The position numbers and the translations under genes were made by a program. A DNA stretch of 64,000 nucleotides from Vasconcelosia minhoensis LEGE 07310. GTDB lineage: Bacteria; Cyanobacteriota; Cyanobacteriia; Phormidesmidales; Phormidesmidaceae. The stretch spans positions 1 through 64,000 of the forward strand of contig NZ_JADEXG010000007.1 in the NCBI RefSeq assembly GCF_015207255.1, written 5' to 3'. The notes below the pieces were generated by a model, which ran no database searches, was not told where the DNA came from, and worked only from the letters and a program-made list of their open reading frames with translations. Positions 1 through 64,000 of the stretch are shown here, one piece after another (the stretch's first letter is position 1; every line of letters starts with the position of its first letter).

Positions 1-830
1 CCCTCAGCCAGCCCCGCACAAACCCCCGCCATCGCCGCCAAATTCAGCGTCTCTATCCGATCGGAGGCTTGGTGGTAATGGGGATTTCTTAAATCAGCGG
101 TATCGGTGACCAGAATCGCCGGATAGCCTGCGTCCCAAAACGGAGCGTGGTCGCTGCGGCGAGTCGCGGGGAGTAGATTGCCCTGGCCTACCATCGGCAG
201 CCACTGGCAGGGGGTGCCAGCCTGCTTAATATGACGCTTCAGCCGTTGCATCGTCAGAATGGTGGGCCAGTTGCCAATCAGACCAATGAAGTTACCACGG
301 GTGGGATAGACCCACTCTAGGGGTTTAGCGGGGTAGCGCTGCGATCGCGGCGCATCGGAAAAGTAGCCTAGCATTTCTAACGACAGCATCAGATGGAGCG
401 GCTGCCCGGTCTGAGTCCGGCGGGCCACCCAGGCTCGACTGCCTTCTAGCCCGTATTCCTCTAGGTCAAAAGCGACAAATATCACTGGGCGTCGGGGCGG
501 AGACTGGGCCAAGGTTGAGGCAAGCGCCAGCAGGACGGCTAGACCGCTGGCGTTGTCGTCAGCGCCGGGCGAGCCAACGACGGTATCGTAGTGAGCCCCG
601 ACTAAAATAGGCGCTAGACGAGTCTGACCCGGCAGCGACAGGCTCCAGTTGGAGTAGATTTTGCCCCGGACGGTAAAGTCCTGCGATTCTACCGCTCCCC
701 ACTGCTCGAACTGCGATTGAAGATACTGCTGAGTGTAGAAGTGCCCCTCGGTCGCGATAAACGGGTCGCGCTCGCGCGTGAGCTGACAGAGGTGGCCATA
801 AAGCGTTTTTTGTAATTCTGAATGGCTCAT
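1..830 (-). CDS. M28-family zinc aminopeptidase-like protein (partial)
   Basis: A metallopeptidase of the M28 family, which removes N-terminal residues using two zinc ions. The C-terminus is cut by the window edge and about 276 residues are visible. The family's ligand pattern is complete: GAHYDT (His80, Asp82), ADDNASG (Asp91), FDLEEYG (Glu124-Glu125), the LEMLGY glutamate (Glu152), SDHAPFW (Asp227-His228) and a late NPHYH. No signal peptide is visible after the ATG at 830, so a cytoplasmic place is likely, though some relatives are exported. It reads away from the RlpA-like gene, across a 420-bp gap. The family is secure; the natural substrate is unknown. Confidence 0.85.
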   Translation of the reverse strand, partial: MSHSELQKTLYGHLCQLTRERDPFIATEGHFYTQQYLQSQFEQWGAVESQDFTVRGKIYSNWSLSLPGQTRLAPILVGAHYDTVVGSPGADDNASGLAVLLALASTLAQSPPRRPVIFVAFDLEEYGLEGSRAWVARRTQTGQPLHLMLSLEMLGYFSDAPRSQRYPAKPLEWVYPTRGNFIGLIGNWPTILTMQRLKRHIKQAGTPCQWLPMVGQGNLLPATRRSDHAPFWDAGYPAILVTDTADLRNPHYHQASDRIETLNLAAMAGVCAGLAE

Positions 831-1249
831 TTAAGCAGATGAGTTAATTTATTTTGTTCGGTTTAAAGCGATCTCTAGCACGCTATATCGTTCTTCTCTA
901 CAGGCCGATTCCAGCGCGGCAATTTGTCAAGCCCCTGGAGAAGCAGGTTCTGGAGAGGCAGGTTCACGTCTCAAGGCTGATTAGAACTTTTTATCTGCAA
1001 TTTTCAAGGATAGCTGAACCCTTTTATAGAACGGAATTTGTGTCAGCTATACAACCCAGATAGCCTGCGTTTTAACGGTCAGAGACGGATGACACCGCCG
1101 TTCAAAGCGGGTATAACCCTGTATACTGATAATCCTGTAGCTTCTAACAAGCCTCTCAATGTAATTTTTAGGAACTCAAAAGTTTTCTGTTTTCTGCTTG
1201 TCTAGTTGCTTTGAAGATACTGCGAGGTTAGCCATTCTTTAGATTTAAA
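831..1249. other. Intergenic region between divergent genes
   Basis: No gene is supported in these 419 bases. They hold a two-copy near-perfect direct repeat, CTGGAGAAGCAGGTT at 935-949 and CTGGAGAGGCAGGTT at 950-964. The promoters of the flanking divergent genes must lie here. A 69-codon open frame at 854-1063 has no recognisable protein character. Confidence 0.5.
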
Positions 1250-2041
1250 ATGACGATTCTCACCCTCTTAGGAATGACTGCTTTAGTCGGTGGAGCCCCG
1301 ACCGACCGAGCTATGACCCATCAGCCCCAACCCGAATTGAGAGATCCGCTTGCTACTGCTTCAGCTGCCAGGCCTGACGACTGGGTACCCGCTGACAGCC
1401 CCGCTGATTTTGTGCAGCTGAGTCGTTCCAGTATGCTGACGGCTGATTCCTCAAGCCAGGTCGTAAATGCTCAGTCCGATGAATATTTAATGCCTCACTG
1501 CGCTGAGCTACCGGCCGAGGTCGATGCGCCGCTGAAGGCATCGACCAATCGGCTAGAAGGTACCGCTTCCTGGTATGGCCCTTACTTTCACGGCAGGCTC
1601 ACCGCCACAGGGGAAATTTTCGATCAGAATGAGCTAACCGTGGCGCATAAGACGTTGCCCTTTGGCACGCTTTTGAAGGTACGCAACCTGCTCAATGACC
1701 GAATGGTGATCGTCCGCGTCAACGATCGCGGCCCCTATGTCGGCGATCGCTCCCTCGACCTGTCTCGGGCCGCTGCTGAATGTTTAGATAGCACCCAGGT
1801 CGGCTTAATTCCCTACGAGGCGGTCTTACTCAAAGTGTCGGAACCGTCAGACGGGTCTATCGCAATCGGTCGAGCTCAACCGGCAGATTCGCAAGGCGGT
1901 CAGCTCAGGTCGGCAAAGACTTCGGTCACCAGCCGTCGGGCCTTCTGGTCCAGCTGGTTCCAGTCCAGCGCACCCGTTTCTGAATCCAATAGGGTCTGGT
2001 CTATTTCCAGTCGCGACTCAGACGAGCTGTCCGGGTCATAA
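1250..2041 (+). CDS. RlpA-like septal/cell-wall protein with double-psi beta-barrel domain
   Basis: RlpA-type proteins sit in the periplasm or outer membrane; those studied cleave naked glycan strands of peptidoglycan. The double-psi beta-barrel spans about residues 103-196 (ASWYGPYFHGRLTATGE, then AHKTLPFGT, then VNDRGPY). Glu122, His133 and Asp159 align with the residues used by lytic RlpA proteins. The N-terminus is hydrophobic but lacks the usual basic residues. An in-frame stop at 1229 rules out a longer start. Residues 23-100 look like a low-complexity linker. The last ~47 residues, after the fold ends, are encoded antisense to the end of the convergent gene at 1900-2394 and may be a read-through tail. 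No SPOR domain is present. Confidence 0.82.
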   Translation: MTILTLLGMTALVGGAPTDRAMTHQPQPELRDPLATASAARPDDWVPADSPADFVQLSRSSMLTADSSSQVVNAQSDEYLMPHCAELPAEVDAPLKASTNRLEGTASWYGPYFHGRLTATGEIFDQNELTVAHKTLPFGTLLKVRNLLNDRMVIVRVNDRGPYVGDRSLDLSRAAAECLDSTQVGLIPYEAVLLKVSEPSDGSIAIGRAQPADSQGGQLRSAKTSVTSRRAFWSSWFQSSAPVSESNRVWSISSRDSDELSGS

Positions 2042-2394
2042 TTCTGCGCGCAAATCCGGTAGCACAGCTCCCAGAGGTCAATCCGCCGCTGCTTTTCGCC
2101 TGGCTTTTCTAGGCAGAGCGTATAGACCGGCATCGGCTGCGGCAGCTGCTGGAGCTGGGCCTGAACCCGATCGTAAGCCTCGGGTGAGGCGGTACTGAGC
2201 TGCTTTTGTAGGGCAAAGTAATCCTGCTGCTGCCGTTCGTCAGTTCCCTCAGGCCAGAGAAAGTCTTCCTGATAAGTCCCCCGCCAGTCCGAATTGTCGA
2301 GCTGCTTGCGAATATTGTCAATCACCCGAATCAGGGCGGGCTGCATCATCAGTGTGGCCTGCTGGCGGGCTAGGGGAGTGGCAAACTGGGGCAT
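1900..2394 (-). CDS. Conserved cyanobacterial protein of unknown function
   Basis: A 164-residue soluble protein of the kind seen in many cyanobacteria without a known role; I do not recognise a catalytic motif. It is charged and helical-looking, with a central segment IDLWELCYRICAQNY and a helical C-terminus ending in RRLVTEVFADLS. It lies 8 bases downstream of the Uma2-like gene on the same strand, so the two may be co-transcribed. Its last 142 bases overlap the 3' end of the RlpA-like gene on the other strand. Its well-formed C-terminal helix suggests that this is the real coding strand in the overlap. Confidence 0.65.
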   Translation of the reverse strand: MPQFATPLARQQATLMMQPALIRVIDNIRKQLDNSDWRGTYQEDFLWPEGTDERQQQDYFALQKQLSTASPEAYDRVQAQLQQLPQPMPVYTLCLEKPGEKQRRIDLWELCYRICAQNYDPDSSSESRLEIDQTLLDSETGALDWNQLDQKARRLVTEVFADLS

Positions 2395-2402
2395 AGCTGA
2401 TA

Positions 2403-2969
2403 TTACCGAACCTTAAGCCAGCCGAAAAGCTGTCCAACGGTGAGCTGGAGGCCAGTGGCGAATTCTGGGATGGGGAGCCGATCTTCGACGCTTTCGAGGG
2501 AAATAGGGCGTTCGTTGGGACTGTAGATTTGAACGAGCTGTTCGCTGGGGTCGATGAGCCAGCCCATCCGGCAGCCGTAATTGAGGCAGTGAAAGATATT
2601 ACTGGTAACGCGGGTGGTCGATTGCTCAGGGCTGAGGATTTCTAGAGTCCAGTCGGGAGCAATGGTGAAGGCGTTTGCAAGGGTGCCCCCCCCGTCAGTC
2701 GGTAGGCGCTCCCATAGGAAAACGGCAATATCGGGAACAGTAGAGCGATCGCCAAAGGTGCAGCGGAGTTCAGGTAGTGCTAAAGCGATTTGAGCATCTT
2801 CAGTAACAGCATTGATAGCATTGACCAGTTTTTGCTGAATGCGGCTGTGCTGGCCCTTTGGCATCGGTTTCTGAATCGCTCGTCCGTTGATATATTCGCT
2901 GGCTGGCTTGGTTTCTGGCAATCGCAGAAATTCATCCAGCGTAATGAATTTTGAGGGAGTTTGAACCAT
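2403..2969 (-). CDS. Uma2-family (DUF820) restriction-endonuclease-fold protein
   Basis: Uma2/DUF820 proteins have a PD-(D/E)XK nuclease fold. They are greatly expanded in cyanobacteria, but their role is not established. The 188-residue protein has the typical opening (FITLDEFLRLPET, then a YINGRAIQKPMP-like strand) and the conserved core VPDIAVFLW followed by APDWTLEILSP, which carry the likely metal-binding acidic residues. Length is normal for the family. It may be the first gene of a two-gene unit with 1900-2394. A HIP1-like site lies inside the gene near 2748. Confidence 0.85.
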   Translation of the reverse strand: MVQTPSKFITLDEFLRLPETKPASEYINGRAIQKPMPKGQHSRIQQKLVNAINAVTEDAQIALALPELRCTFGDRSTVPDIAVFLWERLPTDGGGTLANAFTIAPDWTLEILSPEQSTTRVTSNIFHCLNYGCRMGWLIDPSEQLVQIYSPNERPISLESVEDRLPIPEFATGLQLTVGQLFGWLKVR

Positions 2970-3182
2970 TAGCTATTGCCCAGATTAATGCGCTTTGTTC
3001 GGTAAAGAAACACCTATGGATGAGACGCTATTCGTTATCCTCAATGAAAAGCTGATTGAATGAGCTAGAGGTATTCTGTTCTAGATTTTGTTCGTTTGCT
3101 TTGACAGCGGCAAAACCTCTTGGACTAGATCTTTGGACTAGACAATGATACTCTCTGCCGTTTTCGTAGATCTTGTCCGCAC

Positions 3183-3407
3183 TTACACAGCTTGCAGCGT
3201 ATGGGGTTGAGGTAATGTTTTTCCCTCGGACTGATAGCTTTCAATCAATAATTCCAACACTTCTTGAGCATTCTCAATCGCTTCTTCGTATGTATCCCCA
3301 TGGGTAAAATAGCGCTGGATCTCGGTCGCAAACTCCGGTAGCTCTGCAATATAGCACTCATCCTCATCTGACCAGGCAATATTGACTCGATATTTAAGCG
3401 GCTTCAT
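3183..3407 (-). CDS. HicB-like antitoxin domain protein, apparently without HicA
   Basis: A 74-residue protein matching the partial RNase-H-like fold of HicB antitoxins: a YRVNIAWSDEDECYIAELPEF strand pair, then GDTYEEAIENAQEVLELLI. HicB normally binds and blocks the small mRNA interferase HicA, encoded next to it. I found no HicA-like frame in the 215 bases downstream (2970-3182) or the 129 bases upstream (3408-3536). It lacks the C-terminal DNA-binding extension of long HicB proteins. Orphan HicB-like proteins are common in cyanobacteria, so this may be a domesticated regulator or a remnant. Confidence 0.75.
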   Translation of the reverse strand: MKPLKYRVNIAWSDEDECYIAELPEFATEIQRYFTHGDTYEEAIENAQEVLELLIESYQSEGKTLPQPHTLQAV

Positions 3408-3536
3408 AATGACTCTCCTTCACAGCTAATTAAGCATGAATAGGAAGGCGTATATTGAAGATTGGGTCCCCTCAGTCCAGGCTGGATACTTTGTAGTCCA
3501 CAATAATTAGGGTAGGGAAAAAATGCGGTAAAGGAA

Positions 3537-4916
3537 ATGAGCTATCGGCAACCGGTGCAGGTGATTGGAGGGGGTCTGGCGGGGACGGAAGCAGCGTGGC
3601 AAGTGGCTCGGGCTGGGGTGCCTGTGGTTCTGCATGAGATGCGGCCAACCTATACCAGCCCGGCTCATCACTCGGAGCATCTAGCTGAACTGGTATGTAG
3701 CAATTCTTTTGGGGCTATGGCCAGCGATCGCGCCTCTGGTCTACTGCACGAAGAGCTGCGCCAGCTGGGTTCAGTGGTGATTGGCAAGGCCGATGAGCAC
3801 GCTGTCCCCGCTGGGGGAGCCCTGGCCGTAGACCGGGCTGTATTCAGCCGCGACCTGACCGAGACGCTAGCCCAGCATCCGCTGATTGAGCTGCGCCGGG
3901 GCGAGCTGCGGCAGATTCCGCGGGAAGGGATTGTAGTGCTGACGACGGGACCTTTGACCAGCGCGGCGCTAGCCGAGGACCTGAGGCGGTTTACCGGCCA
4001 GGACTACATGAGCTTCTTCGACGCGGCCAGCCCGATTGTGGTAGGCGATTCGATCAACCAAGACATCGCCTTCATGGCCTCTCGCTACGACCGAGGCGAG
4101 GCCGCCTACCTCAACTGCCCGCTAAACCGGGCGCAGTATCTAGACTTTTGGCAGGCCCTCTGCGAGGCTGAGCAGGCGGAGCTGAAGGACTTTGAGCGAG
4201 AGACAGCGAAGTTTTTTGAAGCCTGCCTGCCAATCGAGGAGATGGCCCGGCGGGGGGAAGACACGATGCGATACGGTCCGATGAAGCCGGTGGGCCTGTT
4301 TGACTCGCGCCTGGGGGCATTCGACGACCCGGCGAATAGGGGCAAAAAGCCCTACGCGGTGGTGCAGCTTCGGCAGGAAGATAAGGCCGGCCAGCTCTGG
4401 AATATGGTAGGCTTTCAGACCAATCTGCGCTGGGGAGAGCAAAAGCGGGTATTTCGGCTGATCCCCGGCCTGGAATCGGCTGAATTTGTGCGGATGGGCG
4501 TGATGCACCGCAATACCTTTATCAACTCACCTGAGCTGCTGAATGCGTCGCTTCAGTTCGTTCAGCGGCCGACACTGCTGGCGGCGGGGCAGCTGGTGGG
4601 GACGGAGGGCTATACCGCCGCCGCCGCTGGGGGCTGGCTGGCTGGCACGAACGCGGCCCGCGTAGCCCTGGGGCTGCCGCCTTTGACACTGCCGGTGACC
4701 GGGATGATCGGGGCGCTGATTGACTTTATTAGCTCGGCTGAGCCCAAGCACTTCCAGCCGATGCCGCCCAATTTTGGAATCATTCCTGCCCTGCCGCGGC
4801 GGGTGCGCAATAAGCGAGAGCGGTATGGGCAATATCGCGATCGCGCCTTTGCCGATCTGCAAACCTGGGCAGCTGAGCATCGCCTACAGCTGCATCGGCT
4901 GAGCGCAACGGCTTAG
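3537..4916 (+). CDS. trmFO: Methylenetetrahydrofolate-tRNA-(uracil-5-)-methyltransferase TrmFO
   Basis: TrmFO makes 5-methyluridine at position 54 of the T-loop of tRNAs, using methylenetetrahydrofolate as carbon donor and FADH2 as reductant. The 459-residue length is normal. The N-terminus has the FAD Rossmann motif [11 protein letters not shown] (residues 11-21). This is followed by HEMRP, the conserved LVCSNSFGA segment with Cys54, GALAVDR, and a late [17 protein letters not shown] flavin-binding segment. It is a cytosolic housekeeping enzyme. It is divergent from the hicB-like gene across 129 bases and has no obvious operon partner. Confidence 0.96.
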
Positions 4917-5071
4917 CTGTCTCAGATTAAGGCTGCGGGTCTGTGCGCCTATCTTGCGAAAGATTACAGGCAGCAGTTACTAGTTCAGCTAGTAGCATAG
5001 ATCTGTCCCGGGCGCAGTACCACTCGCCGCATCTGTGCCCATAATAGAGCTAGACGCCTGGGGCAACAGCC

Positions 5072-6910
5072 ATGCGAATATTACTCGTAGACGATGACGA
5101 GGTGCTGATGCAGGCCCTGGCCGATCGGCTTATCCAGCAGCGCTACGCGGTTGACATTGCGAGCGACGGCCAGAGTGCGGAGGGGTACATTGGCGTATTT
5201 AACTATGACTTAGTGGTGCTAGACCTGGCGCTGCCAGATGGCAACGGGATTAAGTTGTGCCAGGTCTTTCGCCAGTCTGGGTATCATAATCCGCTGCTCA
5301 TGCTCACCGCCCATGCCTCAACCGATGAAAAGGTCAGGGCGCTCGATGCGGGCGCGGATGACTATGTCGTCAAGCCGTTCAATTTTGACGAACTCTGTGC
5401 CCGCATTCGCGCCCTGCTGCGCCGGGAGCATCAGGCGCTACCCTCAGTGCTGCGGTGGCAGGCGCTGACGCTCAATCCCAGCACCTGTGAAACGCGCTAT
5501 CAAGACCAGCCGTTTCACCTGACACCTAAAGAGATGGGGCTGCTAGAGCTGTTTCTGCGCCATCCCGACCGCGTCTACAGCCTGGACGCGATTATCGAAG
5601 ATCTCTGGTCTTTTGAAGACCCGCCCAGTGAAGATGCGGTTAGAACCCATATCAAGGGGCTGCGGCAAAAGCTCAAGGCTGTAGGGGCTCCCAAAGATTT
5701 GATCAAGACTGTCTACGGATTGGGCTACCGGCTTAAGTCGTCCGCGGATGACGACAGACCCGTTACTAGCCGTCGTGCTGAGCCCAAGCTAGCTCCGACA
5801 GCCGCCCAAAATGGCCTGTCCCAAGCAGTTGCTGCCGCTTGGGAAAAGTATCAGCACATGATGGCCGAGCGCATTGAGGTACTGGATGAAATCGCGATCG
5901 CCCTGTCTCAGGGAGGGCTTAACCATGACCTACTCAAGTCGGGTCAGGTCGCAGTTCATAAGCTGATCGGGGCGCTGGGCAGCTTTGGCTTCCCCGAGGG
6001 GTCTACCATTGCCCAGGCGCTATCACCCTATCTACAGTCTCCAGAAACGCTGGATGCCGGTCAGATCAATCGGTTTACCCAGCTGGTGGAACAGCTCCAT
6101 CAGTCGGTCGAACAGTCTTCCGCTGATGAGCTGACTGAGGCCCTAGCCGCAGGTGCGCCATCGCTGCTGATTGTGAGCGAGGATTTGGACCTGTCCTATC
6201 GCCTCAGTGCCGCTGCGACGAAACTCAGTTTGCAGGTCCGGGTTGCCCACACAACTGCCCAGGCCCTGCGTCTGGCTGAGAGAACCCTGCCGCAGCTGCT
6301 GCTGCTCGATGCTGAGGCCTCCTCGCCGCCCGAGCAGTTCCAACAGTTGTCGCAGCTGGCGCAGCTGGCGACCATTCCCTTTTTTGTAATCATCGACCAT
6401 CCCAACTTAGAAATGCGGCTGCAGATGGTTCACCAGGGCGCCAGCCAGATTTTGGAGCGCTCGGAAGCTCCCGATCGGCTGGTGAAGACTGCCATCGACG
6501 CGCTGAAGGCCAAGACCCGGATGGCGAAGATCGCGATCGTCGATGACGAACCGCAGCTGTTAGCCGTTTTACAAACTGGGTTAGAAGCCTGGGGATTTCA
6601 GGTTACCCCCCTAGAAAGTGCCAGCTGCCTCTGGGCCTCTTTAGAAGATGAACCGCCCGATGCCCTAGTCCTGGATATCGAAATGCCCGGCATTAACGGT
6701 ATTGAGCTATGCCAAGTGCTGCGGGCCGATCCTCGCTGGCAGCAGTTGCCCATTTTATTTTTGACGGTGCATCAAGATGCCCAGGTCAGAGAGCGCGCTT
6801 TTTCGGCAGGCGCAGATGACTTCATCGATAAATCCGTCGCAACCGCTGAGCTCGCGACGCGTATTCTGAATCGGCTGAGACAGGTTCGCCCCGGAGCCCC
6901 ACAGCGCTAG
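5072..6910 (+). CDS. Multi-domain response regulator: receiver, winged helix, Hpt, pseudo-receiver, receiver
   Basis: A phosphorelay transcription factor of 612 residues. The first receiver (1-118) has Asp51, Thr79 and Lys101. An OmpR-type winged helix follows (about 125-222, ending in the GLGYRLK segment). An Hpt-like four-helix segment (about 255-350) has the phosphorylatable His296 in VAVHKLIGALGSFG. A second receiver-like domain (about 363-478) keeps Asp413 but lacks the conserved Lys. A complete third receiver (about 485-605) has Asp535, Thr565 and Lys587. DNA output from a protein that can itself relay phosphate through an Hpt is unusual in length, though similar fusions occur in cyanobacteria. 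The histidine kinase at 7470 and the receiver at 10339 are natural partners, which is inferred from position. Confidence 0.9.
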   Translation: MRILLVDDDEVLMQALADRLIQQRYAVDIASDGQSAEGYIGVFNYDLVVLDLALPDGNGIKLCQVFRQSGYHNPLLMLTAHASTDEKVRALDAGADDYVVKPFNFDELCARIRALLRREHQALPSVLRWQALTLNPSTCETRYQDQPFHLTPKEMGLLELFLRHPDRVYSLDAIIEDLWSFEDPPSEDAVRTHIKGLRQKLKAVGAPKDLIKTVYGLGYRLKSSADDDRPVTSRRAEPKLAPTAAQNGLSQAVAAAWEKYQHMMAERIEVLDEIAIALSQGGLNHDLLKSGQVAVHKLIGALGSFGFPEGSTIAQALSPYLQSPETLDAGQINRFTQLVEQLHQSVEQSSADELTEALAAGAPSLLIVSEDLDLSYRLSAAATKLSLQVRVAHTTAQALRLAERTLPQLLLLDAEASSPPEQFQQLSQLAQLATIPFFVIIDHPNLEMRLQMVHQGASQILERSEAPDRLVKTAIDALKAKTRMAKIAIVDDEPQLLAVLQTGLEAWGFQVTPLESASCLWASLEDEPPDALVLDIEMPGINGIELCQVLRADPRWQQLPILFLTVHQDAQVRERAFSAGADDFIDKSVATAELATRILNRLRQVRPGAPQR

Positions 6911-6913
6911 CCC

Positions 6914-7312
6914 TCAAACGAGGTTAATCGGGCAGTAGCCCAGCCCCTGAACAAACCGCTGCCTGAAACATCTCAGGTCCTCAGGGCTGGGGGCACCATG
7001 GGAGATCACGACGACCTGATAGCGATTCATCACCTCGGTTGGCGTTAGTCCTGCTTCTAGGCCACCCAGAGCCTGACCCACGAGATGAGTCGGCTGGTAG
7101 GGAACCCCATTTTCATCGAGTACCGCGTTGAAGTCTGCCGCCTGAGCTGGGGGCAGCGCCTGCTGTAAATCAATCTGCACAACCCACCGATCGACCAGAT
7201 AAATTACCGTCAGGGTATGGTGCCGGGAGGCAACCACTTTAGAGACATAGTCAATGATTCTGAGCGTCAGGCTCGCATTCGCAAAACAGTAGAGGTACTG
7301 CATCGTTCCCAT
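6914..7312 (-). CDS. Hypothetical protein, convergent with the response regulator
   Basis: A 132-residue soluble protein that I do not recognise. It begins with an alternating hydrophobic strand (MQYLYCFANASLTLRIIDYV), then LTVIYLVDRWVVQIDL, and a C-terminal RYQVVVISHG strand before a helical end, which suggests a small alpha/beta fold. It is not a clear KaiB or universal-stress protein. A second ATG lies at 7303. The stop codon is 3 bases from the stop of the response regulator. The gene starts 157 bases from the divergent histidine kinase, so it sits inside the signalling block and may be co-regulated. Confidence 0.55.
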   Translation of the reverse strand: MGTMQYLYCFANASLTLRIIDYVSKVVASRHHTLTVIYLVDRWVVQIDLQQALPPAQAADFNAVLDENGVPYQPTHLVGQALGGLEAGLTPTEVMNRYQVVVISHGAPSPEDLRCFRQRFVQGLGYCPINLV

Positions 7313-7469
7313 ATCCGCAACAATTACACTCTAAGAAAAGAATCTGAGGAACTTGTGAAGAAGTAATAGCAATCTGCAAGATTGTCTAGGCCAATCGCTA
7401 CGATAGAGGCTAATTTGGCTGGGCCTAATAAACCGGCTCATTGGACCGACTCATTCCCTGAGCTGCTGG

Positions 7470-10331
7470 TTGAATATGGAAAACCTGCCGTCGCTATCCC
7501 AGACCGGTCGTGCCGATGGTCGTTCGGTAGAGCAGGAGCTAACGCAAATTTTTGCCGTGACCCCTGGCCTGCTGTGCATTGCTGGGCTAGATGGCTATTT
7601 TAAGCGGCTCAACCCTGCTTTTGGTCTGACCCTGGGTTACTCTGACGAAGCCCTCTTGTCTCAGCCATTTATCAACTTTGTTCACCCTGACGATCGCACT
7701 GCGACGCTGGCGGAACTTCATTGTCTGGCCAGGAGCAAAGCCACTCGCGACTTTGAAAATCGCTACCGGGCTCAGGATGGCTCCTACCGTTGGCTACTCT
7801 GGACTGCTCTGTCCAACCCGCAGGAGGGCCTAATTTATGCATCGGCCCAAGATATCACCGAGCGCAAGCAGGCCGAGCAAGCGCTTAAGCAAGAACGGGA
7901 TTTTAGCCAGGCCATTTTGAATACGGTAGGGGTGCTGGTGATGGTCCTGACCCCCCAGGGACGGATTGTCAGCTTCAACCGCGCCTGCGAAGCCATGGCG
8001 GGCGTCTCACTGGAGGTCGTAAAAGGCCGCTTTGCGTGGGACTTATTGCCCGTTCCGGCAGAGGCGATGGCCCTGCAAGCCGCCTTTGACCATCTGGCTC
8101 AGGGGCAGATCCTCCCTTCCTGGGAAAGTCATTGGGAGAGCCCAGGCGAGACTCATCGCCTGATTGTCTGGTCCAATACCCTTTTGACCCAGGCCGATGG
8201 CACGGTTGAGTATGTGATTGCGACCGGCATTGATATCACCGAGCGGCGGGCCGATCAGCAGCGGCTAGAGCAGCAAAACCGCCAGGGTCAGCTGCTGACC
8301 GAGTTGAGTCGCAAAATCCGCCAGTCGCTGGAGCTGTCTGAGATTTTGCAGACGACGGTGAGCGAGGTGCAAACGCTACTGGGCTGCGATCGCGTCTTTA
8401 TCCTCCAGGCTCAGGCCGATAGGACTGGCAAAACCGTTGCCGAAGCCTTTGTACAGGCTGATTTTTCCCTACTCCAGCCCGGCCGCCAGTTGTTCAGCTT
8501 TCCCCCCAGCTATTTAGACTACCATCGGCTCCGGTCGATCTCCGTCGCGCCGACGCCGTCCGAGCTGCCCGCGCCGACGCTGCTAAACGCCATCTCGGTC
8601 CAGTCTGAGCTAGTGGTGTCGATTATTACCCATGGTCGATTTTGGGGACTGTTGGTTGCCCACCAATGCACCCAGCCCCGCCAATGGCATTCCATAGAAG
8701 TTAACCTGATGCAGCAGCTAGCCGATCAAATTGGGGTCGCTATTGACCAGGCCGAGCTGCTGAACAACTTGGAAGGCCTGGTGACTGAGCGAACGCTAAA
8801 GCTGACCCAGATCAATACCCAGCTCCAGCAAGAGATTGGCGAGCGGCATCAAACTGAACTGGCCTTACGCGAAAGCGAACAAAAGTTTGCTGGCATTCTG
8901 GATATTGCCGAGGAGGCCATTATTTCGGTCGATCAGAACCAGCAGATTCAGCTCTTCAATCAGGGAGCCGAGCGGATTTTTGGCTATCAGGCGGCGGAGG
9001 TAATCGGGCAGTCGCTAGATATTCTACTGCCGAGTAGCTCTCGTCAGGTACATCGGCAGCATGTTCACCAGTTCGCCGCTAGCGGAACGGTGTCACGGCG
9101 CATGGCGGAGCGCAGCAGCCAGGTCTCTGGCCGCCGCAAGAACGGGGAAGAGTTTCCTGCTAAAGCATCGATTTCCCGGCTACAGACTAAGACAGGCAAT
9201 CTCTTTACCGTGATCATTGAGGATATTACCATCCGTGAACAGGCAGAAGCCGCCCTAAGGCGCAGCGAAGAACAGCTGCGGCTCACAACCAACGCGCTGC
9301 CGGTGCTCATTTCCTATGTCGATACGCGGCATCGCTACCGGTTTAATAACCGAGCCTATGAGACCTGGTTTGGTCGGCCCTATACCCAGATGCAGGGCCT
9401 GCATCTAAGTAGCGTCCTCGGGGCGGCCACCTATCGCTCGGTGCTGCCCTATCTGGAGCAGGCGCTAGCGGGTCAAACGGTGACCTTTGAGACGGCCTTT
9501 CCCCATCAGGACGGTAATAGTCACTGGGTCAGTGTTAGCTATATTCCCGACGTTCAGGCCGGGATGGTGAAGGGCTGCTTTGGCCTCACCAGTGATATCA
9601 GCGATCGCAAAGCTACCGAACAGCTCAAGGACGAATTTGTCTCAGTCGTCAGCCATGAGCTACGGACGCCGCTGACCTCGGTGCATGGCTCCCTCAAGCT
9701 GCTGGCCACAGGACAGCTGGGAACCCTAGCCGATGAGGGCAAAGCGCTGCTGGAAATTGCGATAAAGAATACCGAGCGACTGACCCGACTGATCAATCAT
9801 GTTCTAGATCTAGAACGAATTGAGTCGGGCCAGGTGACTATGGTCCAGGAATGCTGTCAGGTGACTGACCTGATTGACAATGCCGTGCAGGCGATCCAGC
9901 CGATGGCCCGGGCCCACGACATCACGTTTCAGATCCAGGCAGAGCCAATGGCCCTATGGGTTGATCCGGACCACATCGCGCAGACCTTGATCAATCTGCT
10001 GAGTAACGCGGTGAAGTTTTCTCCGCCCGGGTCAGTGGTGCGGGTGCGGACAGTCGATCGGGGCGAGCAGGTGCGCTTTCAAATTGAAGATCGGGGGCGG
10101 GGCATTCCCTCTGACAAGCTAGAGACTATTTTTGAGCGGTTTCAGCAGGTCGATGCGTCTGACTCTCGCGAGCGCGGCGGCACCGGTTTGGGGTTGGCTA
10201 TCTGTCGGGAGATTGTGCAGCGCCACGGTGGCCGGATCTGGGTAACAAGCCACCACGGTGAAGGTAGTCAGTTTTGTTTTACACTGCCCAAAGACGCCGA
10301 TCCCAATTCACACGGCTTATCTGGGAGCTGA
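7470..10331 (+). CDS. Soluble PAS/GAF sensor histidine kinase
   Basis: A cytoplasmic sensor kinase of 953 residues with no membrane segment. In order: PAS (about 25-135, ending in the QDITERKQAE linker), PAS (145-262), GAF (272-430), a coiled-coil linker, PAS (465-592), PAS (598-718), then HisKA with the phospho-acceptor His729 in SHELRTPL, and a HATPase domain ending near residue 940 with the GGTGLGLAI lid motif. The GAF lacks an evident chromophore-binding Cys-His pair, so light sensing is not indicated. An alternative start lies two codons in. It is followed 7 bases later by a receiver gene, forming a kinase-regulator pair, probably with the response regulator at 5072 in the same system. 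Confidence 0.92.
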   Translation: MNMENLPSLSQTGRADGRSVEQELTQIFAVTPGLLCIAGLDGYFKRLNPAFGLTLGYSDEALLSQPFINFVHPDDRTATLAELHCLARSKATRDFENRYRAQDGSYRWLLWTALSNPQEGLIYASAQDITERKQAEQALKQERDFSQAILNTVGVLVMVLTPQGRIVSFNRACEAMAGVSLEVVKGRFAWDLLPVPAEAMALQAAFDHLAQGQILPSWESHWESPGETHRLIVWSNTLLTQADGTVEYVIATGIDITERRADQQRLEQQNRQGQLLTELSRKIRQSLELSEILQTTVSEVQTLLGCDRVFILQAQADRTGKTVAEAFVQADFSLLQPGRQLFSFPPSYLDYHRLRSISVAPTPSELPAPTLLNAISVQSELVVSIITHGRFWGLLVAHQCTQPRQWHSIEVNLMQQLADQIGVAIDQAELLNNLEGLVTERTLKLTQINTQLQQEIGERHQTELALRESEQKFAGILDIAEEAIISVDQNQQIQLFNQGAERIFGYQAAEVIGQSLDILLPSSSRQVHRQHVHQFAASGTVSRRMAERSSQVSGRRKNGEEFPAKASISRLQTKTGNLFTVIIEDITIREQAEAALRRSEEQLRLTTNALPVLISYVDTRHRYRFNNRAYETWFGRPYTQMQGLHLSSVLGAATYRSVLPYLEQALAGQTVTFETAFPHQDGNSHWVSVSYIPDVQAGMVKGCFGLTSDISDRKATEQLKDEFVSVVSHELRTPLTSVHGSLKLLATGQLGTLADEGKALLEIAIKNTERLTRLINHVLDLERIESGQVTMVQECCQVTDLIDNAVQAIQPMARAHDITFQIQAEPMALWVDPDHIAQTLINLLSNAVKFSPPGSVVRVRTVDRGEQVRFQIEDRGRGIPSDKLETIFERFQQVDASDSRERGGTGLGLAICREIVQRHGGRIWVTSHHGEGSQFCFTLPKDADPNSHGLSGS

Positions 10332-10338
10332 CAAAGTT

Positions 10339-10725
10339 ATGGGCAGCAAGCGCATTCTACTGGTTGATGATGAGTCCGATATCCAGACTGTCGCCCGTCT
10401 AGGTCTGACCCTGGGAACAAATTGGGAAGTTTTAACCGCGGTTTCTGGGCAGGCCGGAATCGAGGTTGCGATCGCGCGTCAGCCCGATGCCATTCTGCTC
10501 GACGTGATGATGCCCGACATGGACGGCCTAGCCACTATCGCCGCGCTCAAGGCCAACGCCGAAACCCAGACCATTCCGGTCATTTTTCTCACCGCTAAGG
10601 CCCAGGCGGCCGACCGTCGCAGGCTATACGAGGTGGGCGCGCAGGGGGTGATTACCAAGCCCTTCGACCCGACGACGCTGGCCAGTCAGGTCAGTGGCTT
10701 CTTGGATTGGCCGCTGACGGGCTAG
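10339..10725 (+). CDS. Single-domain response regulator (CheY-like receiver)
   Basis: A 128-residue stand-alone receiver. Visible are the acidic pair in ILLVDDE, the phospho-acceptor Asp in ILLDVMMPDMDG, FLTAKAQ for the switch Thr, and ITKPFDP with the conserved Lys. I chose the ATG at 10339 because it gives a standard receiver N-terminus 7 bases after the kinase stop. A longer frame from 10258 would overlap the kinase and add residues unlike the family. It most likely takes phosphate from the kinase encoded just upstream and passes it on through protein contacts, since no output domain is attached. Confidence 0.92.
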   Translation: MGSKRILLVDDESDIQTVARLGLTLGTNWEVLTAVSGQAGIEVAIARQPDAILLDVMMPDMDGLATIAALKANAETQTIPVIFLTAKAQAADRRRLYEVGAQGVITKPFDPTTLASQVSGFLDWPLTG

Positions 10726-10832
10726 CCGTCTCTCCACCCTCATAAAAAGCTCATAATTGGGCTCTATGATAGAACCCTGTTTTCAGACTTCGGCCCTTGG
10801 TGCTGGAGACGTGAGAGCATAGAACCGGTTAG

Positions 10833-11816
<984 letters not shown>

Positions 11817-11822
11817 TTGGAC

Positions 11823-12362
11823 TTAGGGGTCAAAACTTGCGTCACAGTCATCTCCTTCAGCCGTGACCATACTCCCGAGCAGAGTAGTCACTACGACACA
11901 GCGTGGCGGCACACCGCCATCGACTGCGGACACTTTAATGACAAAAGGAACGACTGCTACAGTAGGATCCGAATTCGGTACGACCTGCCCCTTATGGTTG
12001 AAGGCTATGCTAGTGGCTTGTACATTATTGACGAAAGCTTCAACTTTAAGCGCGCTCTTACCATCCCCAATTTTCTGTTCAAGGCTGGTGCTACTGGGTG
12101 CAGAGACAGTTAGGGCCGGGGCTCCAGGGGTCGTAACTAATCCAATCGTGCGAGTTAGGCTTTGTTGTTCGGCGTCAGTTTGAGCCTTGGTCATAATTTG
12201 CAGCACTTCGCCTCGGGCGGCATTTAACCGCTGACGGGTGACGAATGACAGCCAGCCAGGAGCCGCGATCGCGCTGATTACGCCAATCATTATAATGACG
12301 ACAAGCAACTCAATAATAGTGAAACCGGCAGATGCAGAAGTTTTAGCACGCATAGCATTCAA
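11823..12362 (-). CDS. FimT/GspH-like minor pseudopilin
   Basis: A 179-residue type IV pilin-like protein. The prepilin peptidase site is clear: AGFTIIELL, with cleavage after Gly and Glu at position +5, followed by the hydrophobic helix VVIIMIGVISAIAAPGW. The globular part ends with a cysteine-containing strand, PRCVVVTTLLG, and another Cys near the C-terminus that could form a disulfide loop. It lies last in the hpsA-hpsB-hpsC operon, 30 bases after hpsC, so it probably helps build the pseudopilus-like apparatus for polysaccharide secretion. A paralogue with the same C-terminal pattern lies at 29768-30301. Confidence 0.85.
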   Translation of the reverse strand: MNAMRAKTSASAGFTIIELLVVIIMIGVISAIAAPGWLSFVTRQRLNAARGEVLQIMTKAQTDAEQQSLTRTIGLVTTPGAPALTVSAPSSTSLEQKIGDGKSALKVEAFVNNVQATSIAFNHKGQVVPNSDPTVAVVPFVIKVSAVDGGVPPRCVVVTTLLGSMVTAEGDDCDASFDP

Positions 12363-12392
12363 AGCTCAACCCTAGTAATTCAATATCCCTAA

Positions 12393-13454
12393 TTATTCAG
12401 AGGGTGTTTTTTCGATCACACCGCGTACGAGAACCTGAGTTTGCAGTCGAGGCAGCTTGCTGCTCTCGCTGATGCCACCAAGTACTGGGCTAGGCCCCCC
12501 GTTAGACGGGTTCGCGTTCCCTCGAATAAACAGAAAGGCATCTTGCCCAGCCCGGTTAATTACACCGGCTGTAGTGCCTGTTATGGGCACAGTATCTCGA
12601 ATGCAGGCGAAAAAGCTGGTAGATTTATCTGCGTTGCTAGGCAACAAGACATAGGCAGTCGGCAGTGCTGAACCAGGAGTTGGTTGTTCACCGGTCAGAA
12701 AACGACAGTCTGGTTGATTTGCTGTAACTGTAGTGGTCGTAGCGGTATCTAAATAGTCGACGAGCACCGATGACTGGCCTGATGTTTCAGAAACATAGGT
12801 TACCGGGTCGACATTTGGGTTGAGAATTTGCCTTGTCCAAGTTTCAAAGCTAAAACCAGGTCTGGAGGGGTCTAGATAGCCAGGCCGTTGAACAAGGCCC
12901 GTACTCGAAATGGTTTGATATTTTCTCAGCTCGTATCGGACCAGCCTAGATTGACCTTCCCACACCGTGCTGCTGGTATTATTGATCTGTCCGTAGACCA
13001 CTAATGTATAAGCAGCTTGGCGAATTTTGAGGACTTTGCACTCGTCCTTTTGGGCAGGAGTAGACAAAGAATCACAGTTGCTAGGGAGAGCGCTGGTATC
13101 TACCGGGTCAAGTCGCCAAAACGCTAAGACTGGGACCGCGTTAGCAGGAAAATCAGTGACGCCAGTTGCCTGATTGACCACCGCTGCTGGGTCGGTGTAG
13201 ACAAATACGGCCTCTCTCAGATCGTCGGCAATGTAGTCGAGTCCCCGTTTCATGTTTTTCTGGGTTTGTTCTAAAACAGTCTCTCGCTGGTCAGTTTTTA
13301 GTAGGTCAACTGTCAAAAAAAGCAGCCCCGAAACGACAATACTGGAAATTATCAGGGAGGTCAGAATCTCCAGCAGGGTAAACCCTCCTTGGCTGAGCTG
13401 ACGAGACTGGCTCAGCAGCCTATACCAGTAAATCTTAGCAGGATGATGGGTCAT
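12393..13454 (-). CDS. hpsC: Hormogonium polysaccharide secretion pseudopilin HpsC
   Basis: Hps proteins are needed for polysaccharide secretion and gliding motility of hormogonia in Nostoc punctiforme. HpsC is a minor pseudopilin there. This 353-residue protein has the prepilin site GGFTLLEIL and a hydrophobic helix (about residues 25-50), then the family-typical helix DQRETVLEQTQKNMKRGLDYIADDLREA. The rest is a long beta-rich, presumably extracellular, domain. It sits between hpsB (79-base gap) and the FimT-like gene (30-base gap) in one minus-strand operon. Assignment rests on the N-terminal pattern and the gene order. Confidence 0.85.
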   Translation of the reverse strand: MTHHPAKIYWYRLLSQSRQLSQGGFTLLEILTSLIISSIVVSGLLFLTVDLLKTDQRETVLEQTQKNMKRGLDYIADDLREAVFVYTDPAAVVNQATGVTDFPANAVPVLAFWRLDPVDTSALPSNCDSLSTPAQKDECKVLKIRQAAYTLVVYGQINNTSSTVWEGQSRLVRYELRKYQTISSTGLVQRPGYLDPSRPGFSFETWTRQILNPNVDPVTYVSETSGQSSVLVDYLDTATTTTVTANQPDCRFLTGEQPTPGSALPTAYVLLPSNADKSTSFFACIRDTVPITGTTAGVINRAGQDAFLFIRGNANPSNGGPSPVLGGISESSKLPRLQTQVLVRGVIEKTPSE

Positions 13455-13533
13455 GAGTTTACAAATTTTGGGCAGTCGTAGCGATATTAGAATTGCCGGA
13501 GAGGCATTTCAACATAACCGTCAGAAAGACTCT

Positions 13534-14217
13534 CTAATCACAGTTCATTGAAGCAGGCGGAGTAGAGCCTAGATATCTCCTATAATCGCAGAGAGAATTT
13601 TCTCGATCGGGTTGGACGATGGTTGTATAGAGCACTGCCAGCGGCTTAGTTGCTCTTTGTCCTTCGCCGCTGGTAAAGCTCAGCTGGGCCGGGCGGGTTT
13701 CAAGGCTAGTTTTGTTTCTGTCGAATGAGGCATAGTCATAGACCCGTACACCCAGCTCAAATGCCAAGGGGTTTGCCCCGCCCGTCGTCCGGGTTTTAAT
13801 CACTTGCACAGCATAGTCAGGAGTACCATCGTCGTCTATATCAACCTGCAAGGCGGTGTTCTGATTGCCGGTAGGCCAGGCATGGGTATCAGCGGTGGGG
13901 GCACCGGCTGCGGCAACCGTACCGCCCGATATCTCCGCAATTTTGTCAATACTGCCAGTATCGCCGCGTTCAACCGCCAGCCGCACCTTGTCAACTTCGG
14001 CCTGGGCAAGCTGTAGGGCCTGCTCCGCCTTTTGATTCTGTATCCGAGTGGCGACAGCGGTGACCATCATTGGCGTTGTTGCGGCCATGCTGGCGGCGAT
14101 GACGACAATCGCGACCAGGCATTCAATCAGTGTGAGGCCGGCGGTGTGAGTCGCTTGGCTGAAATAGCGACCCACCCACCGATGGCGGAACTGCTGGGCA
14201 AAACGGTTAGATGACAT
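13534..14217 (-). CDS. hpsB: Hormogonium polysaccharide secretion pseudopilin HpsB
   Basis: A 227-residue pseudopilin. The leader is basic and about 27 residues long, followed by the prepilin site AGLTLIECLVA. Position +5 is Glu and is followed by Cys. A hydrophobic helix and the typical NQKAEQALQLAQAEVDKVRLAVERG helix come next. The globular part carries DIDDDGTPDYAVQV, a possible calcium-binding loop of acidic residues. Two cysteines at the C-terminus (near CDYRRY and the last residues) could close a loop. It is 21 bases downstream of hpsA and is likely translated from the same mRNA, working with HpsC in the secretion apparatus. Confidence 0.87.
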   Translation of the reverse strand: MSSNRFAQQFRHRWVGRYFSQATHTAGLTLIECLVAIVVIAASMAATTPMMVTAVATRIQNQKAEQALQLAQAEVDKVRLAVERGDTGSIDKIAEISGGTVAAAGAPTADTHAWPTGNQNTALQVDIDDDGTPDYAVQVIKTRTTGGANPLAFELGVRVYDYASFDRNKTSLETRPAQLSFTSGEGQRATKPLAVLYTTIVQPDRENSLCDYRRYLGSTPPASMNCD

Positions 14218-14238
14218 CGCAATGGGCTCCTAATTGAC

Positions 14239-17200
14239 CTAACAGCTTGAAAGCGCGCTACACAGATTTTGGATGTAGGGATCGTCTACCGGCAGCTCAC
14301 GAAAGAATTCGCTGCGAGGTTGGCCTACGGTGACAAAGCGTTGAGCAATAGGCGCTGAGGGGGCATATTGAAGGCCCACATCGTACCCCCAGAGCCGGTT
14401 AGCCGCGCCGTAGAAAACAATGTTTTCCTCTCTCTTAGGGTTCTCACCTGGTTCCCAGGCATCCTGGTCCCAAGGAGCAGTGGCCTGAGTGCTGAAGTTG
14501 AGCTGAAAGAAACCACCTGAGATATAGAGGTTTTTACTTTTCCAGTGCTCCAGCAGTCGGGGGAAATTGTGCATACCGCCGTAGGGCTGTTCTACGCGAG
14601 AGGGAACAATTCCAGCGATTAGCAAGGCATTGATGCGCGTATTATTTTTAGCAGAGATCTGGTTGGCTGCATGTTGGCTTTTATCGGTAAATCTGCCATA
14701 TTCAATAGTGCCTACACCTGACACTAGATCAGGTTCACCATTTCTATTGAGTCTGATCGGGACACTGATTGCGGTAGGGACGGACCCTCCTGTCTCCCGT
14801 ATCCACTGTTCTCTGCTAAAAGCTATCTTCCGAGCAGGGTCTGTCCCAGACTTGTAGGGGCGATTGAAGTTGAGGAAAGAAGAATCTACTACCGGGGAAC
14901 CGTCTCCAGAGCCCACATCATAGACAAACCCATCCTCAATCACGCCATCCCTAAAGTTGTCAGACTGTGTTGTGATCCCATCGGCAAAAATTTCAGCCGG
15001 TCGCCACTTGTCATCTTCAGCAGTGGCAAATGTGGTATCTAAGGTGCTACGGGTGTAGAAGTTGTCGTAGTCGTCGTCCAGCTTTTGGGTGAACTCTTCT
15101 AGCCGAGCACCGCTGCTCCTATCCTGGTGCCAGTTAAAGTCACCCCTAATATACACCGGGTTGTCTGAGTTAAACGTTATTCCGTGAAGCACGGTGGATG
15201 GGCGGTTGAAATCTTTTCCATTAATCAGTCGCCAGCCGTGGGGGCGGCGGTCGGGATCGGCAAAGAAATCAACGGGCTTGGGACTGATCAGGTTGTCAGT
15301 ATTGAGCGGTGGGTCCTGAGTTCCGGACTGGTTTCCCAGATTATTTCCGGTTGCCTTCATTCGACAGTTGGAAGTGATAATAGTTGCTAGCGTGTTACAG
15401 CTTCCCCAATTGGCTGCCCTGGGACGAACGATGGAATCTTCACGGACCGCATCTTCACGGAATGCGTAGACAACGCCATCGGTTACTGCTGAAATCCACT
15501 TATCACCGTTGTTTCCTCTATTGAAAAGCTGGTCGAGATCCATATCCATTACCCGGGTGTTTAATACCTCTCGACCATCCATGATGCCCTTGTCCAGCAG
15601 AGCTAGATTGAAGAAACCGGCGGGAGTAGAAATGGTCATGGGTTGACGCGTTGAGGGATCGGGATCGAACACTCCCCTGAGGGTTTCGGGATCTGAACTA
15701 TCCCAGTTACTCAAAGTAGGCGGGTTAAATTCCGTAGGGTTTCTAAAGGGCAGCTGCCAACTGTCAGGGCTGCTCGCACCAGCGCCAATGTCTCTAGGGT
15801 CGAGCTTGATGCTGCTGATGCTGAGCGCTTTGTAAGCTACCGCTGAGCTTTTGTTTGTTCCACTCGTGACAGGGTTGTTACTAATGTAGGCTTGAGCGAT
15901 GTACTCCTCAGTGGAGGGCTGTGTTTCGCGCTGGTTGTGATTAACCGTGGGAAACAGGTAGTAGAGGGCGGGATATTTCGGTCCTGCCTGCTTGGAGCAA
16001 AAGATGTTTGCCAGCGCTAGCCGCTTGTCACGACCTGAAATGCTGCTGAATTCGGCATCTGGGTTGCAGGTGAGTTCGTATGTACCTGCCGTAAAGGCAC
16101 CTGAAGTCGGCGCGAGGGAGTAATCGTGAATCTTCGTATTAGCCCCTCTAAAGCCGAGAGCGCGATCGCGCTCGGTCTGGTAGTACAGGGCTAAAGCTCT
16201 AAATTCCTCTGGGCTGGTCTGACTGGACAGGAATGTCGCCCAATCCTCCAAAGTCTGTACTTTTGGGTCGCCCGCGAAATTAGTAATGACATAGTCAGCA
16301 ACAGACTGTCCCTTACTGCTAATAATACTCTCGCTAGCTGATTTCAAGCTATCGAGGTTGTAGGCTAGCATCCCCAGGGTACAGGCCGCGCTGTGAAGCG
16401 TAGACTTGTCGGCCAGGCTCAGATCTGTGCTCGGGTCTGTCGCCCGAGGAACTTGGTACGACACCTGGTCAGACCCTGAGGCATCGATGTAGTCGTCAAA
16501 AATCCGTCTGAGCTTGGAGAAGTCTCCCCACATGGCGAAGTAAGGATAAGGATGAACCTGATTATCCTGTACCGGCCTGAAAGAGGGCGCACCGCCCAGC
16601 GGATCACCGGCAAAGTAGGCCAGATTCCTCAAGGCGCTGCCAAGCGGGCTAGTACGATCGTTAACCGCTGTCCGGAAAGCGGCTTCAGGGTTAGCATTTG
16701 ACTCAAATGGAACCTTAAACTCCCAACCGTTGGTGCCCCGACCGTTCAAGAAGTTCACTTCGAGCGTTGAGGTACCGGGATAGGTCTTAAACGTGCGGCT
16801 GTCGCGCAGGCTCATGAACGTCCCGGGATGGACGGTTGAAGCGACGCAAGCCAGGGGATACTCACCGCCATAGGATTTATAGTGGTACACCGCCATACTT
16901 TGTACGGCCGCCAGATTATCTCGCAGGGAACGGCGCTGGCGCTGCTCATGACTAGAAACACTACTAGGCGGGTAAAGGGGATCATTAGCGGCTCCCCAGC
17001 CATACATATTTCCTAACTCTAGCCGCTGTCCCACAATTAGCCGCAGCCCACCCGCGACGGCACGCCGCTCCCAGTAGCCATCTAGACCAAAGTTACCGTT
17101 GCTAGGATTTGTCGCATCTGGTGAAAAGGCATTGAGGGTGGGGTTGGTCTCGATTCTGTCACCCAGTACCGATGCATCACTCGCCAGGCTATTTTGTGAG

Positions 17201-18684
17201 TTGTATACCGGCTTGGGACCATAGCGATTATCGGCTCGGTAGCCGTCATCTAAGTATGGAATAACGGCATCAGGCAAGTTGCGTATGCGGCGATTATTTC
17301 CGTTGGCAAAAATGGAATTTGCCCAGTTTGGGTCTCTTTTCCAGGTCGTTGAATTGATATGGGTTGAGATACCAGTCGTAAAAAGCTGAATCGGATCCAA
17401 TGCAACATCGGATGGGGAAGGCGTTTGATTTGGCTTAGACGCAACAGAATCATCGGTGTCATCTGTCAGCCTGGTATTATTCTCTTGATTGGGAGCCTCA
17501 TTTCTACTGGTATAGATATGAAATTTGGGGTATTTATTGCCGTTGCTGCCGACCCCAGCTCCCTTTTCAAACTTATCAGCACCGCTAGCGGTTTTGGTCA
17601 GCGCGCCAAAGATAATCTGCCCTTGAAAATCGGGGGTCCCATCGTTGTTGTCATCTCTTTGGCCTAGGGTAATCTCAGAGTTGGTATTGCTATAGACGCA
17701 AGAGCTAGGCGAGCTCAGCATGTAAGCCTTAAACTGCTGAGGAGTAATCAGGCTACCCTCGGTATGGATCGCGCCATTCCAGTTAAACTCTGGCCCCGAA
17801 AAAATTTCCAAGTCATAGCGGAACCAGGCTCCCCATTTATTGCCCCGGTTAGACTGGCGTACCTGCTGAAACTCCGAAGCGCTAACGGTGCGATTGGCCG
17901 CGCTGCTGTTGACGACTAGCGTATTGATTTGGAAATTCTTTTCTAACTGGGCCTGATTGACGACCTGCCACCCCCCCTCTGGCGTCCTCGCAGATGCTGT
18001 ACAGCCGCTCGCGGTCTCAGCCGTGTTGATTGGGCCATTGCGAGTTACCAGGGCCTGAGCCTTGGCCGTTGAGACTTGGTCATCTATATTTTGGCTGGTT
18101 CCACCCGGGGGCGTCGCTTCATCATCCATCAGGATGGAGTAGGCAATCGTTTCGTCTGTGCCGTCACCGTTGAGGTCGGTATTAAATGACCAGGCATTAT
18201 CGTCAGCGCTATCAACTCCGCCAATATTTAATCGGGTCTCTCCGGGCAAGGTGTAGGGATCGTCCGCTGATGCAATGATGCCGGCGCTACCATTGTTAAG
18301 CATCATGGCTGCTAGCACATCGCTAGAGGGCACACCACCAGGGAAGCGAGGATCCTTAGTAAATAAGTACTCAATCTTGGCCCGAGCCCGGTCGAGCGCG
18401 GGCGCGGCAACGTTGTCTACTACCTGCTGCTCTCGCTCTGCGATGGCTTGACTAGAACGCGTAAACGACCGATAGCTCATTGCCCCGACCGTCAGCGAAA
18501 CCATCAGCAGCAGCAGGACAGTGGTGGGCAGCACGAAGCCGGCCCGACTGAGGCGAGCCGGCCGATTCACCCAGAAAAGGAGTCTCAGCAGACTAGCAGC
18601 AAGACGATTGGGCAGGCGCTTGACCCACCGCCAGAGCTGGTAACCCAAATTTTTCGTGGCTCCGGTCGGTTTATCAGTTGGCAT
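14239..18684 (-). CDS. hpsA: Hormogonium polysaccharide biosynthesis protein HpsA
   Basis: A very large (1481-residue) HpsA protein, required in Nostoc for polysaccharide secretion and motility. After a basic leader it has a pseudopilin-like segment, AGFVLPTTVLLLLMVSLTVG (about residues 48-68). This resembles PilX-type proteins in lacking Glu at +5. A helix AIAEREQQVVDNVAAPALDRARAKIEY follows. The rest is a long, Asn/Asp/Ser-rich extracellular region with several acidic loops of the NDGTPDF type that may bind calcium. Cysteines are few. It heads the operon hpsA-hpsB-hpsC-fimT-like. Its leader region holds a strong hairpin (18736-18763). Function is inferred from the family. Confidence 0.88.
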   Translation of the reverse strand: MPTDKPTGATKNLGYQLWRWVKRLPNRLAASLLRLLFWVNRPARLSRAGFVLPTTVLLLLMVSLTVGAMSYRSFTRSSQAIAEREQQVVDNVAAPALDRARAKIEYLFTKDPRFPGGVPSSDVLAAMMLNNGSAGIIASADDPYTLPGETRLNIGGVDSADDNAWSFNTDLNGDGTDETIAYSILMDDEATPPGGTSQNIDDQVSTAKAQALVTRNGPINTAETASGCTASARTPEGGWQVVNQAQLEKNFQINTLVVNSSAANRTVSASEFQQVRQSNRGNKWGAWFRYDLEIFSGPEFNWNGAIHTEGSLITPQQFKAYMLSSPSSCVYSNTNSEITLGQRDDNNDGTPDFQGQIIFGALTKTASGADKFEKGAGVGSNGNKYPKFHIYTSRNEAPNQENNTRLTDDTDDSVASKPNQTPSPSDVALDPIQLFTTGISTHINSTTWKRDPNWANSIFANGNNRRIRNLPDAVIPYLDDGYRADNRYGPKPVYNSQNSLASDASVLGDRIETNPTLNAFSPDATNPSNGNFGLDGYWERRAVAGGLRLIVGQRLELGNMYGWGAANDPLYPPSSVSSHEQRQRRSLRDNLAAVQSMAVYHYKSYGGEYPLACVASTVHPGTFMSLRDSRTFKTYPGTSTLEVNFLNGRGTNGWEFKVPFESNANPEAAFRTAVNDRTSPLGSALRNLAYFAGDPLGGAPSFRPVQDNQVHPYPYFAMWGDFSKLRRIFDDYIDASGSDQVSYQVPRATDPSTDLSLADKSTLHSAACTLGMLAYNLDSLKSASESIISSKGQSVADYVITNFAGDPKVQTLEDWATFLSSQTSPEEFRALALYYQTERDRALGFRGANTKIHDYSLAPTSGAFTAGTYELTCNPDAEFSSISGRDKRLALANIFCSKQAGPKYPALYYLFPTVNHNQRETQPSTEEYIAQAYISNNPVTSGTNKSSAVAYKALSISSIKLDPRDIGAGASSPDSWQLPFRNPTEFNPPTLSNWDSSDPETLRGVFDPDPSTRQPMTISTPAGFFNLALLDKGIMDGREVLNTRVMDMDLDQLFNRGNNGDKWISAVTDGVVYAFREDAVREDSIVRPRAANWGSCNTLATIITSNCRMKATGNNLGNQSGTQDPPLNTDNLISPKPVDFFADPDRRPHGWRLINGKDFNRPSTVLHGITFNSDNPVYIRGDFNWHQDRSSGARLEEFTQKLDDDYDNFYTRSTLDTTFATAEDDKWRPAEIFADGITTQSDNFRDGVIEDGFVYDVGSGDGSPVVDSSFLNFNRPYKSGTDPARKIAFSREQWIRETGGSVPTAISVPIRLNRNGEPDLVSGVGTIEYGRFTDKSQHAANQISAKNNTRINALLIAGIVPSRVEQPYGGMHNFPRLLEHWKSKNLYISGGFFQLNFSTQATAPWDQDAWEPGENPKREENIVFYGAANRLWGYDVGLQYAPSAPIAQRFVTVGQPRSEFFRELPVDDPYIQNLCSALSSC

Positions 18685-18983
18685 GGCAGGCCCTTAGTCC
18701 TAGATCAGGTAGGTAGATCGATCGATCGATAAAGCAGAGCGGGCGTTGAGTAACGCCCGCTCTCAATTGGGTTTCCAAATCTGTCAGGCAGATAGAAAAC
18801 CTGATGAGGTCATAGTGAGTTGAGGCGTCGAAGCGTTTAGTAATTCTATGCAAATTCATATTGCCCAGAGGGGGTACCAAAACGATCAAAAAACAGGCAA
18901 AAAAATGGCATATCAATGCGTCCTGACGTCATCAATCTAAACTGCTTTTAGAGATTTTCGGTCGTCTTCGGCAGGGGCATTAA
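18685..18983. other. hpsA upstream region
   Basis: About 300 bases without a gene, between the hpsA start and the rpmB terminator. It contains a GATC tetranucleotide run at about 18717-18731, a perfect 12-bp hairpin at 18736-18763, and a second imperfect hairpin at about 18771-18802 (outer GGTTT/AAACC, inner ATCTG/CAGAT). The hpsA promoter must lie here; no clear -35/-10 pair was chosen. Confidence 0.55.
18736..18763 (-). promoter_or_regulatory. Strong hairpin in the hpsA leader
   Basis: A perfect inverted repeat, AGAGCGGGCGTT / AACGCCCGCTCT, with a 4-base loop, ending 52 bases before the hpsA start codon when read on the minus strand. It is followed by GCTTTAT rather than a long T run, so it is not a classical terminator. 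It could be an attenuator, an mRNA-stabilising structure or a protein site. Role unknown. Confidence 0.5.
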
Positions 18984-19017
18984 AAAACCCCTCTGTCCTA
19001 TAGGACAGAGGGGTTTT
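18984..19017 (-). terminator. Rho-independent terminator downstream of rpmB
   Basis: A perfect 34-base palindrome (arms AAAACCCCTCTGTCCTA and its complement, centre between 19000 and 19001). Read on the minus strand, it is followed directly by a run of T. It is about 150 bases past the rpmB stop and shields the hpsA operon from rpmB transcription. A- and T-rich flanks on both sides may let it work in both directions. Confidence 0.85.
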
Positions 19018-19169
19018 AGGATTTTGGCCGAGACTAGAGACTCAGGCAGGGATGCCTGACCGAAGAGATTCTCTGACGGGAATTACTGATACTATAATCG
19101 GGGGATTAAAACGCGATCGCAGTATTCTCACTCAAAAATTTCCGTGTGAATACTGGCTCACTATTTAGC

Positions 19170-19406
19170 CTAGTATTTGTTTAAATTAATTCCCGCTTCG
19201 CGAGCCATCGCCTCCAGCCCTTTCTTTTGTAAAGTCTTAATCGCCTTGGTCGAAACCCGCAGCTTCACAAACCGATTGCCCTGGGGCCACCAGATGCGCT
19301 TATCCTGCAAGTTTGCCTCTTGCAGCCGCTTGGTGCGACGGTGGGAGTGGGAAATTGAGAAGGCATTATTAGCCTTTTTGCCAGTTAAATCGCACTTGCG
19401 GGACAT
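19170..19406 (-). CDS. rpmB: 50S ribosomal protein L28
   Basis: L28 is a small basic protein of the large ribosomal subunit. The 78-residue sequence opens [20 protein letters not shown], continues with [20 protein letters not shown], and ends in the [20 protein letters not shown] helix, all typical of bacterial L28. I chose the ATG at 19406. An open frame continues to 19478, but the added residues are not part of the family. The gene is alone, ends in a perfect hairpin terminator, and is divergent from the toxin-antitoxin pair. Confidence 0.97.
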
Positions 19407-19559
19407 AGGAATCTCCAGATTGACACAGTTAGCCATTATAGACGGCAACGGCAATGGGTAGCAAAGGAGCACTGCCAAACCTCTTCCCCACTCGTGGCAT
19501 TGACTTTTGGTAAGACTAAGTGCCTTATAATTAATAAGACAAGCAATGCTACATTTAAT

Positions 19560-19796
19560 ATGGCAGCCAAGACAAAGATTACAGTCACCGTTGACGCAGA
19601 CCTGCTACATTCCCTAGAGCAGTACAACCATCAGAGCCGCTCTGAGATGGTTGAAACTGCGATGCAAGTATACCGAAAGCATCTGATTGACCAACAGCTA
19701 CTTCAGTTTTATGCCCAACACTCAGAAACACCAGAGGGGCAGGCTTGGGTTGACATTGCCCATGACAATTTAGACGCGGCCTTTGCGGATGATTAG
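19560..19796 (+). CDS. Ribbon-helix-helix antitoxin (MazE/CopG-like)
   Basis: A 78-residue protein whose N-terminal half, [20 protein letters not shown] followed by [16 protein letters not shown], is a ribbon-helix-helix DNA-binding fold. The acidic C-terminal tail (residues about 55-78, ending AAFADD) is of the kind that wraps and blocks a toxin. The ATG at 19560 gives the natural start. An upstream in-frame start at 19494 would add residues unlike the fold. It overlaps the toxin gene by 8 bases, the standard antitoxin-first arrangement. The pair probably represses its own promoter. Confidence 0.88.
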
Positions 19797-20127
19797 GCAA
19801 GGAGAAATTTACCTGTGCAAGGCGATTAGGTCGTCAGGCGATACCAAAAAAAGACCGGCACTGGTGATTTCAGAAGATCGGCGAAATTATTACAGCAGCA
19901 CGGTTCTAATCGTTCCATTCACTAGTAGGATTGACCAGCTGGCTGCGACACGAGTTCTGATCTCAACAGGAGAAGGAGGTCTGGAGCGTGATTCAGTAGC
20001 CATGTGCGATCTCATCACCACCGTAAAGCAATCGCTTCTGGAGCGAGGTCCCTATGGGGGAGCGATTAGCCGGGCAGCACTTAGCAAGATTCAGGAAGGG
20101 ATCATGATTGCAATAGGGGTCTACTAA
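19789..20127 (+). CDS. MazF/PemK-family mRNA interferase toxin
   Basis: A 112-residue toxin of the MazF/PemK family, which cuts mRNA at short specific sequences and stops growth when not blocked by its antitoxin. Visible motifs are the N-terminal strand RQGEIYLCK, then KKRPALVISEDRRN with the conserved basic and proline residues, TVLIVPFTS for the next strands, and DSVAMCDLITTV, which matches the conserved S-x-x-x-x-x-Q/D-I/L-T-V part near the active site. The ATG at 19789 is preferred over the TTG at 19783. Cleavage sequence is unknown. Confidence 0.9.
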   Translation: MIRQGEIYLCKAIRSSGDTKKRPALVISEDRRNYYSSTVLIVPFTSRIDQLAATRVLISTGEGGLERDSVAMCDLITTVKQSLLERGPYGGAISRAALSKIQEGIMIAIGVY

Positions 20128-20142
20128 AAAGCTTTACTCCCA

Positions 20143-20173
20143 AAGCCCCTCTCCTAGAGCAGGAAAGGGGCTT
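20143..20173. terminator. Bidirectional terminator between mazF-like toxin and htpG
   Basis: A hairpin with arms AAGCCCCT and AGGGGCTT, an inner TCCT/AGGA stem and a short AGAGC loop, lying between the convergent stop codons of the toxin gene (20127) and htpG (20203). T-rich sequence follows on the minus side (GCTTTTTAG) and, more weakly, on the plus side. It probably serves both genes. Confidence 0.7.
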
Positions 20174-20202
20174 CTAGATAGACTTTATTTAACTGCGACT
20201 AC

Positions 20203-22176
20203 CTACCGCTCGGTCAGCTGAGTCAGTAGCGTTGTCGAGCGATCCGTAAAGGTCTTCATGCCGTCGGCGTCAAAACCTTTCTGCGCCATTAGGGCTAGGT
20301 CATAGACCTGCTCGCAGATCAGCGCCGCCAGCTGCTCCGAGGGAGAGGGTTCGCCGCTGGTTTGGACGATCGCCCCCTGCCCTAAGTTGGCCAGGTTCTG
20401 AATCAGGGGGTGAGAGGTATTGACCAGCAGCGTATGGTTCGGCGGAAACTGGACGGCCTGATGCTGGATAAAGGCGCTCATCTCCTGCATCCGGCGAATT
20501 TCCTCCGGCAGCAGCACCATCGCCGGTGGAGCCGACTGATCGTTGGCCTTCAGGGCCTCCGTCCGAATCGTCACCTGGGGCCGCTTCAGCGCTTTCTCAA
20601 ACAGCTCCTTGACTTGCTCGCTGCGGGTCTTATTCGTCGCCGAATCGACGATCTCGCTGGACTTGTCGGCGTCGATCAGCGTCTGGTCGAGGTCTGAATC
20701 GACCCGCAAAAACTTCACATCGGAATATTCGCTTTCCAGGAAAGAGACGAAGTGCGTATCGATGAAGGAATCCATAAACAGCACTTCCAGCCCCTGGCTC
20801 TGGTGCAGCTGAATGTAGGTGGCCTGGGATACCTCATCCGTAGCGTAGTAAACCCGATTTTCGTGCTTGCCCTGATTGCGCTCCAGATAGTCCTTCAGGG
20901 TCGTGTAGAACGCACCATTGGCATCCGTCGCCACCTGCGGGGAGTCAGCCTCAGCCCAAGCGTCGTCTTCACCCTGCTGCACCTCGACTTTGGGCGTATC
21001 TGTCTGGCCCAGGTCAGCCGTCGTGCGGAAAATCACATAGTCCTTCACCTGCTGCTTGAACTTATCGTCATTCAGCGAGCCAAATTTGACGAAGGTACCC
21101 AGGTCCTGCCAGCAGCGAATGTAGTCGGCCTGGCTGTCGCGGTAGAGCTCCTTCAGCCGGTCGCCTACCTTTTTAGCAATATAGTCAGCAATTCTACGGA
21201 CGGTGCGGTCGTTCTGCAAAAAGCTGCGGGATACGTTTAAGGGAATATCCGTACTGTCGATCACCCCACGCAGCGGCATCAGAAAGCGAGGAATAATTTC
21301 TTCACAGTTTTCACTGACGAAGACCTGATTGCAGAAGAGCTTGATTTGCCCTTTGTTGACATCGACATCGGGCTTGAGCTTAGGGAAGTACAGGATACCG
21401 TTGACCACAAAGGGATAATCGGTATTCAGGTGGACCCAGAGCAGCGGCTCTTCTTCAAAGGGATAGAGGTAGCGGTAGAGCTCCAGGTAGTCCGAGTCTT
21501 CCAAGCTGCTGGGCGACTGCTTCCAGGGGGCTTCTTGCTTGTTGATGACCTCGCCGTCCAGCTGAATCGGCACGGGCATAAAGTCGCAGTAGGTTTTGAT
21601 CAGCTGTCGAATTCGACCGGGCTCTAGATACTCCTGCTCATCATCCATCAGGTGGAGCGTAATCGTGGTGCCCCGCTCTGTTCGCGCTGACTCGGAAAGC
21701 TGGAACTCCGTCGTGCCATCGCAGGACCAGTGAACCGGGGTGGCTGCTTCCTGGTAGGACAGCGTGTCGATATCAACCCGGTCCGCCACCATGAAGGACG
21801 AATAGAACCCCAGACCAAAGTGACCGATAATCTGCTGGTCGGTGCTGTCCTTATATTTGGTGATAAATTCTTCGGCGCTGGAGAAGGCGACCTGGTTGAT
21901 GTACTGCTTGATCTCCTCAGCCGTCATACCAATGCCGTTGTCGGTGATGCTGAGGGTCTTAGCGTCTTTGTCGATCTGGAGCTGAATTTCGGGTGTCAGC
22001 TCGCCGGAAAATTCCCCCGAGCGGGACAGCATGGACAGCTTACTGATGGCATCTACCGCATTGGAAACCAGCTCACGGATAAAGATTTCGTGGTCAGAGT
22101 ATAGCCATTTTTTGATGATTGGGAAGATATTCTCAGTATGAATACTGATGTTTCCCTGCTCTAAAACCGTAGTCAT
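20203..22176 (-). CDS. htpG: Chaperone HtpG (bacterial Hsp90)
   Basis: HtpG is the ATP-dependent Hsp90 chaperone of bacteria, a cytosolic dimer. In cyanobacteria it is tied to heat and oxidative stress tolerance. The 657-residue length is normal. The GHKL ATPase domain shows the FIRELVSNAVDAISKL helix, the SITDNGIGMT ATP motif, and IIGHFGLGFYSSFMVADRV. The middle domain contains RGVIDSTDIPLNVSRSFLQ. The C-terminal dimerisation region is present. The gene stands alone between a terminator and a 100-base gap. No CIRCE-type inverted repeat was noticed upstream. Confidence 0.97.
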   Translation of the reverse strand: MTTVLEQGNISIHTENIFPIIKKWLYSDHEIFIRELVSNAVDAISKLSMLSRSGEFSGELTPEIQLQIDKDAKTLSITDNGIGMTAEEIKQYINQVAFSSAEEFITKYKDSTDQQIIGHFGLGFYSSFMVADRVDIDTLSYQEAATPVHWSCDGTTEFQLSESARTERGTTITLHLMDDEQEYLEPGRIRQLIKTYCDFMPVPIQLDGEVINKQEAPWKQSPSSLEDSDYLELYRYLYPFEEEPLLWVHLNTDYPFVVNGILYFPKLKPDVDVNKGQIKLFCNQVFVSENCEEIIPRFLMPLRGVIDSTDIPLNVSRSFLQNDRTVRRIADYIAKKVGDRLKELYRDSQADYIRCWQDLGTFVKFGSLNDDKFKQQVKDYVIFRTTADLGQTDTPKVEVQQGEDDAWAEADSPQVATDANGAFYTTLKDYLERNQGKHENRVYYATDEVSQATYIQLHQSQGLEVLFMDSFIDTHFVSFLESEYSDVKFLRVDSDLDQTLIDADKSSEIVDSATNKTRSEQVKELFEKALKRPQVTIRTEALKANDQSAPPAMVLLPEEIRRMQEMSAFIQHQAVQFPPNHTLLVNTSHPLIQNLANLGQGAIVQTSGEPSPSEQLAALICEQVYDLALMAQKGFDADGMKTFTDRSTTLLTQLTER

Positions 22177-22278
22177 TAGCGCAACGTTGCCTCCTGGATG
22201 GGTTAGTGCTAGATTCTATTTTCCAAAATTTAAGCTTAAACGCTAGCAGGGCAGAAGGGGATAGGGGTGTGGGTTTCC

Positions 22279-23547
22279 CTACTTAGTCAGCGCCGATGAA
22301 TGGAGATTGCGACTGAGGATGGTCCGATAGAGATCGGCGTAGGCAGCGGCTTGGTGGGCCAGCGTAAACTGATTTAAGACCGTTTGGCGAGCAGCTTTGG
22401 AGAGAGACTGCGATCGCTGTGCTAATACCCAGCGAATCCCATTCGCTAGGTCGGCGGGGCTGAAGCACTCAGCCCGGTAGCCATTTTGTAGATGGTCAAT
22501 ACCGTCCTTGAGTCCGGTCGCGTCAAACGAAACGACTGGAGTGCCACAGGCCATAGACTCAATCGCGGTTTTGACAAAGGCTTCTTGCTCAGAGGGTACG
22601 ACAGTCACATCAGCGGCTGAATAGGCCAGCGCTAGCATCGTTTGATCATGCAAATAGCCTAAAAAGTTGACTGGCAGGCCCAGATCTAGCGGTTGAGCAG
22701 GCCGATCGCGACCAAAAATGACGGCTTCGAGCGAGTGAGGCTCAGCCGCGAGCCGCCGTAGCGCCGGGGCAAGATGTTGAAATCCCTTACGGCGATCGCC
22801 CGTAGGACTAATCGCCCCGAAGAGGATGAGCTGCTTATTTTGAGGCAGCCTGAGCAGGTCGCGGGCAGTAGCTTGGTCAATGGGGCGATAGCAATCGGTA
22901 TCAATCGCATTGGGAATGACTTGGATAGGCCGATGCTGAAATAGGCTGCTGGCGCGAGCACAGTCGGCCAGCCAGTGGCTCAAAGGCGCGATGGTTAGGT
23001 CAACATCCTGCCAAGCTTTGGATTTACGCCGCCAGACCTGGCGCGATAGGTCATGTTCCCGGTCCGAACCCAGCAGCGGACAGCGACCACAGCGCTGCTG
23101 GTAGCCCTCACAATCGCCAGCATAGTGGCAGCCGCCGGTAAAGCTCCACATATCGCGCAGCGTCCAGACCATTGGCTTACCCAACTGCGGCAGGTCTTCG
23201 GGCCTGAGCAGCCCCTGGGCAACCCAGTGGAGATGCACGATATCCGGATTGATTTTTCTAATTTTGGCGACCACTCGGCTGGGATAAGCCGCCGCCGAAA
23301 ACAAACCACTCTGCTTCTGCGGATAGCGTTTGAGCGGCCAATATTCCCAAGTCTGACGCAGACCGCTGAGAACTTTTTGAGAGCCGGTCACGGTTTGAGG
23401 CCCCAGCACGTAGGGATCGCTCGTCCCTTTTTCAGCTACCAGCATCCAGGAATTAACCCCGGCCCGACGTAATCCTGTATGGGTTAAAAACGCCCCGCGA
23501 GCCGCGCCGCCGTTAGCGTCTGAGGTGCTGAGATGAAGCACTTTCAT
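22279..23547 (-). CDS. Family 4 glycosyltransferase
   Basis: A GT-B fold glycosyltransferase of 422 residues, likely adding a sugar to an exopolysaccharide intermediate at the inner face of the plasma membrane. The N-terminus MKVLHLSTSDANGGAARGAF is typical of a cyanobacterial exopolysaccharide group. The C-terminal nucleotide-sugar domain has LFGAISPTGDRRKGFQHL, then VVPSEQEAFVKTAIESMACGTPVVSF with the E-x7-E pattern. Cysteines clustered near residues 145-165 (CHYAGDCEGYQQRCGRCP) look like a zinc-binding knuckle and recur in this subgroup. It overlaps the upstream GT2 gene by 4 bases (ATGA), so the two are co-translated. Donor and acceptor are unknown. Confidence 0.88.
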   Translation of the reverse strand: MKVLHLSTSDANGGAARGAFLTHTGLRRAGVNSWMLVAEKGTSDPYVLGPQTVTGSQKVLSGLRQTWEYWPLKRYPQKQSGLFSAAAYPSRVVAKIRKINPDIVHLHWVAQGLLRPEDLPQLGKPMVWTLRDMWSFTGGCHYAGDCEGYQQRCGRCPLLGSDREHDLSRQVWRRKSKAWQDVDLTIAPLSHWLADCARASSLFQHRPIQVIPNAIDTDCYRPIDQATARDLLRLPQNKQLILFGAISPTGDRRKGFQHLAPALRRLAAEPHSLEAVIFGRDRPAQPLDLGLPVNFLGYLHDQTMLALAYSAADVTVVPSEQEAFVKTAIESMACGTPVVSFDATGLKDGIDHLQNGYRAECFSPADLANGIRWVLAQRSQSLSKAARQTVLNQFTLAHQAAAYADLYRTILSRNLHSSALTK

Positions 23548-24560
23548 ACTGAGATTGCTTTGACGGGGTCTTGGGCATAGCCTGTGGCAGAATTTTCCTT
23601 GAGCACAACTCGAATGATCTCATCAGGGACGTTTTGGCTCTTCAAATAAGCCCAGGCGCGATCGCGCCTGATTCCCCGCGGTACCAGCGTACTCCCGACT
23701 AGCTTCAGCACCTTCTTGCCGTAAAATAGCCCATGCCGCCAGCGCGGAATGCGCACAGCATTTCGGTACATACTGTTCACCATGTGGTCCACGTTGTGGG
23801 GAGACTTGCAGCTAGATAAACTCTTCAATACCTGCCGCTTGGCCTGGAAGCTTGCGCTGGCGTACCACTGAATCCACAGCGGCATATAGCGAAAAACGTC
23901 AGCCGGGCAATAGTCGGTAGTCGCCTGCAGCCGACTCGAAAGCTGTACCCGATAGCCCTTGGCCTTTGCCCGGCAGATATACTCATAGTCGCCGCCGTAG
24001 TGCCGAAACCGCGCCGCATCCGGCAGGCCAATCTCAGCCATAATTTCTGCGGGAAGAACGACCAGATTGCCATTGAGCGTATCCACTTGCTGCACAAGCT
24101 GCTCCGCAAACTGACGGAAGTGGCTAATCGGCCGCCCCGCAACCACACCGCCGAACACAATCCAGTTGGGGGACTGCCGGTCGCGAACAATCCCACCCGT
24201 CAGCGTCTTCCCTTCCTGCTGCTGACAGCACTGAACCAGCTGAGCAACACAGTCGTCTGCCAGGGTGATGTCGTCATTTAGCCAGACCAGATGGCTAACG
24301 CCCAGCTTCTGCCTGGCATAGTCCATTCCTAGCGAGATCGCGCCCGTCCACCATAGCTCCCCATCCCCGCGCAGCAGATGAACCTCTGGGAACGCCTGCT
24401 CAATCCGCTCCGGCGTCCCATCGCCAGAGCCATCATCCACGACAATCACACTCACCGATACGGTGACCTGACTGCTCTGCTCGCCCAGCTGCTGCAAGAT
24501 TGCCTGCGTATAGCGCCAGCGATTGCGCACTGGAATTACAATTCCAATTCGAACAGTCAT
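23544..24560 (-). CDS. Family 2 glycosyltransferase
   Basis: A GT-A fold transferase of 338 residues. It has the nucleotide-binding start GIVIPVRNRW, the VVDDGSGDGT motif near residue 45, and HLVWLNDDITLADD, whose acidic residues bind the metal and sugar nucleotide. No membrane helix is evident. It is followed by the family 4 transferase with a 4-base overlap, a two-gene polysaccharide unit. HpsE-G glycosyltransferases in Nostoc are of this general type and lie with hpsA-D. Here the pair is about 4 kb from hpsA, separated by rpmB, a toxin-antitoxin pair and htpG, so a link to Hps is a guess. Confidence 0.88.
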   Translation of the reverse strand: MTVRIGIVIPVRNRWRYTQAILQQLGEQSSQVTVSVSVIVVDDGSGDGTPERIEQAFPEVHLLRGDGELWWTGAISLGMDYARQKLGVSHLVWLNDDITLADDCVAQLVQCCQQQEGKTLTGGIVRDRQSPNWIVFGGVVAGRPISHFRQFAEQLVQQVDTLNGNLVVLPAEIMAEIGLPDAARFRHYGGDYEYICRAKAKGYRVQLSSRLQATTDYCPADVFRYMPLWIQWYASASFQAKRQVLKSLSSCKSPHNVDHMVNSMYRNAVRIPRWRHGLFYGKKVLKLVGSTLVPRGIRRDRAWAYLKSQNVPDEIIRVVLKENSATGYAQDPVKAISV

Positions 24561-24617
24561 TCTCTGCTCCTATCCCTAGCCTCACCCTATATATACCCGC
24601 TGATGCTCTGATCCTCC

Positions 24618-24702
24618 CATTCTTCAAAACTGGCCATTCTTCAAAACTGGCCATTCTTCAAAACTGGCCATTCGCCAAAACTGGTCATTCTTCAAAACTG
24701 GC
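24618..24702. repeat. 17-bp tandem repeat, five copies
   Basis: Five head-to-tail copies of CATTCTTCAAAACTGGC at 24618, 24635, 24652, 24669 and 24686. Copies 1, 2, 3 and 5 are identical. Copy 4 differs at three positions (CATTCGCCAAAACTGGT). The array lies between the start of the GT2 gene and the end of the dehydrogenase gene. The last copy runs into the dehydrogenase and supplies its stop codon (24692-24694). There are no spacers, so it is not a CRISPR. The unit length is not a multiple of three. Confidence 0.95.
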
Positions 24703-26155
24703 GCGACCATTCTTTTGGCCAGCGCTCTACTACGACCTTCGTTTGGGTAAAAAACTCGACCGCGTGGCTGCCCTGACCGTGCAGGTCGCCGAAGAAGCTT
24801 TCCTTCCAGCCGCTGAAGGGAAAAAACGCCATTGGGGCGGCGACACCGATGTTGATGCCGATGTTACCCGCCTCGGCCTCGTAGCGAAACTTGCGGGCGG
24901 CTGCGCCGCTGCTGGTAAACAGGCAGGCCATATTACCCCAGGGACTGCGGTTGACGAGCGCGATCGCGTCCTCGATCGTCTCCACCTGCATCAGCCCCAG
25001 CACCGGCCCAAAGATCTCCGTCTGGGCTAGCTCCCCATCTGGCTTCAGGTCTTGCAAAACGGTCGGGCCGATAAAGTTTCCAGCGGGCAGGCCCTGGGGC
25101 TGCCGTCCGTCTACCAGGGCAGTCGCCCCTTCCTCAAGGCCGGTCTGGATCAGCTGCTCGACGCGATCGCGGCTTTGGGGCGTAATCACCGGTCCCATCT
25201 GGACATCGTCCTCCAGGCCGTTGCCGACTTTGCGGGCGGCGGCGGCGGTTGCGATCGAATCGGCGAAGGACTTTCCGGCAGCTCCGACCGTTACCGCAAC
25301 TGAGGCGGCCAGGCAGCGCTGACCGGCACAGCCGAAGGCGCTATCTGCGGCAATCCGCGTCGTCATCTCCATATCGGCATCGGGCAGCACAATGATTGGA
25401 TTTTTGGCTCCGCCCTGGCACTGCACCCGCTTGCCCTCGGCGGCGGCCCGGCTGTAGATATAGCGAGCGACCGGGGAGGAGCCGACAAAGCTGATGGCCC
25501 GAATTGTCGGATGGTCGAGAATCGCATCGACCGTCTCCCGCGAGCCGTTGACCAAATTGATTACGCCTTTGGGCAGGTTGAGCTGGTCAATCAGGTTAAA
25601 AATCTTCTGCATTGTCAGCGGCACCTTTTCCGACGGCTTGACGATGTAGGTATTGCCGCAGGCCAGGGCATAGGGCATAAACCAGAAGGGGATCATGGCG
25701 GGGAAGTTGAAGGGCGCGATCGCGGCGGCTACGCCCAGCGGCTGCCGAATCATAAACTCATCAATGCCGCGAGCCACGTCTTCTAGATAAGTCCCCTGCA
25801 TCATCATCGGAATGCCGCAGGCCGTCTCTACGTTCTCAATCGCCCGCCGCAGCTCGCCCCGCGACTCTGCCAGAGTCTTGCCGGACTCGGTGGTAATGGT
25901 GCGAGCGATGTCCTCCAGGTTTTCCTCTAGCAAGAACTTTAGCCTGAACAGCGGCTGCACCCGCTGGGTCGGCGGCAGGCAACGCCAGTCGGGAAACGCT
26001 GCCTGAGCTGCCTGGGCCGCCTGATTGACCTCTTCGGCAGGCGACAGCGGTACCTGGGCCAGCCGCTCTGCCGTCGCTGGATTGACTACTAGCAGGGAAT
26101 CGGTCGCGCTAGAGGCCGTCCACTGGCCGTCGATGTAATTTTTCAGGGGAGTCAT
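24692..26155 (-). CDS. mmsA: CoA-acylating methylmalonate-semialdehyde dehydrogenase (MmsA family)
   Basis: MmsA enzymes oxidise methylmalonate or malonate semialdehyde to propionyl-CoA or acetyl-CoA with NAD+ and coenzyme A, in valine, beta-alanine and inositol breakdown. The 487-residue protein has an aldehyde dehydrogenase fold: the MmsA-like start [36 protein letters not shown], the QGGAKN motif near residue 247 that replaces the usual active-site Glu, and the catalytic Cys281 in GQRCLA. No other gene of valine or inositol catabolism is adjacent. Its last codons and stop lie in the 17-bp repeat array, so its 3' end may vary between strains. Confidence 0.88.
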
Positions 26156-26353
26156 TGCAGATACGCCATATATAGGGGTATTAGTTTTATAAAAACGCTA
26201 GAAAAATCCCAGCTAAAGTGTTAGTCTCTGATCCTATAGCGCCCTGCCAGCATCTATCGAAATCTACAGGTAGAGGTTTGGACGCTTCATCTTACGCAAA
26301 AGGCTCTACATTTGGGCCGTCCCTTCACCACCCCGCCGCTACCTAAACGACCT

Positions 26354-29300
26354 ATGGTTCAAGAACTCAACCGGCTGCGCACTCAAGCTTCTTCTCAAGC
26401 TTCACGGGGACCGTTCCCAGCCAATGCGCCAGCGGCCCATCCCGTTTTCTATCGTACCTACAGTCGGCGTTTGGGCGATGGGCAGCGGGAAACCTGGGAT
26501 CAGGTGTGCGATCGCACCCTCACCGCCCTCACCCAGCTGGGGCAGCTCAACGCCGAAGAGCAGGCCCTGGTCGCACGAATGCAGCGAGAGCTAAAGGCCC
26601 TCCCGTCAGGGCGCTGGCTCTGGGTCGGCGGCACCGAATGGAGCAAAAATCCGCAGAACTTCTCAGGCGCTTATAACTGCACCAGCACCAACGTGGTGGA
26701 CTGGCGCGCCTTTGGCCTGATGATGGATCTGGCGATGATGGGCTGCGGTACAGGAGCGGTTCTAGAAGCTAAATATATCAACCAGCTTCCCGCTATTCGC
26801 AATCGGCTCAGGGTTTCGATGCGCGGCGGCATTGGGACGACGCCTGCGGCTGAGCGGCGAGAGACCACCGAGATTCGGATTGATGCCGACCAGAACCGGG
26901 CTGAGATCATTGCTGGCGACAGCCGCCAGGGCTGGGTGAAGTCCTATCAGGGGCTGCTGGAGCTATCGACCGATGAGCGCTTCAGCGGTGAAGGGGAAGT
27001 CGAGGTGGTGGTAGACCTGAGCGACATCCGCCCGGCGGGCGAAAAGCTGAAGGGCTTCGGCGGGGTTGCCAACCCGGTGAAGCTGCCTACCCTCTACCAG
27101 CGCTGCGCCAATATTCTGAATAAGGCTTTGGGCCGAAAGCTAAATTCGGTTGAGTGCTGCCTGCTGATCGACGAAGCGGCGGCCTGCGTGGTGGCGGGCA
27201 ACATCCGCCGCAGCGCCGGAATTCGTCAGTTTGATGGCCGGGATGAGCTCGCCGCCCAAGCCAAAGATAACCTCTGGCAGCAGGATGAAGCAGGCAACTG
27301 GCGCATCGACCCGGAGCGCGACTCGCTGCGGATGGCCAATCACACCCTGGTCTCCCACGAAAAGCCTTCGCTAGCAGACTGTGAAGCCTCGGTGCGGAAG
27401 CAGTTCTACTCCGGCGAAGGGGCGATGCAGTGGGCCAAGGAAGCCGAGCGACGGGCGCAGGGAGAAGGCCGCTACGGTCTGAATCCCTGTGTGACCGCTG
27501 ATACCTGGGTGCATACGGGCGACGGTCCGCGCCAGGTTAAAGAGCTAATCGGTCGGCAGCACAGCACCTACGTGAACGGAGAGCTCTTTAGCACGACCCC
27601 AGAAGGATTTTTCCTATCGGGTGAAAAGCCCGTGGTGAAGCTGACCACCCAGGAAGGCTATGAGCTCCGGCTGACCGAAAACCACCAGGTTCTAAAGGTA
27701 ACGGCTCAGACCCAGAAAAGACAGTATACCGAATGGGTTCCAGCGGGCGAACTCCGGCCCGGAGATACCGTTCTCCTACAGGACCATCGCCACCTTCAGG
27801 CTTGGGATGGCGCGGGCACCCAAGCAGAAGGATGGCTGCTCGGGAGTCTGGTTGGGGACGGCAGTCTGGCCGAAACCCAGTGGAATGACATCGGCATTCT
27901 TCGCTACTGGCAGGACTCTCAAGATGAGATGAGTCAACATGCGGTGCAGCTGTTGGCAACCGCCGTTGGCTACACCAAAAGGACCGCAGAAGTTCACTCT
28001 CACAAGCAGCTCAAGCATCGAGTCATCAATTCGACCGGCCTGGCCAAGCTAGCCGCTGATTTTGGCATCACTCGGACCCATAAAACCGTCACCCATGCCG
28101 TAGAGCGGGCTAGCTATGACTTTTATCGCGGTTTCCTGAGCGGAATATTTGACGCGGATGGCAGCGTCCAGGGAACCCAGCTCAAAGGGGTGAGCGTACG
28201 GCTGGCTCAGAGCAACTTGCCGAATCTACAAGCCGTTCAGAGAATGCTGTCTCGACTGGGGATCATCTCAAAAATTTATCCAGAAAGACGACAGGCAGGC
28301 TATCGAATGCTGCCAGACGCCCAGCGGCAACCGGCTGAGTATTACTGCCAGGCGCAGCATGAGCTGATCATCAGTAAGGACAATCTGCACCATTTCCAGC
28401 GGCTGATTGGCTTCCGCGAGCCTCAAAAAGCAGCCCGGCTAAGCGAGCTGCTGACCGGCTACAAACGTCAGCTGAATCGAGAGCGCTTTGCGGTCACCGT
28501 CCAGTCGATTGAGTCAGACGGCGTTGAGAAAGTCTATGACTGTACCGTACCGGGACCAGCCTGCTTTGATGCGAACGGGTTTGTGGCTCACAACTGCGGC
28601 GAAATCATCGGACAAAATTTTCACTGCAATCTGGCGGAAATTCATCTGAATCAGATTGACCCGGCAGACCACCAGGGCCAGGAGGATGCCTTTCGGGCGG
28701 GCGCGATCGCGGTTGCCGCTTTGCTCAACCATCGCTTCACCGAGCCGCGCTATCAGCAGTCTCGGGCAGAGGACCCGATTGTTGGCGTTTCCTTTACCGG
28801 CCTGTTTGACTTCTTTGTCAAAGCCTTTGGGGTTGAGTGGCTGCGCTGGTGGGAGGCCGGGCGGCCCGATACGGTCGCAGGGCTGGCGTTCAAGACGAAA
28901 GAGCAGGAATGCCTAAGCCGTTGGAAGCAAATTGTACATGAGACGGTTTGGGACTACTGCGATCGCCACGGCATCAAGCGTCCCAATCGCTGCACAACGG
29001 TGCAGCCCGCTGGCACCAAAAGCCTGCTCAGCGGCGCGTCTTCCGGCTGGCATCCGCCCAAGGCCCAGCGGTTTATCCGCCGGATTACCTTCCGCAAAGA
29101 TGACCCGGTGGCGATGGCCTGCATTGACTACGGCTATGCGGTCGTCCCGTCCCAGTCAGACAAGGACGAAAATGGCAACTTACTCACCGATCCCTTCGAC
29201 CCGCGCTGCACGGAATGGCTGGTCGAGCTGCCGGTCGAGGTGGAGTGGGCCAACCTGCCCGGTGCCGACGAAATCTCGATTGAGAAATTCTCGGCGCTGG

Positions 29301-29671
29301 CCCAGTTTGACTTCTACATGCAGGTGCAGAAGCACTACACCGCCCACAACACCTCGGCCACGATTGAGCTGCGGGAAACCGAGATCGAGCCGCTCAGCCA
29401 GCGCATTTATGACGCCATTCAAACCGATGAGGGCTACATCTCTGCTGCGCTGCTGGCCCGGTTTGATAACCTGCAAACCTTTCCTCGGCTGCCCTTTGAG
29501 CCGATTAGTAAAGACCAGTACGAGGCGCTCAACCGCGAGGTGGCCATTCGCCGCACCACGGAGGATTTCCACCAGGCCCTAGAACGCTATGACGCTGGCG
29601 AGCTGATCGAGGCGGGGCCTGCCGGCTGTGACTCAGACAAATGTTTGCTGCCCGAGAAGCAGCCCGATTAG
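26354..29671 (+). CDS. nrdJ: Adenosylcobalamin-dependent ribonucleoside-triphosphate reductase, with intein
   Basis: A class II ribonucleotide reductase, which makes deoxyribonucleotides with a radical generated from adenosylcobalamin and works with or without oxygen. The precursor has 1105 residues. Removing the intein (379-747) leaves 736, close to the monomeric Lactobacillus-type enzyme. Visible are YNCTSTNVVDW with the first redox Cys, MGCGTGAVLE, the NP-CGEI radical-site motif rebuilt by splicing, QPAGTKSLLSG, and a C-terminal CDSDKC pair for re-reduction. I prefer the ATG at 26354 to the TTG at 26312. I saw no B12-riboswitch signature in the 198 bases upstream. The enzyme stands alone. 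Confidence 0.95.
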   Translation: MVQELNRLRTQASSQASRGPFPANAPAAHPVFYRTYSRRLGDGQRETWDQVCDRTLTALTQLGQLNAEEQALVARMQRELKALPSGRWLWVGGTEWSKNPQNFSGAYNCTSTNVVDWRAFGLMMDLAMMGCGTGAVLEAKYINQLPAIRNRLRVSMRGGIGTTPAAERRETTEIRIDADQNRAEIIAGDSRQGWVKSYQGLLELSTDERFSGEGEVEVVVDLSDIRPAGEKLKGFGGVANPVKLPTLYQRCANILNKALGRKLNSVECCLLIDEAAACVVAGNIRRSAGIRQFDGRDELAAQAKDNLWQQDEAGNWRIDPERDSLRMANHTLVSHEKPSLADCEASVRKQFYSGEGAMQWAKEAERRAQGEGRYGLNPCVTADTWVHTGDGPRQVKELIGRQHSTYVNGELFSTTPEGFFLSGEKPVVKLTTQEGYELRLTENHQVLKVTAQTQKRQYTEWVPAGELRPGDTVLLQDHRHLQAWDGAGTQAEGWLLGSLVGDGSLAETQWNDIGILRYWQDSQDEMSQHAVQLLATAVGYTKRTAEVHSHKQLKHRVINSTGLAKLAADFGITRTHKTVTHAVERASYDFYRGFLSGIFDADGSVQGTQLKGVSVRLAQSNLPNLQAVQRMLSRLGIISKIYPERRQAGYRMLPDAQRQPAEYYCQAQHELIISKDNLHHFQRLIGFREPQKAARLSELLTGYKRQLNRERFAVTVQSIESDGVEKVYDCTVPGPACFDANGFVAHNCGEIIGQNFHCNLAEIHLNQIDPADHQGQEDAFRAGAIAVAALLNHRFTEPRYQQSRAEDPIVGVSFTGLFDFFVKAFGVEWLRWWEAGRPDTVAGLAFKTKEQECLSRWKQIVHETVWDYCDRHGIKRPNRCTTVQPAGTKSLLSGASSGWHPPKAQRFIRRITFRKDDPVAMACIDYGYAVVPSQSDKDENGNLLTDPFDPRCTEWLVELPVEVEWANLPGADEISIEKFSALAQFDFYMQVQKHYTAHNTSATIELRETEIEPLSQRIYDAIQTDEGYISAALLARFDNLQTFPRLPFEPISKDQYEALNREVAIRRTTEDFHQALERYDAGELIEAGPAGCDSDKCLLPEKQPD
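27488..28594 (+). mobile_element. Intein with LAGLIDADG homing endonuclease inside nrdJ
   Basis: A 369-residue protein intron. It starts with Cys (CVTADTWVHTGDG, block A), has the TENHQVLKV block-B histidine, and ends FVAHN before Cys+1 (block G with the His-Asn pair). Two dodecapeptide motifs of a DOD homing endonuclease lie between: GWLLGSLVGDGSL and FLSGIFDADGSV, each with its acidic residue. Both splice and endonuclease residues look intact. The insertion point is within NP/CGEI, so the +1 residue needed for splicing is the cysteine that becomes the thiyl radical in the enzyme. The reductase should therefore be inactive until splicing. Confidence 0.93.
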
Positions 29672-29767
29672 CCCGTAAGGGTCTAATCAGCGACTCTATT
29701 TGTTTTATCCGGAGCGTTTATCACCTCGGCGTAAAATCTCTTGTACCGATTTGGCGAAGCTGACTCG

Positions 29768-30301
29768 ATGCAAGAGATTCGATGGCTGAGGCGCGATCGC
29801 GCAAGCGGGTTTACACTGCTGGAAGTCCTGACCGTGATCGCAGCTATCGGCATCATGGCTGCCATCATGGCTCCGACCTGGTTTCGGTTTTTAGAAACCT
29901 GGCGGTTGAATGCGGCTCAGGATACGGTTTATCAGGGGATTCAGATGGCTCAGTCGAAGGCCCAGCAGAATCATAGATCCTGGGAATTTAGTATTCGTCA
30001 GGGCGCTAACGGGGTTGAATGGGCGACCCATGCAGAGAATGTGCCTATCAGTCAGTACCCTTGGCAGCCGCTGAATGCCAGCATCCAGTTAGACAGTGAG
30101 ACCAACTTCGCAACCCGGGGAGGAATCTCCTATGTGCGATTTGACCACAGGGGACATGTTCAGCACCGCCTGGGTCGAGTGACGCTAAACAGCAAACGGG
30201 TTTCCGATGTGAAGCGCTGCGTTATCGTATCTACTCTAATCGGGGCCACTCGAAAAGCGAAGGAGCAGCCCAGACCCAGTAATGGCAAGCTGTGCGACTA
30301 A
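29768..30301 (+). CDS. Orphan FimT/GspH-like pseudopilin
   Basis: A 177-residue pseudopilin with a basic leader, the prepilin cleavage site SGFTLLEVL, and the hydrophobic helix TVIAAIGIMAAIMAPTW. The globular domain ends with KRCVIVSTLIG and a last-residue Cys region, the same layout as the hps-operon pseudopilin at 11823-12362, so they are likely paralogues. I chose the ATG at 29768 over a TTG at 29741. No other pilus gene adjoins it. Proteins of this kind prime or tip type IV pili or pseudopili at the plasma membrane. Confidence 0.85.
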   Translation: MQEIRWLRRDRASGFTLLEVLTVIAAIGIMAAIMAPTWFRFLETWRLNAAQDTVYQGIQMAQSKAQQNHRSWEFSIRQGANGVEWATHAENVPISQYPWQPLNASIQLDSETNFATRGGISYVRFDHRGHVQHRLGRVTLNSKRVSDVKRCVIVSTLIGATRKAKEQPRPSNGKLCD

Positions 30302-30400
30302 CTGAGAAGGCCGGCAGCAGGCGCGATGCCCCCTTTGACAGATGAGAAACGGCTTGAGAGTTTTCACAATAACAGTGAAAACTCAATTGGGAGTACCCCT

Positions 30401-30631
30401 ATGGCTTTATCTGCATCAGACGTCATGAGCGATTTAGAATACGACTGGCTCAGCGTACTGCACAACAAAGCCCAGGCGATCCAAGCCTATGAAATCTATA
30501 TTCAAGATGCCAAGGCAGCTCAGTCTCAGCCCTGCGTCGAAATGTTTGAAAAGCTGATGGAGCAGGAGGCCGCGCAGATTAAAGAAGTGCGCAGCCACCT
30601 GATGTCAGTCATGCAGCACGGCAAAATGTAG
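30401..30631 (+). CDS. Small conserved cyanobacterial protein of unknown function
   Basis: A 76-residue acidic, helical protein with no recognised domain. It opens MALSASDVMSDLEYDWLSVLHNK, continues with an AIQAYEIYIQDAK helix, and ends in a helix rich in Glu and Lys. The single Cys lies in the middle. The start at 30401 is preceded by GGGAG at a suitable distance. An in-frame ATG at 30326 is possible but its added residues look random. It is convergent with the Tab2-like gene. Confidence 0.65.
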   Translation: MALSASDVMSDLEYDWLSVLHNKAQAIQAYEIYIQDAKAAQSQPCVEMFEKLMEQEAAQIKEVRSHLMSVMQHGKM

Positions 30632-30662
30632 CCTTTTTGGGCAGCGGTCAGAACAGCGACGT

Positions 30663-31505
30663 TTATGCCGCTGCCTGCAACAGCCAAAATCCGGTGTAGG
30701 TGACTCCGGCATCGTCTGGCTGCACCAGCAAAAAGTGCAGCCCCTGCGCCGCTTGCTTACGGTGCTCAAATATTTTTCCCGCCTCAGCGACCGTCTCATC
30801 CTCAAAGGTCGCCAAAATCCATCGGTCGGCCAGCCCCGCTTCTAAAATCAGGCCGTTTGGAGCCCCGGCGATGTATTCCAGCGTCACCGGCTGAGTAGCG
30901 GCCAGCCACTGGACCAAACGCATCGACTGGCGACCGCCATCAATCACTACGCCAGGAATCCGAACCGTACTCGGCAAACCCAGCTCAACTGGCATCAGCC
31001 AGGGTGGAATCGAGAGAATCGGTATCGGCTCCTGCTGAAAGCTGAGCAGATTGGTATTAGAAATCGCGGCAAAGCGCCAGCGATCGCCCATCAGCTGCTC
31101 CGGCATTGGCGCGGGTGGCGGTCGGTCAATCGCCAACGGCTGATAGGGTTCGTCGATATAGGTGTCCAGGTTGGGATACCAGGCCGTCCGCTGGCGCAGC
31201 CACTGCTTCAGGGTGGCGAGGTCGCGGCGGGGCTGTACCGATACGGGCAAATCGCGGCAGGCCACTTCTATCAGGGTCAGCGTCTGAGGCCGAAAGACTT
31301 CTATCCCCTCGGGCCAATACCCAGCTCGCTTATGGGCCAGCTGCAGCTGCTGCCTGAGCCATTGGGCATTGGCCTCACTTTGGGGGCAGAACTCGCCGTA
31401 GGTGAAGTCCATCACTGGGGCGCAGATTAGCAGCTCCCACAGCGGGTTGCCCTGCGCATCGCGCAGCGGTCGGCGATAGAAATCGACCTGCCAGGAAGGG
31501 CTCAT
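30663..31505 (-). CDS. Tab2/Atab2-family RNA-binding protein (DUF1092)
   Basis: Tab2 in Chlamydomonas and ATAB2 in Arabidopsis bind chloroplast mRNA and are needed for translation of photosystem I subunits. Cyanobacterial members are poorly studied. The 280-residue protein shows the family marks: WQVDFYRRPLRDAQGNPLWE at the N-terminus, EFCPQSEANAQWL, a central FRPQTLTLIEVACRDL segment, and a C-terminal region ending GFWLLQAA. Length is normal. The gene lies 5 bases after glgP on the same strand and is probably co-transcribed with it. A cytosolic, photosystem-related translation role is inferred from the family. Confidence 0.88.
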   Translation of the reverse strand: MSPSWQVDFYRRPLRDAQGNPLWELLICAPVMDFTYGEFCPQSEANAQWLRQQLQLAHKRAGYWPEGIEVFRPQTLTLIEVACRDLPVSVQPRRDLATLKQWLRQRTAWYPNLDTYIDEPYQPLAIDRPPPAPMPEQLMGDRWRFAAISNTNLLSFQQEPIPILSIPPWLMPVELGLPSTVRIPGVVIDGGRQSMRLVQWLAATQPVTLEYIAGAPNGLILEAGLADRWILATFEDETVAEAGKIFEHRKQAAQGLHFLLVQPDDAGVTYTGFWLLQAAA

Positions 31506-31510
31506 AGACT

Positions 31511-33685
31511 TCAGGCGATGACGCTGGCAAGCACAGGCTCCGGCGGCTCCGTGGGCTGGGGCAGATACATTTGGGTGACGTATTCGGCCACCATTCGGTC
31601 GGTGTTGAACCGGGGGGTAATGGTTCGGATGGAGGCTTTCATCATCCGCAGCCAGCCGCGCGAAAGACCGGCGCGATCGCGGCTATAGTACAGCCGAGCA
31701 ATATCGCGCTCTAGCAGCGTATAGAGCGATTCGGCATCGACCGCATCCTGCCGTTCGCGGTCGTCGGGCAGGGCTTCGCCAATCTCCCAGCCGTTGATGC
31801 CCGCCTGATAGCCTTCACACCACCAGCCGCTCTGTACGCTGAGATTGAGCACGCCGTTGAGCGCCGCCTTTTGGCCGCTGGTGCCAGAGGCTTCGAAGGT
31901 GCGGCGACAGGTGTTCAGCCAGAGGTCTACCCCCTGCACCATCAGCTTAGTGGTGTAGAGGTCGTAGTCTTCAATGAAGGCCACGCGATCGCGCAGGTCG
32001 GGATGTCGGCTCCACTCCATCAGCCGCTGAATAATCCGCTTGCCCTGATGGTCATCAGGGTGCGCCTTGCCTGCGAGAATGATCTGAATCGGTCGCTTGG
32101 AATGGGCTAGAATCCGGCTCATCCGCTGCAGGTCCCTAAAGATCAGGTCGCTCCGCTTGTAGGCGCTAAATCGACGGGCAAACCCAATCGTCAGCACCTG
32201 CGGATCGAGCAGGCGACCGACGGCGTTGATATCGTCATCCGCTTCTCCGCGAGCTTCGCGGGCCTGCCGTACCCGGTCGCGGGTATAGGCGACCAGCCGG
32301 GCTTTGAGAATACTGTGCCGATGCCAGAGGGCCTCGTTGGGAATCTCTTCAACCCGGTTCCACAGCTCTGTATTCGTCAGCTGGGTAGACCAGCCTCGCC
32401 CCAGATAGTCTTCGTAGAGGTCAGCCATCAGCGGTGCCACCCAGGTGCGGACGTGAATGCCGTTAGTGATATGGCCAATCGGCACCGCTTCGACCGGACG
32501 GTTTGGATAGAGCGCCTGCCACATCTGCCGGGAGACGTGGCCGTGCTGCCGACTGACGCCATTCGCGGCTCGGGTCAGCCGCAGGGCCAGGATTACCAGA
32601 CTAAAGGGCTCCCAGGGCTGATCCGGCTGCCGCGCCCCCAGGGCCAGAAATTCTTCGCGGGTCAGGCCCAGCTGCGGCCAGTAATGCGCAAAAAAGTCGG
32701 TCATCAGCTCGGCGGAAAAGACATTCCCTACTGGCACCGGCGTATGGGTAGTAAAGACGGTGAGATCGCGGACCAGGGCCTGAATTTGTTCAAACGACTG
32801 GCCCGTTTCCTCCCGCGTCTGCAGGGCAATCTCCAACAGGGCAAAGACCGCATGAACTTCATTCAAGTGATAGATCGAGGGCTCAATACCCAGCGCCTGG
32901 AGCACGCGCACCCCGCCAATGCCCAGCAGCACCTCCTGGGCCATTTGAGTGTCGAGGTCACCGCCATAGAGCCGCCCGGTCAGCGCTCGGGCAGCCGCAT
33001 CATTTTCGGGCAAATCAGTATCTAGCAGATAGAGGACGCTGCGGCCCACCTGGATTTGCCACACCTGCACCTTGACCAGTCGCTGGCGAATATTCACCTT
33101 GACCGTAATCGGCTGGCCATATTCATTACAGACCTTCTCCATCGGCAGCTGGGAAAAGTCGAGGTCCACGTAGTCGGCCTCTTGCCAGCCGCTGCGGTTA
33201 AGCCACTGGCGGAAATAGCCCTGCTTATACAGCAGCCCAATTCCCACCATCGGCAAACCCAGGTCAGAGGCCGACTTAAGGTGCCCCCCGGCCAACACCC
33301 CCAGGCCGCCGCAGTAAATCGGAATGGATTCGTGAATGCCAAACTCAATGCAGAAATAGGCTACTGGATGCTCGGGCGGAATCATCGGCGCGACCCGGCT
33401 GGCCCAGGTATTGTCTTCGTTCAGATAGCAGTCGAGCTGGTGCGATAGCCGGTACAGCCGTTTCAAATAGTGGGGATCTTCGGCCAGCTGCCACAGCCGC
33501 TCATGGGATACCGACTCCAGCAGCGCTACCGGATTGTGCCTACAGCACTGCCACAGCCCCGGATCGATGGCGCTAAACAACGCGACCCGGTCAGGCGTCC
33601 AGCTCCACCAGTAGTTGTAGGCAAAGTCGGCCAGCCGCCGCATTGGGTCAGGCAGCTTGGCTCGAAGTCGGCTGATAGATTCCAT
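31511..33685 (-). CDS. glgP: Alpha-glucan (glycogen) phosphorylase, short type
   Basis: Splits terminal glucose from glycogen with phosphate to give glucose 1-phosphate, mobilising carbon stores in the dark. The 724-residue protein belongs to the shorter bacterial alpha-glucan phosphorylase group. It has the N-terminal LADFAYNYWWSWTPD segment, YFCIEFGIHESIPIYCGGLGVLAGGHLKSASDLG, THTPVPVGNVF, and the pyridoxal-phosphate lysine in EASGTSGQKAALNGVLNLS. The usual Met before that lysine is Gln here. This form lacks the allosteric extensions of animal enzymes. It is followed closely by the Tab2-like gene and is divergent from avtA. Confidence 0.94.
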   Translation of the reverse strand: MESISRLRAKLPDPMRRLADFAYNYWWSWTPDRVALFSAIDPGLWQCCRHNPVALLESVSHERLWQLAEDPHYLKRLYRLSHQLDCYLNEDNTWASRVAPMIPPEHPVAYFCIEFGIHESIPIYCGGLGVLAGGHLKSASDLGLPMVGIGLLYKQGYFRQWLNRSGWQEADYVDLDFSQLPMEKVCNEYGQPITVKVNIRQRLVKVQVWQIQVGRSVLYLLDTDLPENDAAARALTGRLYGGDLDTQMAQEVLLGIGGVRVLQALGIEPSIYHLNEVHAVFALLEIALQTREETGQSFEQIQALVRDLTVFTTHTPVPVGNVFSAELMTDFFAHYWPQLGLTREEFLALGARQPDQPWEPFSLVILALRLTRAANGVSRQHGHVSRQMWQALYPNRPVEAVPIGHITNGIHVRTWVAPLMADLYEDYLGRGWSTQLTNTELWNRVEEIPNEALWHRHSILKARLVAYTRDRVRQAREARGEADDDINAVGRLLDPQVLTIGFARRFSAYKRSDLIFRDLQRMSRILAHSKRPIQIILAGKAHPDDHQGKRIIQRLMEWSRHPDLRDRVAFIEDYDLYTTKLMVQGVDLWLNTCRRTFEASGTSGQKAALNGVLNLSVQSGWWCEGYQAGINGWEIGEALPDDRERQDAVDAESLYTLLERDIARLYYSRDRAGLSRGWLRMMKASIRTITPRFNTDRMVAEYVTQMYLPQPTEPPEPVLASVIA

Positions 33686-33878
33686 AGAATACTGAGACTA
33701 TTGCTCTAGTAGAGCGGACGGTGTTGGGAGCAGCTCCCGCTAACAGGATAACCCTGCTCAACCCCTACCGGCGTATGAATTAATCTAGGGGATTTTCTGC
33801 CCGCGGTAAACCTTGGACCGACGCCCAGAGGTATAGTTAAGCGGCGTGCTTTAAACTCCAGTGCTATCGGCTTTGCCT

Positions 33879-35195
33879 ATGCCCGCTCTAACCCAATTTG
33901 GCGACCAGATGTCTCATTTGACAGGCGTCCGGGCGATCATGAAAGACATCATCGAAACGCTGCGGCTGGGCCAATCATTCATCAACCTCAGCGCGGGTAA
34001 TCCAGTTATCTTGCCCGAAGTAGAGCAGCTCTGGCGCGACTGCACCACGGCCCTGCTGGCCAGCGAGGAATATGGAACCGTCGTCTGCCGCTACGGCTCT
34101 AGCCAGGGATACGAACCCTTTATCGCCGCCGTACGCGACGATTTCAACCAGCGCTATGGGCTGTCGCTGAGCGATCGCAATTTTCTGATCACGCCGGGTA
34201 GCCAGTCGCTCTACTTCCTCGCGGCCAATGCCTTTGGCGGCTACAGTAGCACGGGTCAGCTAAAGCGAATTGTCCTACCGCTGAGCCCTGACTACACCGG
34301 CTATGGCGGCATTTCGCTGATTCCAGAAGCGCTGACCGCCTACCGTCCCCAGCTTGACCTAGACCCGACCGCGCATCGCTTCAAATACCGGCCCGACTTC
34401 AGCCAGCTCGAAATTACCCCGGATACGGGCTTTGTCCTATTTTCGCGCCCCTGCAACCCGACGGGCAATGTTCTCACCGACGAAGAGGTCACCCGGATTG
34501 AAAGCCTGGCTGCTGCTCAGAACGTGCCGGTCCTGGTTGACTCGGCCTACGCCCCGCCCTACCCGGCGCTCAACTACACGGAAATGTCGCCCCACTTCGG
34601 ACCAAACATTCTCCACTGCATCAGCCTTTCCAAGGCGGGGCTGCCCGGCGAGCGGATTGGTATCGCCATCGGCGATGAAGCCATGATTCAGGTATTAGAA
34701 GCCTTTCAGACCAATCTCTGCATTCATTCCTCGCGCTATGGCCAGGCGATCGCGGCCCGCGCCATCCGTTCAGGCGCGCTGGCGGAAATTTCTGAGCAGG
34801 TAATCCGGCCCCACTACCAGCGCAAATTTGCCGTGTTGGAAGCAACTCTCGATCAGCAGATGCCGGGCAGCGTCCCCTGGTATCTGCATCGGGGCGAGGG
34901 GGCGATTTTTGCCTGGCTGTGGCTTCAGGAATTGCCGATAACGGACTGGGCGTTTTACCAGGCGCTGAAGCAGTGCGGCGTCATCATTGTCCCCGGCAGT
35001 CCCTTTTTCCCAGGGCTAAAGGACGACTGGCCCCACATGCGTCAGTGCTTCCGGATTAGCCTGACGGCATCCGAGGCCGACATTGTAACGGCGCTGGAGC
35101 GGCTAGCGCAGCTGGTCGATCGGGTCTATGCGGGGCAGAGCACCGAACATCGGGCAGTGGCAGTCACTGCTCCCAAGCAAGAGGTTGCCCGGTAG
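33879..35195 (+). CDS. avtA: Valine-pyruvate aminotransferase
   Basis: A fold-type I pyridoxal-phosphate aminotransferase that moves the amino group between valine (or alanine) and pyruvate or ketoisovalerate. The AvtA marker segment INLSAGNPVILPEVE is near the N-terminus. Other marks are TPGSQSLYF for cofactor binding, FSRPCNPTGNVL, and the lysine that binds the cofactor in SLSKAGLPGERIG. With 438 residues it is of normal length. I prefer the ATG at 33879 to the in-frame GTG at 33861. rimM follows 5 bases later and is probably in the same transcript. Confidence 0.92.
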   Translation: MPALTQFGDQMSHLTGVRAIMKDIIETLRLGQSFINLSAGNPVILPEVEQLWRDCTTALLASEEYGTVVCRYGSSQGYEPFIAAVRDDFNQRYGLSLSDRNFLITPGSQSLYFLAANAFGGYSSTGQLKRIVLPLSPDYTGYGGISLIPEALTAYRPQLDLDPTAHRFKYRPDFSQLEITPDTGFVLFSRPCNPTGNVLTDEEVTRIESLAAAQNVPVLVDSAYAPPYPALNYTEMSPHFGPNILHCISLSKAGLPGERIGIAIGDEAMIQVLEAFQTNLCIHSSRYGQAIAARAIRSGALAEISEQVIRPHYQRKFAVLEATLDQQMPGSVPWYLHRGEGAIFAWLWLQELPITDWAFYQALKQCGVIIVPGSPFFPGLKDDWPHMRQCFRISLTASEADIVTALERLAQLVDRVYAGQSTEHRAVAVTAPKQEVAR

Positions 35196-35200
35196 AAGTC

Positions 35201-35818
35201 ATGGGAGACTGGCTAACGATTGGCCGCGTGGTGGGTGCCCATGGTCTCAACGGCTGGCTCAAGGTGTACCCCGAGAGCGATTTCCCCGAGCGCTTTGTCA
35301 GGCCCGGTGACCGCTGGCTGCTGCGACCCCAGGCGACAGAGCCCGAACCGATTCAGCTGTTAGCCGGGCGCTACCTGGACGCTAAAAAGCAATATCTAAT
35401 TCAGCTAGCGGGCATCGAGAATCGCAACCAGGCAGAGGACCTGCTTTACTGTCAGCTCGTTGTCCCGGTAGACGACCGGCTGCCGCTGGAACCAGGGGAG
35501 TTTCATGTTGCTGACCTAGTGGGCCTCTCGGTAATTTTGCGCGAGAGCCAGACCCAAATCGGGCAGGTGGTCGATATTCTCAGCGCCGGGCAGGACTTGT
35601 TAGAAGTTGCCCTCGATGCCGATGCCCTCAATACGCAAAATTTAGATACGCAGAATAGGCAGACCGATTTATCGCCTCAAAAAGGCGGGTCTAAAGCGCG
35701 ATCGCGCCGTAGCAAAATTTTGATTCCCTTCGTCGAGCAAATTGTGCCCGTCGTCGATCTGGCCAATCAGCGCATCGAAATCGACCCGCCCAGCGGCCTG
35801 ATTGAAGCCCAGCGCTAG
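35201..35818 (+). CDS. rimM: Ribosome maturation factor RimM
   Basis: RimM binds ribosomal protein S19 and helps mature the head of the 30S subunit. The 205-residue protein has the N-terminal barrel (WLTIGRVVGAHGLNGWLKVY) and the C-terminal PRC barrel (FHVADLVGLSVIL, then IPFVEQIVPVVDLANQRIEI). Between the strands of the PRC barrel lies an insertion of about 30 low-complexity residues rich in Asn, Gln, Thr, Ser and Arg. Its coding DNA includes a HIP1 site near 35700. This is likely a tolerated surface loop. The stop is 1 base from the stop of the convergent transposase-like gene. Confidence 0.94.
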   Translation: MGDWLTIGRVVGAHGLNGWLKVYPESDFPERFVRPGDRWLLRPQATEPEPIQLLAGRYLDAKKQYLIQLAGIENRNQAEDLLYCQLVVPVDDRLPLEPGEFHVADLVGLSVILRESQTQIGQVVDILSAGQDLLEVALDADALNTQNLDTQNRQTDLSPQKGGSKARSRRSKILIPFVEQIVPVVDLANQRIEIDPPSGLIEAQR

Positions 35819-35819
35819 C

Positions 35820-36308
35820 CTATTCCAGTAAATTTGAAACGCACCAGGCTGAGCTGTTGAGCAAGTCCTGCCGTCTTTGGGTCAGAGATAACTCACTGCC
35901 AATCCGCTGCTCCTGGTAGCTGCGCTGCCAGACTGGCGAACCCGGCTGACTGCGGACTAGATTAATCCGTTTTGCAGCTGCGGCTTTAAACGCGGCAATA
36001 AAAGAAGAGAGCACCCGCGGCTTAGTTGGTGAGCGCACGAACGACTTGGTCTCAGCGACCACCCCCCGGTCTTTGACCACCACCAGAGCCTCTAGCCCGT
36101 TGGGGACAATCACCCACTGATCGAGCGTGATTTTAGGATGGTAGCTGGCGGCGCGCAGCCATTCGTCAGCAGCGATTTGACCGGTGAGGTTGAGACGACT
36201 GCTGGCTGGGTCTAACCCAAACAGATTTTCTTCTTGGTAGGTGCGGAGCTGGACGTAATAGGCTACGGCCTGGACAGGGGAGCGATCGAGCTGGGCTGGG
36301 TGAATCAA
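35820..36308 (-). CDS. Catalytically degenerate IS200/RAYT-like (Y1 transposase) protein
   Basis: A 162-residue protein that aligns along its whole length with REP-associated tyrosine transposases, which cut single-stranded DNA using a His-hydrophobic-His (HUH) metal site and a tyrosine. The order matches: an AYYVQLRTYQEENLFG strand, LTGQIAADEWLR, then LDQWVIVPNGLEALVVV where active relatives have PNHxHG, SSFIAAFKAAAAKRIN, and GSPVWQRSYQEQRIGSE where they have WQRNYYEHIIR. Both HUH histidines are missing here, while one tyrosine of the pair remains. The frame is intact, so it may be a recent fossil or a domesticated DNA-binding protein. A small AACCC/GGGTT hairpin (36321-36334) lies just upstream. 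Confidence 0.75.
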   Translation of the reverse strand: MIHPAQLDRSPVQAVAYYVQLRTYQEENLFGLDPASSRLNLTGQIAADEWLRAASYHPKITLDQWVIVPNGLEALVVVKDRGVVAETKSFVRSPTKPRVLSSFIAAFKAAAAKRINLVRSQPGSPVWQRSYQEQRIGSELSLTQRRQDLLNSSAWCVSNLLE

Positions 36309-36445
36309 TCTACCCTCTATAACCCTTCAGGGTTGTGTACAAGTTGTTTTCTAAGCTGCCCAGCCGGAATCCAAAACTCACAGCCTTGAAACGTTTTTTA
36401 GGTCTCAGGCTGGCTACAGTTGAGTAAGAAACCCGCCTTGAAGCT

Positions 36446-37561
36446 ATGAAACTCGATTTTCGCTTTGCCGTCATCAGCGATTTGCACATTGCTCTGCCCC
36501 ACACGATCTGGGACTCACCCAGTCGCTTCCACCTGGTCGAGGTGAGCATTCCAGCATTTGAGCAAATTTTAGAGCAGCTGGAGCAGCTGGAGCTGGATTT
36601 TCTGCTGCTGCCCGGCGACCTGGTGCAGCACGGCGAGCGCGAAAATCATCAGTGGCTGGCCGACCGTCTAGCCAAGCTGCCGTTTCCGACCTATGTCGTT
36701 CCCGGCAATCACGATGTGATTACTCGCCAAGGGTGCGATCGCACCCTCCCCCTGGCCGACTTCCCCCGGCTCTACCAAAGTTTTGGCTACAGCAATCCCG
36801 AGCAGCTCTACTATCGTCAGGAAATTCTGCCCAACGTTCACCTGATCGGGCTGAATACCAACGCCTTTGACGCCGAAGGTCAGCCCTTTAACTCGGGCTA
36901 CATCGACGCTGAGCAGCTGGCCTGGCTAGATGCCCAGCTCGCCGAGCTCGCCGACCGGCCCGAACGGTTCGTCATGGTGATGCTGCACCACAACGCGATT
37001 GAGCATCTGCCGGGGCAGGCCAAAAGCGCCATGGGCCAGCGCTATATGGTCAGAAATGCTGGCGCCCTGACCGAGCGGCTGAAAGCAGCAGGCGTGCCGC
37101 TGATGTTTACCGGCCATCTGCACGTACAGGACATTGCTCGCTGCGGCAGCCTATACGAGATCACCACGGGCTCGCTGGTCAGCTACCCCCATCCCTACCG
37201 GCTGCTGCACCTCTGGACCGATTCGCAGGGGCAGAAGCAGCTCCAGATTGAGTCCACTCGGGTCGAAGCGGTGCCAGACTGGCCCGCCCTCCAGACCACC
37301 TCGCAGACCTGGATGAGCGATCGCGCCTTTCCCTTCATGGTCAAGCTGCTGACCGACCCGCCCCTCTGTCTGGCGCCTAGCGAAGCCAAAGCCTACGCGC
37401 CGCAGCTCAAAGACTTTTGGGCCAACGTCGCGGCAGGCGATGCGGTATTTGACTATCCGCACCTGCCACAGCCGCTCCAGCGCTACTTCCACCGATTCAG
37501 CGCCGTTGATGCAGACGGGATGCCCCAGGCGATTGACAACAACGCTGTTCTGGCTTTGTAA
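36446..37561 (+). CDS. Calcineurin-like metallophosphoesterase
   Basis: A 371-residue dinuclear-metal phosphoesterase. The five family motifs are present in order: ISDLHIA (residues 9-15), LLPGDLVQHG, VVPGNHDV, MLHHNAI and FTGHLHVQD. The C-terminal ~140 residues form an extra domain typical of cyanobacterial members and contain no motif I know. No signal peptide is visible, so it is probably cytosolic. Relatives hydrolyse cyclic nucleotides, phosphodiesters or phosphoproteins; the substrate here cannot be told. It is divergent from the transposase-like gene across 137 bases. Confidence 0.87.
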   Translation: MKLDFRFAVISDLHIALPHTIWDSPSRFHLVEVSIPAFEQILEQLEQLELDFLLLPGDLVQHGERENHQWLADRLAKLPFPTYVVPGNHDVITRQGCDRTLPLADFPRLYQSFGYSNPEQLYYRQEILPNVHLIGLNTNAFDAEGQPFNSGYIDAEQLAWLDAQLAELADRPERFVMVMLHHNAIEHLPGQAKSAMGQRYMVRNAGALTERLKAAGVPLMFTGHLHVQDIARCGSLYEITTGSLVSYPHPYRLLHLWTDSQGQKQLQIESTRVEAVPDWPALQTTSQTWMSDRAFPFMVKLLTDPPLCLAPSEAKAYAPQLKDFWANVAAGDAVFDYPHLPQPLQRYFHRFSAVDADGMPQAIDNNAVLAL

Positions 37562-37727
37562 GCCGGTCTAAACTGCCTGAACGGGTGAAAATCCCTGCTG
37601 CCGGACCAGCCCTCGCAGCACTCCTGCCGCTGCAGGTGACGTCGAAGACACCATAGCGGCTAAGGGGTTGGTCGCTTCACCCAAGCCCTGATTCGCCGCT
37701 TGGTAATCCCACTTCAGCGCCTCGCGG

Positions 37728-40199
37728 TCAGCGATCGCGAACCGCACTGAGCGCTAGCGGCAGCTGCACCGTAAAGGTCGCTCCCATGCCCTCGCCTGGG
37801 CTGGCCGCTGTGACTGTCCCACCATGGGCCTCAACCAGCTGCTGTACAAGCGTCAGCCCTAGCCCCGTGCCGCCGTGCTGACGGGTGATGGAGCTGTCGT
37901 GCTGGCGAAAGAGCTCAAACAAATGGGGTAAAAAGTGAGGTGATATCCCTTTTCCGGTATCGGTCACCTGAATTTGCCCTAGGTCATCTTTTTGCTCTAA
38001 CCGTAGGGTAATCTGGCCTTCCTCAGGCGTGAATTTAATCGCATTGGTCAGCAGATTCCAGACAATTTGCTGCAGCCGATCGGGGTCGCCCTTGACCGGG
38101 CCGACTGACGGATCTAGCACCTGCTCCAGTCGAATTGACTTAGCCTCCGCTGCCAGCCGGGTCGTCTCAATCGCGGCCAAAACGGGTTCAAGCAGCATCA
38201 CAGACTTCAGCTGTAGCGAGAGCTGACCCCGAGCAATCTTAGCCACGTCCAGCAGGTCGTCAATCAGCTGCGTCTGGTGCCTGACGTTGCGCTCAATGAT
38301 CTGGAGCCCCTGGTCTCGCTTATCTGAGCTCAGCGTTTTTTTCTGTAAAATGCTCGTCCAGCCCAGGATGGGATTAAGCGGCGTCCGCAGCTCGTGGGAG
38401 AGCACGGTGAGGAACTCATCTTTGACCCGGTTGGCTGCCTGCAGCCGGTCGGTCTGCCGCTGGAGCGAGGCCATTAGCTCTGAGCGCTCCAGCGCGATCG
38501 CGATCTGGTCGCAGAGCACCTGCATCAGATCGGTTTCGACTGGGTTAAAGCCAATTCGGCTGCGGCTGCCAAAGGACAGCGTGCCGTAGAGCCTGCCGTG
38601 GGCAATCAGCGGCTGACAGGCGCAGGCTGCCATGCCCAGCGATCGCATCTGAGCCATGATCGGATGGTCTGAGTTTTGGATGTCCGACCAAACGACCTGA
38701 CAGCGCTGCTGAGCTGCCGTTCCCGAAATCGATTCTCCCAGCCCCAGCTGCTGTAGCGCAGCTTCCTGTTCAGCCGATATTCCGGTAGCCGAAATCAGTC
38801 GCAGCACCTGCTCGTCTTCGACCAAGACATAGTTAAGGTAAACAGCCAGATCCATTGACCCTTCCAGCTTTTGAAACAGGCTGCTGATCAGAGTGAGGGG
38901 GCGATCGCTAAAGAGCAGATCGCGGGTCGTTTCGTAGAGCAGCTGGAGGCGATCGCCGTTGGCCTGAAGAGCAGCTTCTGCCCGCTGACGCTGCTCTAGC
39001 TCGGCTTCGAGCTGCTGGTTACTGAACTTGAGCGCCTGCCTTTTTTCGATCAGGGCATCGACTAAAATTTTGAGCGACTGAGACAGCCCCGCCACCTCAT
39101 CACGACCTCGAATTAGCGGTAGGCTGGCCTCGGTCTGGTCCTGCCGCAGTCGGTCTGCCGCTGTGGCAATCTGCAGCAGCGGCCGAGTTAGATAGCCGGC
39201 GACGAACCAGCCCGCGATCGCAAATAGCCCGCCCAGCAGGCCGCCCTGCAGCCAAATCTGCCGACGCACCTGATAGACGGGGCTCAGCGCCAGGTCGGTG
39301 GGCTGACAGACCAAAGTTAGCCAGCCCAGACCGGGATAGCTAAGATATCCATCGCTACGGGCAAAGCCACTCAGATATTGCTCACCGTTAGGCCAGGTTT
39401 CGACCCGGTAGCCGTCATGGGTATCCGCTGCCGCGCTGACGCTCTCCAGCCTCACGGTTTGGTCTTGCCAGCCTGACGGCCCGATCAGGAGCTTCCCGGT
39501 CGAGTTCAGAATCAGGATCTCGACATCCATTTGAGCATTCAGCGGTCGAGATAGCGAATCGCGCACCGACTTTGCCCATTCCCGACTCAGGTGAGTGCTT
39601 AAAACGCCAGAAAATTCTCCAGTTGCGGTGGTGACCGGGGCAGCTATATCGACTATTTGTAGCGATTCTGGCTCTAGCGACTCTGGCGACGGGTCTGACA
39701 CCGCTTTTGCCAGCAGCGCTTCCTGAACGTCGCCGATAAACAGGTCGGACTTTGCTGCCTGAAACCATCTGCGATGGGAAACGCTCTGCCCTTCTAGCTG
39801 CCGGTCGGTGCTAGCGATTACCTCACCCTGTGGGTTAGTCAGACTGATCCGGCTGTAGCTGGAGTAGCTGTTTTGTAGCGTGTTTAAGAGCGATCGCTTT
39901 TGTCCGACAGGTATCATCGGGTCACGAATGACATCGAGCGTAGACAAAATTTGCACTTCTCGATAGCGCTCAAAGATGCCGCGATCTAGCTTGTCAGATA
40001 CCTGATAGGCAAGCTGGGCCAATCTTTGGCCGACCTGCTGCTCAATCCGGGCAGTGGCAGTATAACTGACGACCAGACTCGCCAGTAGCGAAGTCACCAG
40101 CATAATCAGCACCACAATCAGGCCAACCCGCGCCCTGAGACTGCGGCGCGGGTCTAGCCGAGCCGCTATGCGAGCGGGCCGCAGTCGGAGAAGAACCAT
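37728..40199 (-). CDS. Membrane sensor histidine kinase: Cache, HAMP, GAF, HisKA, HATPase
   Basis: An 823-residue membrane kinase. A basic N-terminus leads into TM1 (about 25-48). The periplasmic double-Cache sensor (about 50-310) contains the RWFQAAKSDLFIGDV segment typical of ligand-binding Cache domains. TM2 (about 316-337) precedes HAMP, a coiled coil, and GAF (about 415-575). HisKA has the phospho-acceptor His602 in SHELRTPLNPILGW. The HATPase domain ends near residue 818 with the GGTGLGLTLVQQLVE motif. It likely senses a small external molecule and signals to a regulator encoded elsewhere, as no receiver gene adjoins it. Confidence 0.91.
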   Translation of the reverse strand: MVLLRLRPARIAARLDPRRSLRARVGLIVVLIMLVTSLLASLVVSYTATARIEQQVGQRLAQLAYQVSDKLDRGIFERYREVQILSTLDVIRDPMIPVGQKRSLLNTLQNSYSSYSRISLTNPQGEVIASTDRQLEGQSVSHRRWFQAAKSDLFIGDVQEALLAKAVSDPSPESLEPESLQIVDIAAPVTTATGEFSGVLSTHLSREWAKSVRDSLSRPLNAQMDVEILILNSTGKLLIGPSGWQDQTVRLESVSAAADTHDGYRVETWPNGEQYLSGFARSDGYLSYPGLGWLTLVCQPTDLALSPVYQVRRQIWLQGGLLGGLFAIAGWFVAGYLTRPLLQIATAADRLRQDQTEASLPLIRGRDEVAGLSQSLKILVDALIEKRQALKFSNQQLEAELEQRQRAEAALQANGDRLQLLYETTRDLLFSDRPLTLISSLFQKLEGSMDLAVYLNYVLVEDEQVLRLISATGISAEQEAALQQLGLGESISGTAAQQRCQVVWSDIQNSDHPIMAQMRSLGMAACACQPLIAHGRLYGTLSFGSRSRIGFNPVETDLMQVLCDQIAIALERSELMASLQRQTDRLQAANRVKDEFLTVLSHELRTPLNPILGWTSILQKKTLSSDKRDQGLQIIERNVRHQTQLIDDLLDVAKIARGQLSLQLKSVMLLEPVLAAIETTRLAAEAKSIRLEQVLDPSVGPVKGDPDRLQQIVWNLLTNAIKFTPEEGQITLRLEQKDDLGQIQVTDTGKGISPHFLPHLFELFRQHDSSITRQHGGTGLGLTLVQQLVEAHGGTVTAASPGEGMGATFTVQLPLALSAVRDR

Positions 40200-40501
40200 G
40201 AAAGCGAGTAAGCGTGAGTGACGTTAATCACCGCTGCCGTCAACGGACAAAAGCAACACCAGCGGACTTCGACGACTGTCCAGGGAAAGCTTGGCTCTAC
40301 TGTAGTCATTTTGCTTGGCTTCTCATACTATCCCGTAGCGGTAGATTCAGTCTGCCCTACGGATAGAGGCTAAAGATCCGTAACATTTTTTATACTTTAA
40401 TTTCGTTTTCGAAGAGGAATTTGAAGCCCAAAACCAACGTCCAGGCTTTGTCTGGCGCTGATTCGCATATTTTTTGACCGTAAGTTATTCAGGGTATAAA
40501 A
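40200..40501. other. Intergenic region between divergent genes
   Basis: About 300 bases without a gene, holding the promoters of the histidine kinase and the DUF2993 gene. One possible hairpin is built on CCGTAG and CTACGG at about 40334-40363. AT-rich sequence from 40380 to 40420 (ATTTTTTATACTTTAATTT) is the likely promoter zone for the plus-strand gene. Nothing else is recognised. Confidence 0.4.
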
Positions 40502-41242
40502 ATGAGTTCAAAAGACTTAGACATTGGCGAGCAAGCCATCAGCAAAGCGGCAGAAGCCGGATTAGAGTCTCAAATGGATCAGGCAGAAGACTTAGATGTC
40601 GCTCTCCACACCGAAGCGACGGATTTGGCCCAGGGCAAGCTGAAAGCGGTCGAAGTTGAAGGTGAGGGGCTGGTTGTCCAAAACGAACTGCGAACCGATG
40701 AGCTGAAGCTCAAAACCGGGGAAGTGAAGATCAACCCGATGCAGGCAGTGATGGGTGAGATTGAGCTGGAGCGGCCGACTGAAGCAGAAGCCTACGCGGT
40801 GCTCAAGGCCGAGGATATCAATCGGGCATTTGACTCCGACTATGTTCGAGAAAAGCTGCGGGGTCAGAAGGTTACTCTGCCCTCAGAAGAGACCGTGTCA
40901 ACCGATGCCCAAAAGGTGAGCTTTACGATTCCAGAGGCGGGCCGGATTGCCGTAGATGCCGATGTGATGATTATCGAGCAGGTTGAGACTAAGCACATTG
41001 CGTTTACCGCTGTGCCTGAGCTTGTCTCCGGCGGGCATCAGGTGACCCTCACCGACATGCAGTACGACGATGCTGCTAACGACATGCCAGAACTCACCCA
41101 GGCCCTGATTGACACCACCGAAGAACTACTCGACCTGCGCAACCTAGAGTTGGACAAGATGTCGCTTAAGTTTGACCGGCTGGAGGTGCAGCCTGACCAG
41201 CTAGTGATTCAAGCCCAGGCAGAGATTCGAGCCTTCAGCTAG
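40502..41242 (+). CDS. DUF2993 (LmeA-like lipid-binding) protein
   Basis: DUF2993 proteins are widespread in cyanobacteria and actinobacteria; the mycobacterial LmeA binds phospholipids. The 246-residue protein has the family pattern: DLDVALHTEATDLAQGKLKAVEVEGEGLVV, then a strand-rich core with INPMQAVMGEIELERPTEAEAYAVLKAEDINRAF, and a C-terminal MSLKFDRLEVQPDQLVIQAQAEI. There is no signal peptide, so it is cytosolic or peripheral on membranes. It is acidic. A second, more basic paralogue is at 61024-61821. Precise function is unknown. Confidence 0.85.
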   Translation: MSSKDLDIGEQAISKAAEAGLESQMDQAEDLDVALHTEATDLAQGKLKAVEVEGEGLVVQNELRTDELKLKTGEVKINPMQAVMGEIELERPTEAEAYAVLKAEDINRAFDSDYVREKLRGQKVTLPSEETVSTDAQKVSFTIPEAGRIAVDADVMIIEQVETKHIAFTAVPELVSGGHQVTLTDMQYDDAANDMPELTQALIDTTEELLDLRNLELDKMSLKFDRLEVQPDQLVIQAQAEIRAFS

Positions 41243-41272
41243 CGATCGCGCCGTTATCATGACCGCCTAGCA

Positions 41273-41755
41273 TCACTGAACCTTAATCAGCACCAGATCG
41301 CCATCGATCTGAGCTTCATAAGATCCTAAGGGCTCAGCGGCGGGACCCTCAGCGACGGTGCCGTCTGGGTTGAACTTTGACCCGTGGCAGGGACAGGCAA
41401 ATAGGCCTTCCTGCCACTCGACACCGCAGCCCTGGTGGGTGCACATCGAGTTTAGGGCGACGATGCCTTCCGGGTTGGCTGGGTCGCGGATGACGACTAC
41501 TGGCCCGGCGATGAAGCCTTTTTGGGCGAGGGAGCCGTTGGCATCCAGTTCGGCGACGGTTCCCAGGGCGGCAAATCCATCCTCGCGGATGCTGTCATCT
41601 ACCTTAGGAGTGGAAGATTCTGACTCGGCTGGGGCCTCAGTCTCTGAGGTCGTTTCTGAAGGCGACTCTTTGGGAGTGCAGGCCGCGATCGCAATTGGCA
41701 GCGAAGTCGCCATGAAGCCCGCACCGACCCAGTTGATAAACTCACGACGTTGCAT
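41273..41755 (-). CDS. Rieske 2Fe-2S protein, Tat and lipoprotein type
   Basis: A 160-residue exported Rieske protein. The first residues carry a twin-arginine motif (QRREFI), a hydrophobic stretch, and a lipobox-like AIAAC at about residue 26. It may therefore be exported folded and tethered by lipid. A Ser/Glu/Thr-rich linker follows. The cluster ligands are CTHQGC and CPCHGSKF, the two Cys-His pairs plus the disulfide cysteines of high-potential Rieske proteins. It differs from the b6f subunit PetC, which has an N-terminal membrane helix and is usually paired with petA. It is third in an operon with the cytochrome c assembly genes (10-base gap), so it likely carries electrons in the multiheme module. 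Confidence 0.9.
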   Translation of the reverse strand: MQRREFINWVGAGFMATSLPIAIAACTPKESPSETTSETEAPAESESSTPKVDDSIREDGFAALGTVAELDANGSLAQKGFIAGPVVVIRDPANPEGIVALNSMCTHQGCGVEWQEGLFACPCHGSKFNPDGTVAEGPAAEPLGSYEAQIDGDLVLIKVQ

Positions 41756-41765
41756 GGGTTATCCT

Positions 41766-43472
41766 CTAGCTACCGAACGGATTGGGGCTCACGGCTGAAT
41801 CGGGTTCGCCTGATTTGATCAACCAGCCTTGATAGCGGGCGGCAGTGATCAGCACAAACAGCAGGTCTAGCCCCACGACGCTAGCAATCACCAGCTCCGA
41901 GCCGCCGGTGCCGAAGCCATAGCTATGCAGTCCAGTCCCCAGCACGAAATTCACGCCGTACCAGGCCATCAGCACCGCGTTAAAGGCGACGACGCTGGCG
42001 ACGCTGATGCCAAAGTTGCCAATCCAGCCGACCAGCCGACCGTGCAGCGGCACCAGATAGCACAGCAGGGCAATCAGCGCCCAGGTTTCCTTCGGGTCCC
42101 ACCCCCAGAAGCGGCCCCAGGAAAAGTGCGCCCAGATGCCGCCAAGGATAATGCCGGTCGTCAGCAGCAGTACGCCTACCTGCAAGACCCGATAGTTGAG
42201 CTGGGAGAGCAGCTGAATTCGCGACTTGGCCTGAGGCGTAAACAGATAGCTGCCCAGGGCGACGTGGCCCAGCCCCAGCGCTAGCGCAAAGCTGGCGTAG
42301 CTCAGAGCAATCGTAGGAACGTGGATGCTCAGCCAAAAATTATCGCGCAGCACCGGCACCAGCGGCGAGATGCTGGGGTCCAGGACGGCGGGTAGGCTGT
42401 CAGCCAGAATCAGACACACCACCGACAGCGGAGCCGCCGCGAGCAGATAGTATTTAGAGCGGTAGATCAGTTCAAAGATGAGCGCGATCGCGGCAATCCC
42501 AAATCCGACCCAAACCACTGACTCATACATATTGGTCACCGGTGGACGCCCGGCGATCTGCATCCGCAGCCAGAAGCCGTAGCTCTGCACGGCGACCCCA
42601 GCGACAAAGAGGCCAATGGCGCTCCAGTAGAGTTCGAGCGGCTTAATCCACAGCGCCGCTAGCATGAAAATAAAGGCAATGCCGTAGAGCTGCCAGGCTT
42701 TAGCAAAGGGGTGAAAGTGGTTGAAGAAAACCTCGCGCCGCATGACGCTATCGGCGGGATAAACCTCCGGGCTGAGCGCCGTTAGTCCCGACTTTAGCGA
42801 CGCCGCTAGGGGAGCCAGCAGCGGCAGGTGACGGGTGCCGGACAAAAACGTTTGCTTGATCGTGGCGAAGTTGGCCAGCAGCGGGGCGACGGATTCTGCC
42901 GGATAGAGGCTCTGGCCTTCAGTAATGCCGACCCATTTGCCTTTGATATCGGTGGGGTGGGGGACAATTGCGATCGCGTCATCGCTCACCGTCTCCAGCA
43001 TCAGCGTCAGCCGGTCTTCCAAGGTAATCGCCTCTCGCTGGTCGCGGGTCAGGTCTTCTCCTCTAATCTCAACCTGATGCGCCTCTCGAACGACAGCGCC
43101 GAGAGCCTGATTTCGCATCAGTGTTTCGAACGAAAAATGCTTTTGATCCGGGTCGAGCCCTACCTGTTCTTTTAACGGACGATAGCTCAACAGCACAAAC
43201 GGCTCTTCGTTCCAATTGCGGTTGTTTAGCCACAGCGACAGAAAAGTTTCCATCGAGCTTTCTCGAATGCCGTCGTGTAGATAAGTGGTAGATCCGTGGA
43301 TTTTTGCCACCGTCTCCTGAGCCACCGTATCCAAAGGTTTTTTACGCCCGCCCTGCTGCACGGTCATCGTCTCCAGCGCGTCCAGCGCAGAAGGTTGAAA
43401 CTGGCTGAGGGGAGCAGCGATAAGCAGCAGTCCCAAACAGAGCCCAATCGCAAATTTTAGAAGTTTCATCAT
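41766..43472 (-). CDS. ccsA: System II cytochrome c biogenesis protein CcsA, long form
   Basis: CcsA with CcsB carries heme across the membrane and joins it to CXXCH cysteines. The 568-residue protein has an N-terminal helix (about 5-23) and an extracytoplasmic region of about 250 residues that opens with VQQGGRKKPLDTVAQETVAKI. The CcsA domain with about eight helices follows. It includes the heme-presenting WWD motif in WGRFWGWDPKETWALI and nearby histidines. Usual cyanobacterial and plastid CcsA is about 320-350 residues and lacks the extension. The longer form resembles CcsA of Bacteroidetes and deltaproteobacteria with multiheme cytochromes. It is 36 bases after ccsB and 10 before the Rieske gene. 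Confidence 0.9.
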   Translation of the reverse strand: MMKLLKFAIGLCLGLLLIAAPLSQFQPSALDALETMTVQQGGRKKPLDTVAQETVAKIHGSTTYLHDGIRESSMETFLSLWLNNRNWNEEPFVLLSYRPLKEQVGLDPDQKHFSFETLMRNQALGAVVREAHQVEIRGEDLTRDQREAITLEDRLTLMLETVSDDAIAIVPHPTDIKGKWVGITEGQSLYPAESVAPLLANFATIKQTFLSGTRHLPLLAPLAASLKSGLTALSPEVYPADSVMRREVFFNHFHPFAKAWQLYGIAFIFMLAALWIKPLELYWSAIGLFVAGVAVQSYGFWLRMQIAGRPPVTNMYESVVWVGFGIAAIALIFELIYRSKYYLLAAAPLSVVCLILADSLPAVLDPSISPLVPVLRDNFWLSIHVPTIALSYASFALALGLGHVALGSYLFTPQAKSRIQLLSQLNYRVLQVGVLLLTTGIILGGIWAHFSWGRFWGWDPKETWALIALLCYLVPLHGRLVGWIGNFGISVASVVAFNAVLMAWYGVNFVLGTGLHSYGFGTGGSELVIASVVGLDLLFVLITAARYQGWLIKSGEPDSAVSPNPFGS

Positions 43473-43508
43473 GATGTTTTAAATGTGGTGAATCAGGAAA
43501 AGGGCCTG

Positions 43509-45320
43509 CTAACGTCCCAAAAAGAAACCCATGATTGGAATCGTCCCAACTGATTCTCGTTCCTCTACTTCAGGCATCCCCAATAAATCCGCAACAACCC
43601 TCAGCTTCTTCGCGACCGAGCGGCCATAAAACATCGTGCCAACGCCCACAATCACCATCAGTGAACCCAGCCAGGTCAGCCCCGTCACCCACCAGGGTTC
43701 GCGCTTCACCTGCAAAGTAGACTGACTCAAATCGCCTGGATTCCACGACGCCTGAGCAATTTTCCAGCCCTTGAACCAGGTGGGATGATTCATCCAGACC
43801 CGACGGTCGGCCCGCTCGCCCGTGTGAGGTTCCATCAGGGTGACGGCACTGGTCCACATGGCGACCGACTCGCTGCCTTCGTTACGCTCGACGATAAAGT
43901 CGTTGAGCTTCACCGCGAAGGGCAGCTGCAGCAGTTTTGGGCTAAAGGCGACGTACCAGTCACCCGCTGGCGTGCTCACGGTCGTCGGTTCGCCCCAGGG
44001 CACCCAGACCGGCTCCTCAGCCCCCACTGCAACCAGCAGTGCGGGCTCACCGCTGTCGGCAGGAGCCGTTTCCGGCAGCGGCACCGTTGCTCGCTTGACC
44101 TGAGCCTGGGGCAGGTATTCGGCCAGGGTAATTTCAAAATCAGCCCAGCCTGGCGCGATCGCTTCGCCGACCGCCAGCGGCCCTGACTTGAACCCCTGAG
44201 ACGCGCGAGCGGCGTAATGCAGGCTGCCCTGCGCATCTACGACGACGCGGAAAAAGGCGTCTGGCTCAGGAGAGACAGGGGCCTCGTAGCGGATGTCAGC
44301 CGCGATGGGCCGGAGGAAATCTGGCGGCTGGACGGCGGCTCGAACGGGCTCAAAGGCGGGATTGCTAAACACAAACCAGCGCTCTGTCGTTTCACCGTTG
44401 GCCAGTTCCAGCTGCACCGCTGGATTGCGGAACTGGGGGGAGGCGGTTTCGGGCTGGCGGTTGCTGTCTAGACGAAAGTCAGGCCAGAAGCCTAACAGCT
44501 TCAGCTCCCCAGAGCCGATTTGGCTGGTCTGCCCAAGCTGCGATCGCACATCTATCGTCCGCGATACCCCCGCCCAGGAAACCTGCAAGGTACCCCAAGG
44601 ATTGTTTGGGTTCTCTGCTGGAGCTGTCAACGCCTGTCGCAGTGCCTGCGGGGAGTCCGCTTTGACAATCTGTAGCTCAGCGGGGCCAATGTCGATCTGA
44701 CGGTAGGCGGCGGGTGCGGCGGCCAGCCAGCGGTCTAGGGTTTGACCCATGCGATCGCTACTCAACCTCAGCCGCACAGCAGGATTATCGACGGCAGCCC
44801 CGGTCTCAAAGTGAACCGTTTTAATCGCCCGATCGCTGTAGCCCAGTAGGGAAAGATTTCCCACCCGATTAGGAACGACCGTACCATCAGACTTAATAAA
44901 CAGGGATGCCTGCTGTGGCTCCTGGCCCGGCGCGGCGACTTCTAGGAGATCGCCTTCAACTCGCAGGCTGCTAACCGGTCCGGCATCGGTGCGCGCCAGC
45001 AGCATTCCCTCGACGCTCAGGTGAATGACCGCCGCCGAGCCCGCGATAATCACGACCAGACCCCAGTGGGTAATGGCAAACCCCAGCTTTCGCGCCCCCC
45101 GCCAGGGATAGCGTGACAGGGTGGAAATCCCTAAATTCAGCGCGAGTAAAAACATCAAAGCGCCGAACCAGGGGCTCTTATAAATTTCCTGCTGCACCAC
45201 CGCTGAACCAACTTCGGACTCGTAAAAGGTGGTGAAGATCAGGATAGTCGCGATCGCGCCTAGCAGCGGCACTGCTAATTTAATCGACCCTAAAAATTGA
45301 CCTAGGTGATTAAGTTTCAT
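43509..45320 (-). CDS. ccsB: System II cytochrome c biogenesis protein ResB/CcsB
   Basis: ResB/CcsB is the large partner of CcsA; together they form the cytochrome c synthetase. The 603-residue protein has three N-terminal helices (about 13-34, 50-70 and 83-104, the last holding THWGLVVIIAG), then a large extracytoplasmic domain of about 430 residues. A fourth helix (WWVTGLTWLGSLMVIVGVG) lies near the C-terminus before a short cytoplasmic tail. Order and length fit ResB. It begins the operon ccsB-ccsA-Rieske and is transcribed away from the globin and multiheme cytochrome genes. It is probably a second copy dedicated to them, since cyanobacteria usually encode another Ccs pair; that copy is not in this window. 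Confidence 0.88.
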   Translation of the reverse strand: MKLNHLGQFLGSIKLAVPLLGAIATILIFTTFYESEVGSAVVQQEIYKSPWFGALMFLLALNLGISTLSRYPWRGARKLGFAITHWGLVVIIAGSAAVIHLSVEGMLLARTDAGPVSSLRVEGDLLEVAAPGQEPQQASLFIKSDGTVVPNRVGNLSLLGYSDRAIKTVHFETGAAVDNPAVRLRLSSDRMGQTLDRWLAAAPAAYRQIDIGPAELQIVKADSPQALRQALTAPAENPNNPWGTLQVSWAGVSRTIDVRSQLGQTSQIGSGELKLLGFWPDFRLDSNRQPETASPQFRNPAVQLELANGETTERWFVFSNPAFEPVRAAVQPPDFLRPIAADIRYEAPVSPEPDAFFRVVVDAQGSLHYAARASQGFKSGPLAVGEAIAPGWADFEITLAEYLPQAQVKRATVPLPETAPADSGEPALLVAVGAEEPVWVPWGEPTTVSTPAGDWYVAFSPKLLQLPFAVKLNDFIVERNEGSESVAMWTSAVTLMEPHTGERADRRVWMNHPTWFKGWKIAQASWNPGDLSQSTLQVKREPWWVTGLTWLGSLMVIVGVGTMFYGRSVAKKLRVVADLLGMPEVEERESVGTIPIMGFFLGR

Positions 45321-45867
45321 TTAAACTTTTTGAAAACAATTAAAGTCGCAAAAAACAGAAAGCTGCTCCCTCATGAACTGTTGAACTGCCCTAATAAACT
45401 GTTTGAACCGTATCCTCTCTAAATATCAAAGGACATTTTGTATCCAAAGTTGCAAAGTGCTCCTGAATCATTCAATATTCGGATTTTTATTATCGAATTA
45501 ATGCATGTCAGCCCGAAAATGGATCGTTTTGGACGCGCCCAAAACGGTTAAACCTTTGGCAAATCTAGAGAAAATAAGCGCTATAGGATATTTGAATTTG
45601 GCGAATGACAGAAATATGTAATTTCGGCTTTTGTAAATGCAAAATTAGCATATCAGAATTATTTTTTGTAGCTTTGTACACAAAAACTGAGCTGGGATCG
45701 CCATAGTTTTATGTCATAGGGCGTATAAATGAATCGTAAATTTATACCGCCACAGCTTTAATCAGCTGATTCCGATGTGCAATTAGCGAGTGATGACATA
45801 GTTTGGATACTTTCCTATCTAAAAGATTTTTTCGCTATTTTTATTATTCAGTGGAGCGTAATTGAGC
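45321..45867. promoter_or_regulatory. AT-rich divergent control region of the multiheme module
   Basis: About 550 bases between the ccsB start and the globin start, clearly AT-richer than its surroundings and without HIP1 sites. It holds the near-repeat AACTGTTGAAC / AACTGTTTGAAC (45376-45386 and 45397-45408), the palindrome at 45535-45556, a TTTTGT/ACAAAA inverted repeat (45664-45685), and GTATAAAT/ATTTATAC arms (45723-45730 and 45740-45747). It most likely contains both divergent promoters and regulator sites. No FNR, NtcA or Fur consensus is certain. Confidence 0.55.
45535..45556. promoter_or_regulatory. Candidate operator palindrome
   Basis: Perfect 8-base arms CGTTTTGG and CCAAAACG around the spacer ACGCGC, near the middle of the divergent region. 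No T run follows on either strand, so a terminator is unlikely. The length and symmetry suit a dimeric regulator that could control both the assembly operon and the cytochrome genes. Confidence 0.45.
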
Positions 45868-46317
45868 ATGTCTTTGAACGTAGAGCTTTTAGAGCAGAGC
45901 TTTGAACTAGTTAAGCCAAAAGCAGACGAGCTTGTGACCAGTTTTTATCACAACTTATTTACCGACTATCCAGAGGCAAAGCCGCTGTTTGAGCATTCGG
46001 ATATGAGCAAGCAAAAGCAAATGCTGAAAGGGGCGCTGGTCATGGTAGTTGAGAATTTGCGCAACCCCGAGGTGCTGAACAGCTCCCTCAAAGGGCTGGG
46101 AGCCCGCCATGTTAAATATGGGGCAATGCCTGAACACTATCCTTGGGTTGGCAATAGCCTGCTTAAAGCACTAGGCGAATATGCCGGAGAAGCCTGGACT
46201 CCTGAGCTAAAGGCAGCTTGGGTAGGAGCCTATGGGGCGATCACTGAGATTATGCTCGATGGCGCAGACTACTCCAAGCAATCTGTTCAGCTCGATAGCT
46301 CAGCAAATATATCTTAG
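45868..46317 (+). CDS. Single-domain bacterial globin
   Basis: A 149-residue heme protein resembling Vitreoscilla hemoglobin and the globin domain of flavohemoglobins. Tyr27 (SFYHNLF) fits position B10, Phe41 (PLFEH) fits CD1, and His81 (LGARHVKYG) is the proximal iron ligand. The distal E7 region carries glutamines and lysines. No FAD/NAD domain follows, so a separate reductase is needed if it works as a nitric oxide dioxygenase. The ATG at 45868 is preferred to a TTG at 45862. It lies 38 bases before the multiheme cytochrome genes, which suggests a link to nitric oxide, oxygen or redox sensing. Confidence 0.88.
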   Translation: MSLNVELLEQSFELVKPKADELVTSFYHNLFTDYPEAKPLFEHSDMSKQKQMLKGALVMVVENLRNPEVLNSSLKGLGARHVKYGAMPEHYPWVGNSLLKALGEYAGEAWTPELKAAWVGAYGAITEIMLDGADYSKQSVQLDSSANIS

Positions 46318-46355
46318 GCCGACGGTTTTCTCTTACGACTGGTTTCTCAGTTTAG

Positions 46356-47003
46356 ATGGTAGCTAACTCCAACCGACGTTTTGACCTGAGGAAAGGGCTG
46401 AGTCTCAGGGTGGCGGTCATCCTGGTGATGGTCATCCTGGTGACCTGGTTCTCGGCTGCTTTTGCGCTGGAGCAAAAGCAAATATTTATGCCAGGGGAGA
46501 CATCGGTCGGTCACTATCTGTTTGATACCTCCTGCGCCTCTTGCCATGAAGGATTCAAGCCGGTTACGAACGAAACTTGCAACCGCTGTCACGAGGCCGA
46601 GCTAGCGGAGGATGCGCACGGGGCGACCAAGTTTCGAGATCCTCGTTGGGCAACCTATCGAGACAATATCGACGTGCTGACCTGTACTGCCTGCCATAAC
46701 GAGCATGTCCATATGTTTGGCCGGGGCGTGCACCTACAGCCAGACCTCTGTATGGTGTGTCATGAAGAGCTGACGGTGTCTCAGCTCAAAAGCCATGAGG
46801 GCTTTGCCGCCGATGGCTGCTGGACTGCAGGCTGTCACAATTTTCATGACCATCGGACGATTTCTACCGGTTTTCTGCGCCAGAATATGGGCGAGCCCGC
46901 CATGCTGCCCGTGCAGCAGCTGCCTGACCGAAATGTGACGACAACGATAGAAACGGCCCCTGCTCCCAACCTGAAGCAGGAGTTTCTAGGAGGTAGCACG
47001 TGA
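46356..47003 (+). CDS. Multiheme cytochrome c with four CXXCH and one CX4CH motif
   Basis: A 215-residue exported electron carrier. A basic N-terminus and one hydrophobic helix (about 18-37) form a signal peptide or membrane anchor. Heme motifs are CASCH (60-64), CNRCH (75-79), CTACH (110-114), CMVCH (132-136) and CWTAGCH (155-161), the last with four residues between the cysteines. Extra histidines (NEHVHM, GVH, SHEG, FHDH) can give bis-His ligation. The layout is like small tetraheme/pentaheme cytochromes that link quinol oxidation to a periplasmic reductase. The stop overlaps the GTG start of the next gene by 4 bases, so both are co-translated. Confidence 0.9.
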   Translation: MVANSNRRFDLRKGLSLRVAVILVMVILVTWFSAAFALEQKQIFMPGETSVGHYLFDTSCASCHEGFKPVTNETCNRCHEAELAEDAHGATKFRDPRWATYRDNIDVLTCTACHNEHVHMFGRGVHLQPDLCMVCHEELTVSQLKSHEGFAADGCWTAGCHNFHDHRTISTGFLRQNMGEPAMLPVQQLPDRNVTTTIETAPAPNLKQEFLGGST

Positions 47004-47797
47004 AAAGGCTACTGGCTGTTTTAATCATGCTGCTAATGGCCATCGGCACGGCTCTACCCGCTGAGGCCGTCAGCGAATCCGAGCTGGATCAGATCACAGA
47101 ACGCTGGCAAATCAGTGTCCACGCGCTCAATGAGGTGAACTGCGCCAGCTGTCATCAGGAAAGTGAGTCTAACGCCTTTGTGGCCAACCCCAGCTATGAA
47201 AGCTGTCAGTCCTGTCACGAAGACCCCGTCGATACCTTCTTACTAGGCAAGCACGGGATTCGACTGCTGGAAGGGGAAAGTCCGCTGACTCCGGCGATGG
47301 CCCGGCTGCCGATGAAGCATGACGCCTTGACTAAGGAAATGAACTGCAATACCTGTCACGACGTGCATTCTGTGGACACGGTGCAGGCTGCGGTTGATGC
47401 CTGCCTGACCTGTCACAACGATACCCATTCCCTTACCTATGAAAATTCTAAACATGCCGAGCTGTTTTTAGCGACAAAAGAGCTGCCTCGGCCCGGGCCG
47501 ACCGCCGTCACCTGCGCCACCTGCCATCTACCGCGAACTGGCTTTGATCAATCCGATGGCACCACGCTGGTCAAGGTGAATCACAACAATACCTACACGC
47601 TCAAACCTCAGGATCGGATGGTGGGCGAGGTCTGTATGAACTGCCATGGGGTGGAATATGCCTTCAACAGTATTTTTGACCCTGAGCTGGTCAAAGCCAA
47701 TTTTGACCGACCGCCAGCGCTTTCATTGGAGACCTTTGACATGATGAGAGCGGCTGAAAAACTAAGGTCGGGCAATCCTTCTGATGAGGCAGAGTAA
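47000..47797 (+). CDS. Six-heme cytochrome c
   Basis: A 265-residue exported protein with a clear signal peptide (MKRLLAVLIMLLMAIG, cleavage probably after PAEA). Six CXXCH sites are visible: CASCH (48), CQSCH (69), CNTCH (116), CLTCH (135), CATCH (172) and CMNCH (212). The segments ACLTCHNDTHSLTYENSKHAELF and TCATCHLPRTGF resemble parts of the hydroxylamine oxidoreductase and octaheme tetrathionate reductase families, but the protein has fewer hemes and no assured catalytic heme. It starts with GTG, overlapping the previous stop, and is likely the partner of the five-motif cytochrome. Whether it is an enzyme or a carrier is open. Confidence 0.88.
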   Translation: MKRLLAVLIMLLMAIGTALPAEAVSESELDQITERWQISVHALNEVNCASCHQESESNAFVANPSYESCQSCHEDPVDTFLLGKHGIRLLEGESPLTPAMARLPMKHDALTKEMNCNTCHDVHSVDTVQAAVDACLTCHNDTHSLTYENSKHAELFLATKELPRPGPTAVTCATCHLPRTGFDQSDGTTLVKVNHNNTYTLKPQDRMVGEVCMNCHGVEYAFNSIFDPELVKANFDRPPALSLETFDMMRAAEKLRSGNPSDEAE

Positions 47798-47897
47798 TGG
47801 CTGCTTTCTATCAGAATTGTTCACCCGTTCGCAACGTTTCGCCCATGCGTTGTGAATGGACTAAATACAAACAAATCTATACCAGGAGAACCTTTCA

Positions 47898-48557
47898 ATG
47901 ACTAGCACAAGTTGGATACAGCGGTTTCGCACTAGGATAGTCGCTCTATTTGCCCTTGCAGCGGTAGTCTGCTTTACTACCGTTGCCTGCAGCGGGGGTA
48001 GTTCTACTACCGAGGCAGGACCCGCGATCGCGCCTGACCTGGTCGCCGACTACATTCATACGGTACTGGCCGCTGACCGGACCGCCTACACTCAGCATGT
48101 GGTCAACCGGGTCAAGACCCTCGAAGGTAAATCTAAAGAGGATGGTGTCTTACCGGTCGAGTCCACCGAAGCGTGGCAGCAAACCGATGGCGTGCCGCTA
48201 CCGGCCCAGATGTTTCGCCTAGGCTCAGAAATTGCCAATGAGTCCGGCTACTTCACCTACAATCTGATCTCGCCCTGGAATATCAACGATAGCCAGGGGC
48301 CTAAGAGCGAATTTGAGAAAGAGGCCGTTGAAGAAATCGTCGCTACGGGTGAACCCTATAAAGGGTATCAGGAGGTAGGCGATCAGGCTTACTACTCGGC
48401 GCTTTATCCGGATACGGCAGTTGCTGAAGCCTGCGTCAGCTGCCACAACACCCATCCGGTTCACCTAGAGCGCTACCCCGATAAGGTATTTGAGATGGGA
48501 GATGTGATGGGCGGCATCATTATCAATATCCCGGTTGAGAGTATGCCTTCTACCTGA
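47898..48557 (+). CDS. Tll0287-like (DUF3365) monoheme c lipoprotein
   Basis: A 219-residue exported protein. Its signal peptide ends in the lipobox FTTVAC (Cys31), so it is probably lipid-anchored. The Tll0287-like domain, a PAS-like fold with one covalent heme, starts at about residue 43 (APDLVADYIHTVLAADRTAYTQHVV) and carries CVSCHNTHP near the end. Such domains are thought to sense redox state, oxygen or nitric oxide, often attached to signalling proteins; this one stands alone. AGGAGA before the ATG is a good ribosome site. An imperfect hairpin (47828-47856) lies in the 100-base gap before it. The gene ends at a strong terminator. Confidence 0.88.
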   Translation: MTSTSWIQRFRTRIVALFALAAVVCFTTVACSGGSSTTEAGPAIAPDLVADYIHTVLAADRTAYTQHVVNRVKTLEGKSKEDGVLPVESTEAWQQTDGVPLPAQMFRLGSEIANESGYFTYNLISPWNINDSQGPKSEFEKEAVEEIVATGEPYKGYQEVGDQAYYSALYPDTAVAEACVSCHNTHPVHLERYPDKVFEMGDVMGGIIINIPVESMPST

Positions 48558-48572
48558 CGGAGCCTTGCTCAG

Positions 48573-48616
48573 AAACAGGAGTATCAATCGAAAATTGCAA
48601 TGCTCCTGTTTTTTTT
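48573..48616 (+). terminator. Rho-independent terminator after the Tll0287-like gene
   Basis: Arms AAACAGGAG (48573-48581) and CTCCTGTTT (48603-48611), with an inner CAAT/ATTG stem, followed by eight consecutive T (48609-48616). This is a textbook terminator that ends the globin-cytochrome transcript and separates it from the cytochrome b-like and thioredoxin genes. Confidence 0.9.
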
Positions 48617-48644
48617 CTATTTTCCTCTAGGTCTTTAAAAGCCC

Positions 48645-49238
48645 ATGCAGCCTAAGTTCTCTACCCTGATTATGCTTACCCTGATCTGCGCTGCTTTGCT
48701 GACCCCATTTGCAGTGAGCTCGGTCTATCTTGATGCACTAAGAGAACGCTCTGTAGAACTGCACCAGTTCATGCGGGGGGAAATTTATAAACAAGCGACC
48801 GGTTTCACCGCGCTGTTTTTTGTGCTGGTGGAAATGCTGCTCAGCTTAAGAAAGCGCAGCCGCAGCTGGTTTGTAAAAGTCAAAATTCCGGGTTCAGTCT
48901 TATTCTGGCGCAGCCTGCATATTTTTGTCGGGGTAGGGCTGCTGGCGGTCGTGCTGGTGCATACCCTGGGCTCGAACGGGCTTAACTACAATGCGGTTTT
49001 TCTATGGATGTTCTTTGCCGTCACCCTTTCGGCCCTAGTCGGCGTAGTGGCTGAAACGGGGGTTCTAGAATCTTCGCGGAAGTTTTTTAGCCTGGCGGGG
49101 AAGTCCGAAGCGGGCGTGGGTAAGGGCACCCTGATTCGCAACATGCGGGCCGTTTGGCTGCCGACCCATATCTTTTTGGTGAGCGTGTTTACCCTAATGC
49201 TGGGGGGACATATTTTTCTAGCCTATTATTTTCAGTGA
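48645..49238 (+). CDS. Small membrane diheme cytochrome b-like protein
   Basis: A 197-residue protein with about five membrane helices (roughly 9-28, 52-68, 86-108, 116-137 and 172-196). Two helices each hold a histidine pair with 13 residues between: His92 with His106, and His175 with His189. This is the spacing by which cytochrome b and ferric-reductase-like proteins bind two stacked hemes across a membrane. I infer a quinol- or thiol-linked electron path to the exported cytochromes. It may instead be related to MsrQ-like heme proteins. The stop overlaps the start of the thioredoxin gene (TGATG), implying a joint role. Confidence 0.75.
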   Translation: MQPKFSTLIMLTLICAALLTPFAVSSVYLDALRERSVELHQFMRGEIYKQATGFTALFFVLVEMLLSLRKRSRSWFVKVKIPGSVLFWRSLHIFVGVGLLAVVLVHTLGSNGLNYNAVFLWMFFAVTLSALVGVVAETGVLESSRKFFSLAGKSEAGVGKGTLIRNMRAVWLPTHIFLVSVFTLMLGGHIFLAYYFQ

Positions 49239-49717
49239 TGACTGCGATGGCTGCTGCGAAAGAACAATTCCCTAGAAGAAGGCTGACCGCTGTTGCGGCA
49301 ATCCTGATCGCTGGGCTGCTGACGGTGCTGCTGACGCGACCGGCAGAGACGGCGGTGAGCTTTACGCCCCTGTCCGGGCTGATGACGCTCAAGGCAACGG
49401 CGGCTGAGGCGGTGCCCTATGAGGTCGCGATCGCGAACCCAAAACCCACCCTCATCGAGTTCTACGCCGACTGGTGTACCACCTGCCAGGCGATGTCGCC
49501 AACCGTGGCCGCCCTGCATCAGCAATATGCAGAGCGGCTCAACTTTGTCATGCTCGATGTCGATCGGCCCCAGTGGGCGTCCCAAGTGTCTGACTATGGG
49601 GCTTCCGGCGTTCCTCAGTTCACGCTGTTGGACTCAGAGCAGCAGGTTGTCAAAACTTGGGTCGGCAAAGTTCCCAAGGCTGTCTTCAAGACTGTTTTCG
49701 ATCAAATTTTAGGCTAG
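49238..49717 (+). CDS. txlA: Membrane-anchored thioredoxin, TxlA/HCF164-like
   Basis: A 159-residue protein with an N-terminal membrane helix (about 18-37) and a thioredoxin domain with active site ADWCTTCQAMSP, followed by LNFVMLDVDRPQW and the cis-proline loop GVPQFTLL. TxlA and plant HCF164 keep the cysteines of apocytochromes reduced for heme attachment, so the gene fits the cytochrome c assembly theme of this region. I chose the ATG at 49238, overlapping the previous stop. A longer frame from 49154 would overlap the upstream gene. The normal partner CcdA is not nearby, and the upstream cytochrome b-like protein might supply electrons instead. Confidence 0.88.
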   Translation: MTAMAAAKEQFPRRRLTAVAAILIAGLLTVLLTRPAETAVSFTPLSGLMTLKATAAEAVPYEVAIANPKPTLIEFYADWCTTCQAMSPTVAALHQQYAERLNFVMLDVDRPQWASQVSDYGASGVPQFTLLDSEQQVVKTWVGKVPKAVFKTVFDQILG

Positions 49718-49738
49718 CGGTAAGCGCAGAGGTCTATT

Positions 49739-49957
49739 ATGTCAATTCTGAACCAGTTCCTCAAGTTCCTCGAATGGCTCGAAGCCGCTCAGACCATCTT
49801 TGATTTTCTCACTCATCCCATTGGACTGTCAGCGGTACTGGCAGTCTGCTTCTATTTTCCTATGCAGATCCTGGGCTGTGACGCCCCTACCGCTGCGACC
49901 CTCTCATGCACAACGGCCCTGACGATGTTTTGTCTATTAGAACGGCCTGACTTTTGA
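49739..49957 (+). CDS. Possible small membrane protein
   Basis: A 72-codon frame starting 21 bases after the thioredoxin stop. It opens with an amphipathic FLKFLEWLEAAQTIFDFL stretch, then a hydrophobic segment (IGLSAVLAVCFYFPMQIL) and a Cys-containing end. No family is recognised. Position and direction suit a third gene of the cytochrome b-thioredoxin unit, but a chance frame is possible. Confidence 0.4.
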   Translation: MSILNQFLKFLEWLEAAQTIFDFLTHPIGLSAVLAVCFYFPMQILGCDAPTAATLSCTTALTMFCLLERPDF

Positions 49958-49960
49958 GCT

Positions 49961-50131
49961 TCACGACAGTCTGCCGGTAAAAATGCCCCAGTTTAGATTA
50001 GCACCAGTCAAGATTGCGTCGTGTAAATTGGCCCCTCTCAGATCCGCCCCTCTCGGGTCAGCCCCGCTTAAATCTGCTGATTCAAAGCAGGCATTGCGAC
50101 AGTCGGCTGCGTTCAAGTTAGCTAGGTACGT
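49961..50131 (-). pseudogene. Out-of-frame pentapeptide-repeat remnant
   Basis: Directly after the stop of the pentapeptide gene, a second minus-strand frame encodes about ten more pentapeptides: ANLNA, ADCRN, ACFES, ADLSG, ADPRG, ADLRG, ANLHD, AILTG, ANLNW and GIFTG, ending at 49961. It has no start codon of its own and opens at a stop just beyond 50131, overlapping the previous gene by 14 bases. It is reached from the upstream frame by a +1 shift. It is either the severed end of the same gene or a piece of a second one. Confidence 0.7.
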
Positions 50132-51044
50132 TCAAAGCGCCGTTTGCCCTGAGCCAGGTTGTCTGCGCCAGCGTCAGCCCTTGAGCATCGGTAAAGACAG
50201 CCCCGGCAACCCGGCTTGCAGCCAGACCTACCCCAGCCAGGCTGGCATTTTCCAAATTTGCCTGCTGCAGATTAACGCCAGTCAGGTCGGCCCCGGTCAG
50301 GTCAGCCTCGGCCAGCTGCGCACCAAAGAGAGAAGCCCGCTCCAAATTGGCCTTTTGCAGGCTGGCTCTGGTCAAGTCAATCCAGTCGGCCTGAGCCTGA
50401 AGTAAAAGCGCACCTGCTAGGTTCGCTGCTGTTAGATTGGCATTCAGCAGCTCTGCCTGGGTAAAGTTAGCTCCAACCAAGTTGGCCTGGGTCAAATCGG
50501 CGGCTTCTAATTCTGCCAGATAAAAAGAGGTGCCCTGTAGGGTTGCCCGTTGCCAAACGCTCTGGCCCAGCTTGGCCCCACAAAAGCTAGCGCCGCTGAA
50601 GTCAGCTCGGCTGAGAACGGCCTGGGTCAGGTTGGCGTTCTTAAACAGGGCTCCGCAACCCGTTACCTCGGTCAGACAAGCCTGGTTCAACGTGGCAAAT
50701 GACAGGTCGGCATCGTCTAGGACTGCACCATGAAACCTGGCGCGAGGCGCATGCAGCTCTCGTAAAATTCCGCGCTCTAGCCTTGCCCGAATCAGCTCCG
50801 CTGCCTCCAACTGCGCCCCTTCAAGGGAAGCTCCCGATAAAACGGCGAGGATCAGGGTAGCTTTGGAAAAATTAGTTCCCAGGCAGGAGGCGCCGGTGAG
50901 ATTGGCGCAACGTAGATAGGCTTGGGAAAAATTGCCTCGATCGAGCTGGGCTCCTGCGAGATCGATATGGCTCAGTTCAGCCTGCTGCAGCGACTGATGC
51001 GACTGAACTCTAGAAACCACTTCTCTAACCGTCAGCTGAGTCAT
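50118..51044 (-). CDS. Pentapeptide-repeat protein
   Basis: A 308-residue protein made almost entirely of A(D/N)LXX repeats, which coil into a right-handed square beta-helix. It starts MTQLTVREVVSRVQSHQ, a short helix capping the repeats. It ends with TDAQGLTLAQTTWLRANGAL, which looks like the C-terminal helical cap seen in many cyanobacterial members, so the gene may be complete despite the repeat remnant beyond its stop. There is no signal peptide. Functions of this family in cyanobacteria are mostly unknown. The repetitive DNA makes long antisense open frames that are not genes. Confidence 0.88.
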   Translation of the reverse strand: MTQLTVREVVSRVQSHQSLQQAELSHIDLAGAQLDRGNFSQAYLRCANLTGASCLGTNFSKATLILAVLSGASLEGAQLEAAELIRARLERGILRELHAPRARFHGAVLDDADLSFATLNQACLTEVTGCGALFKNANLTQAVLSRADFSGASFCGAKLGQSVWQRATLQGTSFYLAELEAADLTQANLVGANFTQAELLNANLTAANLAGALLLQAQADWIDLTRASLQKANLERASLFGAQLAEADLTGADLTGVNLQQANLENASLAGVGLAASRVAGAVFTDAQGLTLAQTTWLRANGALNVPS

Positions 51045-51454
51045 TGTAAATAATTCCTAAACAGTATCAAAAGTAACAATTTGCGCTGATGACTGTATAA
51101 TACACAACTGTTTTATTCGATTACCTATGGCTTGAGGATTCGTTTCCCTTTTTGTCCAGACTTCCTGACATCGGCCCCCCTGAGCTGGCGAGGAGTCCGC
51201 GAGGGCCAGGTTCGCAGCTCTGAAAGATTGGCTGAACCATAGTTCCAATCGCTGCTAGCAGCTTGGCAAACACACCTGCCAATCAAGAATTCATGGGTTA
51301 AACTTGACTGAGAAATGGTAACCCACCAATGTCCCGAGGTGATAGAGCATACGATGCTGCATAAAGTGCTGGTTGGGCATCTTTTTTCTGAAGCCAGAAC
51401 TGTGAATAATTCAAATTCAACTGATTTAGACATTGACGCTGTGAAATTTAGGGT
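51045..51454. other. Intergenic region before the polysaccharide genes
   Basis: About 410 bases with no supported gene and no tRNA-like fold. Sequence is AT-richer from 51300 on. ACTGTATAATACAC near 51091 contains a TATAAT-like -10 box. It marks the left border of the HIP1-free, lower-GC stretch holding the next two genes. Confidence 0.4.
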
Positions 51455-52462
51455 ATGACTAAAGCAGGCTCGAAAAATGGAATATATTTGCTATCCAATG
51501 ATGTGGTTATCGACCAGGTCATTGCACTCATCAATAGTATTAAAGCAAACTACAGCAACGATATTCCCATATGCATTATTCCTTACAACGATGAAATCGA
51601 AAGTCTAAAAAAGATAATTTCTCAGTTTGAGCATGTTTTTTTGTTTGAGGACCAGAAGTCGATTCAAAAATGGGATCATTTCGTTCGAGATATCCATCAG
51701 ATATTTTTAGCCTATCCCTTTCAAGATAAACCTAAAAGGCGGATAGAAACGCCAACCATGCATAGAAAGTACTGTGCATTTGATGGATTATTCGAGAGGT
51801 TTATCTATATTGATACCGATACACTGGTTATGAAACCGCTGGATCATGTATTTAGAGCCCTCGACACCTATGACTTTGTTGTTCATGATTTTCAGCGTAA
51901 GACCGACCGAAAGAAAAAAACTGTGCAGAGTTTCTTTAATGCTTTGAAAGCAGACTATAGCTCGGAAGAGGATCTGTATCTACGCTTTCACTGCGGCGGA
52001 TTCTGGGCATCTCACCGAAAGCTTTTCACTGAAGCAGACCTGGCTTTCTTCCTAGATGAGGTCAAAGCAGGTGACGCCGAAGCTTTTAGAGCTGAGATTC
52101 GAGGCGAGCTGATAGCGCAGCTGCTAGAGCAAACAATGCTCAACTACATGACTATCAAGAAAAAAGTCAGCCTTTACAACTTTACTTTAAATGAGGGGGC
52201 CGAGCACAGCACGGGCTGCAACGTCACGTCGAAACATTTCAGGCAGTCTGAAAATGTGCTCTACGATCGAAACAAACGGCTGACATATCTGCACTATATG
52301 GGAATCAAAAATAGCCGATTCTTCCGCCTTTCCCGCCTATACGAAAAGCCAATTCCCTGGAAGCAGCTTGCCGCAAAGCTGTGCGACAAGCTGCTAAATT
52401 GGGAAATATCAAATATTCCCTACGGCGACCTTTTTGTCCATTACAGGTTTATGAATAAATAG
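51455..52462 (+). CDS. Npun_R2821/R2823-type protein, GT8-like glycosyltransferase fold
   Basis: A 335-residue protein of a cyanobacterial group found in exopolysaccharide clusters. It looks like a GT-A glycosyltransferase related to family 8: an N-terminal nucleotide-binding half, then RFIYIDTDTLVMKPLDHVF with the metal-binding DTD, and a C-terminal CGGFWASHRKLF and YLHYMGIK. There is no membrane segment. Base composition is clearly lower in GC than the window norm, and HIP1 sites are absent, which suggests transfer. The pyruvyl transferase follows 65 bases later. Sugar specificity is unknown. Confidence 0.78.
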   Translation: MTKAGSKNGIYLLSNDVVIDQVIALINSIKANYSNDIPICIIPYNDEIESLKKIISQFEHVFLFEDQKSIQKWDHFVRDIHQIFLAYPFQDKPKRRIETPTMHRKYCAFDGLFERFIYIDTDTLVMKPLDHVFRALDTYDFVVHDFQRKTDRKKKTVQSFFNALKADYSSEEDLYLRFHCGGFWASHRKLFTEADLAFFLDEVKAGDAEAFRAEIRGELIAQLLEQTMLNYMTIKKKVSLYNFTLNEGAEHSTGCNVTSKHFRQSENVLYDRNKRLTYLHYMGIKNSRFFRLSRLYEKPIPWKQLAAKLCDKLLNWEISNIPYGDLFVHYRFMNK

Positions 52463-52527
52463 TTATTGCGAAGGAAACCTAGCGCCCTATTGCCGAAAGT
52501 CCATATCTCTATACCGTTATACCTGCC

Positions 52528-53622
52528 ATGCAAACATCTATTGTCATGCAAACCCCTAAGGATATTCAGCAGAAGCTTTACGATGCGCTTGAGCAGATAG
52601 AGCCTTTCAAGCATTGCGCTTTGCTGAGTTTCCCTGACCATTACAACGTCGGCGACCACTTAATATGGCTAGGCCAGGTTTTTTATCTACGCAAAGTCCT
52701 GAACGTTGACATCAGCTACGCATCTAGTATCGAAAAGTTCTCACCAGAAGTCATGCAGCGCCGACTCCCTGAGGGCGCACCGCTGCTAATATGTGGGGGC
52801 GGCAATTTGGGGGACGTATGGTCTTACTATCAAAGATTCTACGAACGCATTGTTCGCGAGTATCCCGACCGTAGAATCATTATTTTTTCACAGGCCGTTA
52901 AATTTCGATATCCCAACCGGCTAGAAGAGGCAAAATCTGTTTTCAACTCTCATCCAGATTTAACAATTTTTATCCGGGATCATTACAGCTACGCGGTTGC
53001 TAGTGAGCACTTTAGCAGCTGCAAAGTTTTACAGGCACCTGATATGGCGTTTGCCCTAAGTGGTTTATCGGGCTTAAAATCTGATTACAAAAGCAAGTCA
53101 GATGTGCTTTACCACTGCCGAAACGATCACGAATTCAATCGGGAGTTTGACGATAAGGGATTTGAAATTGACAAAATGAAGACGGAAGACTGGCAGTCTT
53201 TTCGCTTTAAAGGCAGTCCTAGGGTTGCTTCTGTTGCGGGTGTCAAGTGGCTATTTCAATACAGCTGGGAGCAGGGTCAAATTCTTCCATTTGAATGGGT
53301 CGAGCGCCAGTACTGGCAGCGGTTCCACAGGGATTTACAGTATTTAAAGGATACCCCCGAGCAGCATTTACATCTCAAGTCCTGGATGTTTATGCACCAT
53401 GGCGTCTATCAGTTCAAGAAGTACCGGCTAATTGTCACGAATCGTCTCCATGGCCACATTTTGGCGACGCTAATGGAAATACCCCATGTATTCTTGGCCA
53501 ATTCCTATCATAAGAACCTGGGCTTTTACGAAACCTGGACAGGAGATGTTCCCTACTGCCGGTTTGTCAAAGACCCTTCTAACGTTGCCCGGGCCGCAAA
53601 AGAGCTCATGTCGCTGACCTAA
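52528..53622 (+). CDS. Polysaccharide pyruvyl transferase
   Basis: A 364-residue enzyme of the CsaB/polysaccharide pyruvyl transferase family, which adds ketal pyruvate from phosphoenolpyruvate to sugars of cell-surface polymers and makes them acidic. Visible are the N-terminal HYNVGDHLIWLG, LICGGGNLGD, IFSQAVKFR, the central DHYSYAVASEHF, and the C-terminal RLIVTNRLHGHILATLMEIPHVFL with the conserved RLHG. An alternative start is the ATG at 52546. It shares lower GC and lack of HIP1 with the transferase upstream, and together they form a small polysaccharide-modification unit. Confidence 0.9.
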   Translation: MQTSIVMQTPKDIQQKLYDALEQIEPFKHCALLSFPDHYNVGDHLIWLGQVFYLRKVLNVDISYASSIEKFSPEVMQRRLPEGAPLLICGGGNLGDVWSYYQRFYERIVREYPDRRIIIFSQAVKFRYPNRLEEAKSVFNSHPDLTIFIRDHYSYAVASEHFSSCKVLQAPDMAFALSGLSGLKSDYKSKSDVLYHCRNDHEFNREFDDKGFEIDKMKTEDWQSFRFKGSPRVASVAGVKWLFQYSWEQGQILPFEWVERQYWQRFHRDLQYLKDTPEQHLHLKSWMFMHHGVYQFKKYRLIVTNRLHGHILATLMEIPHVFLANSYHKNLGFYETWTGDVPYCRFVKDPSNVARAAKELMSLT

Positions 53623-53671
53623 GGCGTTGAACTTACTTGAGACGGCATAAGACGGCAAGCGCCTATTTCCC

Positions 53672-54454
53672 ATGGCTGATGATTGGCTGGCTTTGGCAAT
53701 TGGCAATTCGCGCCTTCACTGGGCGGCTTTTCGCGGTCAGCAGCTACTCCAGACCTGGCATACGCTGCATCTACCGCCAGAAACAGTCGCTCGCCTGATT
53801 GCCAATGGGTTTCAGCCTGCGATCTGGGCAGGGCTAACCCAGGACCTAGTGCCCCTCCTGACCCAGCCGGGACTATGGCTCGCTTCGGTCGTGCCCCAGC
53901 AGACCGCCATCTGGGCCGCCGCCGCCGTCACCGTTGAACCCGAGCAGATTCCGCTCAAGGGATGCTATTCCGGCCTGGGCCTGGACCGCATTCTGACGCT
54001 TTGGGGCGCTGCCTGGACTGGCGGATGGCCAGCTTTGGCGATTGATGCGGGAACGGCACTCACCCTGACTGCAGGTGATGCGGACACGGTTTTAGGCGGC
54101 GCTATCTTGCCCGGCCTACGACTCCAGTCCCAGGCTTTGGCTCAGGGGACGGCGGCACTGCCAGCAGTCAGCTGGCACCCGCGCCTGCCCCCCCGCTGGG
54201 CTAAGGAGACGACGGCTGCGATTCAGTCTGGAATCCTCTATACGCTGCTGAGTGGTCTGCAAGACTATCTTGACGACTGGTGGCAGACTTTTCCTCAGGG
54301 CCAGGTGGTACTCACCGGCGGCGATGGCTCGCTCATTCATACCTACCTACAGCAGTGCACCCCAGAGGTCGCCTCTAGGGTGCGCTTTGACCCAGCTCTC
54401 ATTTTTCGAGGGATCTGTGCCTATCGAGAAACTACAGCAGGGGCTGAATGTTAG
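53672..54454 (+). CDS. coaX: Type III pantothenate kinase
   Basis: Phosphorylates pantothenate, the first step of coenzyme A synthesis. The 260-residue protein has the ASKHA fold: LALAIGNSRLHWAAF near the start, where other phyla have Asp-x-Gly-Asn, an expected cyanobacterial variant. GLGLDRILTLWGA, AIDAGTALTLT and VLGGAILPGLRLQ follow, then a late VVLTGGDG. CoaX does not resemble the bacterial type I kinase. Its last 23 bases overlap the end of the convergent M48 protease gene. Confidence 0.92.
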   Translation: MADDWLALAIGNSRLHWAAFRGQQLLQTWHTLHLPPETVARLIANGFQPAIWAGLTQDLVPLLTQPGLWLASVVPQQTAIWAAAAVTVEPEQIPLKGCYSGLGLDRILTLWGAAWTGGWPALAIDAGTALTLTAGDADTVLGGAILPGLRLQSQALAQGTAALPAVSWHPRLPPRWAKETTAAIQSGILYTLLSGLQDYLDDWWQTFPQGQVVLTGGDGSLIHTYLQQCTPEVASRVRFDPALIFRGICAYRETTAGAEC

Positions 54455-55283
54455 CAGTATAGGCCGATTCGCTGAGGCCGTCATCCGCTTCGGCAATGGC
54501 AGACTCATTCAACATCGTTTGCAGCCGCTCTACCCGGTTTTGCGCATTAGGATGGGTGCTGAGAAACTCAGGCGGCGATCCTCGGCGCACCAGCTTCTGC
54601 ATGAAGCTGACCATTGCTGACTGGGCATAGCCCGCCCGCCCTAGCGTTTCAAAGCCATGCTGATCAGCTTCGTATTCGTCTTCGCGGCTAGCTGGGAGCT
54701 GCAGCGCAACTTGCACGCCAATGTTCACAAGCCGGTCTCGATTGACGCCTAGGGCACCGGTGATGCCCTGCGCGATCGCAACCTGACGCATCTGCTTTAG
54801 GGCATGCTTGCCGGCAATATGACCAATTTCATGCCCCAGCACACTGGCTAACTCCGCCTCGTCAGAGGCCGCTTGAATCAGGCCAGTCGTGACATAGACA
54901 TAGCCGCCCATCGTTGCAAAGGCATTGACGGCGTCGTCGTTAACCACCTGAAATCGGTAGGGCAGATTGGGTCGATCGCTGGCCGGCACCAGGCGCTGGC
55001 CGACGCTGTTGACATAGCTGGTGACGGCATCGTTGTTATAGAGTCGAAACTCGCCGCTGTTCAACAGCTGCTGGTTGATTTGACCGCCTAGCTGAACTTC
55101 CTGCCGGTCCGAGATGTTAGACAGCTGGTAGACCCGAATACCGTTGAAAATCAGGTCAAAGATGCCTGCATGGGAGGGTTGGGGGGTTGCCATCCCGATT
55201 CCAATGGTCATCACAAAGGCCATTAGGCCATATAGGAAACGACGATAAATTTTGCCTGGAGTTATAAACCGCATCTTGGACAT
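54432..55283 (-). CDS. M48-family metalloprotease, exported
   Basis: A zinc protease of 283 residues, with a signal peptide or anchor (about 16-38, ending PQPSHAG). The catalytic HEIGH motif (His151, Glu152, His155) and the third-ligand region DEYEADQHG (about 201-210) are both present. This is the BepA/LoiP-like short form, whose members degrade or check misfolded envelope proteins in the periplasm. It ends with a helix and lacks TPR repeats. The 3' end overlaps coaX by 23 bases. Confidence 0.92.
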   Translation of the reverse strand: MSKMRFITPGKIYRRFLYGLMAFVMTIGIGMATPQPSHAGIFDLIFNGIRVYQLSNISDRQEVQLGGQINQQLLNSGEFRLYNNDAVTSYVNSVGQRLVPASDRPNLPYRFQVVNDDAVNAFATMGGYVYVTTGLIQAASDEAELASVLGHEIGHIAGKHALKQMRQVAIAQGITGALGVNRDRLVNIGVQVALQLPASREDEYEADQHGFETLGRAGYAQSAMVSFMQKLVRRGSPPEFLSTHPNAQNRVERLQTMLNESAIAEADDGLSESAYTANIQPLL

Positions 55284-55644
55284 GGCTGTGGGGAATTTAT
55301 TATCAAGAAAAAACTTAAGCTTTTATTATCGCAATCTTCATAGCGATGGTAGCTGACTTCAAAGCTGTAGATTGTCGCCCTGTAGGGGGAACTTTTTCCC
55401 TCTCATTCAGAATAGCTTTTGAAAACAGGGATCGTCTAATAGGCCTGTGACAATTTTGAAATTGCAGACTCAGTATCTGGTTTGACTTCGGGATGCTTAC
55501 TCAAAGGCTGCAAACAGAGGCAGCACAATTCTGAGCCGACCTGTCACCTAAGAGAAGCATCCCTGTGATTAAATACTAACGATCCCAATTCGGTTGGAAA
55601 TCGAAATTATTACCTATATTGATGGGGTAGGAGCTTTCTCTGCT
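55284..55644. other. Intergenic region with a possible structured RNA
   Basis: About 360 bases between divergent genes, with the promoters of both. The right part holds the nested inverted repeats at 55490-55563. AT-rich sequence near 55300-55330 is the likely promoter zone of the protease gene. No gene is supported. Confidence 0.4.
55490..55563 (+). ncRNA. Candidate structured leader element before the DUF4330 gene
   Basis: Outer arms GGGATGCTT (55490-55498) and AAGCATCCC (55555-55563) pair perfectly and enclose about 56 bases, with an inner hairpin GCTGC/GCAGC (55507-55524). The element lies about 80 bases before the ATG at 55645. It does not match a riboswitch I know. It may be a leader RNA or chance pairing. 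Confidence 0.3.
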
Positions 55645-56175
55645 ATGGCTATTTTAGATTCAAAAGGGCGGCTTTTCGGTAAGCTCAGCCTGCTCGACCT
55701 CGGCGCCGCGATCGCGATTCTAATTGTGGTGGTGGGAATTTTCTTTTTTCCTGGGACGTCGGGGTCGGTCGCCCAGGTAGGCAGCACAACTCAGGATATT
55801 GAGGTAGACGTCATCGCTCGAGGGCTGACCGTGCTCAATCCCGAGGATTTTCTACAGGAAATGGCGCAGGAGAAATCAACCAAGATCATTGTACGCAATC
55901 AGGAATACGGTCAGGTCGAGGTTAAATCAGTCATTGCCCTACCCCGCAGCGTGGCAGTACCGCAGCCGGATGGGTCAGTCAAATCCTATCCCGACCCGCG
56001 TCCCGAGCTAGGCTATACCGCTGATATGCTGATTACGCTGGGCGGGCCAGCCCAGATCACTCCAGACGGCCCGGTACTGGGGAACAATAAGGTCAAAATC
56101 GGCACCCCGATCGAGATTGAGGGTTCAACCTATGATTTCAAGGTGAGTACTGTAGCAGTGCGAATTTTAGAATAG
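55645..56175 (+). CDS. DUF4330 membrane-anchored protein
   Basis: A 176-residue protein typical of cyanobacteria and plastid relatives, role unknown. It begins MAILDSKGRLFGKLSLLDLG, followed by one membrane helix (AAIAILIVVVGIFFF, about residues 21-35). A beta-rich, probably periplasmic or lumenal, domain ends in the segment VGTP/KIGTPIEIEGSTYDFKV. I prefer the ATG at 55645 to the TTG at 55594. It is convergent with the complex-C assembly gene. Confidence 0.82.
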   Translation: MAILDSKGRLFGKLSLLDLGAAIAILIVVVGIFFFPGTSGSVAQVGSTTQDIEVDVIARGLTVLNPEDFLQEMAQEKSTKIIVRNQEYGQVEVKSVIALPRSVAVPQPDGSVKSYPDPRPELGYTADMLITLGGPAQITPDGPVLGNNKVKIGTPIEIEGSTYDFKVSTVAVRILE

Positions 56176-56203
56176 CCTTATTCTCCCCGGTTCAATCAGG
56201 GGT

Positions 56204-56881
56204 TCAATCAGGCGAGACCAGGGAATCGGAGGCCATTTCAACCTGCGAGTCGAGGCTATCCCCTATCTTTTCAGAGATTCCTGCAATCCAGGCTTCGTCT
56301 TGCTGAGTATAGCTGCGCGGTGCGTTTGCGCCTAGAATCAGCGCCCCTTGCTGGCCCAGGGGTTGACAAATCACGCCCTGAGTATTTTCAGGTAAATAGT
56401 CAAACTCAACTCGGCCTGGATAGATGGAGAGGTTGACGAGATAAACGGGACGTTTTTTTTCTAGCACGCGCTGTAAAATCGGACCGGGCTTGACCTGCGA
56501 GTTGCTGCCTAAAACGCCTCTTCGCAGCAGCACTTGCCCCCTGTAGTAGACCACAATAGAGCGAGTGACCGTATTGGTCAGCAGCAGACTCGAAGCCCAG
56601 GCTAGCTCTGTCTTCAATGCGGCTGGCAAATCAGGGTTGAGGTCAAAACCCTCTTGACCTGCTAACTGGACTGTTTCGGGCGATCTGGGCTGAACCTGCT
56701 GCCAGAGCAAACCGATTAAAATCAGTAGCGCGCTTAAAATCACGCCCAAGGCGTCGGCACGAGCCTGCGACGCGGTTAGGGCTGGGGTCGCGAGCCGATT
56801 GACTAGCAGCAGAACGCCCCCCAAAGCACCCACGAATAGGGGCAGCCGACGCAGGACTTGATTTTGATCGGGTCTTGCCAC
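56204..56881 (-). CDS. Cofactor assembly of complex C subunit B (CCB2/CCB4 type)
   Basis: CCB proteins attach the single-thioether heme c(i) to cytochrome b6 of the b6f complex in thylakoids. The 225-residue protein has two N-terminal membrane helices (about 14-32 and 44-60) and a soluble domain with ELAWASSLLLTNTVTRSIVVYY, RGVLGSNSQVKPGPIL and VICQPLGQQGALILGAN, the pattern of the CCB2/CCB4 group. It is a distinct cytochrome-assembly path from the Ccs genes at 41.8-45.3 kb. It stands alone between convergent and divergent neighbours. Confidence 0.85.
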   Translation of the reverse strand: MARPDQNQVLRRLPLFVGALGGVLLLVNRLATPALTASQARADALGVILSALLILIGLLWQQVQPRSPETVQLAGQEGFDLNPDLPAALKTELAWASSLLLTNTVTRSIVVYYRGQVLLRRGVLGSNSQVKPGPILQRVLEKKRPVYLVNLSIYPGRVEFDYLPENTQGVICQPLGQQGALILGANAPRSYTQQDEAWIAGISEKIGDSLDSQVEMASDSLVSPD

Positions 56882-57016
56882 GATACCTATGACCGGATCG
56901 GCAGCCGGGCGAAAAAGCGGATGAGTCCCTCTATGGTACCCTAAAGAAAATAGTACATTTGACCTAATGCGGCCGCTAAGCTAACAACAGACGCAATATC
57001 AGGACAGGTAAATTCC

Positions 57017-58339
57017 ATGACGCTGCAATTTCTAGGCTCAGCTTTTCTCTCGGCGTGGCTCGGGACCGGTAGCTGGCAGCCAATAGAAAGCCTACAGCTG
57101 AGCTCGGTAGACCTGCGTGTCGCCTGGGAGTCGCCTTGGCTGGCCCAGCTGTCAGCGCCCGATCCGACAGCTGAAGCGATTGTCAATGAATACCTCGAGG
57201 GGCTGAGCGCGGCAGGTTTTAGCCGCGAGGCCCAGGGCGTGTGGCTGGCTACCGGCCACACACCAATGGCGCAATCCCAGGGCGATCAGCGCTTCCCAGC
57301 GGCTTCCCTGACGAAAATTGCAACTACGCTGGCGGCGCTCTCGACCTGGGGGCCTGAGCATTCCTTCGAGACCCTGGTGGGCTGGCGGGGCCAGCTGGCT
57401 GATGGTATGATACAGGGCGATTTGATCATTCAGGGCAACGCCGACCCGCTGTTTGTTTGGGAAGAAGCGATCGCGCTAGGGAATGCGCTACAGCGGCTTG
57501 GCGTGCGGCGGGTGACCGGCGACCTGGTGATTGTCGGCAGCTTTACGATGAATTTTCAAACGGACACGTTGACCGCCGGGCAGCTGTTACAGCAGGCAAT
57601 GGATACTCGCCTTTGGTCAAGTGAAGTCTGGCAGCAGTATCAAACTATGCCCCCCACGACGGCCCAACCCCAGGTTCAAATCGAAGGTCAGGTCCAAGTC
57701 GCTAACCCAGAACGGCTCAATCAGGTCTCTGGCTGGCTGGTACGGCATCGTTCACTGCCGCTAGCTGCGCTTCTCAAAGCAATGAATATCTATAGCAACA
57801 ATGCCATGGCCGAGCTAATCGCGGATAGCTTGGGTGGACCGAGCGCCGTTATCCAAACAGCCGAAGCGCTGGCCCGCGTGTCAGCCGATGAAATCGAGCT
57901 GATTAATGGCTCTGGGCTGGGCGAACAGAACCAGATCTCAGCTCGGGCCGTGGTCGCTATGCTTCAAGCAATCCAGGCCGAGCTGCAGCCCCAAGATTTG
58001 ACCATAGCCGATCTGTTCCCCATCGCCGGAGCGGATGGGGGCACCCTTGACGCCCGCAAACTACCGCCCCACGCTGCCCTGAAAACTGGCAGCCTTGCCT
58101 CGGTGAGCGCCCTGGCTGGCGCATTCCCCACAGAGCAAAAAGGCATTGTTTGGTTTGCGCTGATCAACTACGGCTCTGGTCTGGAGGAACTGCGGACTCG
58201 ACAAGACCGCCTGCTAGCGGCGCTAGAACAGCGCTGGGGCCGGGCCGAGGCAGTGCCGCCCGGCCTCAAAACGACTATCCAAATCGGCCAGGGAGATTAC
58301 CAACTGGGTGATCCCAGGCGCAACCAGGATATGCTGTAA
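57017..58339 (+). CDS. dacB: D-alanyl-D-alanine carboxypeptidase, S13/PBP4 family
   Basis: A penicillin-binding protein that trims or cuts peptide cross-links of peptidoglycan. The 440-residue protein has the active-site motifs SLTK (Ser97-Lys100), SNN (Ser260-Asn262) and KTG (Lys356-Gly358). A PBP4-like domain insertion lies between the first two. The N-terminus is weakly hydrophobic (LGSAFLSAWLGTGSW) and may be a poor signal sequence. No lipobox is present. It is one of several wall enzymes in this window. It is convergent with lptC, the stops being 9 bases apart. Confidence 0.9.
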   Translation: MTLQFLGSAFLSAWLGTGSWQPIESLQLSSVDLRVAWESPWLAQLSAPDPTAEAIVNEYLEGLSAAGFSREAQGVWLATGHTPMAQSQGDQRFPAASLTKIATTLAALSTWGPEHSFETLVGWRGQLADGMIQGDLIIQGNADPLFVWEEAIALGNALQRLGVRRVTGDLVIVGSFTMNFQTDTLTAGQLLQQAMDTRLWSSEVWQQYQTMPPTTAQPQVQIEGQVQVANPERLNQVSGWLVRHRSLPLAALLKAMNIYSNNAMAELIADSLGGPSAVIQTAEALARVSADEIELINGSGLGEQNQISARAVVAMLQAIQAELQPQDLTIADLFPIAGADGGTLDARKLPPHAALKTGSLASVSALAGAFPTEQKGIVWFALINYGSGLEELRTRQDRLLAALEQRWGRAEAVPPGLKTTIQIGQGDYQLGDPRRNQDML

Positions 58340-58348
58340 TGTTCCAAT

Positions 58349-59497
58349 TTACGGAACGGGTAGGTTTTCAGGCACAAACTCAGTGACCACGCCGCCGCTG
58401 ACGGTAACCGTATCCTGGGCCAGGTTACCGACGGCCCGAGGCCCAGAAACGTCCACCAGGGGGTCGCGCTGGCGGAAGCGGACATTGCCCTCTGCCTCAA
58501 CCTGCTGGCTTTCAAACTGCCAGCTGAGCCGGTCGGCGGTGAGCAGGGAGCCATTTTGGCGGTTAGCACGGACGTTTCGGGTGAGATAGACCGTCTGCTG
58601 ATTCAGATCCATCCTGGCAGCGTCGGCGGTGACAGTCACCTGCGCCTGTTGAAGCTGCACCGGCTGATCGAGAATAACGCTGCCCTGATCGAGATTCCAC
58701 AAAGCGCTATCGGTGTTCACCTGCAGCGGCCGCTGGGGCAGATCGATCTGGACCGCTTCAGCCAGCTTGACCGTTTTTTCATCCAGTCGGACAATGCCCG
58801 ATTTTCCCGCCACCCGCTCGGTCACGGTGCGAAACTCCTGACTCTGAAACTGCTCAGCCTGCAGCGGCTGATCGGTCTCAATCCGCTGCTCGTCGATGTA
58901 CCAGATCATCGCTTCGGCTTTGAATTCGACCCAGGGAGCGGCTTTGGTCTTTGCCGTAACGCCGCCCTCTAGCTCAACCCGACTGTCCTGATTATAGACT
59001 CGGGCCTCATTGGCGCTGGCATTAAGCTGAGGGTGACTGCCGCTAATGCGATCGCGGACTAGCAGCAGATCTTCTTTGGGCCGCCACTCTAGCTCGTTGC
59101 CCCGCAGCGTAAGCTGATTTTTAACCCCGTTGGCAACGATATTTCCTTCCAGAAATAAGGTTTCACCGTTTTGCTCCACTTCTCCCCTGTCGGCTTTGAC
59201 CCGATAGATCACCTCGCCGTTCTGGAAGAATTCGCCTTCGGGAGCATTGAGCTGGGCCAGCTGCTTGTCTATGCTGTAGGTCACTGACTGGGCTTTAACC
59301 CGCCAAAGCAAGTCGCCGTTTTCGTCCGGCTGCTCCAAGGTGACATCGGTCAGCGTTAAACCCGTTTCGACCTCTGCAGCCGAATCAGCAGACTCAATCT
59401 CAGGCCCAGGCTGGGATCGCTGAAAGATTTGAAAGCCAACTCCAGCGGCAACAACAGCCACAGCGACAATCGCAGTCCACCGATACCACTTTGTCAT
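58349..59497 (-). CDS. lptC: LptC-like lipopolysaccharide export protein
   Basis: LptC bridges the LptBFG transporter and LptA/LptD, carrying lipopolysaccharide to the outer membrane. The 382-residue protein has one N-terminal helix (about 7-23) and a long periplasmic beta-jellyroll region with repeating strands (for example LFLEGNIVANGVKNQLTLRG). It is about twice the length of the E. coli protein, which is normal for cyanobacteria, where an LptA-like part is fused in. A second set of OstA-like strands fills the C-terminal half. It stands apart from other lpt genes. Confidence 0.88.
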   Translation of the reverse strand: MTKWYRWTAIVAVAVVAAGVGFQIFQRSQPGPEIESADSAAEVETGLTLTDVTLEQPDENGDLLWRVKAQSVTYSIDKQLAQLNAPEGEFFQNGEVIYRVKADRGEVEQNGETLFLEGNIVANGVKNQLTLRGNELEWRPKEDLLLVRDRISGSHPQLNASANEARVYNQDSRVELEGGVTAKTKAAPWVEFKAEAMIWYIDEQRIETDQPLQAEQFQSQEFRTVTERVAGKSGIVRLDEKTVKLAEAVQIDLPQRPLQVNTDSALWNLDQGSVILDQPVQLQQAQVTVTADAARMDLNQQTVYLTRNVRANRQNGSLLTADRLSWQFESQQVEAEGNVRFRQRDPLVDVSGPRAVGNLAQDTVTVSGGVVTEFVPENLPVP

Positions 59498-59632
59498 AGT
59501 CTGCTGCGGCCTGCCCCGGATGCTATTTGAGAATGTGCTTTCCTAATGTAGCTAATTCTATAGCCCTAGCTACCCAGCAATCGGCTCAAGTTGCCTCAAA
59601 TAGCTGACCGGATCTGAATCTTGGCAACAAAG

Positions 59633-60262
59633 CTACGGCTGGATTTCTGCCTCATCCATCACCGCTAGACCGGAAAGCGGACGGTATGAATAGCCGTTCT
59701 GAGCGCCGTGGCGGGGCAGCTTCTTAATGTCATTTTTGACGCCGTCTAGATCGATATATCGGTCGGAGACGTTAATCAGGCTGTCACTCGTCATTGAGCG
59801 CAGGCTGACGACTTCGATCCGAACGCCGCGATAGCTAGCCGCATCTACGGCATAGGCCAAATCGCCGTCGCCGCTGACCAGCACCGCCGTATCGTAGCAG
59901 CCCGTCAGCGCCATCATATCGACTGCAATCTCAACGTCAAGGTTGGCTTTCTTAGAGCCATCCGGCAGCTGAATCAGGTCTTTAGCAATTACCCGGTAGC
60001 CATTTCGCCGCATCCAGAGTAAAAATCCCTGCTGCTTTTCATTGGTCTGATCTACACCGGTGTAAAAGAAGGCTCGAAACAGTCGAGAGCCCGCAGTTAG
60101 ACGGCAAAGTAGTTTGGTATAGTCAATTTCGATACCGAGCTGTAAAGCAGCGTAAAAGAGGTTGGAGCCATCGATAAAGATGGCCACTCGACCACGGTTT
60201 TCGAGCACCTGCTCTGGGGTAAAAACAGAGTCATGTCCAAGAATTTGAGGGTGATTCACCAT
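59633..60262 (-). CDS. NYN-domain protein, LabA-like
   Basis: A 209-residue protein with a PIN-like NYN nuclease domain. Acidic residues are in VAIFIDGSNLFYA, KANLDVEIAVDMM and LVSGDGDLAYAVD, and the fold ends at about residue 185. LabA in Synechococcus elongatus acts in a feedback path of the circadian clock output, and other relatives act on RNA. The C-terminal tail is unlike LabA. The gene ends 135 bases past the start of lptC and is transcribed in the same direction. Whether it is an active nuclease here is unknown. Confidence 0.85.
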   Translation of the reverse strand: MVNHPQILGHDSVFTPEQVLENRGRVAIFIDGSNLFYAALQLGIEIDYTKLLCRLTAGSRLFRAFFYTGVDQTNEKQQGFLLWMRRNGYRVIAKDLIQLPDGSKKANLDVEIAVDMMALTGCYDTAVLVSGDGDLAYAVDAASYRGVRIEVVSLRSMTSDSLINVSDRYIDLDGVKNDIKKLPRHGAQNGYSYRPLSGLAVMDEAEIQP

Positions 60263-61023
60263 AATTTTTATAAGAAGATGGTTGAGCTTTTAATCTGCCT
60301 TTCGGCTGTTGCCTATGGTTCGAGAGGTAGCTTGTGTAAAGTCTATTTTTTTAATAAAGGAAATCCTCGCTGGGTAGGTCGCCTCAGAGCACGTCATGCA
60401 GAGGGATCTGTTAGGGCTCCATCCGACTGTGCGGTTGGAACTGTGCGGTTGGAACTGTGCGACTGGACTGTCAGACTAAACCATCAAAATCGCCTATCCA
60501 GGCAGTCCTAGGCTAAGGCTGACCAGAGATTAGCCAGGAACCGACAAATCAACTTGGACACATCAACCTGCATTAACAAGCTATTCTATCTCTTCACTAG
60601 GCGTTTATTCCTATTATCTTTTCCTTTTCTAAAGATTATCTGACAATCCGGAAGTCGGATACGAGATTTCAAGCCCAATCGAGTTTCGATGGAAACCCGT
60701 ACAGATTGTCAAAACTAATCACTCCAATTAGTTGGCTTACTATAATTCTGCGAAAATCAGAACTCATCAGCGATTCAGATCAGCGATGTGATTGCCGAGA
60801 AATTATAGGTTTTTCTAATCACAAACCCGTAAAAAAGCAATCACAAAAGGCTTAGCCCATTTTTGCTCAGGCGCTGTAGGCTAAGAATGTTAACTAATTT
60901 AACAAACCGCGATCGCGCTTAGCGCAGGGTTGAGGGGTTGAAAGCTCAGTTCGGCGACTGTGGCGGTTTGCTTCACAGTTTGTTACAAGTAGAAATAATC
61001 TTTAACCGAGGGTAACGATCAGC
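60263..61023. other. Long intergenic region
   Basis: A 760-base stretch, the longest non-coding part of the window. It contains three 14-base tandem units (CTGTGCGGTTGGAA at 60427 and 60441, an imperfect third at 60455), an AT-rich middle part, and a HIP1 site near 60910. A small open frame at 60233-60511 is not protein-like. The promoter of the DUF2993 gene probably lies in 60900-61010. No tRNA or known RNA was recognised. Confidence 0.5.
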
Positions 61024-61821
61024 ATGTTAGGCGGCCTGATGGGATCCCAATCGACCTCAGCCGATTTTGGCGAGCAGATGCTCAACTCTGTAGCTCGCCA
61101 GGCGATTCAGAGGTTATTTACCAAAAGTCAGTCGGTTGAGGTGACGATTCGCTGCTCTCCTTCTAGCAAGCTGCTTCAGGGTGTTGTCGATAGCTTTCAG
61201 ATGCGGGGAGAGGGGCTAGTGATTCGCCGCGCTTTTGAAGCGGAGGAAATGGAATTTGAGACGGATGCCGTATCCCTTGACATGGGGATGGGAGGCGTGC
61301 TGTCGGGTAAGCTGCGCCTCAAGCAGGCCACCCATGCGGTCGCCATGGTCAAGTTGACAGAAGCGGCGATCAATCGGGCGTTTGAAGCCGACCTAGTGCG
61401 TCAGCGCTTGGAGAACGTAGACCTTGAGCAGCTGACCGATCTGTCGGGGGGTGAGCCCCTCACCTTTCGAGATGTCCATGTTGGGCTACGGCCGGAGCAG
61501 CGGGTCAAAATTCATGCCAAGACCGATCTGCCCAACCGCGACAACGTGCCTATCAGCCTGTCGGCCCGGCTGAGCGTAGAGCGACGGCGGCGGGTAATTT
61601 TTGCCGATCCCCAATTTGAAGCCGACGATATTCCCGAAGACCTACGATCGCTGTCTGAAGCATTGCTTCCGGGGTTTGTCACCGTGTTAAATCAGATGGT
61701 TGACCTGGAGCGCTTTGACCTGGACGGTGTACTGCTGCGCGTCAATCAGCTAGAGGTGCAGGGCAATCGACTGCTGTTTAATGGTTATGCCGAAATCGAG
61801 CATTTTCCGAGGGGGCGTTAG
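61024..61821 (+). CDS. DUF2993 (LmeA-like) protein, basic paralogue
   Basis: A 265-residue paralogue of the protein at 40502-41242. It has the DUF2993 marks SQSVEVTIRCSPSSKLLQGVVDSFQMRGEGLVI, a VSLDMGMGGVLSGKLRL strand, LTEAAINRAFEADLVRQRL, and the terminal RVNQLEVQGNRLLFNGYAEIEHF. There is no signal peptide. Relatives bind phospholipids and may carry them or coat membranes. An ExbB-like gene follows 106 bases later. Confidence 0.87.
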   Translation: MLGGLMGSQSTSADFGEQMLNSVARQAIQRLFTKSQSVEVTIRCSPSSKLLQGVVDSFQMRGEGLVIRRAFEAEEMEFETDAVSLDMGMGGVLSGKLRLKQATHAVAMVKLTEAAINRAFEADLVRQRLENVDLEQLTDLSGGEPLTFRDVHVGLRPEQRVKIHAKTDLPNRDNVPISLSARLSVERRRRVIFADPQFEADDIPEDLRSLSEALLPGFVTVLNQMVDLERFDLDGVLLRVNQLEVQGNRLLFNGYAEIEHFPRGR

Positions 61822-61927
61822 GCCCGCGATCGCGGGGTGAGGAATTGGGGGCAAAAACCGCTATATTGCCCCTTGACGATGACCGCAACTACGGCTGTCG
61901 TCGCGACGATGTGTACCTCGGTGAGCC

Positions 61928-62578
61928 ATGGGTCTAACCAAACTGTTTTCCCTTGGCGGCGTGGTGATGTGGCCACTGCTGGCCTTTTCCCTACTGGCGA
62001 CGACGCTGATCTTCGAGCGGCTGCTATTCTGGCTGAAGATCTATCAGCATCAGGAGCGGCTGATTGGACAAGCTTTAGAACTCTATGCCCAAAAGCCGCG
62101 GGCTGCGGTCGAGCTGCTCCAGCAGTACCGGCAGCTGCCGCTGGCACGAATTTTTTTAGCTGGCCTAACGTTAGAACAGTCAACCCCCGAGGAGTTCAGG
62201 CTGGCGCTGGAAAGCGCAGCCCAATCCGAGCTGCCGCTGCTGAAGCGATTTAACACCATTTTTGAGTCGATTATTGGAGTGGCGCCGCTGCTGGGATTAC
62301 TCGGGACGATTCTAGGACTGATCGGCTCGTTTTCATCCCTGCGCCTCGGCGAGGTCGCTGGAGAAGAGGCGGTAGGCGTGACCTCGGGCATCGGCGAAGC
62401 GCTCGTATCGACGGCGGCTGGGCTGATCGTGGCAATTGTGACGCTGCTGTTTGCCAATCTATTCCTAGGGCTCTATCGCCGTCAGCGGGCCGCCATCCAG
62501 GCCCACAGCGGGCATTTAGAAATTCTCTATCGCCGCTACTATCGCCGGGCGCTGCAGCGTCAGCGCAGCCGAGCATAG
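61928..62578 (+). CDS. exbB: MotA/TolQ/ExbB-type proton channel protein
   Basis: A 216-residue plasma-membrane protein of the ExbB family, which with ExbD forms a proton-driven motor that energises outer-membrane uptake or other envelope work. Three helices are visible: about 10-30 (VVMWPLLAFSLLATTLIFE), 118-140 (GVAPLLGLLGTILGLIGSFSS) and 157-180 (GIGEALVSTAAGLIVAIVTLLFANL), with the conserved GLLGTILGLI and EALVSTAAGL segments. No ExbD, TonB or TolR gene follows, so its partner must be encoded elsewhere. Confidence 0.88.
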   Translation: MGLTKLFSLGGVVMWPLLAFSLLATTLIFERLLFWLKIYQHQERLIGQALELYAQKPRAAVELLQQYRQLPLARIFLAGLTLEQSTPEEFRLALESAAQSELPLLKRFNTIFESIIGVAPLLGLLGTILGLIGSFSSLRLGEVAGEEAVGVTSGIGEALVSTAAGLIVAIVTLLFANLFLGLYRRQRAAIQAHSGHLEILYRRYYRRALQRQRSRA

Positions 62579-62685
62579 GACTCAGCGCGGCGCGATCGCC
62601 CCTAGCGTGACAGCGCCCCCCTTTTTCTCGGCAATGCTGTACAAAATAGGGGAGATTCAATTCTGTACTCTACCCGGGTAGCTGG

Positions 62686-63597
62686 ATGAAACGAACTGGG
62701 TTGACATGGCTAATTAGTAGCGTGGTCTTCTGCCTGGCCGCGCTGACCATTATCACCATTGGGGCAACTCAGTCTGAACTAGAGCCGCTCAGGGCAGCGG
62801 TCAGCTCCCTTCCAGCGCAGACCGCTTTGCCCAGCGTAGACCGCTCGCAGACCGCGCTGATCCCATCTAGGCCAGCTTTTAGGCCCGGTCAGGGCGCAGC
62901 GCCAACCGGCTCGACGGATTTTGTCTATCGGTTTGCCGACCGGCATTTGTCAGACCAGCAGCCGGTAGACTCAGTAGCCCAGGCTGCACCCAGTGCCCAG
63001 CCCCCTAGCTATCAGCCCATCGAAACGATCTATCTAGCCGACCCGTCTAACTATGGAGAGCGCTATCGCGCCGATGCCTACGGGCAGCCCGCTAACCATC
63101 AGCTGATTGTGGTCCTCCATGAAACGGTGGGCTCAGCGCTCAGCGCGATTAACCTCTTCCAAACGCCCCACGTTCGCGACGAAGACCAGATCAGCTATCA
63201 CACGCTGATTGACCGGGAGGGCACCGTCATCTATATCGTCCCGCCAGAGCTGCGGGCGTTTGGCGCGGGCAGCTCCGTTTTCAACGGCCCCAGCGGTGCC
63301 GAAGCCGTCGTGACCAATCCGGCCTTGCCAGGTTCGGTCAATAATTTTGCCTACCACGTGTCTTTGGAAACGCCAACCGATGGACGCGGCAATGGCCAGA
63401 CCCACAGCGGCTATACCGAGGCTCAGTATCGGTCGCTGGCCTGGCTGCTGGCGCGCTCAACCGTTCCTGACCGGCGGATTACGACCCATCGCCAGGTCGA
63501 TCGCTCGGGAACGCGGATTGATCCCCGCAGCTTCGATTTTGATTATTTTCTCACCCTGCTGCACCAGTATCCCCACCGCCTAGCCCTGGCTGGCTAG
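62686..63597 (+). CDS. N-acetylmuramoyl-L-alanine amidase (Amidase_2/PGRP fold)
   Basis: A 303-residue exported amidase that splits the bond between the glycan and the peptide in the cell wall. An N-terminal helix (about 9-27) acts as signal or anchor, followed by a Pro/Gln/Ser-rich linker to about residue 115. The catalytic domain shows VVLHETVG (zinc His), YHTLIDREGTVIYIVPP, FAYHVSLE (His) and a late TTHRQVDRSGTRIDPRSFD. This last segment supplies the residue before the third zinc ligand and the aspartate. It belongs with the RlpA-like protein and the S13 carboxypeptidase among wall enzymes here. Confidence 0.88.
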   Translation: MKRTGLTWLISSVVFCLAALTIITIGATQSELEPLRAAVSSLPAQTALPSVDRSQTALIPSRPAFRPGQGAAPTGSTDFVYRFADRHLSDQQPVDSVAQAAPSAQPPSYQPIETIYLADPSNYGERYRADAYGQPANHQLIVVLHETVGSALSAINLFQTPHVRDEDQISYHTLIDREGTVIYIVPPELRAFGAGSSVFNGPSGAEAVVTNPALPGSVNNFAYHVSLETPTDGRGNGQTHSGYTEAQYRSLAWLLARSTVPDRRITTHRQVDRSGTRIDPRSFDFDYFLTLLHQYPHRLALAG

Positions 63598-63608
63598 GAT
63601 CAGGGAAC

Positions 63609-64000
63609 TCATCTCGCTTTTCGCAGCATAGCGCTCAGCCGTTGCCGCCAGGATTTCCGGATCGGTGGGGTCTCAACTGATCTGGCATCGGGATCGTCGA
63701 GATAGCGATAGTACTCCCAAAGCGTACGGTAAGGACCCCCGGGGCGCATCGGCGTGCCGGCCCAGTGCAGGTAGCGCAGCGGGCGATCGCCGTCGTAAAG
63801 CCTGCGATCGCGCTGTTCAAAATGGGGCGAGCCGCCCCAGCTGCCGGGTTCGCTAGGGTTGGCTTTGGCGATATTTAACCGGCGAGGAATGGCTTTGAGC
63901 ACGAGATAGTTGATGATCGGCTGGTCGGTCGTGCCGCTCGAGAAGTCAAAATACTCGCGGTGCTGGGCACAGTCTTGCAGGAGGTCATACATCTGCTCCA
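63609..64000 (-). CDS. C-terminal part of a possible glycosyltransferase
   Basis: The last 130 or so codons of a minus-strand gene that runs past the right edge; the frame is open to position 64000, so the ATG at 63992 need not be a start. It includes YFDFSSGTTDQPIINYLVL and a closing RPLRYLHWAGTPM, resembling the C-terminal half of GT8-like transferases (compare YLHYMG in the protein at 51455). A basic tail ends KSWRQRLSAMLRKAR. Family assignment is tentative. Confidence 0.5.
   Translation of the reverse strand, partial: EQMYDLLQDCAQHREYFDFSSGTTDQPIINYLVLKAIPRRLNIAKANPSEPGSWGGSPHFEQRDRRLYDGDRPLRYLHWAGTPMRPGGPYRTLWEYYRYLDDPDARSVETPPIRKSWRQRLSAMLRKAR

Follow-up and report, generated by a model that had tools for sequence, protein, structure and literature searches.

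The window analysed here, a stretch of 64,000 nucleotides from the cyanobacterium Vasconcelosia minhoensis LEGE 07310, carries two multiheme cytochromes c within a compact group of redox genes, and the question is what such a group does in a cyanobacterium. To our knowledge, multiheme cytochromes are usually left out of cyanobacterial electron transport. The first-pass annotation had read the locus as a self-contained electron-transfer module with its own cytochrome c maturation genes. We find a module of some ten genes with at least 12 covalently bound hemes, which is apparently unstudied; no published description of it was found in the literature searched. Its gene set, heme count, ligands, co-inheritance and promoter, as given below, are read from sequence. 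All open reading frames and heme motifs previously placed in the locus (Table 1) were found again. Only the start of the thioredoxin gene had to be moved: the ATG at 49238 overlaps the stop of CytB, while a TTG at 49154 lies too far upstream. The promoter, the pentapeptide-repeat gene and the ChaN-type partner described below were absent from the earlier reading.

Table 1. Genes and predicted promoter of the module, in positions of the window
Feature	Position	Strand	Characteristics
Rieske [2Fe-2S] lipoprotein	41273..41755	-	PF00355 E=6e-12; Tat-like RR, lipobox Cys26; CTHQGC and CPCHGS cluster motifs
Long CcsA-type cytochrome c synthetase subunit, 568 aa	41766..43472	-	PF01578; fused CcsBA lineage
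CcsB/ResB-type partner, 603 aa	43509..45320	-	PF05140; 7S9Y N-terminal half
NtcA-type class II promoter, predicted	45668..45709	+	GTAGCTTTGTACAC - 22 nt - TAGTTT
Single-domain globin, flavohemoglobin type	45868..46317 (alternative start 45862)	+	PF00042 E=2e-18; flavohemoprotein model
Pentaheme cytochrome c	46356..47003	+	five heme motifs; N-terminal membrane anchor or signal
Hexaheme cytochrome c	47000..47797	+	six CXXCH; Sec signal peptide
Tll0287-like (heme Cache) monoheme lipoprotein	47898..48557	+	PF11845 E=2e-17
Five-TM diheme b-type cytochrome (CytB), predicted	48645..49238	+	four His, two H-x13-H pairs
Membrane-anchored thioredoxin, TxlA/HCF164/ResA-like	49238..49717	+	PF00085 E=1e-18; WCTTC active site
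Pentapeptide-repeat protein, 308 aa	50118..51044	-	PF00805; co-conserved with the module

The intact module is present in about one in ten cyanobacterial genomes (37/390) from at least seven families, with its gene order largely kept. Because the same genes recur in nearly the same order in about 30 loci fetched from other genomes, at protein identities of mostly 40-88%, the block is more than a chance assembly. The order is kept even though the Ccs block varies in orientation or position. The hexaheme is found in 37/390 genomes, the long CcsA in 36/390 and both in 34/390 (Fisher p=5e-43, not phylogeny-corrected), and the mismatches fall at contig ends, in incomplete genomes or at a decayed locus. 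The long CcsA is almost confined to module carriers, whereas nearly every genome has the housekeeping CcsA. The co-occurrence in related genomes that the first-pass annotation had named as its own check is thus observed, and its view of a co-inherited, self-contained module holds, with the gene set kept across genomes. Pairwise protein distances between module genes correlate with r=0.76-0.92. Plasmid-borne spread was rejected, as there is no plasmid match and the tree follows families, and we regard the module as old and mostly vertically inherited. A spread over about 10% of genomes is narrower than would be expected of a general electron sink.

Two loci that have lost the multiheme genes carry damaged partner genes as well. 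In one decayed locus (L067) the globin, both multihemes and the Tll0287-like gene are gone and CcsA is split; in another (L083) a deletion fuses CytB residue 110 to CcsA residue 5. The pentapeptide-repeat protein falls in the same cluster in 28 loci, often with exactly 308 residues, and a ChaN-type heme-binding lipoprotein adjoins the module in 16 loci, though not at the window locus or about half of the others. Both belong to the module, the latter in other genomes. Outside the cyanobacteria, the two loci compared (L004, L005) show loose multiheme similarity only, except for one CytB relative. This lies in a proteobacterial metagenome-assembled genome (L004, SZAS-19), where a b-type diheme protein that shares the H-x13-H pairs of CytB (43% over 51 residues) is encoded directly 5' of a large multiheme cytochrome. 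However, that locus also encodes an NAD(P)H-flavin reductase along with cytochromes of the c554 type, and no Ccs, globin or Tll0287 partner is seen in the stretch.

The pentaheme of the window contains the motifs CASCH, CNRCH, CTACH and CMVCH and, as the fifth, a CX4CH site, CWTAGCH. All five motifs, including CWT[A/G]GCH, are kept in 30/30 orthologs, and every complete hexaheme ortholog has six CXXCH. Apart from the motifs, five His residues are near-invariant in the pentaheme (H53, H88, H117, H147 and H164) and six in the hexaheme (H41, H85, H123, H143, H152 and H195), so that the number of distal His equals the number of hemes in each protein. Because all 11 hemes have conserved His ligands, both proteins look like wires rather than reductases. 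NrfA nitrite reductase and HAO were rejected on the same His count and on the presence of CX2CH and CX4CH motifs only; none of the NCBIfam models, NrfA included, exceeded its cut-off on the multihemes. A NapC/NrfH quinol dehydrogenase was likewise rejected, as the pentaheme has no PF03264 match. The arrangement resembles NrfHA/NrfBCD in that a pentaheme and further multiheme cytochromes stand beside a dedicated lyase, but the profile similarity is weak, and the module lacks a CX2CK site, a match above the NrfA cut-off and an evident open heme. The structure model of the hexaheme (pLDDT 48) was too poor for use.

Alignment of the long CcsA (residues 36-542) with Helicobacter hepaticus CcsBA (PDB entry 7S9Y, residues 407-925) takes in the GGRxKP region at the N terminus. 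The WWD motif reads WGWDPKETW in the window protein and WGWDSKETW in 7S9Y, and H384, H477 and H516 match His761, His858 and His897. The CcsB/ResB-type partner matches the N-terminal half of 7S9Y, and at E<=0.001 no other protein of the genome came up in the search for it. The pair therefore has the features of a System II CcsBA, namely the assembly domain with WWD and His residues and a ResB/CcsB partner. The CcsA core, the WWD motif, the three His and the N-terminal extension are shared with 7S9Y and the dedicated Wolinella NrfI and CcsA1, and the module Ccs genes, like nrfI, have a neighbouring cytochrome whose heme motif is atypical. In contrast to these systems, the synthetase is split into two genes, the neighbouring motif is CX4CH instead of CX2CK or CX15CH, and the cyanobacterial hosts retain a housekeeping CcsA as well. 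Since the long CcsA belongs to the 7S9Y lineage, a separate housekeeping CcsA persists and CX4CH occurs in every pentaheme, a dedicated System II heme ligase is the best explanation for this candidate pair. The claim that the module has its own maturation genes is borne out to this extent. The WC..C motif of the thioredoxin is near-invariant in its orthologs.

In CytB the His pairs are H92/H106 and H175/H189, and the four His with nearby Trp and Arg residues are invariant in 26 orthologs. Its AF2 model is helical (pLDDT 77). Neither a Pfam or NCBIfam family, nor a PDB sequence, nor a fold search with the model gave a match. From the His spacing and the topology, CytB is predicted to be a diheme b-type cytochrome of no named family. 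A cytochrome bc1/b6f complex was rejected, as CytB matches no Pfam family and the Rieske protein scores far below the b6f cut-off. Geobacter-type Cbc quinol-oxidising complexes combine, as predicted here, a diheme cytochrome b in the membrane with an iron-sulfur protein and multihemes of the c type; the module differs in its Rieske lipoprotein, globin, own Ccs genes and NtcA-type control. The Rieske residues R3, R4, C26 and the cluster ligands are near-invariant in 21 orthologs, and the gene was not found in the f29, f5 and f26-g110 loci.

The Tll0287-like protein matches PF11845 with 64.6 bits (cut-off 24.1) and, as Tll0287 (DUF3365/heme-Cache), is a stand-alone single domain with CXXCH, which all orthologs keep. 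Unlike Tll0287, it sits in a multiheme operon and has no Cys axial ligand: in 33/33 orthologs the mature protein contains no Cys beyond CXXCH and the lipobox, and a His/Cys-ligated heme is thus not found. The ligand was judged from the absence of Cys and not from an alignment with Tll0287, because PDB searches with a single sequence and a profile gave nothing useful. The invariant His67 is a candidate axial ligand in place of Cys. The PF11845 paralog in the window's own genome is a HAMP-type sensor. The globin conserves B10 Tyr, E7 Gln and F8 His, as in flavohemoglobin (Hmp). A flavohemoglobin proper was rejected, as the FAD/NAD reductase domains are absent and the model match covers 9-135 of 399 positions, the globin domain only. 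The orthologs have one to three tandem domains, mostly with a C-terminal TM anchor; the window copy is soluble.

In most loci the consensus GTAN8TAC-N22-TAN3T lies 5' of the globin operon; the copy in the window departs from it at one core position, with the GTN10AC core intact. GTAN8TAC with a TAN3T -10 box is canonical for NtcA, with nirA as a target (PMC3898017, the source of our consensus). Exact copies occur in 11/28 upstream regions versus 0.03 in shuffles, and copies with at most one mismatch in 22/28 versus 0.93, with N8 as the only enriched spacing. Compared with 500-bp background regions, the counts are 13/31 versus 1/232 for exact copies (p=8e-13) and 24/31 versus 5/232 with at most one mismatch (p=4e-23), both not phylogeny-corrected; the sole exact background match is nirA itself. 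The search for Fur, CRP, RpaB and FNR sites in these regions gave nothing convincing, and TTGN8CAA was found in 14/28 regions versus 8.5 by chance. The predicted promoter looks like the standard nitrogen-shortage switch, and nitrogen control of the module is strongly supported by these comparisons.

The module's own heme-attachment enzyme, its hemes and the NtcA-type switch therefore suggest an electron outlet at nitrogen shortage, running from diheme b to multiheme c and served by a dedicated System II heme ligase, to which we give a probability of about 0.42. NtcA would switch the module on. Electrons, probably drawn from the plastoquinol pool, would cross the membrane through the two stacked hemes of the five-helix CytB and reach the membrane-anchored pentaheme and then the soluble hexaheme, and the Tll0287-like and Rieske lipoproteins may be further carriers. 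The CcsB-CcsA pair and the thioredoxin would attach the hemes, probably including that of the odd CX4CH site, and the globin may act on O2 or NO in the cytoplasm. Nitrogen starvation is known to over-reduce cyanobacteria, and electron sinks give relief (PMC4390884); the module would likely vent such excess reductant when nitrogen limits growth. Against this, NtcA is active beyond starvation, for example during growth on nitrate. We infer the quinol donor, the direction of electron flow, the terminal acceptor and the physiological role or phenotype. Of the quinol-linked path proposed earlier, the transmembrane part fits a diheme b protein beside multihemes, while the quinol link keeps its inferred status.

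The main rival is NO/nitrite chemistry through the globin. An NtcA-controlled module could work on nitrate or low nitrogen, with a membrane-tethered globin destroying NO or reducing nitrite or hydroxylamine, the cytochrome chain supplying or removing electrons, and the Tll0287-like lipoprotein sensing or binding NO. The promoter, and flavohemoglobin-type globins that keep B10 Tyr and E7 Gln, reach three copies and are usually tail-anchored, agree with it. Signalling Tll0287/Cache-heme domains bind NO, whereas a stand-alone Tll0287-type protein behaved as a redox carrier and bound NO poorly (PMC12889525). Without the Cys ligand the window protein could be more ligand-open than Tll0287. However, NirK as a denitrification partner is found in 0/80 genomes, the multihemes have no evident free heme site, and a cytoplasmic globin leaves the 11 exported hemes unexplained; we consider this reading unlikely. 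The link to nitrogen in the role proposed earlier now stands on the NtcA-type promoter and not on a nitrogen-oxide reductase. Under the same regulator, a supporting role in nitrogen fixation, in which the globin and respiratory electrons would lower O2 or electrons would be fed in, agrees with nifD in 12/19 module genomes versus 7/25 others of the window's family (p=0.02, not kinship-corrected). As a general role it is largely refuted by nif-free module genomes, as a nifD match is absent from the window genome (100% complete) and from four near-complete ones (G057, G098, G156 and G168), and it appears the least probable of all.

Earlier suggestions of sulfur or extracellular electron transfer found no direct support. 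For the latter, the multihemes would hand electrons on through the outer membrane, with minerals, partner cells or electrodes in mats as acceptors. The composition resembles the quinol-to-multiheme modules of metal reducers, which counts in its favour, as do weak profile matches of the hexaheme to MtrC/MtrF-like and DmsE-type domains. Against this, an MtrB/PioB porin match occurs in 0/38 module-bearing genomes (control genomes are equally silent), the hexaheme has a Sec signal only, and the module includes no outer-membrane or secreted large cytochrome; we consider such a route improbable. A role in iron or heme handling, where Fe(III) reduction by the multihemes on the outer side of the membrane would serve reductive uptake of iron or salvage of heme, draws on the ChaN-type neighbour; that gene is missing at the window locus and at roughly half of the remaining loci, and the upstream regions carry an NtcA-type site instead of a Fur-like one. 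We hold this to be very improbable, only slightly ahead of nitrogen fixation support.

The fullest form of the preferred reading, an electron outlet at nitrogen limitation, is an undescribed NtcA-regulated branch of electron transport with at least 12 covalent hemes plus two of the b type, a CytB from an unnamed family of diheme cytochromes b, and a System II synthetase dedicated to a CX4CH site; taken whole, this is tentative and rather doubtful. The predicted promoter makes the physiological condition of interest explicit, and the module is a test case for the substrate specificity of System II. Attempts are under way to engineer multiheme wires in phototrophs with Geobacter parts (PMC12983203), and the module, if the reading is true, would be a natural one. 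It would then also add a new branch to the map of cyanobacterial electron transport, in which dedicated hardware ties photosynthetic redox balance to nitrogen status.

Family searches confirm all gene assignments of the first-pass annotation, except for the small membrane protein CytB, for which no family was found in Pfam or NCBIfam. The thioredoxin start needed correction to 49238, and motif 5 of the pentaheme cytochrome, previously read as CXXCH, is CX4CH (CWTAGCH). An LmeA-like gene (PF11209) adjoins the Rieske gene outside the conserved block. In another genome, a single module copy (L052) carries two Rieske lipoprotein genes side by side.

Coordinates of module genes and associated features in the window and in loci from other genomes (L-numbers)
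Feature	Position	Direction	Basis
CcsB-CcsA-Rieske operon	45320 to 41273	leftward	family searches
Globin, pentaheme, hexaheme, Tll0287-like lipoprotein, small membrane protein (CytB), thioredoxin	45868 to 49717	rightward	family searches (CytB excepted)
CytB	48645-49238	+	
Pentapeptide-repeat protein	50118-51044	-	
LmeA-like gene	40502-41242		
Predicted NtcA-type site	45668-45709		
Putative nirA	L003, 1193-2743		our reading of sequence
ChaN-type lipoprotein (example)	L003:13237-14130		
Two Rieske lipoprotein genes	L052:11793-12986		
CytB relative and neighbors	L004:6432-11971		

The module is a conserved unit. Its hexaheme cytochrome is found in 37 of the 390 cyanobacterial genomes searched, spread over seven families. 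The order globin, pentaheme, hexaheme, Tll0287-like, CytB, thioredoxin is retained in about 30 fetched loci, among which the thioredoxin was not found in those of g110 and g117 (one family). Across these loci the globin gene has one to three domains, and the Ccs block is divergent, co-directional or a few kilobases off. Two further genes belong to the module: a pentapeptide-repeat protein of 308 residues is found in 28 loci, the window among them, and a ChaN-type (PF04187) heme-binding lipoprotein adjoins the module in 16 loci, about half of the genomes, and is not in the window locus. CcsA falls into two clean classes in the 390-genome search. The short, housekeeping form occurs in nearly all genomes, matching at E about 1e-23, and the long module form (568 aa in the window) in 36, nearly all with E below 1e-200 and including a contig-end fragment in G202. 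Thirty-four of these 36 are also hexaheme genomes; the mismatched ones are contig ends or incomplete (G210, G346, G388, G188) or have a decayed locus (G150), and Fisher values for the co-occurrence are only descriptive because the genomes are not independent. Protein distances among module genes correlate at 0.76–0.92, and the eight family groups need eight label changes on the concatenated module tree (minimum possible seven); the module thus seems to have been passed on for the most part vertically, and to have been lost many times.

Two decayed copies were observed. In L067, ORFs that we read from their translations as transposase-like occupy the expected place of the globin, pentaheme, hexaheme and Tll0287-like genes and also break the pentapeptide gene, and CcsA is split by a stop. 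In L083, a deletion has left CytB from residue 110 onward, its second half, fused to residue 5 of CcsA. Where the multihemes are gone, partners are broken too, which supports one function for the module genes, although there are two such cases only and CcsA of L083 still aligns as one piece (residues 5–564).

Near-invariant histidines outside the motifs number five in the pentaheme and six in the hexaheme cytochrome, equal to the respective heme numbers; bis-His ligation throughout is therefore likely, and this comparison makes no reductase site evident in either protein. CytB has five helices, and the loops that follow helices 2 and 4 are positively charged; its pairs H92/H106 and H175/H189 lie on two helices, 14 residues apart. 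This is the layout of transmembrane two-heme cytochromes b, and CytB is predicted to be one, with no supporting family or fold match in our searches. In L004, a proteobacterial MAG locus, a CytB relative that shares these His pairs adjoins multihemes. An NAD(P)H-flavin reductase and a c554-type cytochrome also lie there, the CytB relative is beside a large multiheme cytochrome, and an Amt-like gene is close by. The Tll0287 heme has a Cys axial ligand, whereas the Tll0287-like protein lacks any Cys for that role. Nearly all of the long CcsA can be aligned to Helicobacter CcsBA; in Wolinella, dedicated System II lyases serve odd heme motifs (PMC12285233).

Of 28 regions upstream of the globin, 19 contain the motif GTAN8TAC, where dinucleotide shuffles give 1.7; neighboring spacings are not enriched in these regions. 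Together with a TAN3T −10 box exactly 22 nt downstream, it is found exactly in 11/28 (shuffles 0.03) and with at most one core mismatch in 22/28 (shuffles 0.93). Compared with a background of 232 regions of 500 bp, each preceding another ORF of these contigs, the exact form is present in 13/31 globin regions versus 1/232, and the one-mismatch form in 24/31 versus 5/232. The sole exact background match belongs to the putative nirA. The canonical NtcA-activated promoter combines GTAN8TAC and TAN3T, nirA is listed among its bearers, and GTN10AC is the most conserved core (PMC3898017). The predicted window site has one core mismatch and keeps GTN10AC intact.

Module globins retain the distal residues of flavohemoglobins. 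In most loci they carry a tail anchor, which the window globin lacks. A second, distinct globin of about 175 aa, 44–46% to the window globin and with an unusual C-terminal tail, lies between CytB and the thioredoxin in L045, L047 and L050. Chemistry of NO or nitrite is the main rival to the role that we rank first, an NtcA-induced electron outlet. Extracellular electron transfer and iron handling are weaker candidates, nitrogen fixation is unlikely as a general role, and no finding of this analysis points to sulfur. Among open-licence papers, searches that paired multiheme cytochromes with cyanobacteria, with NtcA or with Leptolyngbya gave no description of the module; an earlier account elsewhere is possible.

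For the electron outlet, the gene set, motifs, predicted ligands, co-inheritance and promoter are read from sequence, while quinol would be the electron donor and we infer the direction, acceptor and phenotype. Cyanobacteria are over-reduced under nitrogen starvation, and electron sinks give relief (PMC4390884); the module may be such an outlet, induced by NtcA.
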